A stretch of DNA of 32,485 nt from an uncultured Chlorobiaceae bacterium (GCA_903895195.1 CAITSZ010000013.1:1-32485); one strand, 5' to 3'; numbered from the stretch's first letter, positions 1 through 32,485 are shown. Made by a program: numbers and translations. Notes: a model not told the origin generated them from the sequence alone.

Positions 1-54
1 AACCCGTCCCGCCACCTTGAAAGGGTGGTGACCTAACCGCTAGTCGATGGGGCC
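1..54 (-). tRNA. tRNA-Glu (anticodon UUC), 3' end cut off by the window
   Basis: Read on the minus strand, the sequence starts with GGCCCC and has a D arm and a 5-bp anticodon stem CCACC/GGTGG closing the loop CTTTCAA, so the anticodon is TTC. The T arm is only begun; the acceptor 3' half lies outside the window. It is the last visible member of a minus-strand tRNA cluster read from about position 365. Confidence 0.93.
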
Positions 55-64
55 AAAAAACATG

Positions 65-139
65 GGTGAATGAGGGGACTCGAACCCCCGGCCTCCAGGG
101 CCACAACCTGGCGCTCTAACCAACTGAGCTACAATCACC
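65..139 (-). tRNA. tRNA-His (anticodon GUG)
   Basis: The minus strand folds as a complete cloverleaf. The acceptor GTGATTG pairs with CATTCAC with one T-T mismatch. The anticodon stem CCAGG/CCTGG closes the loop TTGTGGC. An extra G at position -1 (complement of base 139) faces C73 (complement of base 65), which is the histidine identity pair. A full CCA is not encoded. Second to last of four clustered tRNAs. Confidence 0.95.
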
Positions 140-167
140 ATGGAAAAAAAACACGGAGTTCCATTTG

Positions 168-240
<73 letters not shown>

Positions 241-272
241 AGCATCAATCATCAGAACTTCTCCACTTACTG

Positions 273-345
273 TCGGGGTGCCGAGACTCGAACTCGGGGC
301 CTCCTGGTCCCAAACCAGGCACGCTACCAACTGCGCCACACCCCG
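273..345 (-). tRNA. tRNA-Pro (anticodon UGG)
   Basis: The minus strand has acceptor CGGGGTG pairing perfectly with CACCCCG, anticodon stem CCTGG/CCAGG closing TTTGGGA (anticodon TGG), and T loop TTCGAGT. It is the promoter-proximal member of the cluster. Confidence 0.95.
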
Positions 346-371
346 TAATGCAATAACATTAGAAGGCTCAC

Positions 372-399
372 AATATACCACAAGAACAATAACTACCAA
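372..399 (-). promoter_or_regulatory. Probable sigma70-type promoter of the tRNA cluster
   Basis: On the minus strand TTGGTA (394-399) is followed after 16 nt by TATATT (372-377). A start near 365 would lie about 20 nt upstream of tRNA-Pro. The layout matches the promoter-like site upstream of tRNA-Gln in this window. Called by eye only. Confidence 0.5.
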
Positions 400-538
400 A
401 AAATATTTTCAGAAAACACTCCCTCTTCAATCAGGCCTTAACCGCTTTCATAAAAAAGGGATAGAAGGCAGAATCCCGGCGATATGAATCATTCAATACT
501 ATGAAATTAACATGAAAACTATTACCGGCAAAAGAGAA

Positions 539-943
539 TCAGCGATGGTTCAAAAAAAAGTCGCCGATGATCTGCCTAAGCTCAGCATGACAGACCATCT
601 CGATGGCCTCAGCCGGGGTAACAAGCTTTCGGCGACGATCATGCATTTCATCCCATTCATCAAGCATGGTTTCAATGAACAGCGGATACACTTGAACTGA
701 AAAGGATTTGCCGAACTTGCGGTACCGGTACTTGCCGGCTTCTTTATGGTGGACAACACCAATCAAACCAGCTTCTTCATAGGCTTCTTTGGCTGCTGAA
801 TCTGCAGGCGACAATCCTTTTTCGACATATCCCTTGGGAATGATCCAGCGTTCTCTTTTTCTGGAGGTAATAAGCACCAGCCTGTTGTCAAGAACAGGAA
901 TAACACCTGATTGCTTAAACACTCCTTTGAACCTTCCTGCCAT
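539..943 (-). CDS. Nudix hydrolase
   Basis: This 134-residue protein is a Nudix (MutT-like) hydrolase, a family that cleaves nucleoside diphosphate-X bonds using a metal held by the Nudix box. The box lies at residues 38-61: G38 in PKG, then KEAYEEAGL at 52-60, which supplies the metal-binding glutamates. Relative to the consensus GX5EX7REUXEEXGU, the first Glu is Leu44 and the Arg is Lys52. This variant occurs in the single-domain group with a 'PKG...KG' start. Length is normal for a lone Nudix domain, there is no signal peptide, and the protein should be cytosolic. The ATG start has no strong ribosome site. The substrate cannot be named; mRNA caps, dinucleoside polyphosphates or NADH-like compounds are all possible. 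It ends about 190 bp from the tRNA cluster and is divergent from the nucleotidyltransferase at 1178. Confidence 0.88.
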   Translation of the reverse strand: MAGRFKGVFKQSGVIPVLDNRLVLITSRKRERWIIPKGYVEKGLSPADSAAKEAYEEAGLIGVVHHKEAGKYRYRKFGKSFSVQVYPLFIETMLDEWDEMHDRRRKLVTPAEAIEMVCHAELRQIIGDFFLNHR

Positions 944-1177
944 AAGGGATCAATTTATTTTACTTCTAAAATTATATTTCGATCAGGAACCTGTATCTCT
1001 TATTATTTCGGACTTTCAGTTGTCGAATATGCATGCCATGAAGATAAAATACAACTGATTTCTGTATTTAAATTACTCTATGGCGGTAATTCGCGCCTTT
1101 AGTTTCATAACTCTTTTTTGTAACATAAGAAGAGAAACTAAAAGGGCTGATGTCACAACAAAATCCATCGGAAAAAC

Positions 1178-2155
1178 ATGAAAGCAATTATTCCTGTTGC
1201 CGGGGTAGGCAGTCGTTTGCGCCCGCATACTCTTTCGCATCCTAAAGTATTGATTAACGTGGCCGGCAAGCCCATTATCGGCCATATTATGGATAAGCTG
1301 ATTGCTTCAGGAATTGATGAAGCAATTGTAATCGTCGGCTATATGGGTGATATGATTGAAAAGTGGCTTCTGCAGCACTATTCAATCAAATTCACCTTTG
1401 TCACTCAAAAGGAGCAGCTGGGACTGGCTCATGCAATCTGGATGTGCAAGCCTTACGTCACTGAAGAGGAGCCCTTGTTTATTATTCTCGGTGACACAAT
1501 TTTTGATGTTGATCTTGAAGCTGTACTGAAAAGCCCTGTTTCGACCCTGGGAGTAAAAGAGGTTGAGGATCCAAGAAGGTTTGGAGTTGCTGTAACCAGT
1601 GATGAAAAAATTCTTAAGCTGGTTGAAAAACCTGATACTCCCGTCAGCAACCTTGCCATTGTGGGGCTTTATTTTTTAAAAAAGGCCGGATCGCTTTTTA
1701 AAAGTATCGATTACCTCATTGATAAGGAGATAAAGACAAAAGGGGAATACCAGCTCACTGATGCTTTGCAGCTGCTGATTGAAGGGGGCGAAACATTTAC
1801 AACTTTCGCTGTTAATGGCTGGTACGACTGCGGTAAATCGGAAAGTCTGCTTTCCACCAATGAAATTCTTCTTAAAGAGCACAGTTCAGCCAAAATATAT
1901 CCCGGGTGTATTATCAATAATCCTGTTTTTATTGCTGACAGTGCCGTTCTTGACCACGCGATTATCGGCCCGAATACCACGATTGGTGAACATGCCGTGA
2001 TTATAAATTCCATTATAAAGGATTCAATTATCGGCAATGGCTCGCATGTTGAGCTGATCATTCTCGAACAATCTATCGTAGGGAACAATGCCTCTATTAC
2101 CGGGACTCCCCGTAAAATAAATATTGGAGATTACTCGGAAATTCGATTAGGTTAA
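1178..2155 (+). CDS. Sugar-phosphate nucleotidyltransferase (RmlA/GlmU-like) with C-terminal left-handed beta-helix
   Basis: This 325-residue protein has the nucleotidyltransferase signature at the N-terminus: AGVGSRLRP (8-16) followed by HPKVL (21-25). An LGDTIFDVD-type metal site is near residue 105, and a VEKPDTP sugar-site motif is near 150. After about residue 240 there are hexapeptide-like repeats with regular I/V spacing, typical of a left-handed beta-helix. Family knowledge: these enzymes make NDP-sugars from sugar-1-phosphate and NTP for cell-envelope glycans. Glucose-1-phosphate thymidylyl- or uridylyltransferase activity is likely, but the exact nucleotide and sugar are not shown by sequence. 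The start is ATG. No sugar-pathway genes adjoin it, so it appears to be transcribed singly. Confidence 0.88.
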   Translation: MKAIIPVAGVGSRLRPHTLSHPKVLINVAGKPIIGHIMDKLIASGIDEAIVIVGYMGDMIEKWLLQHYSIKFTFVTQKEQLGLAHAIWMCKPYVTEEEPLFIILGDTIFDVDLEAVLKSPVSTLGVKEVEDPRRFGVAVTSDEKILKLVEKPDTPVSNLAIVGLYFLKKAGSLFKSIDYLIDKEIKTKGEYQLTDALQLLIEGGETFTTFAVNGWYDCGKSESLLSTNEILLKEHSSAKIYPGCIINNPVFIADSAVLDHAIIGPNTTIGEHAVIINSIIKDSIIGNGSHVELIILEQSIVGNNASITGTPRKINIGDYSEIRLG

Positions 2156-2164
2156 GAGATTTTT

Positions 2165-2193
2165 TTGCATAGAAGAAGACGATTGCTTACATT
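2165..2193 (+). promoter_or_regulatory. Probable promoter of the metK-ahcY operon
   Basis: TTGCAT (2165-2170) and TACATT (2188-2193) are separated by 17 nt. Transcription would start near 2200, upstream of the structured leader at 2228, so the leader would be part of the mRNA 5' region. Called by eye. Confidence 0.45.
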
Positions 2194-2227
2194 TTAGCTG
2201 TATTTTTTTGGCATCCCCATTACCTAT

Positions 2228-2292
2228 GGACACGGTGCCGCAAGCTTTAAGAAGGGTTACGCCCTGAGCTTGTCGGAAGTTTTTCCGTGTCC
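2228..2292 (+). ncRNA. Structured leader of metK-ahcY, SAM-Chlorobi RNA-like candidate
   Basis: Three nested helices can be drawn. The outer one is GGACACGG (2228-2235) with CCGTGTCC (2285-2292), the middle one CAAGCT (2241-2246) with AGCTTG (2267-2272), and the inner one AGGG (2253-2256) with CCCT (2262-2265). Established knowledge: a conserved SAM-Chlorobi RNA motif has been reported in Chlorobi upstream of operons with metK and ahcY, and proposed as a SAM-responsive element. Position, gene context and compact fold match here, but the consensus was recalled and not aligned. A second CCGTG at 2303-2307 could compete for the 5' arm of the outer helix. Confidence 0.65.
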
Positions 2293-2336
2293 GGTAGATT
2301 CCCCGTGAAATCCTCTCAGCGGAAAAGCTCTCGATT

Positions 2337-2369
2337 AATACAGATATTTTCTGTTGTAGTTCCTGTATT
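2337..2369 (+). promoter_or_regulatory. Hairpin with alternative pairings just upstream of metK
   Basis: AATACAG (2337-2343) is the exact reverse complement of CTGTATT (2363-2369). ACAG (2340-2343) can instead pair with the nearer CTGT (2351-2354). The two pairings exclude each other. The hairpin ends 25 nt before the metK ATG, close enough to affect ribosome access. No good Shine-Dalgarno sequence is visible next to the ATG. A regulatory role is inferred. Confidence 0.35.
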
Positions 2370-2394
2370 CGTTAAATCAAAAACTTATTGAAAT

Positions 2395-3609
2395 ATGTCA
2401 CAGAAAAGGTATTTCTTTACCTCAGAATCCGTATCAGAAGGTCATCCAGACAAGGTTGCCGATCAGATTTCCGATGCTGTCCTTGATGATTTGCTTCGTC
2501 AGGACCCGAGTTCACGCGTCGCTTGTGAAACGTTTGTTACAACCGGCCAGGTCATTGTGGGCGGTGAAGTTACGACCAAAGGTGTTGCTGATATCCAGAC
2601 AATAGCCCGTAAGGTGGTCACTGAAATAGGCTACACGAAAGGTGAATATATGTTTGAAGCCAATTCATGCGGCGTTCTTTCAGCTCTCCACAGCCAGTCT
2701 CCCGATATTAACCGTGGTGTTGACCGCAAGGAAGAGATTGCTGATGAGTTTGACCGCGTGGGTGCCGGCGATCAGGGTATGATGTTCGGCTATGCCTGCA
2801 CGGAGACTCCCGAACTGATGCCAGCCGCTATTCAGCTTGCACAGCAGCTCGTCAAAAAACTTGCTGAGGTGCGCAAAGAGGGAAAGGCGATAACCTACCT
2901 GCGTCCTGATGCGAAAAGCCAGGTAACCCTTGAATATGAAGATGACAAAGTCGTCCGTGTTGATGCGGTTGTTGTGTCGACCCAGCATGATCCGGAACCG
3001 GAAGGTGTGAGCGAAGCGGCATGGCAGGCGGTTATTAAGGCTGATATTATTAAACATGTCATCAACGCGGTTATTCCAGCGAACCTGATTGATGAAAAAA
3101 CAAAACTTCACATCAATCCTACCGGTCGCTTTGTTATCGGCGGACCACACGGTGATACCGGTCTGACCGGCCGCAAGATCATTGTTGACACTTATGGCGG
3201 TGCAGCTCCTCATGGCGGCGGCGCATTCAGCGGCAAAGATCCTTCCAAGGTTGACCGCAGTGCGGCTTATGCAGCCCGTCACGTTGCAAAGAATATTGTC
3301 GCTGCCGGACTTGCTGACAAGTGCACTGTTCAGGTATCCTATGCTATCGGTGTTGCACGCCCGGTATCGATTTATATCAATACTCACGATACAGCCAAGC
3401 ATGGATTGAATGATGCCCAGATTCAGGAAAAAGCGGAAGTGATTTTTGATCTCCGTCCTGCAGCTATCATAAAGCGGTTCAGCCTGGATAAACCACAGGG
3501 TTGGAAGTATCAGGATACAGCTGCCTATGGTCATTTCGGCCGTGATATCTTCCCATGGGAAAAAACTGAAAAGGTCGCAGAGCTTAAAAAAGCCCTCAAC
3601 CTGGCATGA
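2395..3609 (+). CDS. metK: S-adenosylmethionine synthetase
   Basis: MetK makes S-adenosylmethionine from methionine and ATP in the cytosol. The 404-residue length is standard. Visible family motifs are GHPDK (16-20, ATP/metal site), GAGDQG (123-128, the MetK signature), the glycine-rich GGGAFSGKD loop (274-282) and [10 protein letters not shown] (287-296). The protein ends with the usual C-terminal region rich in Lys and Glu. It is followed 33 bp later by ahcY on the same strand, so one transcript should supply both SAM synthesis and removal of the S-adenosylhomocysteine left by methyltransferases. The structured leader upstream suggests feedback control by SAM. In phototrophs such as green sulfur bacteria, bacteriochlorophyll synthesis is a major SAM consumer. 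Nothing unusual in the reading frame. Confidence 0.98.
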
Positions 3610-3642
3610 ACAATTTCAACCCATTAAATTACTAATAACGAT

Positions 3643-5055
3643 ATGACAGTTGCCGAGGTGCTTGATTATAAAGTAGCGGATATCTCTCTTGCTGAATTTG
3701 GACGCAAGGAAATTGATATCGCTGAAAAAGAGATGCCGGGCCTTATGGCTACGAGACGGAAATATGCGGGCAAGTTCCCTTTGAAGGGCGCCCGTATTTC
3801 CGGGTCACTCCACATGACAATCCAGACTGCAGTACTCATTGAGACTTTGGTGGATCTTGGTGCTGAAGTCAGGTGGGCAAGCTGTAACATCTTTTCAACA
3901 CAGGATCATGCTGCTGCTGCAATCGCAAAATCGGGTGTTCCGGTTTTTGCCTGGAAGGGTGAAACTCTGGAGGAGTACTGGTGGTGTACACGCCAGATCC
4001 TTGAATTTGAAGGTGGAAAAGGACCAAACCTTATTGTCGATGATGGCGGAGATGCAACCCTCCTAATCATACTGGGTTACAAAATTGAAAACAATCCGGA
4101 ACTGCTTGAAAAGACTCCCGGCAATGCTGAAGAGAAAGCTCTCTACCAGCAGCTCAGGGAGGTCTTTGAAGAAGACAAGCAGCGCTGGCATAAGGTTGCT
4201 CGGGAAATGAAGGGTGTTTCGGAGGAGACAACTACCGGTGTTCACCGCCTCTACCAGATGCTGGAAAAGGGTGAACTGCTTTTCCCTGCCATCAACGTTA
4301 ACGACTCTGTTACAAAATCCAAGTTTGACAATCTCTACGGATGCCGCGAATCACTTGCTGACGGCATCAAGCGTGCAACTGACGTCATGGTTGCTGGCAA
4401 GGTTGTTGTTGTGCTTGGGTATGGCGATGTCGGCAAGGGCTCTGCCAGGTCGATGCGCGCTTACGGTGCACGGGTGATCGTTACGGAAATTGATCCGATC
4501 TGTGCTTTACAGGCAGCCATGGAAGGCTATGAAGTCTCCACCATGGATGAGGCTGTCAAGGAAGGAAATATTTTTGTTACCACAACCGGCAACAAAGATG
4601 TCATTACCCTTGAGTACATGAAGCAGATGAAGGACGAAGCGATTGTCTGCAACATCGGCCACTTTGACAATGAGATTCAGGTTGAGCAGCTTTACGCATA
4701 TGCTGGAGCAAAACGACTGAACATCAAACCTCAGGTGGATAAATACACGTTTGAAACCGGCAATTCGATCTATCTCTTGGCAGAGGGACGCCTTGTCAAC
4801 CTTGGATGCGCCACCGGCCACCCTTCGTTTGTCATGAGCAACTCCTTTACCAACCAGACTCTTGCCCAGATCGAGCTATGGACCAAGAAGTATGAAATCG
4901 GCGTGTACCGGCTTCCGAAAGAGCTTGATGAAGAGGTTGCAAGACTTCACCTTGAGCAGCTCGGTGTAAAACTGACAAGGCTGACCAAAGAGCAGTCGGA
5001 GTACATCGGTATTCCTTTCGATGGACCATACAAGCCGGATCATTACCGCTATTGA
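3643..5055 (+). CDS. ahcY: Adenosylhomocysteinase
   Basis: AhcY reversibly hydrolyses S-adenosylhomocysteine to adenosine and homocysteine using bound NAD, relieving product inhibition of methyltransferases. The 470-residue protein has the N-terminal substrate domain ([15 protein letters not shown] near 53-67) and the NAD-binding loop GYGDVGKG (259-266). A conserved [13 protein letters not shown] stretch lies in the C-terminal third, and the chain ends in the family's typical KPDHYRY tail. An insertion of about 40 residues (roughly 147-190) marks the long bacterial/plant-type version. The ATG start lies 33 bp after metK, and the transcript ends at the strong hairpin at 5077-5109. The pairing with metK and the structured leader indicates a SAM-recycling operon. 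Confidence 0.98.
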
Positions 5056-5076
5056 TTGCGTAAGTTTACAGCTAAC

Positions 5077-5109
5077 AAAAAAGGCAACCTCTGAAAGGTT
5101 GCCTTTTTT
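5077..5109. terminator. Bidirectional intrinsic terminator between ahcY and tRNA-Gln
   Basis: AAGGCAACCT (5081-5090) and AGGTTGCCTT (5095-5104) form a 10-bp stem with a 4-nt loop, flanked by an A run before and a T run after. Read on the plus strand it ends ahcY. Read on the minus strand it also has a T run and ends the tRNA-Gln transcript, whose 3' end is at 5121. Confidence 0.92.
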
Positions 5110-5120
5110 GTTTCTTCTCG

Positions 5121-5192
5121 CTGGGGCGGCAGGATTCGAACCTGCGGATGTCGGCTCCAAAGGCCGATGCCTTACCACTTGGCGACGCCCCA
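5121..5192 (-). tRNA. tRNA-Gln (anticodon UUG)
   Basis: The minus strand has acceptor TGGGGCG pairing perfectly with CGCCCCA, anticodon stem TCGGC/GCCGA closing CTTTGGA (anticodon TTG), T loop TTCGAAT and discriminator G. It is convergent with ahcY and shares its terminator. Confidence 0.95.
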
Positions 5193-5239
5193 TTACAATC
5201 AGTAACTCCGGGGGGCAGGATTGAGTATTGCCGGTGCCG

Positions 5240-5268
5240 AATATACGCACAATATGATAAAATCACAA
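5240..5268 (-). promoter_or_regulatory. Probable sigma70-type promoter of tRNA-Gln
   Basis: On the minus strand TTGTGA (5263-5268) is followed after exactly 17 nt by TATATT (5240-5245). Initiation near 5233 gives a leader of about 40 nt before the mature tRNA 5' end at 5192. The -10 box is the same as the one proposed for the tRNA-Pro cluster. Confidence 0.55.
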
Positions 5269-5376
5269 CCGGTTACAAACAGGACTTACCGGCTGCATAA
5301 GTATACGGGTAGAGAAAAGCTGGGACTTTGCATTGCACAATGCCTGATGTCACGCCAAAGCTCTTCATGCTGTAAG

Positions 5377-6234
5377 TTAATCATCGTCTCTCCCTTCCTC
5401 TCCTTCCTTACTGCCAGAGCGATGACATTTCATGCAGTTCTGATAATTGGATATTCCCTCTTTGAGATGCTTGTAGGCAATACGGGACTGGGAATGTTCA
5501 TGACAGGTGTAGCATGTATATGATTTATAATTATCCGGTTTGGTATGGCAGGTAACGCAGCCGGCCCGGTGATCACCGTCAAGTTTAAAAAACCTGTCAT
5601 GGTCATAGGTTGAGGGTTTCCATGCAGTGATGTTGTGGCAGGTTGTGCAGTTTGCCCGGGCCGAGCGGTGCAGATTGTCATTTGGCTGGTTAACCTTGTG
5701 GCACGTTATGCACTGCTGGGCGGATGTAGCAGTCAGCTTTTTGTGATCAAATGTTGCCGGTTTCCATTGGGTTGTTCTGTGGCATTCAGAACAACTATCC
5801 TTTGCATAACGATGGAGGTCGTCTTTGGGCTTGTTATTTTTGTGGCATGTTATGCACTCTTTTTGCTTTACAAGCAAAAGAGAGCTATGGATAAAGGGTT
5901 TAGGCGCTTTTGCTGCACTTGTGCCCCTGTGTTCGGTATGACAGTCGATGCATGAGTTGAGAGCAACTTCGGTGTGAAACTGAGCCTTGCCGGCATCTTT
6001 TGGAAGCACTCTTCCCGCCACAGTCCTGATGCTGATATCACTCTGTTTGTGACAGCTGACACATTGTATTGAGGTAGCTCCTGCAAATGGTTTGTGGCAC
6101 CTCAGACACTCTTTTTTCAATGACTGATGGCCTTTCATCAGAGGACCCGGGTTGAGAAGAAGTTCGGGGAACGCTGCTCCGAGGGCTGCCAGAATTATGG
6201 CTGATGCTATAAAAACAAACAATAGTACTCTCAA
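5377..6234 (-). CDS. Decaheme c-type cytochrome, membrane-anchored or periplasmic
   Basis: This 285-residue protein has ten CXXCH heme-c sites, with first Cys at residues 43, 58, 95, 127, 148, 175, 196, 226, 241 and 267. Residues 1-23 are a hydrophobic signal or membrane anchor without a clear cleavage site. Many extra His residues (for example in FHTE, FIHSS, DLHRY, FDHKK, NLHRS, YDHDR, AYKHL) could serve as distal ligands, so bis-His low-potential hemes are likely. Two internal segments (about 127-170 and 175-213) look duplicated: CITCHK, a stretch ending in LHR, a second CXXCH, then WKP and DH. The start is TTG (6232-6234), with GGAA about 8 nt upstream. No ATG occurs before residue 33. 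The start lies 4 bp past the stop of the cytochrome b gene, so the two should be co-translated and form an electron-transfer pair. The electron donor and acceptor are unknown. Confidence 0.9.
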   Translation of the reverse strand: MRVLLFVFIASAIILAALGAAFPELLLNPGPLMKGHQSLKKECLRCHKPFAGATSIQCVSCHKQSDISIRTVAGRVLPKDAGKAQFHTEVALNSCIDCHTEHRGTSAAKAPKPFIHSSLLLVKQKECITCHKNNKPKDDLHRYAKDSCSECHRTTQWKPATFDHKKLTATSAQQCITCHKVNQPNDNLHRSARANCTTCHNITAWKPSTYDHDRFFKLDGDHRAGCVTCHTKPDNYKSYTCYTCHEHSQSRIAYKHLKEGISNYQNCMKCHRSGSKEGEEGRDDD

Positions 6235-6238
6235 GGGG

Positions 6239-6814
6239 TTATTTCCAGTTTAAAAAGAATGTTATGCTGAGAATATGAATGAGGGTCAATGCCATTAATG
6301 TAGAAACCATAGGCATATGTATGGCTCGCCATTTCTCCAGGGTTTTGAGGGTCAGTGTATCCCAGTATTGCTGACGGTCAAGGTCATCATCACTCTTTTC
6401 AACACCAAGCTGCTTCATTTTCATCTTTACCTCGTCCCTGACTTTTTTAAGCAGGTATTGCCCGACGTGTCCGCTGCCGGTGACTACCAGCATAAGGGCA
6501 GTAGCTGCCCAGGGAAGAAGGGCATTGAAATGGATTCCTGAATGAATGAGAATCATCAAGGTTCCTATCCATCCTGCCTTGCAGTGAAGAGAGAGAAAAA
6601 ACTTCAGCGTTCCGTTACTAACAAGCTTTTTTTTGCGGGCGGAGTAGGAAAATGAACTCACAAGCAATGCGGTGCCCGCAAAGCCCATATACCGTCCTAC
6701 CCAGGCAAGATGTGCAACGTGCAAAAGGTAGTCAAGCGATATAGCCGAAAAAATAAGCAGCAGATAGGATGCCGTGAGCGGTAAGGTTTTTTGTATCAGG
6801 ACAGATTTCCACAT
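6239..6814 (-). CDS. Membrane cytochrome b-like protein, partner of the decaheme cytochrome
   Basis: This 191-residue integral membrane protein has about five hydrophobic segments (roughly 12-34, 40-57, 75-93, 96-114 and 168-188). His77/His91 and His166/His180 are each 14 residues apart on predicted helices, the spacing used by bis-His b-type hemes in cytochrome b and ferric-reductase-like folds. A charged loop (about 120-160) lies between the last two helices. The ATG start is at 6814, and the stop is 4 bp from the start of the multiheme gene. By analogy with known membrane b/multiheme c pairs, it may move electrons between the quinone pool and the decaheme protein. Heme ligation is inferred from spacing, and no close named family was recognised. 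Confidence 0.72.
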   Translation of the reverse strand: MWKSVLIQKTLPLTASYLLLIFSAISLDYLLHVAHLAWVGRYMGFAGTALLVSSFSYSARKKKLVSNGTLKFFLSLHCKAGWIGTLMILIHSGIHFNALLPWAATALMLVVTGSGHVGQYLLKKVRDEVKMKMKQLGVEKSDDDLDRQQYWDTLTLKTLEKWRAIHMPMVSTLMALTLIHILSITFFLNWK

Positions 6815-6973
6815 AGTTCAGTTTCATTAATATTTCATAGTAATCTGGTATAAGATATGTGGTGTTAACTATAGCGAGCTTAACCCAAACCTAAAAATCG
6901 ATTAAGGTTAATATTTATATGCCCATGCTGATTAGAGTGAAATCAACTTGCATGCGTGGTGCTCGACCAGATA

Positions 6974-7008
6974 ACAATAAAAAGCTTCGTTGTGCCGTCA
7001 ACGAAGCC
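6974..7008 (-). terminator. Intrinsic terminator after the TPR gene
   Basis: GCTTCGTTG (6984-6992) pairs perfectly with CAACGAAGC (6999-7007) around a 6-nt loop. On the minus strand the stem is followed by TTTTTATTG, so it ends the TPR transcript about 65 bp after its stop. Confidence 0.88.
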
Positions 7009-7070
7009 AATAAATAGTTGCAGGAAATGTTTTAAGGAGATTATTGAGGCGACAACCTGTTTGTACATTA

Positions 7071-7499
7071 TTATTTATACCCATTATCTTTTAACCATGT
7101 CTTGGCATTGGCATCTCCATGGGCGGCAGCCCTTTTATAGTCTGACAATGCTCCATTATTATCACCAAGAGCTGATTTCGCAAGACCCCTCTGATAGTAA
7201 GCGGCAGCATCTTTAGGGGTTGGGTCAACCTCTATGGATGATTTAAAGTCAGCTTTGGCTCCTTCAATATCTCCTGCGGAGCGTTTTGCAAGCCCTCGAT
7301 TGAGATACACTTCTGCATTTTTTGGATTTAGTTCCAAGGCTTGTGTGAAGTCCGTAATTGCTCCAGTGTAATCCTTTGCTTTTAGCTTAGCCTCACCACT
7401 TGACAAGAGGCTTTTGGTATCGGTTGCTGCAAATGCTGCATTATTTGCAAGCATCAAAGCAATTATTGCATTAAAAAGAAAGCGTAAAGAGTTTTTCAT
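7071..7499 (-). CDS. Small exported TPR-repeat protein
   Basis: This 142-residue protein has a signal peptide (residues 1-24, ending NAAFA) followed by about three tetratricopeptide repeats. Typical TPR residues are visible in GEAKLKAKDYTGAITDFTQA (33-52), LNRGLAKRSAGDIEGAKADF and YQRGLAKSALGDNNGALSDY. Proteins of this type are periplasmic scaffolds for protein-protein contacts; the partner is unknown. The ATG has a strong ribosome site (GAGGTGA). The gene stands alone with its own terminator and is not evidently coupled to the cytochrome genes. Confidence 0.85.
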   Translation of the reverse strand: MKNSLRFLFNAIIALMLANNAAFAATDTKSLLSSGEAKLKAKDYTGAITDFTQALELNPKNAEVYLNRGLAKRSAGDIEGAKADFKSSIEVDPTPKDAAAYYQRGLAKSALGDNNGALSDYKRAAAHGDANAKTWLKDNGYK

Positions 7500-7901
7500 T
7501 AGTCACCTCGTTTTTATGATTGTTGATGAACAGGTAAAGCTGCTCTTGAAACGTAAAAGGGAAATCATGAGCCACGATTAATACAATACACAAGCATACC
7601 TTAAAGGTCCATTAAGATGGCCTTAAATGTTGGTTAAAAACATGCTGGAGGCGGCATGATCGCCCGAGGGCTTCTGGATTGGCGGGGCCGATGTTCTTGT
7701 ATTGTTTTATGAATCCGGGCTTAATCAGATGCGTCTCCTGCGGTTTGCTATATTCCGGAGGGCTACTATCAAGGGAGGAAGCTTGCTACAGCTTGCTGAT
7801 AGGCTGTGTAACACGTATCTTCCTCTCAACCCTCATGGAACGCTCAGAGTGACTGAGCTGCATCGTTAGAGAGAGATTCGGTAAACGGACACCATTGGTT
7901 T
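7500..7901. other. 402-bp intergenic stretch between the TPR gene and trpF
   Basis: It should hold promoters for both divergent genes. Near 7604-7624 there is an imperfect inverted repeat (AAGGTCCAT with ATGGCCTT, one bulged base) with no T tail. From 7660 to 7869 one plus-strand frame stays open (listed separately). No tRNA or known riboswitch was recognised. Confidence 0.6.
7660..7869 (+). pseudogene. Possible gene remnant or short unannotated ORF upstream of trpF
   Basis: The frame is open from just after a TGA (7657-7659) to a TAG (7867-7869), 69 sense codons. The only ATG is at 7729 (46 residues: MRLLRFAIF..., ending TELHR). The conceptual product has a protein-like composition (IGGADVLVLFYESGLNQMRL before the ATG), and codons in its first part favour G/C in the third base. 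No ribosome site is seen before the ATG, and the open part upstream of it has no start. It could be the tail of a decayed gene, or chance. No family recognised. Confidence 0.25.
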
Positions 7902-8549
7902 ATGACTAAAATTAAAATCTGCGGAATAACCAGACTTCAGGATGCTCTTGAAGCGAGTCGGGCTGGCGCTGACGCTCTTGGTTTTAATTTCAGCAGCATC
8001 AGCCCCCGGATGATTGACCCTGAAGCGGCAAAGGAGATAATCAGAAAGCTGCCGCCATTTATAGAGTCAGCAGGCATTTTTGTCGATCAGACACCCGCAG
8101 AAATCAATGCGATATGCCGGTTCTGTAATCTCGATATAGCACAACTGCACGACGAACACTACAGCGCTAAAGATGCCCGATCCATTACCAATGCAAAAGT
8201 AATTAAGGTTTATCGTCCTCTTGATGACTTTGCAGTTGGAGAGGTGCTTGACTTTGCAAAAGAGAGCGGCATCAATACCTTTCTGTTCGACGCCTACCAG
8301 GCAGGAGTGCCTGGCGGGACGGGACAGAGTATCAGAGCCGGTCTTGCAGCGCGAATCTTCAATGAACTGGAGAGCTCATGCTTCGCAATTTTGGCTGGAG
8401 GGCTGAACGAATTAAACGTCAGCGATGCCATTATAAGTACACATCCATATGCTGTCGATACAGCAAGCGGAGTTGAAAGCTCTCCGGGATTAAAAGACCC
8501 TAATAAAATCCGCGCATTTATCCGAGCAATACGCCAGTGTAGGGATTAA
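7902..8549 (+). CDS. trpF: Phosphoribosylanthranilate isomerase
   Basis: TrpF converts N-(5'-phosphoribosyl)-anthranilate to CdRP in tryptophan synthesis. The 215-residue protein is a full-length single-domain TIM barrel. The catalytic Cys is C7 in KICGIT (5-10) and the catalytic Asp is D130 in LFDAYQAG. The phosphate-binding glycine loops are PGGTGQS (137-143) and LAGGLN. The usual QLHG motif reads QLHD (81-84), a small deviation. The start is ATG with no clear ribosome site. No other trp genes adjoin it, as is common when trp genes are scattered. It converges on the alpha/beta hydrolase, with stop codons 2 bp apart. Confidence 0.96.
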   Translation: MTKIKICGITRLQDALEASRAGADALGFNFSSISPRMIDPEAAKEIIRKLPPFIESAGIFVDQTPAEINAICRFCNLDIAQLHDEHYSAKDARSITNAKVIKVYRPLDDFAVGEVLDFAKESGINTFLFDAYQAGVPGGTGQSIRAGLAARIFNELESSCFAILAGGLNELNVSDAIISTHPYAVDTASGVESSPGLKDPNKIRAFIRAIRQCRD

Positions 8550-8551
8550 AC

Positions 8552-9508
8552 TTAACTACAGGCTGCTACCTGTCTGACGATTAACTCAGAGGCTGTTTCA
8601 GGCAATTCAACCGTGATCAGGTGCCCGCACTCCGGGACACAGACATAGATGCCTTTCCGGGCATACTCCTTCAGGATTTTGGTATTTTCGCTGGTCATGA
8701 TCGAATCACCCTCACCGGCAACAAACTGAATAGGGATATCTACTGCTGCAACCATAGCGGGCACTGATTCGGTAATTTCGAAGGAGGTTATCTGACGGGT
8801 TGTCTGATCGATAGCTTCGGGAGCACAGAGACCGAGGCTTTTAAAGCCTATAAGAATATCGTGAAGCATTACCGTGTTTTTGGCCAGAACAAGCCGGGCA
8901 AAGATATAGGCTGGGAGCCACCACGTGAGCTTACGCAAAAGATTATTGAACATAAACGTAATGGTGCCGGTAGCAAAGTTTTTGATGAACTCGCTATTGT
9001 GCAGGTATCCGAAATTAAAGAAGGTCATCGAACGGATCAGTTCGGGATGAACACGAGCGTAGTCAAGCGCTACAAACGGGCCGAAAGAGAATGCCGCGAT
9101 ATGAAATTGTCCAAGACCAAGCTTAATGACAAGTTCATGGAGATCATGTGCAAAAAAATCAATATGGTAGTGGTTTTTTGGATCAGGATCAGACCATCCA
9201 TGCCCTCGCATATCATAGGCTATCGTTCGAATCCCCCGGTCATTGAGATACTTGATCACATGATGCCACCACATCCACCAGCAATCCCAGCCATGAATCA
9301 GCAGCACGGTCTGTGCCGCGTCTTTCGGTCCTGAATCATGATAATGATGGACAATACCATTAAGCTCGATAAAGCAGCTCTTTTCCATTAACTCAAGCTC
9401 ATAGGTTGCACGCTTTACAGCTGCGTTGTCCGTTGAGGACTGGAGCTCGAGGAGTTCCTTGCGATAGTTGGTAAATTTCTGTGTGGGGGGTGACTGATGG
9501 TGTGTCAT
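8552..9508 (-). CDS. Alpha/beta hydrolase
   Basis: This 318-residue protein has an alpha/beta-hydrolase fold. The HG oxyanion motif is LLIHGWD (69-75), the nucleophile elbow is AFSFGP with Ser141, the acid is Asp268 in GEGDS, and the general base is His296 in CGHLI. RGHGWSD (101-107) is the usual strand-4 motif. The N-terminal 45 residues are polar and mostly helical, and the lid region (about 165-225) is rich in aromatic residues. No signal peptide, so cytosolic. Esterase, lipase, epoxide hydrolase-like or dehalogenase-like activity is possible, and the substrate cannot be told. It is transcribed alone; the upstream region also follows the antiporter gene on the same strand. Confidence 0.9.
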   Translation of the reverse strand: MTHHQSPPTQKFTNYRKELLELQSSTDNAAVKRATYELELMEKSCFIELNGIVHHYHDSGPKDAAQTVLLIHGWDCWWMWWHHVIKYLNDRGIRTIAYDMRGHGWSDPDPKNHYHIDFFAHDLHELVIKLGLGQFHIAAFSFGPFVALDYARVHPELIRSMTFFNFGYLHNSEFIKNFATGTITFMFNNLLRKLTWWLPAYIFARLVLAKNTVMLHDILIGFKSLGLCAPEAIDQTTRQITSFEITESVPAMVAAVDIPIQFVAGEGDSIMTSENTKILKEYARKGIYVCVPECGHLITVELPETASELIVRQVAACS

Positions 9509-9634
9509 AACGCATATCGAGTGTAGGTGAAGAGAGATATGGTCTTATTTTCAATAAATATACAAAAATATTGGCCATGATATGGAAATGTGAAAAGAAC
9601 GATGATCTGAGGCAAAAAAAGAAAGGCACAATGC

Positions 9635-11389
9635 TTATTTGAGCGTCACGGGAGTTGTGGAAAATATTTTTTCACATTCTCGTCTTATGATCTCCTGCTG
9701 CTCGAGAATAAGTTCTGGTTCGACGGTAAAATGGTTAAGCAGGAGCGAAAATATCTGGATGGACGTTTCAAATTTTTCAGTTACGACAACATCAGCTCCT
9801 GCTTTGTAAAGTGCTGCTACATCATCAAGAGTTCTTGCTCTTACAATAATGAAGGCTTTTTTGTTGATCTGGCGGATCACCGCTATACTTTGGTCGATTG
9901 CGTTTGCATCTGAAATTCCAAGGACAACCGCACGGGCATGATCTATCCCGGCACGGAGAAGGGCTTTTTTATCAGTACAGTCTCCGTAAAATATCGGTTC
10001 TCCCTTTTTTCTCATGATCTTTACCATAACCCTGTCAATTTCCAGCACAGAGTATGAGATGTTTGTTGCATGAAGCACTGCTGCAACGTTCTGGCCGTTG
10101 ATGCCAAACCCTATAATAGCGGCATGAATCTCTCCGGCACAAATAATGGTGCTGTCGGGGGGGCGAACAGGAAGAGCGGTGGAATCCTTTGAGACTAAAG
10201 GAATAAAGCCGAGAGCCGGGACCATCTGATCGGCAAATTTCGGAGCAATGGCAATCATTGCGGGAGTAACAATCATGGTGACTACACTGATAGCCAGCAT
10301 TGCCTGAAAAACCTCATGATTTATAAGGTTGTTCTTTAAACCGGTCTCTGCCAGTACGAAAGAGAACTCGCCGATCTGGGCAAGCGCCATGCCGGCCATC
10401 ATGCTGACCCTCGGCGAGTTGCCGAGAGAAAGAGATACCCCGGCAACTATCAATCCTTTAACGAGGAGAACAACAAGAGCTATTGAAACAAAAAACGGCA
10501 GATTAATCATCTTGATGTCGAGCAGAAGCCCTACGGATATAAAAAAGATACTGCTGAAGGCTTCACGAAAGGGATCGATGGTCACACTTATCTGATGACT
10601 TTCGTCGGTACTGGCTATAATCATACCGGCAACGAATGAACCAAGAGCCAGCGAGAGCCCTACAAGAGAGGTCAGATAGGCTGCACCGAAGCAAATGACA
10701 AGAGCCCCTATCACCAGAACTTCACGGGCATGAAGGGAGGCAATAAGACGAACCATTTTCGGCATGAGAAGCCTGAAACTGATAAATATGGCGGCTGCAA
10801 ACAGAAGGATGATGCCTATTTTTTGAGCAAGCAAAGCGAAAGAGAGCGTCGCCTGGGGATTAAGCAAATTAATCCCGATCAGGAGGGGAACAATCGCTAT
10901 ATCCTGAAAAATCAGTATTCCCAATGCAATCCGGCCATAGGGTAAGGTAAGCTCGTCCCGGTCGGCAAGAATTTTCAGACAGATCGCCGTACTGCTGACT
11001 GAAAAGGTAAATCCAAGAAAGAGTGCAGCGGAAAACGTAATGTCCCGTCCTATGGCAAACATGAACCAGTAGGAAAGAGCACTGATAGATATACCGGTAA
11101 AAAGCATCTGAACGACACCGCCAACAAGAACAATGTTTTTCAGTTTTTTAAGATCATCGAGCGAAAACTCCAGGCCGATGGTGAAGAGGAGAAGAATGAC
11201 GCCAAGCTCTGCAAGTGTTGCAATGAGCTTCTGGTCATAGACTGCACCAATACCTGACGGGCCTATAAGAATGCCCGTAAAAATCAACCCGATAACCGAG
11301 GGGATTTTCAGCTTCTGGAAAACCAGAATAATGGCTACAGCAAGAGCACCTATAAGTACCAGTTCACCAAGAAAATCGAATTCGTGCAT
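9635..11389 (-). CDS. Kef/CPA2-type monovalent cation:proton antiporter with RCK (TrkA-N) domain
   Basis: This 584-residue membrane protein has about 12-13 hydrophobic segments over residues 1-390, with the CPA2 pattern GLIFTGILIGPSGIG near 33-47 and LLLFTIGLEFSL near 66-77. A linker of about 30 residues leads to a cytosolic Rossmann RCK-N domain (about 420-540). Its nucleotide loop is IIGFGINGQNVAAVL, with an acidic LEID at the end of beta2 and a GDCTDK-type loop. Family knowledge: such proteins exchange K+ or Na+ for H+ and are gated by nucleotides or glutathione adducts. The strong RCK region suggests a K+ efflux type (KefB/C- or YbaL-like). The short C-terminal tail indicates that no TrkA-C domain is present. 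The start is ATG with no obvious ribosome site. Confidence 0.9.
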   Translation of the reverse strand: MHEFDFLGELVLIGALAVAIILVFQKLKIPSVIGLIFTGILIGPSGIGAVYDQKLIATLAELGVILLLFTIGLEFSLDDLKKLKNIVLVGGVVQMLFTGISISALSYWFMFAIGRDITFSAALFLGFTFSVSSTAICLKILADRDELTLPYGRIALGILIFQDIAIVPLLIGINLLNPQATLSFALLAQKIGIILLFAAAIFISFRLLMPKMVRLIASLHAREVLVIGALVICFGAAYLTSLVGLSLALGSFVAGMIIASTDESHQISVTIDPFREAFSSIFFISVGLLLDIKMINLPFFVSIALVVLLVKGLIVAGVSLSLGNSPRVSMMAGMALAQIGEFSFVLAETGLKNNLINHEVFQAMLAISVVTMIVTPAMIAIAPKFADQMVPALGFIPLVSKDSTALPVRPPDSTIICAGEIHAAIIGFGINGQNVAAVLHATNISYSVLEIDRVMVKIMRKKGEPIFYGDCTDKKALLRAGIDHARAVVLGISDANAIDQSIAVIRQINKKAFIIVRARTLDDVAALYKAGADVVVTEKFETSIQIFSLLLNHFTVEPELILEQQEIIRRECEKIFSTTPVTLK

Positions 11390-11403
11390 GGAAAGAGAGT
11401 ATT

Positions 11404-11429
11404 GAGTGCCGAGTGCTGAGTGCTGAGTG
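11404..11429. repeat. Short tandem 7-bp repeat
   Basis: GAGTGCC, GAGTGCT, GAGTGCT and a partial GAGTG follow each other directly, 15 bp upstream of the antiporter start codon. The unit occurs only here in the window. It may be a slippage-prone site in the antiporter leader. Confidence 0.7.
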
Positions 11430-11658
11430 AAAAGTTGTGGCTTAGATGTGACGCAACTTGATTTCGTTTGGGTATCTTTATTTATAAGGAAATAAAAAGA
11501 TACAGAAAAGTATTTTGTAAGGATAGAGGCTGAATTATATAATAAAAGAGGTTATAGGGGCAGGACAATAGCGTACATTAATCAAGCCTGGCACTATACT
11601 GTTTTTTTATTACCAGAATCATCTCTGGATTCCTTATAACATTTACGATGGAGCTGTT

Positions 11659-11946
11659 ATGCCCGTTCAAGCAGTCTATATTACTGTCATTCTTCTTTTT
11701 GTCGCCATATTTCCGCTCCCTCTGGAGTTTTATTCATTTCTGAGAGTTGTTGCCGGGGGAACTTTTGCCTGGGGTGCTTACAGAAATTTCGGGAAAAAAC
11801 TGTTCTTACTGCCACTGCTCTATTCGCTTTTCGCTATTGTATTCAATCCGATTATGGAAATTAATCTGGCCAGGGAGTTCTGGATACCGATTGACCTTGT
11901 TGCTGCAGTAATCCTGCTTTTAACAAAGGATCATATCGCAGAATAG
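11659..11946 (+). CDS. Small integral membrane protein, DUF6804-like
   Basis: This 95-residue protein has three or four hydrophobic helices (about 4-20, 25-41, 47-64 and 74-88). The segment FNPIMEINLAREFWIPIDL (62-80) matches a widespread family of small membrane proteins of about 90-100 residues with the pattern FNP...L.RE.W..ID. The assignment to DUF6804 is from memory. No function is known. The ATG has GGAG 6 nt upstream. It stands alone and is convergent with rubrerythrin, sharing the hairpin at 11971-11993. Confidence 0.75.
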   Translation: MPVQAVYITVILLFVAIFPLPLEFYSFLRVVAGGTFAWGAYRNFGKKLFLLPLLYSLFAIVFNPIMEINLAREFWIPIDLVAAVILLLTKDHIAE

Positions 11947-11960
11947 AAGAACAACTGCGG

Positions 11961-11993
11961 GGATTAAATAAAGGCGGCTCAATGAACCGCCTT
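11961..11993 (-). terminator. Intrinsic terminator after rubrerythrin
   Basis: AAGGCGG (11971-11977) pairs with CCGCCTT (11987-11993), with an extra TC/GA pair near the loop. On the minus strand it is followed by TTTATTTAATCC. It sits 22 bp past the rubrerythrin stop. On the plus strand it lacks a T tail but may still end the small membrane-protein transcript. Confidence 0.8.
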
Positions 11994-12015
11994 CCTAATG
12001 ACAATTGCGAATCTG

Positions 12016-12513
12016 TTACACCTGAACAAACTGCGAAGCCGTTGCTCCGCAAATCGGACAAATTGCCGGTGGCTTGGCGAGCTCAATGTGACCGCAGAAG
12101 GGACACAGCCAAACCTCAGTTGCAGCAATATCCTTACCGTTACGAACTGCTTCCAGTGCCTGCTTATAGAGTTCAGCGTGCTGACGTTCTGCTTTGAGCG
12201 CAAACGCAAACATCTTTTTTGCAGGATGATTATCAGTTTCAGCCTGCTTGAGCATAGGCGGATACATTTCTGTATGCTCAAAGGTTTCGCCACCAATGGC
12301 AGCCTGCAGATTGTCGGCTGTTGAGCCTATTCCGCCAAGAGCCAACAGATGACCTGCGGCATGGATCGATTCTGCCTGGGCTGTTGTACGGAACAACCTG
12401 GCGATATTACCAAACCCCGCTTTTTCTGCTTCATTTGCAAACGCAAGGTACTTCTGGTTGGCCTGACTCTCACCGGCAAAAGCTTCTTTCAGATTATCAT
12501 TCGTTGTAGACAT
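12016..12513 (-). CDS. rbr: Rubrerythrin
   Basis: Rubrerythrin reduces hydrogen peroxide in anaerobes using a di-iron site and a rubredoxin-type iron. The 165-residue protein has an N-terminal four-helix ferritin-like domain, with Glu15 in FAGESQANQKY, AESIHAAG near 47-54 and E109/H112 in ERQHAELY. A C-terminal rubredoxin-like knuckle has C137/C140 (CPFC) and C152/C155 (CPIC). The ATG is preceded by a strong ribosome site, AAAGGAGAA. A CAATCGATTG palindrome at 12554-12563, about 45 bp upstream of the start, could be an operator but does not match a known PerR box. It is expected in the cytosol as oxidative-stress protection of a strict anaerobe. Confidence 0.96.
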   Translation of the reverse strand: MSTTNDNLKEAFAGESQANQKYLAFANEAEKAGFGNIARLFRTTAQAESIHAAGHLLALGGIGSTADNLQAAIGGETFEHTEMYPPMLKQAETDNHPAKKMFAFALKAERQHAELYKQALEAVRNGKDIAATEVWLCPFCGHIELAKPPAICPICGATASQFVQV

Positions 12514-12689
12514 AAGTGTTGGTTCTCCTTTTATTTTGTTGTTTCTAATTGGACAATCGATTGAACTGAAGGACAGTACGCATAATTCCCGGGATAATCC
12601 AACAGCATAACTGAGTTAATCGTTTTATTAAAACTTACAGGAATATCGGGTGTGTCGCCAGAGATGTAGTATGTTCCACACGGTGCAGA

Positions 12690-13286
12690 TTACAGTTTAT
12701 TGTTCTTCCAGTAGTAATAGATCTTGACGACAAAATCGGGCAGCAGAGTAACCATGTCGGAAATTTCTTCTTTCTTCAAAGCTTTATAATCATCGGTGAC
12801 TTTACTGAGTATCAACATCGGCATGCCCAGCATTCCGGTTTCTTCATTAGCAAAAAGCGGCTTCCATGATTCATGTTTCAACTCTATCCCTATCGTGAAT
12901 CCCAGAGCCCAATCTTCAATGGCTTTTTCCTTTTCCTGCTTGGTAGAGTATTTGACCCGCTCAAACATCGGTTTAAATCCATCAGGATCAGCATGAAACT
13001 GCTTTTCCGTGGTGTGCATATAACGAACAAGCAACTCCCCTATCACTTTTTCTTCTTCCGGCGATGAAAAACAGGGCCCCTCGCTCTTTTCCTGATTCCA
13101 GATATAGGAAATCCAGATATCAGGTTTTATAACCTCAGGGCCAACAGTCAGTGCTGTCATATAGCCATCAACCATTTCAATCGAAGAGAAGGACTCTTCA
13201 GGCCTCAAGTCTGATAAAAGAAAGCTTTTCAGCTGGGCAAACTCCTCAACAGAGAGGGGGGAAAGCAGGGGAAGGGAAGGGTTCAT
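12690..13286 (-). CDS. UPF0149 (YgfB/YecA-like) family protein
   Basis: This 198-residue protein reads from ATG 13286; a TTG three codons earlier is also open, but neither has a ribosome site. The N-terminal part, with PLSVEEFAQLKSFLL followed by SSIEMVDGYMTAL and a WISYIW stretch, matches the all-helical UPF0149/YecA family. No C-terminal SEC-C zinc motif is present, so it is the short form. The family's role is poorly known. It is cytosolic, with no transmembrane segment. It lies upstream of rubrerythrin on the same strand with a 176-bp gap, so it is probably a separate unit. Confidence 0.82.
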   Translation of the reverse strand: MNPSLPLLSPLSVEEFAQLKSFLLSDLRPEESFSSIEMVDGYMTALTVGPEVIKPDIWISYIWNQEKSEGPCFSSPEEEKVIGELLVRYMHTTEKQFHADPDGFKPMFERVKYSTKQEKEKAIEDWALGFTIGIELKHESWKPLFANEETGMLGMPMLILSKVTDDYKALKKEEISDMVTLLPDFVVKIYYYWKNNKL

Positions 13287-13508
13287 GCTATGCAAGTATG
13301 TATGTTTTATTATGCCTATTGTCTTTGAATATCTTCAATTTGATCCTGCTTTTCGCAAAATACGCAATGACAAGGCAGTTTTTACAAGGTATATGAAAAT
13401 AATACTCTACAGGAATTCCGGCAACGTTGGTATACAGGGAGAAAATATATATATAGAACCCCATGCCAGCCTATGGCTACATTGTTCATTTTTTTTCGGA
13501 AGCATATC

Positions 13509-15215
13509 ATGTTTAAACCAAAGTTATTTTCAATTTTACCGGAGCTCACCCCTGACCGGATATTGAAGGATGTTGTATCGGGCGTAATGGTGGGCATTGT
13601 TGCTTTACCGCTGGCGATAGCTTTTGCAATTGCATCGGGTGTCTCACCTGAAAAGGGCCTTATAAGTGCTGTTGTCGGAGGATTTCTTGTCTCTTTTCTT
13701 GGCGGAAGCAGAGTCCAGATAGGCGGACCTACAGGTGCCTTTATTGTGATTCTTTATGGAATTGTGCAGCAATACGGCATAAACGGCTTGATGCTTGCGA
13801 CAATCATGTCGGGCATTATTCTTATGATTATGGGCTTCGCGCAGTTCGGCTCTCTGATCAAGTTTATTCCTTATCCTGTTATTGTTGGGTTTACAAGCGG
13901 TATTGCCGTCATTATCTTTTCCAGTCAAGTCAAAGATTTTTTTGGTCTGAACATCGCCACAGTACCCTCAGATTTTATCGGGAAGTGGACAGCCTATGGT
14001 CATAATATCGGGTCACTCGATCTTTCCAGTTTATTGATCGGTATGCTTGCCCTGCTGATTATTATTTTCTGGCCGAAAATTTCCAGAAAAGTTCCCGGCT
14101 CACTTATTGCCATCATTGTTACAACGCTAAGTGTGCAATACTTTCACCTTCATGTGGCTACTATTGAGTCTCGTTTCGGTGAAATACCTTCCATGATTCC
14201 TCCGCCCTCTCTCCCCTTCTTTGATTTTGCCACTGTCCGGCAGCTCATCATGCCGGCAACCACAATTGCCTTGCTTGGCGCCATTGAAGCACTGCTTTCT
14301 GCCGTTGTAGCTGATGGTATGATAGGAAGCCGCCATAAATCAAATATGGAGTTGATCGCCCAGGGTGCTGCAAATATTATAACCCCGCTTTTCGGCGGCT
14401 TACCCGTTACCGGAGCTATAGCCCGCACTGCTACCAATGTCAAAAATGGTGGAAGGACACCTATCGCCGGAATGGTTCATGCTATAACCCTTCTTTTGAT
14501 TATGCTTTTGTTTGGCACATGGGCGAAGCTCATCCCTATGCCTGCTCTGGCGGCAATCCTTATCATTGTAGCATGGAACATGAGCGAAGTCAAGGTTTTC
14601 CGTGAGCTTCTGAAAAGCCCGAGAAGTGATGTTATTGTGTTAGTAACTACATTTGGCCTCACTGTTGTGTTTGACTTGACACTTGCCATAGAGATCGGCA
14701 TGCTGCTCTCGGTGGTTCTGTTCATGCAGAGAATGGCGCAGCTCTCCAATGTCGGGGTAATTACAAAGGATCTGAAGGACAGCGATGAAGAGGAGGATCC
14801 CAACACTATCGTGACAAGGAAAGTACCTGATGGTGTAGAGGTTTTTGAGTTTAACGGTCCCTTTTTCTTTGGGGCGGCAAGCAAATTCAGAGAAGCGATG
14901 CATATCGTCGAAAAGTCGCCTAAAATCCGGATCATCAGAATGCGGAATGTGCTTTCGATTGATGCAACGGGCCTGAATATGATGAAGGAACTTCTCAAAG
15001 AGTGCAACAAAGCAGAGACCAGACTGATCTTATCGGGCGTTCATGCTCAACCGCTCTTTGCTCTTCAGCAGTATGGACTGTATGATGACATCGGTGAAGA
15101 AAATATATTCGGGAATATTGATGATGCGCTCGATCATGCAAGAGAGATTCTAGGAATACCAAAACTTGGTCGTCAACTCGACTTTGTGCCTACGGTTGAA
15201 AGGGAAAAGTTATGA
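13509..15215 (+). CDS. SulP-family anion transporter with STAS domain
   Basis: This 568-residue inner-membrane transporter has about 10-14 hydrophobic segments up to residue 415. They include the SulP start pattern ([20 protein letters not shown] near 20-39), [14 protein letters not shown] near 65-78 and [16 protein letters not shown] near 296-311. A C-terminal STAS domain (about 440-555) follows, with the [17 protein letters not shown] core. Family members carry sulfate, bicarbonate or other anions, usually by H+ or Na+ symport; the substrate here is unproven. The start at 13509 is chosen over an in-frame ATG at 13473 because it has GGAAG about 8 nt upstream and the conserved region begins there. 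An acidic linker (DSDEEEDPN) joins the membrane and STAS parts. Transcribed alone. Confidence 0.92.
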
Positions 15216-15246
15216 CCTCCCTTTAACGGAAGCCTGATGTTATGAC

Positions 15247-15284
15247 TTGGGAGAGAGCAGGATCTTCATTTCGACCTCTCTCAA
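15247..15284. repeat. Inverted repeat between sulP-like gene and the 86-residue hypothetical
   Basis: TTGGGAGAG (15247-15255) pairs with CTCTCTCAA (15276-15284) with one G-T pair, 20-nt loop. It is followed on the plus strand by an A run rather than a T run, so it is not a typical intrinsic terminator in either direction. Confidence 0.45.
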
Positions 15285-15306
15285 AAAAAAATAGGAACTA
15301 TAGAGA

Positions 15307-15567
15307 TTACTGTTCTTTACTGCTGTAGGTGCGAATGCTCGAAATTGCTTTTATATCATAATAGCTGTTGACGCTGGCACCTTCTTTTGAGTCCTCAGTC
15401 ACCCTCAAAAAAAGATCACTGATAAAGAGGACTGCATCTTCATAGATTTTACCTTCGTTGAGCTGCAACTTTACTCCTTTTCGAATTTTTCTTGACATCG
15501 TTCCGTGCAAGGGAACTGAAGAATACTCAAGCACTTTTTCCCACGCCTGCAGGTTATTTTCAGCCAT
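15307..15567 (-). CDS. Hypothetical protein, 86 residues
   Basis: This small soluble protein has no signal peptide, membrane segment or recognised motif. It is mixed alpha/beta by composition, with a hydrophobic AVLFISDLFLRV strand pair (about 45-56) and a Ser/Tyr-rich C-terminus. The ATG start has no strong ribosome site. It is divergent from the ArsC-like gene across a 149-bp AT-rich region and may share control with it. It may be a conserved Chlorobi hypothetical, but function is unknown. Confidence 0.6.
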   Translation of the reverse strand: MAENNLQAWEKVLEYSSVPLHGTMSRKIRKGVKLQLNEGKIYEDAVLFISDLFLRVTEDSKEGASVNSYYDIKAISSIRTYSSKEQ

Positions 15568-15636
15568 AGTCTTAATAAATTATTTGTTGAGATAATGTTA
15601 ATTAACCTTATTTTATTCCACATACTTAACGATTAG

Positions 15637-15660
15637 TCTTATTTATTTAGAATAATAAGA
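15637..15660. promoter_or_regulatory. AT-rich inverted repeat in a divergent promoter region
   Basis: TCTTATT (15637-15643) and AATAAGA (15654-15660) are perfect inverted arms with a 10-nt spacer. They lie in the 149-bp AT-rich gap between two divergent genes (15567 and 15717), the expected place for an operator or bidirectional promoter. The regulator is unknown, and the site may simply reflect the high AT content. Confidence 0.3.
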
Positions 15661-15716
15661 TTTTATTCCTTAAAATAAAACAACAGCGATATCTTAAAAC
15701 CTCGAGTATAACCATC

Positions 15717-16166
15717 ATGGGAACGATACTTTTTTACGAAAAACCCGGGTGCCAGAACAATATCAGGCAAAAGGGTATCCTTGAGCTCTCGGGGCATTTG
15801 GTTGAATCAGTAAATCTGCTCCGGCACCCATGGACAAAAGAGGAGCTTAGCTGCTACCTGGGAGTTAAACCTGTTGCCGAGTGCTTCAATATGGCGGCAC
15901 CAGCTGTTAAATCCGGTGCAGTAAACCCAGTTGATTTTTCGAAAGAGGAGGCTCTGGATATGATGATCAAGGATCCTTTGCTGATCAGGCGGCCGCTAAT
16001 GAAGATTGGCAATCATTGTATTCAAGGTTTTGATAGAGCTGCGCTGCAGAATCTGATCAATCTTAAACCAGCTGAGGATGGAGATACCATAGAGGAAACT
16101 TCCGGGATGAAGGATATGAATTCATGCCACAATTTCAACAACGCATCATGCATAAATCAGGGGTAA
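15717..16166 (+). CDS. ArsC-like, nitrogenase-associated-type protein
   Basis: This 149-residue protein has a thioredoxin-like ArsC fold. It begins ILFYEKPGCQNN, with the single Cys12 in the position of the ArsC active-site cysteine. It continues with HPWTKEEL (37-44), a helix, and IRRPLMKIGNHCIQGFD (91-107), which resembles the ArsC RRP-type motif. Length and layout match the ArsC-related 'nitrogenase-associated protein' group (TIGR01616-like, from memory) better than true arsenate reductase. The C-terminal 30 residues are polar, acidic and contain two Cys. The start is ATG. A small hypothetical gene begins 7 bp after its stop, indicating an operon. No nif or ars genes are in the window, so the role is uncertain. 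Confidence 0.75.
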   Translation: MGTILFYEKPGCQNNIRQKGILELSGHLVESVNLLRHPWTKEELSCYLGVKPVAECFNMAAPAVKSGAVNPVDFSKEEALDMMIKDPLLIRRPLMKIGNHCIQGFDRAALQNLINLKPAEDGDTIEETSGMKDMNSCHNFNNASCINQG

Positions 16167-16173
16167 CGAAACT

Positions 16174-16488
16174 ATGACTACGGAAACAACAGTACGACCA
16201 CTTGGAACAGTTATGCAGCTTCTTGAAGAGCTTGGTCATGAAGTGAGCTATGCTTATGATGACCTGGTTTTTGTCAATCATAACGGTTTTCTTCTGCAGT
16301 TTGAAAATACAGGCTCTGTATTGAACCTTTTTTTCAACCAGAACTGTCCGAAAAAAGAAGCTGATAACGTTGAGCAGAGCATCATACCCGCAGGTGACAA
16401 GAAAGGGCTTTCGATCATCAAAAAAGGCCGTTTCAACATCACTGAGCAACCTGATGAAAAGCTTGAGATAGAGTTTTTCGACAACTGA
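16174..16488 (+). CDS. Hypothetical protein, 104 residues
   Basis: This small acidic soluble protein has no signal peptide. A helix near 10-22 (GTVMQLLEELGHEVSYAYDD) is followed by beta-strand-like segments (LVFVNHNGFLLQF, VLNLFFNQNC). The shape, one helix then several strands, recalls small sensory or chaperone-type folds, but no family was recognised. The ATG has AGGGG upstream. It follows the ArsC-like gene by 7 bp and is surely co-transcribed, so the two products may work together. Confidence 0.65.
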   Translation: MTTETTVRPLGTVMQLLEELGHEVSYAYDDLVFVNHNGFLLQFENTGSVLNLFFNQNCPKKEADNVEQSIIPAGDKKGLSIIKKGRFNITEQPDEKLEIEFFDN

Positions 16489-17176
16489 ATATCCGCTGTT
16501 TGACTGCAGTTCCCTGCATTAATTTGCTTTAATAATTGCCGGGAGCTCGTTGATATCTTGAATAAAATTGACTTTCATTGCAATGATGAAAATCAATTTT
16601 GTTCAAGATCATTACTTTTCCTGTCTCCCTCGATTAAATATCCCGCTAAATCTCAGCATTAATCTAACGCGATGCTTTCCTGAAGCAACCAATATCGAAA
16701 ATCCGATACACCGCCGGAATTTTGACAAGACGCTTATAGTACGTCATACACGGACAGGGAAATTGAGTCACTTAGATACAAAACGTGCTTTATTGAGACT
16801 ATAATTACAAAGTCAAAAACTCAGCATTGTAAACAAGAACTTGACCCGCAATAATCCCTGGGGCAGAACAAAAATGTTAATCGCTTAAATATATGATAGT
16901 TAGCGCCGGGATAAAGGCTACAACACCCGCCTCCTGATTTATATATATCCATGTATGGCATGATAGTTGGAGGAATTGCTTATCAATTGTTTTGTAAAAA
17001 CATAATTCCCCCAGTATCCCACAGCTGGAAACAGACTATGATATCCAGTTTCATTGCAGCATCATATACTCGGAGAATTCCTTCAGTCATCAATGTTGGC
17101 AAGAGATGGCTATGCTTTCAGTCGTTAAGTTCTTCCAGTTGATTTGACAATGCTTTGAAAATCAGCAACTACACTT
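16489..17176. other. 688-bp AT-rich stretch without a convincing gene
   Basis: Between the small hypothetical gene and the exported-protein cluster. It contains the long inverted repeat at 16555-16609. Two plus-strand frames of 78 and 63 codons (16568-16804, 16951-17142) lack ribosome sites and protein-like composition. A short minus-strand frame near 17000-17100 is equally unconvincing. The promoter of the downstream cluster should lie here; a TTGACA at 17143-17148 is not followed by a good -10 box at the right distance. Confidence 0.6.
16555..16609. repeat. Long inverted repeat, 24-nt arms with 7-nt loop
   Basis: The left arm (16555-16578, starting ATCTTGAA) and right arm (16586-16609, ending TTCAAGAT) pair at 22 of 24 positions by Watson-Crick rules, plus one G-T pair and one mismatch. 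The centre contains the palindrome CATTGCAATG (16578-16587). It is too AT-rich and lacks the T tail for a standard terminator. It could be a large operator, an RNA hairpin or the remnant of a small mobile element. Confidence 0.85.
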
Positions 17177-18349
17177 ATGCGTTATTTCAGGCTGACAATA
17201 ATAACAGTCCTATTCATAGCGTTATCGCTTATATCGTCAATAGCTTCCGCAGAGGATAAACTGCTTTTTTCAGGCTTTGCCTTCTCCGGCAACTTTGAAA
17301 ACAGAAAGGAACTCTATCCTTACTCGTCTCAAATAGAACTTCTGAAAAGTGAGAACGGGCAGGCATTGCTCAACAAGGTTTTTTATGACAAAATAAAAAA
17401 CCGACCAAATGAGGATGCACGATTAACGACTGAACTTGGCAGGATTGGCCAGGGAAATCAAATCACTGTCGCATTTGCGCTTACCTATGAGACTGTTGAA
17501 TATATGGAGCTCGACGGGCATCTGCTTTTGTTTCTCGGGATAAACGCCAATGTTCTGGCTTTTGACAGGGCTACAAAACAGTTGATTGCTGCGTATCCTC
17601 TTCGGATACGATATCATGACAGCGTCAATCACAGGCTGAACAATGAAGAGATTGTGGCCTTGTTTAAAAGGCTCTATTTAACAAACGACTTAGGAATCAA
17701 TCCTTTTGACGAGTGGCTGAACAGGTTTGCCCAAATAAGTTTTAAAGGTCGTTATACAAAGTATCTGCAGGTTAAAAACATTGCTATTGAACCTGAGGCC
17801 TTGACCTTTATAAGTGCCAATAAGCAAAGCTCTAAAGCTTTAAAGAATCTTATTGCCAATGAGCTGGAATCGTCAATAGCTACAACAAACAACATTCCGA
17901 TAATACCCTGGAGCCCTGGTGAAGTTGTCGGGAGAGTGATGGCTTTGCGGTTTTGTGACGGCAATACGTTTATGCTGAATTTGCCAACCCCTGATTTTGA
18001 GGTTGATTTTGGTCTTCGTGCTTTTCGTGGAGCTGAAGTTGAGGGATCATACTCAAAACAAAAGGTCTATCGGGTTTTAGGAACAATCAAAATTTTACAG
18101 AGCGACGTCAGGAAGTATCATTTGAATGAGAATATATACAACACGCAAATTGTAACCCTTGCACGAGCCTATGATGCAAAAGTTGAAGACTGGGAGCAGT
18201 ACAAGAAGACTTTAAACGAGCTCCTTTATGAAACTTCGAAACAGTTTTCCAGTGTAAACTCAGACTGGATTAAAGAACATGCTTCCAGGGGTTCTGAAGC
18301 CAATGACGCATTTCGTGATGCATCACACATTATAGATCAACTTAAATAA
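17177..18349 (+). CDS. Exported protein of unknown function, first gene of an envelope cluster
   Basis: This 390-residue protein has a clear signal peptide (about 1-25, hydrophobic core then SIASA-E). The mature part of about 365 residues has no transmembrane segment or Cys pairs (one Cys near 259) and mixes alpha and beta. It contains LLFLGINANVLAFDRATKQL (117-136), then a middle region around SSKALKNLIANELESSIA and PWSPGEVVGRVMALRFCDGN. The C-terminal third is helical and charged, so it should be periplasmic or attached to the outer membrane. No family was recognised. GC content is low (about 40% in a sampled line). The next gene begins 13 bp after its stop, so it is likely the first gene of a six-gene operon. 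Confidence 0.7.
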   Translation: MRYFRLTIITVLFIALSLISSIASAEDKLLFSGFAFSGNFENRKELYPYSSQIELLKSENGQALLNKVFYDKIKNRPNEDARLTTELGRIGQGNQITVAFALTYETVEYMELDGHLLLFLGINANVLAFDRATKQLIAAYPLRIRYHDSVNHRLNNEEIVALFKRLYLTNDLGINPFDEWLNRFAQISFKGRYTKYLQVKNIAIEPEALTFISANKQSSKALKNLIANELESSIATTNNIPIIPWSPGEVVGRVMALRFCDGNTFMLNLPTPDFEVDFGLRAFRGAEVEGSYSKQKVYRVLGTIKILQSDVRKYHLNENIYNTQIVTLARAYDAKVEDWEQYKKTLNELLYETSKQFSSVNSDWIKEHASRGSEANDAFRDASHIIDQLK

Positions 18350-18362
18350 CCTGTATAACACC

Positions 18363-19097
18363 ATGAAATTCAAATCATTAGTCGTTTTGGTCGGATTATC
18401 GCTTTTAATCACTGAACCGTCGATGGCTGAACATATGAGGTCAAAAGATTCTCTGTTCACCTTTTTATTCATGGCTCGAAAAGCGACCTCAATCACTCAA
18501 TTTGATGAGAAGAGAACTGATGTCCGTGTTCGGGTTAATACAACGCCCGGCAGCGTGGGTTTTGTGTCGGGAACTCAGATGGAGCAGACCGGCGGCAGCA
18601 CCCAACGGAAGGCAGATGCGGTAACCTATGAGGTAACAAGCTCGCAGGATATTGATTCTGCAATGGGAGAGGTGTTGACAACGGCAGGTATTGAGTATGC
18701 CGCTTATGATGATGTGATGATTAATGGTCATGGTCCTGATCCTGCTGTGATCAAGCCTGAATTTGTCCATAAGGATGATGTAAGTGCTCAGACAAGAGCT
18801 AAAATAATCAATGCGGCACGTAAATGCGACGTGCGTTATTTAGCGACAGGAACTATCGATATAGGGGTTAACGATGTGGATCCGGTATCCGGCAACAGAC
18901 GTGTTTACGTTTCGGTAAGGGCTAATCTGTGGGATATCAGTACAACTCTTCCAAGAAAGGTCGGTTCGGTCGGCCCTGTTCAATTTTCGGGGCTGGGACC
19001 TGATCAGAGCGTAGCGAGCCGTAATGCACTTATCATTGCTGCAAAAGAGACCGCACTCAGTCTGGTTGATCAATTGAATGCCAAAGGTGTCCGTTAA
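18363..19097 (+). CDS. Exported protein with CsgG/FlgT-like C-terminal region
   Basis: This 244-residue protein has a signal peptide (1-22, ending PSMA). Residues about 100-244 show the pattern of the CsgG/FlgT/LpoB nucleotide-binding-like fold. A helix with KIINAARKCDVRYLATGTID (about 140-160) is followed by a strand pair in VYVSVRANLWDISTTLPRKV and a long C-terminal helix with ALIIAAKETALSLVDQL. There is no lipobox, unlike CsgG. In known systems this fold occurs in outer-membrane secretion pores (CsgG), flagellar outer-membrane proteins (FlgT) and peptidoglycan synthase activators (LpoB). Which applies here cannot be told. It lies 13 bp after the preceding gene and 31 bp before the next. 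The fold call is by eye. Confidence 0.65.
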   Translation: MKFKSLVVLVGLSLLITEPSMAEHMRSKDSLFTFLFMARKATSITQFDEKRTDVRVRVNTTPGSVGFVSGTQMEQTGGSTQRKADAVTYEVTSSQDIDSAMGEVLTTAGIEYAAYDDVMINGHGPDPAVIKPEFVHKDDVSAQTRAKIINAARKCDVRYLATGTIDIGVNDVDPVSGNRRVYVSVRANLWDISTTLPRKVGSVGPVQFSGLGPDQSVASRNALIIAAKETALSLVDQLNAKGVR

Positions 19098-19128
19098 CTC
19101 TTTTTTTACAAGAAAACTGGAACTCATT

Positions 19129-19746
19129 ATGAAGTTTAGAGCATTCGTTCTTGTTGGGGCATCGCTACTGGTCGCAACGTCGTCAGCGGCTGCATTCGGA
19201 CTGTCAGATATACTTGGTGGGGGAAGCTCTTCAAATGGCGGAAAGACAAATGTCAGAGAGGTTGTTCATAACTGCAAAAGAGCTTTGCATAAATATCTTG
19301 ATTCACAATATCTCCTTATTGATGCTTTGGACTTGAAAGAGGAATTAGCCGCCAGAAAGGCCACTCTTAAATTTGCAGAGAAAGGCAGTGCTGAACAATC
19401 GGATGAGGATTTGATAGCAGAATCCGATGCATGCAGTGACGTGATCAGGCCGCGCATTGAATCAAATAAAAGTATGGACGCTGAGCATAAAAAACTGGCA
19501 GCAGTTGCCGCGTTAAAATATGTTCAAGCTGCCATTGAGACAAAAAAAATGGTTGGAGGTTTAACAAGTCTTGATACTGCATCGCTTGGCTTTGCCGATA
19601 TCGGTCCTGTGCTGTATCTGATTAACCATGTGCCGCCGGTGGTATCTAATGCAGTCTCTACGACAGGCAAGCTTTTGAAATATCTGTCTGCGAATAAGGT
19701 CGATGTAACGGAGGCAAATAAAGCCGCTTCCGATCTTGGGGTATAA
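19129..19746 (+). CDS. Exported helical protein of unknown function
   Basis: This 205-residue protein reads from ATG 19129. An in-frame ATG at 19078 would overlap the previous gene and push the signal peptide inward, so it is rejected. The signal peptide is residues 1-22 (SSAAAF region). A Gly/Ser-rich linker (DILGGGSSSNGG, about 26-37) leads to a mostly helical domain with two conserved-looking Cys (near residues 49 and 101) that could form a disulfide, and then a hydrophobic stretch (LGFADIGPVLYLINHVPPVV). No family recognised. It lies 18 bp before the next gene in the cluster. Confidence 0.65.
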   Translation: MKFRAFVLVGASLLVATSSAAAFGLSDILGGGSSSNGGKTNVREVVHNCKRALHKYLDSQYLLIDALDLKEELAARKATLKFAEKGSAEQSDEDLIAESDACSDVIRPRIESNKSMDAEHKKLAAVAALKYVQAAIETKKMVGGLTSLDTASLGFADIGPVLYLINHVPPVVSNAVSTTGKLLKYLSANKVDVTEANKAASDLGV

Positions 19747-19764
19747 TTAATTGAACAGTGAGCT

Positions 19765-20073
19765 ATGAAAAAAAGATTTGCGATAGCCGCAGTAACCTTT
19801 TTAGGGATTATGGCATCAGGTGCAAACGTGTCATATGCTGATGCCGCTTTCTGGAAAGAGAAAGATCGCGAAGAGGCGGTGACACAAGAAAAGCTTCATG
19901 ATCAGAAGCTTGAAATCATGGATGCAAAAGCGGAGGCTCGGCTTCGGCTGGAAGAGGAAAAGACAGAGCAGGAGCGATTACGGTTAGATCGGGAGGATAT
20001 AAGGCTCAGGGAGCGGGAGCTTAGAAATGAACGACAGCGCCCTCAGAATAACTATATCATTGTCGAACCATGA
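19765..20073 (+). CDS. Small exported charged-helix protein
   Basis: This 102-residue protein has a signal peptide (1-26, ending VSYADA). It is followed by one long, highly charged helix (about 28-92) rich in Glu, Arg, Lys and Gln, with Leu spacing that suggests a coiled coil (RLRLEEEKTEQERLRLDRED). The tail is short (NNYIIVEP). Its stop overlaps the start of the lipoprotein gene (ATGA at 20070-20073), indicating translational coupling. A periplasmic spacer or scaffold role is possible, in the way of small coiled-coil periplasmic proteins. No specific family recognised. Confidence 0.65.
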   Translation: MKKRFAIAAVTFLGIMASGANVSYADAAFWKEKDREEAVTQEKLHDQKLEIMDAKAEARLRLEEEKTEQERLRLDREDIRLRERELRNERQRPQNNYIIVEP

Positions 20074-20471
20074 AATTTGCGTTTTTGGCAGTTATAGTGA
20101 GTCTCGGTATTGCCGGATGCTCCTCAATGGACTCGATAAGGACAGAAAACAGGCATAGAATGGCAGGCCTTTATACTGGAATGTCAAGACATGAGGCGTT
20201 GGCTGTCATGGGAACAAACACAATAAGAAGTTCTGAGGGCCGATTGATCAGCAACCCTTACCGTACTAAACTATACCGTGTGCCTCGCCATGAGTTTGAG
20301 CTTTTACTCTATTACACGGATGAAAACCACTATCATGACGCCATTACTGACGAGGAGTTGACTCCCCTGGTTATAATGGACGGAAAGCTTGATGGCTGGG
20401 GCTGGTCACACTGGAAGGCTCTCTGGCAGAAGTATGACCTTTCTCTCTGGCAAAGAGGGCAACATCATTGA
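20070..20471 (+). CDS. Outer-membrane lipoprotein, DUF3192-like
   Basis: This 133-residue protein has a lipoprotein signal peptide ending in IAGC, with lipidation expected at Cys17. The mature part has GLYTGMSRHEALAVMG (about 33-48) and ends with LTPLVIMDGKLDGWGW. This is the pattern of small lipoproteins such as DUF3192, distantly like the BamE/SmpA fold (G-M...V...G, then a strand with DGKL.GWG). The DUF assignment is from memory. With Ser at +2 (CSS), it should be sorted to the outer membrane. It is translationally coupled to the charged-helix gene before it. Confidence 0.75.
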   Translation: MKFAFLAVIVSLGIAGCSSMDSIRTENRHRMAGLYTGMSRHEALAVMGTNTIRSSEGRLISNPYRTKLYRVPRHEFELLLYYTDENHYHDAITDEELTPLVIMDGKLDGWGWSHWKALWQKYDLSLWQRGQHH

Positions 20472-20549
20472 GTAAACTGCACGACTATGAAGGGTATGGG
20501 CTAATTATTACATGTTTTTTATAACCTCTTACAGTACAGGAGACTACCT

Positions 20550-20948
20550 ATGAAAAAGACAATCTGGATGTTTGTCGCAATTGCCGGGATAGCAGGAATG
20601 CTTCTTGGTGTTCCACAAGAAAGCGCTCAGGCAGAGCCTCGATTTGTTATTCATGCCCGCCCTGACTTTGTCTATTTGCCAGAGCAAAGGTTTTCTATAG
20701 CAGTCAGGGGACCCTATGATATGATATTAGTCGAGGACGTGTATTATATCCACCGTCATGGAGAGTGGTTTCGTGCGCCACACTTCCGTGGACCATGGAG
20801 TTTAATATCACAACGTGATCTGCCGCACAGAGTCAGCAGATACAGCTGGAGTGAAATAAGAGACTTGCGTGATGCGGAGTTTCGCCGTCATGATCGCGGC
20901 TACTGGGAAGACCGGCACCGTCATGAGCGTGATCACGGGGATCGCTAA
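20550..20948 (+). CDS. Exported His/Arg-rich small protein
   Basis: This 132-residue protein has a signal peptide (about 1-28, ending SAQA). The mature part starts with beta-rich segments (FVYLPEQRFSIAV, MILVEDVYYIHRHGEWFRAP) followed by GPWSLI and LPHRVSRYSW. The C-terminus is rich in His, Arg and Asp (RRHDRGYWEDRHRHERDHGDR region). Short exported proteins with a 'PYD...YY...G.W..A...GPW' pattern occur in Geobacter-type bacteria, to my recollection, with no known function. The His-rich tail could bind metal. The ATG has a good AGGAGA site. It is the last gene of the cluster and ends just before a strong terminator. Confidence 0.7.
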   Translation: MKKTIWMFVAIAGIAGMLLGVPQESAQAEPRFVIHARPDFVYLPEQRFSIAVRGPYDMILVEDVYYIHRHGEWFRAPHFRGPWSLISQRDLPHRVSRYSWSEIRDLRDAEFRRHDRGYWEDRHRHERDHGDR

Positions 20949-20954
20949 CCCTTG

Positions 20955-21007
20955 AAAAAAAGCTGGAGGAGGCGCAGTCTGAACTGCCGCGGCTTCCTCC
21001 AGTTTTT
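20955..21007. terminator. Bidirectional intrinsic terminator ending the envelope cluster
   Basis: CTGGAGGA (20963-20970) pairs with TCCTCCAG (20995-21002), and an inner GCAG/CTGC stem extends it. A run of A precedes and a run of T (21003-21007) follows. On the minus strand the A run becomes a T tail, so it also ends the convergent Sel1-repeat gene (stop at 21026). Confidence 0.9.
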
Positions 21008-21025
21008 AAGGCAAAGCGACATCTC

Positions 21026-21619
21026 TTAAAGCCCCTTCTCTTTCAATTCACGATATTTATCGCAGCCTTCCTGAATTCCATTGTCGCAGGATTTTCCGTA
21101 CCACTCTTTTGCAACACTTTTATCCTGCCTGACTCCTTTACCTGCAGCATACAATGACCCAAGGATATACTGAGCCGCTGCATAGCCCTGATCGGCTGCA
21201 CGCGTATACCATTTCACTGCTTCTGCATAGTCCTGTCTTACGCCTTTACCCTTTTCATACAACTTGCCAAGATTGGACTGAGCGGCTGCATCTCCTTTAT
21301 CGGCAGCAAGGCGAAAGCATTTGGCCGCTTCAACATAATTCTGCGGTAGACCTTTGCCCTCCGCGTGCAACATCCCGAGATTGTAAAGAGCTGAAACATT
21401 GCCCTTATCAGCAGCAAGATGATACCATTTAATGGCTTCAGCGTAGTCCTGCCGGACACTTTGTCCCTTTTCATAAAGCGTGCCGAGAGTTGACTGAGCT
21501 GCAGCATCTCCCCTGTCAGCAGCAAGACGGTATGCTTGAACCTCGGCAGGAGTGAGAGCTTTTGCTGTACTGAACAAAAGTATCGAGCAAAAAACGGATG
21601 TCAGTATTTTTTTGAGCAT
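21026..21619 (-). CDS. Exported Sel1-repeat protein
   Basis: This 197-residue protein has a signal peptide (1-21, ending STAKA). Four Sel1-like repeats of 36 residues follow, each with the pattern A..Y..AA..G...A...LG.LY..G.GV.QDY. A fifth, degenerate C-terminal repeat contains two Cys (SCDNGIQEGCDKY). Such proteins form solenoids that bind partner proteins, often in the periplasm. The start at 21619 is chosen over longer in-frame starts because the signal peptide begins there and AAGAGAT precedes it. It is convergent with the exported cluster and shares its terminator; whether it is functionally related is unknown. Confidence 0.87.
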   Translation of the reverse strand: MLKKILTSVFCSILLFSTAKALTPAEVQAYRLAADRGDAAAQSTLGTLYEKGQSVRQDYAEAIKWYHLAADKGNVSALYNLGMLHAEGKGLPQNYVEAAKCFRLAADKGDAAAQSNLGKLYEKGKGVRQDYAEAVKWYTRAADQGYAAAQYILGSLYAAGKGVRQDKSVAKEWYGKSCDNGIQEGCDKYRELKEKGL

Positions 21620-21780
21620 AGCTATCTCTTGTTCCGTTAGATAATGAGAAAAAGGGGTTGAGTGCATAAGTATAAGCATAATAAAACAACAGCTCCAAAA
21701 AGTGCTGCCATAGCTTGACGAATTCATCCACCGATGATTACCGCCTGATGCCTCTGACATCCGATTGAAAAGTGAACCTA

Positions 21781-22497
21781 TCAGCCGAGATATGCCGCCA
21801 TCACTGCCGGGTTTTCGGCAAGACCGGCGCTGGCGCCCTCAAGAACAACGCTACCGCGTTCTATGATATAGGCCCTGTCTGAAACGGCGAGGGCAATTTT
21901 GGCAAATTGCTCGGAAAGGAGGATGGTCATTCCTGAAGAATGGAGAGCACGGATGGCTTCGAACACCTCTTTGACCACCAAAGGGGCTAGCCCCATTGAA
22001 GGCTCATCCAGCACCATAAAGCGGGGCCTGGCCATAAGAGCACGGCCGATTGCCAGCATCTGCTGCTCTCCGCCCGAGAGACTGCCTGCCTGCTGTGCTC
22101 TGCGCTCATCAAGCCGAGGGAACATACGGTATATCTGCTGCAGGTCGCCGGAAGCGGCACGGCGGAAGGGGCCGAAAGATGGCAGGCGCGGATAGGCTCC
22201 AAGAAGCAGGTTCTCCTCAACCGTGAGTGGCCCGAATACCCGCCTTCCCTCGGGACAGAGGGAAAGTCCCCTTCGTGCAACTTCGCTTGCGGGCAGACCG
22301 GTTATCTCTTTGCCGTCAAAGAAGACTCTGCCGGCCCGAGGAGTGAGAAGACCACAGAGGGCTTTTGCCAAAGTGCTCTTCCCTGCACCGTTGGCTCCGA
22401 CCAATGCGACACATGATCCTTCGGTGACCTCCATGGAAATCCCCCGCACAGCATCATCACCGCTATATCCTGCACGCAGGTTCTCAACCTTCAGCAT
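21781..22497 (-). CDS. livF: Branched-chain amino acid-type ABC transporter, ATPase (LivF-like)
   Basis: This 238-residue ATPase belongs to the HAAT/Liv transporter family. Walker A is GANGAGKST (34-42), the signature is LSGGEQQ (140-146), Walker B is MVLDEP (161-166), and the H-loop is replaced by SEQ (LLSEQFAK), as is usual in LivF. It acts with LivG to drive import. The ATG start overlaps the 3' end of the fused permease-ATPase gene by 7 bp and has GGGAGG upstream, showing translational coupling. Family members import branched-chain amino acids, but urea, amides or aromatic compounds are also known, so the substrate is not fixed. GC content is well above that of the neighbouring genes to the left. 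Confidence 0.92.
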   Translation of the reverse strand: MLKVENLRAGYSGDDAVRGISMEVTEGSCVALVGANGAGKSTLAKALCGLLTPRAGRVFFDGKEITGLPASEVARRGLSLCPEGRRVFGPLTVEENLLLGAYPRLPSFGPFRRAASGDLQQIYRMFPRLDERRAQQAGSLSGGEQQMLAIGRALMARPRFMVLDEPSMGLAPLVVKEVFEAIRALHSSGMTILLSEQFAKIALAVSDRAYIIERGSVVLEGASAGLAENPAVMAAYLG

Positions 22498-24407
22498 ATT
22501 TGAGCCTCCCTTTCAGTACTGCCATCTGTTTCTTCATCGTCTGCTCCAAGATATGCCTCAATAACTTTCGGATCGCGACGAATCTCGGCGGAAGTGCCGA
22601 GCGCAATCACACGACCTCCATCCATAACGGCAACACGGTCGCACAGTTCGGCAACAACATCCTGGTGGTGTTCAATGAGCAGAATCGGTATTCCTGCTCG
22701 CTTAATGGAAGCTATCAGATCTACAAGACGGACGATATCCTGTTTGGACATGCCGGCGGCAGGCTCATCGAGCATCAACACCCGCGGCCCGGTGGCAAGA
22801 GCCCTTGCAATTTCAAGAAAGCGAAGGTCGCCGTATGACATATCCGAACAGCGATCGCGAGCATTTGCTTCCAGACCGACTGCACGAAGCCAACCCATGG
22901 CCTCTCTTTTTCCTCCGGTACGCTGACACACAAGAATTGATTCCAAGGCAGTCAAACCGGAAAAAGGCTGCAGATTTTGAAACGTTCGGGCAGCTCCAGC
23001 TGAGAATGCCGACATTAGCTTGCCGGGTAAAGGCCGGTTGCCGGCAATTTCCACTGAGCCGCCATCGGGAGCATAGAGCCCGGATACAAGGTTTACAAAG
23101 GTTGTTTTGCCCGACCCGTTCGGACCTATTAATCCGAGAGTTTCACCTTGACCGATTTCAAGAGAGACGTTATCTACTGCCCTGACTCCTCCGAACGATT
23201 TGCTGAGCTGAACGGTGCGCAACGGTAGCGCCCGTGAAATTGCCTCTGACATTGTGATCCCTCCCGCAGCCTGCGGCAAAGGATCGGGTGTAAAACGAAG
23301 CAGGCGATGCAGGGCTGCTGCAACGGCCCCCGCAAGTCCGTCCGGAAGGCCGACGACTGCGGCAAAAAGAAAGAGTGCAAATATGCCTTTACGCCAATCT
23401 TCAACATTGTGCGCTAACAGTGCCAGAGCCAGTGCCAGTGACATAGCGCCTGCCGGAGCAGCGTCACGGAAGGATGGAAGCCTTCGTGAAATCAGTGCCC
23501 GGATAGCAGGAAGAAGCGTAAGAATGAATCCACAAGTGACAAGACTCAAAAAGAGTGTCCGGTTTGAGAGCAGATTAGGCAACATGGCTACAACCGCTGC
23601 TCCCGCGAATGCACCCCACTGGCTTCTTCGACCACCGAAAACAACTCCGAGCAGCAACATGACCATCAGATCGTACCCGAAAGCTGCGGGCTGCAGGTAA
23701 CCGAAATTCAGAGCATGTAACGCCCCGGCCAGACCGGCAAGTGCGCTGCCCCATGCGAAGGCCAACGCCTTGTGGCGCAAGGTACCTATGCCAAGAGCAT
23801 CGGTGGCTGTAGGAGAATCGCGCAACGCCTCGATGGAGAGGCCAAAGCGCGATTTAAGCAGAATTTCCGAAGCCCACCATGCAAGAAACAAAACCACGAG
23901 ACAGAGCCAGTAGAAACCTCTCGCGTCAAGTGTAACGGTAAAGAGAGAGGGCCTGATGATCGAAATACCCAGAGCGCCATGGGTAATTGATTCGGACTCA
24001 TTGAGAAAGATGACTGACAAGGTCGCAAAAGAGAGCGTGGAGAGGGCAAATTGCGGGCCTTCCAAGCGCAATGCCGGCAATGCCAGTGCTGCGCCAGGAA
24101 GAAGAGCTGCAACTATGCCCGCCAGCATCGCTATAGGAAAGGATGCGCCTGCCTGAACGGCAAGAGCAGTCCCATAGGCACCAAGACCAAAGAGCGCGGC
24201 CTGGGCAAGGTTAACCTGCCCGAGGTATCCGACTGTGGCGTCAAGTCCGATGAGAAGAACTCCGTAAACCGCCATCAGGGTGAGCAGGCCAAGCGCATAT
24301 TGCCCCTGCCAGAGTGCCGGAAGAATAGCGAGCCCCAAGAACAGGGCGAGACGCACAAGGCGTTCGGCGGTATTTTCTCTCAGGGCAATAGTAACTCCGG
24401 CAGACAT
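22491..24407 (-). CDS. ABC transporter fused permease-ATPase (LivM-LivG fusion)
   Basis: This 638-residue protein joins two normally separate subunits. Residues about 15-370 are a LivM-type permease with some ten hydrophobic segments and the motif GYLGQVNLAQAALFGLGAYG (60-79). Residues about 395-620 are a LivG-type ATPase with Walker A GPNGSGKT (428-435), Q loop TFQN, signature MSYGDLR (523-529, the LivG variant), Walker B LMLDEP (544-549) and H-loop IEHH. The frame runs through without a stop. The ATG at 24407 has AAGGGG upstream and lies 10 bp after LivH. Met386 could give a separate ATPase if used internally. Liv operons usually encode M and G separately; fused versions exist but are less common. 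Confidence 0.9.
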   Translation of the reverse strand: MSAGVTIALRENTAERLVRLALFLGLAILPALWQGQYALGLLTLMAVYGVLLIGLDATVGYLGQVNLAQAALFGLGAYGTALAVQAGASFPIAMLAGIVAALLPGAALALPALRLEGPQFALSTLSFATLSVIFLNESESITHGALGISIIRPSLFTVTLDARGFYWLCLVVLFLAWWASEILLKSRFGLSIEALRDSPTATDALGIGTLRHKALAFAWGSALAGLAGALHALNFGYLQPAAFGYDLMVMLLLGVVFGGRRSQWGAFAGAAVVAMLPNLLSNRTLFLSLVTCGFILTLLPAIRALISRRLPSFRDAAPAGAMSLALALALLAHNVEDWRKGIFALFLFAAVVGLPDGLAGAVAAALHRLLRFTPDPLPQAAGGITMSEAISRALPLRTVQLSKSFGGVRAVDNVSLEIGQGETLGLIGPNGSGKTTFVNLVSGLYAPDGGSVEIAGNRPLPGKLMSAFSAGAARTFQNLQPFSGLTALESILVCQRTGGKREAMGWLRAVGLEANARDRCSDMSYGDLRFLEIARALATGPRVLMLDEPAAGMSKQDIVRLVDLIASIKRAGIPILLIEHHQDVVAELCDRVAVMDGGRVIALGTSAEIRRDPKVIEAYLGADDEETDGSTEREAQIC

Positions 24408-24417
24408 GGCTTTCCCC

Positions 24418-25302
24418 TTAAACTTTACGGATAATTTTTTTACCGAATACCCCCTGCGGGCGGAGCGACAATGCAAGAATAAGCAGAATCAGACCGGGTG
24501 CTTCGCGCCATCCGCTCCCGAGCACATAGCCGGAAAGATTCTCCGCTACCCCTAACGCAATGCCAGCGAGAACAAGACCGAAGCCACTGTCGAGGCCCGC
24601 GACCACCGCAACGGAAAAAGCCTTCAGTGTCAAGGCTGCTGCCATTGTTGGGCCGACAGTTGTTACAGGGCCAATAACCGTTCCGGCAAATGCTGCCGCG
24701 ACCCCTGAGACCATCCATGAGAGAGAGATCGCCGAGCGTGAGCGAATACCGCATAACTCGGCTGCATCAGGATCTGCACTGACAGCCTGAACGGCGATAC
24801 CAACCATTGTGTAGCGCTTGGCAAGCTCAACCAGGGTCATGATGCCCAATGCCCCTGCTGCAATTGCAAGCTCAGGCCAGGTTACAGAAATTCCGAAAAA
24901 GTCGAGTGCTTCGGCTGGCCATGGCGTTGGGTAAGGGCGGTCATCCCTCCCCCAGATATTCTCCACCAGGGAGAGGGAAAACAACCCGACAATAATCGTG
25001 AGCAAAATCCAACCCTCATTACGCTGCTGCAGGGCGAGCCGGACGGCAACACGCTCGATACACCAGCCAAGGGCGGCCCCCGCAACCATCGCTCCCAACA
25101 CAGTGGCCCAGTATGGAAGACCGATACCGGAAAGTGAAATACCTGCAAACGCTCCCAGCATTACAAGTTCACCCTGACCGAAATTCACTGCCTTTCCTGC
25201 GGCATAGGTCAGTTGAAACCCATACGCTACAAGAGCATAGGCCATGCCCATCAGTCCTCCGCCAACGGCCATCTGAGCCAGAGCAAGATATTTTGCGTCC
25301 AT
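24418..25302 (-). CDS. livH: Branched-chain amino acid-type ABC transporter permease (LivH-like)
   Basis: This 294-residue inner-membrane permease has about eight hydrophobic helices. The family motif is in AYALVAYGFQLTYAAGKAVNFGQGELVML near the N-terminus; the NFGQGE stretch is characteristic. The start is taken as ATG 25302, 37 bp after the binding-protein gene. A TTG at 25366-25368 would overlap that gene and add a non-hydrophobic extension. It pairs with the permease half of the next gene to form the channel. The C-terminus ends in LSLRPQGVFGKK, the common LivH 'RP.GLFG' ending. Confidence 0.92.
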   Translation of the reverse strand: MDAKYLALAQMAVGGGLMGMAYALVAYGFQLTYAAGKAVNFGQGELVMLGAFAGISLSGIGLPYWATVLGAMVAGAALGWCIERVAVRLALQQRNEGWILLTIIVGLFSLSLVENIWGRDDRPYPTPWPAEALDFFGISVTWPELAIAAGALGIMTLVELAKRYTMVGIAVQAVSADPDAAELCGIRSRSAISLSWMVSGVAAAFAGTVIGPVTTVGPTMAAALTLKAFSVAVVAGLDSGFGLVLAGIALGVAENLSGYVLGSGWREAPGLILLILALSLRPQGVFGKKIIRKV

Positions 25303-25339
25303 TACCAGCCAGTTCAGAGTGAAATGAATAGATTCAGAA

Positions 25340-26569
25340 TTAATTGGTAGTTGCTCCTTCAAGGACAAATTTTTCGGATGGATTAGCCAATATTACGTGA
25401 CCGTTCTGAACCTTACCCATCACGGTTGTTGCGCGACGGAATGCCTCATGTGTTTCGACATTCAACGGATTCCACTTTGTCCATGGCTTTTTCCAGTCGG
25501 AGATAGCGCCCTTAACGGTCACTTTGAGGTTCTCCAGTGACACCTTGATTTTAGCCGGAGATGTTGAGCCTGCCTCATGAATTGCTTCGGCTAACAACAG
25601 CGCCGCGTCATAACCCTGAGCAGCAGAGACCGGCGAGGGTATTCTCGAAACATTGTATGCTTTATGGTAAGCCTGAATGAAAGGTTTAGCGCGGGCTATT
25701 GACTCATCTTCGATGAAGGTCTGCGGCATAAGCGCGCCATTGCCTGAAGCTCCAGCTGTATCGATGAAATTACTCATGGAGAGTGTCCATCCGCCTATCA
25801 TTGGAACCTTGAACCCAAGCTTATCCTTACCAGATGCTACTGCTGCCAGTTCAGGCCCGATGCCCCATATGAGAATCGCCTGTGCTCCTGCAGCCTTGGC
25901 TTTGATAAGCTGACCCGTCATGTCTTTATCGCCAATGGCAAACTTTTCAACAGCCACAGCTTTAAGCTTGTTGCCCTGTTTGTTGATCTGAGCAATAAGG
26001 TCATCACGTCCTGAAACACCATAGTTTGTAGCATCGTGCAATATGGCAACCTTTGTAAACCCAAGGCGTAAGGCTTTTTCAACAACCATCTGAGCCTGGA
26101 TGCCGTCATGTGAGGCAAAACGGAAAATAGGGAGATCTTTGACTCCCGCTTTGCTCCACTGCGTCATTGAAGCACTGCCGGCCGCAGGGGTGATGATTTT
26201 GACTATGCCCTTCTCTACATAATATTTATCGCCCATCACAGCTACGCCGGTGTTAACCGTGCCAATGACGGCGGAAATATCACCCATTGAGGATATTTCC
26301 TGGGCAATAAGCGCACCCCGGTCGTTCTTGCCTTCGTCGTCGCGTTCGACCAGCTCAACTTTCATCTTTTTACCACCGACGACAATACCGCCGCGCTGGT
26401 TAATCTGGAAAACGGCAAGCTTTACACCGTCTCTCATGGAGACACCCATAGGGGCGGAGCCGCCTGAGAATGGCCCGGTGATGGCAATTTTAACAACATC
26501 TGCAGCCAGGGCGACGGATGAGAAGGAGGTCGCAAGCAGAACCGCAAGAATGGAACGTGATGCTTTCAT
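25340..26569 (-). CDS. Branched-chain amino acid-type ABC transporter substrate-binding protein (LivK-like)
   Basis: This 409-residue periplasmic binding protein has a signal peptide (1-22, ending VALA). A type I periplasmic fold follows (Peripla_BP_6 family): VKIAITGPFSGGSAPMGVSM near 26-45, GVKLAVFQINQRGGI, VELVERDDEGKNDRGAL, and VIGTVNTGVAVMGDKYY. The ATG has a strong GGAG site. It is the first gene of a four-gene minus-strand operon with the permease, fused permease-ATPase and ATPase. The ligand cannot be predicted: most relatives bind Leu/Ile/Val, but amides, urea and aromatic acids are known too. Confidence 0.92.
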   Translation of the reverse strand: MKASRSILAVLLATSFSSVALAADVVKIAITGPFSGGSAPMGVSMRDGVKLAVFQINQRGGIVVGGKKMKVELVERDDEGKNDRGALIAQEISSMGDISAVIGTVNTGVAVMGDKYYVEKGIVKIITPAAGSASMTQWSKAGVKDLPIFRFASHDGIQAQMVVEKALRLGFTKVAILHDATNYGVSGRDDLIAQINKQGNKLKAVAVEKFAIGDKDMTGQLIKAKAAGAQAILIWGIGPELAAVASGKDKLGFKVPMIGGWTLSMSNFIDTAGASGNGALMPQTFIEDESIARAKPFIQAYHKAYNVSRIPSPVSAAQGYDAALLLAEAIHEAGSTSPAKIKVSLENLKVTVKGAISDWKKPWTKWNPLNVETHEAFRRATTVMGKVQNGHVILANPSEKFVLEGATTN

Positions 26570-26697
26570 GTTTCTTTCTCCTATTTTTTCGGTGGGTTTA
26601 ATGTAATCCTCTGGAGGTAAATTTTCTGAAGCGCTGTCTGGGAAAAAGGATCTATGAATTGAATCTGTTGGATGTGGTCATCTTATAGCGTTGAAAC

Positions 26698-26726
26698 AAT
26701 ATACAGGGGATGCTCATGTTATGCAA
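26698..26726 (-). promoter_or_regulatory. Probable promoter of the liv-type operon
   Basis: On the minus strand TTGCAT (26721-26726) is followed after exactly 17 nt by TATATT (26698-26703). Initiation near 26691 leaves an untranslated leader of about 120 nt before the binding-protein ATG at 26569. The TTGCAT box also occurs in the proposed metK promoter. This makes independent transcription from the adhesin gene upstream likely. Confidence 0.55.
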
Positions 26727-26860
26727 ATATCACAAGCTGCCTGTTGATGTTAAAGAGGAATGGTAATAAAGATACAAATTAACCCCAATCCTGGCCTGTG
26801 CGAAAGGGTTGGGCATAGAATTATGAACGTGAGATATGCTGACGGCATTTCCAGGTGGAG

Positions 26861-29800
26861 CTACTTGCCTGATGGCTTAGAAATGTTTTCCGTTGATATG
26901 ACTACGGTCCAGCTTGTCTCCCCAAGACTTACTTTTACCCTGATGGGAAGCGCCCCCTGTGGAACATCTTTGGCGGTAAAAACCTTTTTGAATGAGTCGT
27001 AATAGAGCCATTCCGGAAGCGGTGCGCCATTGGTACGTGTAATTCTTTCTGCTGATGCAGATGCCTCCAGCACTGAGCGAACCTCTGCCGGAAGTGAAAA
27101 ACTGAATAATGTTCCCGAACGGACAATCTCAGCAGGCACGGAAACCTCAATTACTCCAGATGTCCCTCCTGTCGGCACTCTGATCAATTTAACAATAAGG
27201 CCGTCCACCTTGGAAAAAGATCCGCCTGCAACTCCGGCATCATTACCTGTTGCTACCGTAACGTTTGTTACAGGGGAAATCGACGTTTGATTTACTCCGG
27301 AAACAGAGGTCAATGCTTGCGTAATATTCTGCGATAAAGATGGTACGACATTATTACTTACTATTATAAAAGAGTTGACCGTAAGCGTGCTGCCGGTATA
27401 TGCTATGCTGTAATTCGGATTATGACCATTATCGACTGAACCCTGATGAATGGCATAGATACCTGCGGAGGTACCGGCATCACGAGCAAGTGTGCCGGCG
27501 AGAGTTTCGCCGGTCACCAGGCCACGACCTGCTGACATCTGTTCACTCTTCCAGGTTAACAACGGATCGGGCTCATTGGATTTTATTGTAAAGCCGTCAG
27601 CAATTACCGTAATCGGTCGGGGGGTAATGGGTGCCTGCGTTGTACTTTGGGCTGTAATGGTATAGTTGCCTGCGTCTGCACCGCTGTAACTGCTCGTGAG
27701 CGAAACCGTCTTTCCTGCGCCGACATTTTTCGTATCGAACAGTCCGCTTGCTGAGACTGACACCGCATCGCCGGTCATCAAGCCGGCATAAACTGCTGCG
27801 GCGGTGCTTACCGTCGCCAAGGCAGTGCCGTCGTAGACCTTGCCGGCAGCGGTGATGCCGCTGAGGGTGAGGGCTTTCGGTGTGATATCGGCCGTCGTTG
27901 TCTTTTGATCGATTATTGAGTAATTATAGAAATCCGCACCACTGTAGCTGCTGGTAAGTGTGACGATTTTTGCGACTCCAACATTTTTTGTATCGAACCA
28001 ACCGCTTGCCGTGACCTTTACATCATCATTCTTGACCAGCCCTGAAAGGTTTGCTCCTTCAGTGCTCACCGTCGCCAGGGTGCTGCCGTCGTAGACCTTA
28101 TTGCTGGCTGTGATGCCGTTTACGGTCAACAGTCCTGTAATGATCAATTCCTTCGGTCTTATATTGGATGTGGTCCTGTTTTGGCCTGTAATGGTGTAGT
28201 TACCGACATCAGCTCCACTGTAACTACTTGTCAGCATTACCGTTTTACCTGTTCCAACATTTTTTGTATCGAACAGACCAGTGGCTGATACGCTCAACGC
28301 ATCCCCGCTGACTATACCGCCATATATTGTTCCTGCGGTGCTTACCGTCGCCAAGACGGTACCGTCATAGATCTTCTCGGCAGCGGTGATACCGCTTATG
28401 GTGAGGGCTTTGGGGGTGATACTCGCTGTCGTTGCTGCCTGGTCGGTAATCGTATAGTTGCCTACATCTCCTCCGCTGTAACTGCTGCTCAGAGTTACCG
28501 TTTTACCGTTGCCTACATTTTTGTTGTTAAACAGCCCAGTAGATGCTACGCTCAACACATCGCCAGTCACCAAGCCGGCATAAACTGCTGCGGCGGTGCT
28601 TACCGTCGCCACGGCACTGCCATCGTAGACCTTGCCGGCTGCTGTGATGCCGCTTATGCTCAACGCCTTTGGGGTGATGTGCGCTATCACCGTCTCGCCT
28701 GCAGGCAGGCTGTAGTTGCTGGCCAGGCCGGTGCCGTCGGACAAGGTCACCGAGTCTACCGTCACAAGGTTTGCTGTAGTCACGTCCTTGGTGTTGAATT
28801 TCGCCGTCACGGTGGTGCCGAGCGTTTCAGAGCCAACGAGGTCGCCGACTTTGATAGTCATCGTCGGAGCAGCAGTGGTGTTGCCGTCATAAACCTTGTC
28901 TGGTGCAGAAACCGTGGCCGTCAACGTTTTTTTTGTGATGGAACCTGCTGCTGTGCCACCCGTCAGGGTATAGTTTCCGTTGGAGAGTACAAGCCCGCTT
29001 GTTGGCGTATAGGTGCCCACGTTGGCGCTCTCTGATGCGGCGCTGCCGCTGACCGTGAGCGCATCGCCATTAACGAGGTTAGTGGCTGAATAGATTGAGC
29101 CTGTCAGGGCTTTGGTGCCGTCGTATGCCCGGCTGCCGATGAGTGTCACCGGTTTAGGGTTAACCGTGAACGTACCATTGACGTAGCTCACACCAAACCC
29201 GGTTTGTGCCACGGCACCGCCAGGGGTGATGACATACCCGCCCTGAACGCCAGCTGTAGCGGCAGCAGCATCTGAAGTTGCTGTTGGCAGGGTACTCAGT
29301 GCGTCTGCCGTGCTGCTGTTTTGGTACACATTGCCATAGGTGGCTGCGCTGACCATCGGCAGTCCAGTGTAGGTGATATCACTCGCCACGAAGGTGTAAC
29401 TGCTGCCATAGGTCTTCGCCACATTGTTGGCAGTGATTACCACCGTTGCCGGTGCGCTGAACACGTAGCGGTTGCCTACGTAAGCGGCCTTCAGTGCTGT
29501 AGCACTGAGAGTACCGGGGCTCTTGCCCCAGATAGCCTGCTGACCGCTGGTGAGAGAGCCGAATGTGTTGGATGCCGGGGTGGTGCTGTAGACCATCCAG
29601 CTGCCGTCAGTGCCCGTGGCTTGCAGCGCAGTCGAACCGGAATTGTTGATAAAGTTGCCTCCAGCCTCCAGCGCCAGGTAGGTATTGGCTTTGTTGCTGG
29701 TGATGCTGCTTGCGCTGTTAAGTGTAATATTGCCGCCAGTAATGAGTTCGAGCGGAGAATTGTTGAAGGTATTGGACCCACTGACTGCAATCGCTCCAGC

Positions 29801-32485
29801 CGAGCTGTTGCCGATGGCAAAACGAGACCAATTGGCGCTGGTGAAATAGCCTAGAATAGTGCCGGTAAGGCCAAGCGTGCCAGTGCCGCCATTGATGCCG
29901 ATAGTGGTGCCTGAAGTATAGGGCTGGATAATCAGCGCGCCGGTGCCGGTGGAACCGGCCGATGCACTAAGCGAGTTCGCTGTCAGGGTCAAATCGCCGC
30001 TGCCTGTGCTGATGGCATTGAGAGCCAGCGATGTTCCGGTGGTCAGGCTTACAGCGGCGTTGTTTGTTGAAATGCCGCTGTAGTTGACAGCATTGAGCGT
30101 GAGAGCGCCAACCGTCAGCGCTGAAGCGTCGGTCAAGCTGAGAGAACCGATGCCGCTACCCGATGCAATGGTGCCGATGGCGTTGGAGCTGTTGCTGAGC
30201 GTCCTGGCGCCGGCACCGACAAAAACCAGACCATTACCATTGCTGTTGCCGGTAGTCACCTGACCTGTTATGGCCAAGCTGCCTGCACCACCGATGGAAC
30301 TCATGGCACCGAGTGCTACCGTACCGCTGGCAGTCGCGCCCGTCGAGCTATTGCTATTGATCAGCGCGCCGCCGTTGCTCACACCGCTGCCGCTGATGGT
30401 GAGATTGTTGGATAGTGTGTTACCGTTGAGATCCAGCGCACCGCCGCTGCTGACTGTCGTTGCACCGGTGCCCAGCGAAGCAGAGCTGCCCGCCTGGAGC
30501 GTACCCTCGCTGATGGTGACGCCACCGCTGTAGGTGTTGGCACCAGAGAGCGTCAGCGTGCCTGTGCCATCCTTTGTCAGTGTGCCTGTTGTGGAACCAA
30601 TAATACCACTTGATGCGATGTTGCCAACTCCTCCGAAGGTAACATTTTGAGTACCACCGATAGTACCACTCAACATCAGAGTGTTGCTCTCAGAATTGAT
30701 GCGCGTTGCGGCACCCAGGGTAATTGCACCGCCATAGGTATTATCACCACTAATGTTGCGTAGTGCACCGCCGTTACTTATACCCGTGCCTGAAAGGGTC
30801 AAAGCCTCGGCACCAATCGTTATACCACCGGAGAGCTCTAAAGCAGCACCGGAAGTGACTGTCACTCCTCCATCCGTAGTTCCAAGCGCTGTATTGTTCG
30901 ATGCCCTGAGCACACCTGCACTGATTGTTGTTGAGCCGGTATAGGTGTTGGGACCGGAGAGCGTCAGTGTGCCGCTGCCTGTTTTCATAAGACTACCCAA
31001 ACCGGACATTCCCCCTGAATATTCGGTTGAACTATTGTTTGCGCCAACGGCGAGAGAAACAGCAAGTGGCGTGGTTGCTAGATTGGAGAGACTGAAAGTA
31101 CCACTACCAGCCAAGCCTTGTGCTGTTATGGCCGTTACACCTGACGCAACATTAACAGCACTGTTATCCGTCAAGGTACCACTGCCAAGCGCAGTTGTAT
31201 TGCCAAGTGTCAGCATGCCTGCTGAAACTGTTGTGCCGCCGCTGAAGGTGTTGGCGCCGGAGATCGTCAGCGTGCCGTCGCCATCCTTTGTCAGTGTGCC
31301 TGTTGTGGTACCAATACTGCCGCTTGATGCGATATTGCCTGCCCCTCCGAAAGTAACATTTTGAGTACCACCGATAGTACCGCTCAACGTCAGAGTGTTG
31401 CTCTCAGAATTGATGCGCGTTGCGGCACCCAGGGTAATTGCACCGCCATAGGTATTATCACCACTAATGTTGCGTAGTGCACCGCCGTTACTTATACCCG
31501 TACCTGAAAGGGTCAAAGCCTCGGCACCAATCGTTATACCACCGGAGAGCTCTAAAGCAGCACCGGAAGTGACTGTCACTCCTCCATCCGTAGTTCCAAG
31601 CGCTGTATTGTTCGATGCCCTGAGCACACCTGCACTGACTGTCGTCAATCCGGTATAAGTGTTGGCGGCAGAAAGAATGACTGTTCCCGTGCCTGACCCT
31701 TTTGTCAATTGACGGGCACCGCCGGTTTCGCCAATGATGCCTGAAAGTGTTAATTGTGCATTAGCCCCCGCATCAACCGTACTATTATCACCAAGTGTGA
31801 TTGCTCCTGCAAAGGCGGATGTACCTGTACTCGCCTTGACGGTACCGCCATTGAGTGTCAGTGCCTCAAGTGCCGTGTAGTCAACACCTTGTAGATCCAG
31901 CGTCGCTCCGCTTGCAACTGATGTACCTGCCGCAGTTGTTCCCAATGCGATATTCTGTGTGACTGCAAGGGTACCATAACTTACCGTAGTCAGACCGCCG
32001 TAGCTGTTGTTTCCCGAAAGCGTCAGTGTGCCGGAGCCCAGTTTGGTGAGTGCACCTGAGGTGGACGCGCTCGACCCGGAGAGAGTAAGGTTGGTGGCAG
32101 CATTGGAGACGTCAATGCTTGATGTCTTAGCATTGGCGAGCGTGAAGGCTCGGTTTGTCGTTGCCGTAGTCCCTGTGTATTGCAGCGTACCGCCGTCGAG
32201 CACCAGATTGGCCGCATCGCTGGATGCCTGACCGAGATTGCCAGCCACGCCACCGTCGCCGATGGTGGCCACACTGAGCGTGCCGGCACTGATTGTCGTT
32301 AAACCGGTGTAGGTGTTGGTGCCTGAGAGCGTCAGTGTGCCGGGGCCTGTTTTTATAAGACTACCCAAACCGGACATTACTCCTGAGTATTCGGTTGAAC
32401 TATCGTTTGCGCCAACGGTGAGAGAAACAGCAAGTGGCGTGGTTGCTAGATTGGAGAGACTGAAAGTACCACTACCAGCCAAGCC
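26861..32485 (-). CDS. Giant filamentous-haemagglutinin-type adhesin, 3' part only
   Basis: 1874 residues are visible and the frame runs out of the window at its 5' end; the visible start is internal. Order from N to C: autotransporter-type beta-strand repeats (about 32485-30440; patterns such as GTLTLSGTNTYTGLTTISAG and LTKDGTGTLTLSGANTYSGG); a Ser/Thr/Gly-rich beta region; a WMVYSTTP...QQAIWGK...NRYVF segment (about 29680-29470) common in FHA-like exoproteins; an MBG-like domain; six YDG repeats (29165-27632) each with K.YDG; a last MBG-type segment; and a C-terminal domain with LPEWLYYDSFKKVFTAKDVP (Ig-like 'putative' type). There is no C-terminal beta-barrel, LPXTG or T9SS tail, so two-partner secretion (TpsA) is the best guess. 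No TpsB is in the window. Probable role: cell-surface attachment or cell-cell contact. Confidence 0.85.
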   Translation of the reverse strand, partial: GLAGSGTFSLSNLATTPLAVSLTVGANDSSTEYSGVMSGLGSLIKTGPGTLTLSGTNTYTGLTTISAGTLSVATIGDGGVAGNLGQASSDAANLVLDGGTLQYTGTTATTNRAFTLANAKTSSIDVSNAATNLTLSGSSASTSGALTKLGSGTLTLSGNNSYGGLTTVSYGTLAVTQNIALGTTAAGTSVASGATLDLQGVDYTALEALTLNGGTVKASTGTSAFAGAITLGDNSTVDAGANAQLTLSGIIGETGGARQLTKGSGTGTVILSAANTYTGLTTVSAGVLRASNNTALGTTDGGVTVTSGAALELSGGITIGAEALTLSGTGISNGGALRNISGDNTYGGAITLGAATRINSESNTLTLSGTIGGTQNVTFGGAGNIASSGSIGTTTGTLTKDGDGTLTISGANTFSGGTTVSAGMLTLGNTTALGSGTLTDNSAVNVASGVTAITAQGLAGSGTFSLSNLATTPLAVSLAVGANNSSTEYSGGMSGLGSLMKTGSGTLTLSGPNTYTGSTTISAGVLRASNNTALGTTDGGVTVTSGAALELSGGITIGAEALTLSGTGISNGGALRNISGDNTYGGAITLGAATRINSESNTLMLSGTIGGTQNVTFGGVGNIASSGIIGSTTGTLTKDGTGTLTLSGANTYSGGVTISEGTLQAGSSASLGTGATTVSSGGALDLNGNTLSNNLTISGSGVSNGGALINSNSSTGATASGTVALGAMSSIGGAGSLAITGQVTTGNSNGNGLVFVGAGARTLSNSSNAIGTIASGSGIGSLSLTDASALTVGALTLNAVNYSGISTNNAAVSLTTGTSLALNAISTGSGDLTLTANSLSASAGSTGTGALIIQPYTSGTTIGINGGTGTLGLTGTILGYFTSANWSRFAIGNSSAGAIAVSGSNTFNNSPLELITGGNITLNSASSITSNKANTYLALEAGGNFINNSGSTALQATGTDGSWMVYSTTPASNTFGSLTSGQQAIWGKSPGTLSATALKAAYVGNRYVFSAPATVVITANNVAKTYGSSYTFVASDITYTGLPMVSAATYGNVYQNSSTADALSTLPTATSDAAAATAGVQGGYVITPGGAVAQTGFGVSYVNGTFTVNPKPVTLIGSRAYDGTKALTGSIYSATNLVNGDALTVSGSAASESANVGTYTPTSGLVLSNGNYTLTGGTAAGSITKKTLTATVSAPDKVYDGNTTAAPTMTIKVGDLVGSETLGTTVTAKFNTKDVTTANLVTVDSVTLSDGTGLASNYSLPAGETVIAHITPKALSISGITAAGKVYDGSAVATVSTAAAVYAGLVTGDVLSVASTGLFNNKNVGNGKTVTLSSSYSGGDVGNYTITDQAATTASITPKALTISGITAAEKIYDGTVLATVSTAGTIYGGIVSGDALSVSATGLFDTKNVGTGKTVMLTSSYSGADVGNYTITGQNRTTSNIRPKELIITGLLTVNGITASNKVYDGSTLATVSTEGANLSGLVKNDDVKVTASGWFDTKNVGVAKIVTLTSSYSGADFYNYSIIDQKTTTADITPKALTLSGITAAGKVYDGTALATVSTAAAVYAGLMTGDAVSVSASGLFDTKNVGAGKTVSLTSSYSGADAGNYTITAQSTTQAPITPRPITVIADGFTIKSNEPDPLLTWKSEQMSAGRGLVTGETLAGTLARDAGTSAGIYAIHQGSVDNGHNPNYSIAYTGSTLTVNSFIIVSNNVVPSLSQNITQALTSVSGVNQTSISPVTNVTVATGNDAGVAGGSFSKVDGLIVKLIRVPTGGTSGVIEVSVPAEIVRSGTLFSFSLPAEVRSVLEASASAERITRTNGAPLPEWLYYDSFKKVFTAKDVPQGALPIRVKVSLGETSWTVVISTENISKPSGK
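27632..29165 (-). repeat. Six tandem YDG/MBG-type repeats within the adhesin
   Basis: Approximate units 27632-27890, 27891-28165, 28166-28430, 28431-28675, 28676-28940 and 28941-29165. Each encodes a domain of about 75-90 residues beginning ...KVYDG (or AYDG) and ending ...ITPKALT or a variant (KKTLT, PKPVT). The four 3'-most units in coordinates 27632-28675 are close copies sharing FDTKNVG.GKTV.L.SSYSG.D..NY.I; the other two are diverged. This indicates local duplication. Confidence 0.85.
30527..31637 (-). repeat. Near-identical direct repeat, 714-bp period, inside the adhesin
   Basis: Bases about 30527-30923 recur at 31241-31637 with a constant offset of 714 bp (238 codons, in frame). The portion from about 30641 to 30923 is almost identical in the second copy. 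Such young in-frame duplications permit length variation by recombination and can also cause assembly collapse. Confidence 0.88.
30961..32485 (-). repeat. Second direct repeat pair in the adhesin, 1368-bp period
   Basis: Bases about 30961-31117 recur at 32329-32485, an offset of 1368 bp (456 codons, in frame), with only a few substitutions. The copy continues to the window edge, so the full repeat is longer. Both copies encode a segment around GTFSLSNLATTPLAVSL. Confidence 0.85.

Follow-up and report, generated by a model that had tools for sequence, protein, structure and literature searches.

An order-conserved module of exported proteins in Chlorobiaceae and Betaproteobacteria with a member of predicted TolB-N/FlgT-middle/CsgG fold

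Three genes for exported proteins, P1, P2 and P3, are conserved in the same order in two phyla, and in Chlorobiaceae they form a constant unit together with a fourth gene, P4. The conservation of the P1-P2-P3 module across the two phyla is well supported, and the assignment of P2 to the TolB-N/FlgT-middle/CsgG fold class, which is based on a predicted structure, is well supported as well. The first-pass annotation had proposed a candidate undescribed envelope system, one protein of which has a CsgG/FlgT-like region, and this proposal is upheld for P1-P4. The fold itself is already known; the gene set and the partner families appear to be undescribed.

The window, that is, the whole 32,485-nucleotide stretch of DNA analysed, is contig C13 of a Chlorobiaceae genome of 2.49 Mb, and it carries six open reading frames, P1 to P6, on the same strand between positions 17177 and 20948 (Table 1). 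The distances between consecutive genes are 13, 31, 18, -4 (ATGA) and 78 bp, and the start of P3 in use is 19129, not 19078. Judged by eye, signal sequences are present on all six N-termini: P1-P4 and P6 begin with ordinary signal peptides with A-x-A-type end sites, the signal peptide of P2 ends at SMA/E without a lipobox, and P5 carries the lipobox GIAGC/SS. The arrangement of six same-strand genes with exported products described earlier is therefore confirmed in its reading frames and gaps, with the signal sequences read by eye. The strong terminator is also borne out; the hairpin has a minimum free energy of -33.6 kcal/mol and a z score of -5.08, and none of 200 shuffled sequences equalled it. 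Because dN/dS values against relatives range from 0.04 to 0.29, P1-P6 are real protein genes under purifying selection. The strongest constraint is on P1, P2 and P3 (0.04-0.09; about 0.08 for P1 and about 0.04 for P2), followed by P4 (0.13-0.18) and by P5 and P6 (0.13-0.29; 0.25-0.28 for P5).

Table 1. Features of the six-gene locus and its downstream flank, in window coordinates
Feature	Position	Strand	Description
P1	17177..18349	+	390 aa, secreted, without known family; core gene
P2	18363..19097	+	244 aa, secreted, predicted TolB-N/FlgT-middle/CsgG fold; core gene
P3	19129..19746	+	205 aa, secreted, probably helical, without known family; core gene
P4	19765..20073	+	102 aa, secreted, highly charged, coiled-coil-like; core in Chlorobiaceae only
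P5	20070..20471	+	optional lipoprotein of the DUF3192 family; ATGA overlap of its start with the stop of P4
P6	20550..20948	+	secreted, His-rich tail, optional; multicopy family
Terminator	20946..21014	+	intrinsic hairpin, then TTTTT; ends the operon
Sel1-repeat-like gene	21026..21760	-	secreted protein, convergent with the operon; terminator region common to both
Branched-chain amino-acid transporter cluster	22491..24476	-	LivM-like permease and LivG-like ATPase in one 661-aa open frame
Very large open frame	26861..32482	-	YDG, PATR and MBG repeats, autotransporter/adhesin-like; reaches window end, possibly incomplete

The first four proteins have no match among the curated families of Pfam and NCBIfam. 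By inspection, P3 is probably helical and P4 resembles a charged coiled coil. P5, on the other hand, is recognised as DUF3192 (PF11399; E 7e-8, 32.9 bits against a cut-off of 26.9), in agreement with the DUF3192-like lipoprotein first reported, and DUF3192 is a member of the BLIP/SmpA/PepSY superfamily (PMC2954215). The anti-phage models of PADLOC gave no match for P1-P6 or for the partner lipoprotein of a relative (described below), and P1 was unmatched in the phage collection.

By comparing the 98 genomes of the order, which include the window genome (G000), the conserved unit can be separated from an optional tail. P1 and P3 are present in an identical set of 11 genomes, all from the window's family and belonging to two genera, and P2 is found in the same 11 and, as a diverged homolog, in three more. 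The order P1-P2-P3-P4 is constant in all 11 carriers; P4 lies 3' of P3 in every one of them, with a lipoprotein gene intervening in a single carrier (G034). The ten named relatives returned by a contig scan are all metagenome-assembled genomes of Chlorobiaceae, which makes the host a green sulfur bacterium, and profile searches in genomes of the phylum gave no further P2 (394 genomes) or P1 (345 genomes). Several genus-1 carriers have common neighbours flanking the unit, on the SulP side or the liv side, and the Sel1-repeat-like gene keeps its position beside the operon in most genus-1 carriers. In both genus-2 carriers (L022, L023), P1-P4 lie between argH-like and argG-like genes (named by eye) of an arginine cluster.

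The last two genes behave differently. Only 3 of the 98 genomes have P5 at this position, and a fourth (L018) retains a short remnant of it. P6 is in place only in G000, G033, G072 and G066, and its homologs are dispersed across 84 of the 98 genomes, including five places in the window's own genome. The P6 family consists of His-rich exported proteins without a Pfam name, and a single Chlorobiaceae genome can hold as many as 13 scattered copies. The conserved unit is thus P1-P4, and P5 and P6 are an optional tail. Since P5 and P6 scatter independently, the earlier view of the six genes as one system is ruled out; scattering in relatives, which the first-pass annotation had taken to speak against such a system, is absent for P1-P4 and present for P5 and P6. 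In one relative, two tandem genes for PEP-CTERM-like surface proteins, 31-32% identical, are inserted directly upstream of P1 (L017:2898-4494); they were considered as a conserved partner of the module and rejected, being seen in this relative alone.

The module extends beyond the phylum. With a long P2 homolog as tblastn query, replicons of Cupriavidus metallidurans and Caballeronia were found, and in both of these Betaproteobacteria P1, P2 and P3 occur in the same order. The P1 homolog lies immediately 5' of P2, overlapping its start, and shows 30% identity in Caballeronia (E 4e-63) and 21.6% over 348 aa in Cupriavidus (6e-30). The P3 homolog lies immediately 3' of P2, with profile E values of 9.9e-9 in Caballeronia and 1.5e-4 in Cupriavidus, compared with 0.27 for the best of 2000 shuffled sequences. 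The module proteins of Caballeronia are annotated as hypothetical. In a tree of P2, the copies from Chlorobiaceae modules cluster with Caballeronia (100/99), apart from the long P2 of other Chlorobiaceae; the branches are long, and this grouping is tentative.

The CsgG/FlgT-like region first noticed in P2 stands by predicted fold and does not stand by sequence, in which the likeness is undetectable. By sequence, no PDB chain matched P1 or P2, and profile-profile comparison, for which the alignments were shallow, linked neither protein to CsgG/FlgT-like sets. No sequence link having been found, the CsgG/FlgT connection rests on a P2 model of moderate confidence. This AlphaFold2 model has a mean pLDDT of 66, with most of residues 94-244 at 70-87. 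When VIA-align was applied to it, FlgT (3w1e, residues 97-267) matched over 150 residues at Z 11.1 and an rmsd of 3.6 Å, TolB at Z 11.1, CsgG (6lqh) over 136 residues at Z 10.7, PelC at Z 10.5 and LpoB (4q6l) at Z 7.9; the first four values lie well above the Z 7-8 that chance best matches typically reach by the tool's own figure. The fold alone gives P2 no function, because the TolB-N/CsgG/LptE superfold serves many functions. P1 probably consists of two beta-rich domains. Its AlphaFold2 model, with a pLDDT of 41.7, is too poor for a fold claim, and the LptE-like VIA-align matches to its residues 32-189 reach at most a sub-threshold Z of 7.4; the order of secondary-structure elements and the LptE match give a hint that the first domain may be of the TolB-N/LptE type and that a second copy of it is perhaps present, which is a guess.

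A long form of P2, with an extra N-terminal domain of about 128 aa, occurs in Chlorobiaceae (two whole copies and one cut by a contig end) and in two Burkholderiaceae; profile-profile comparison of this domain with FlgT-like N-terminal domains gave no signal. In the three Chlorobiaceae genomes with a diverged P2 (G009, G017 and G051), which is long where whole, the gene lies beside CsgG/FlgT-middle-like genes, and in two of these three genomes FlgT-like and DUF6844 proteins are encoded alongside. DUF6844 is not named in the literature searched. This cluster (G009, G017 and partly G051) resembles the module in holding a P2 sister family and neighbours of CsgG/FlgT fold; it differs in that its P2 is the long form and that no P1 or P3 was found in it. 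It is apparently likewise undescribed.

A possible partner of the module is found in relatives. In a Chlorobium relative (G034; L020/L031), a gene for a 424-aa lipoprotein sits between P3 and P4, and its product matches Pfam LpoB at 4e-7, above the cut-off, and CsgG at 9e-6. Similarly, the gene directly after P3 in Cupriavidus encodes a lipoprotein that matches both CsgG and LpoB and is homologous to that of the Chlorobium relative (E 5e-27). The order P1-P2-P3-lipoprotein is common to Chlorobium and Cupriavidus and is therefore probably ancestral, with the lipoprotein probably lost in the other ten Chlorobiaceae carriers: no homolog was detected in the window genome or in nine other carriers, and tblastn found no relic of the gene in the window, where P3 and P4 are 18 bp apart. 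A further cluster (L134:5924-10092), with similar ones in L133, L135 and L136, all without the module, encodes a CsgG-family, FlgT-like protein with a lipoprotein and TPR-like neighbours. The CsgG-family (PF03783) protein of L134 is similar to the partner lipoprotein and adjoins a bona fide lpoB and a DUF1425 lipoprotein gene; it is possible that clusters of this type are extended LpoB operons.

Based on the results presented above, we favour a periplasmic module of the FlgT/LpoB kind, a ring or a scaffold/regulator at the interface of outer membrane and cell wall and not a secretion pore, and we give this reading about an even chance of being right. It is favoured because the fold class of P2 and of the ancestral lipoprotein is also that of FlgT, TolB-N and LpoB, all of which make connections among the outer membrane, the peptidoglycan or the machinery between them. 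The module would comprise P1-P2-P3 and an ancestral FlgT/LpoB-like outer-membrane lipoprotein, and P4 would be an addition of the Chlorobiaceae version. At the inner face of the outer membrane, P2 may self-assemble or pack on partners of like fold; P1, whose gene overlaps that of P2 in Cupriavidus and Caballeronia, would bind P2; P3 and P4 would be adaptors of helical structure; and in genomes that have the lipoprotein, it would anchor the set to the outer membrane. By analogy with FlgT and LpoB, the complex would be a scaffold or regulator linking outer membrane and peptidoglycan, with P5 and P6 as lineage-specific passengers or clients. The formation of a complex, its location and its function are what we infer for the module. 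A bolder version, in which P1-P2-P3 and the FlgT/LpoB-like lipoprotein represent a new cross-phylum class of trans-periplasmic ring or scaffold made of several TolB-N/CsgG-fold proteins, independent of curli, flagella, Pel and Tol-Pal, with P1 as a tandem of such domains, is speculative and rather doubtful.

Comparison with known systems places limits on each reading. The P2 model carries the fold of the FlgT_M type, known from FlgT of the Vibrio flagellar H-ring, and the partner lipoprotein of the relatives aligns over its length with FlgT-like and CsgG-like proteins. The three-domain architecture of FlgT, however, is not found in the P2 of the window, which has one middle-type domain only. 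No flagellar genes adjoin any module copy read, Chlorobium is non-flagellate, and we know of no flagellar counterpart of P1 or P3. With CsgG, P2 shares the predicted TolB-N-like core, and PF03783 proteins accompany P2 relatives; CsgG has a lipidated N-terminal Cys and two membrane-spanning hairpins, whereas P2 shows neither. In the single-chain model, only short loops join the strands of P2 at these sites (172-179 and 191-198), and its one long hairpin (43-83) is charged, of low confidence and located elsewhere than the membrane hairpins of CsgG. A CsgG-like pore made by P2 is therefore unlikely, given the short loops at the hairpin sites in the model and the missing lipobox.

These observations bear directly on the alternative that the module is an export or assembly machine, in which a periplasmic ring of P2, in the manner of PelC or CsgG, would gate a channel in the outer membrane through which a fibre or polysaccharide passes. 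The similarity of the P2 model to the rings of both proteins and the PEP-CTERM-like genes upstream of P1 are consistent with such a machine, but P2 lacks the membrane hairpins of the CsgG type, the module includes no barrel protein or conserved substrate, and the PEP-CTERM genes occur in a single genome. In addition, PF03783 (CsgG) and CsgF (PF10614) have no match in the whole window genome, the E. coli control for CsgF being found, in accordance with the original suggestion that the locus is distinct from curli. We regard this alternative as unlikely and as less supported than the scaffold, and the secretion or fibre role first suggested is not supported for this locus on the same points, the absence of P2 membrane hairpins and of a conserved substrate gene. 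An equally unlikely explanation takes the module for an alternative LpoB system, which would activate a penicillin-binding protein as LpoB activates PBP1B. P2 shares the TolB-N-like fold with LpoB in its model, the partner lipoprotein passes the Pfam LpoB cut-off, and a similar CsgG-family protein is encoded next to lpoB elsewhere in Chlorobiaceae. Against the NCBIfam LpoB model, however, the lipoprotein scores 16.5 bits, far under the cut-off of 110.55, and it is absent from the window genome; P2 is a non-lipoprotein without an LpoB sequence signal, neither PF13036 nor TIGR02722 matches any of P1-P6, and the lpoB loci read, unlike the module, are without P1 and P3. Chance cotranscription of unrelated exported proteins with no common machine would agree with the independent scatter of P5 and P6, but it is very unlikely for a P1-P2-P3 order kept in two phyla, at different chromosomal sites and under strong purifying selection.

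Proteins of the CsgG/FlgT/TolB/LpoB fold are central to fibre secretion, flagellar rings, Tol-Pal and the control of cell-wall synthesis. A further conserved set, with unnamed partner families (P1 and P3) and present in two distant phyla, is a candidate, limited in size and open to testing, for an unknown assembly at the interface of outer membrane and cell wall, and it would give names to proteins that are now annotated as hypothetical.
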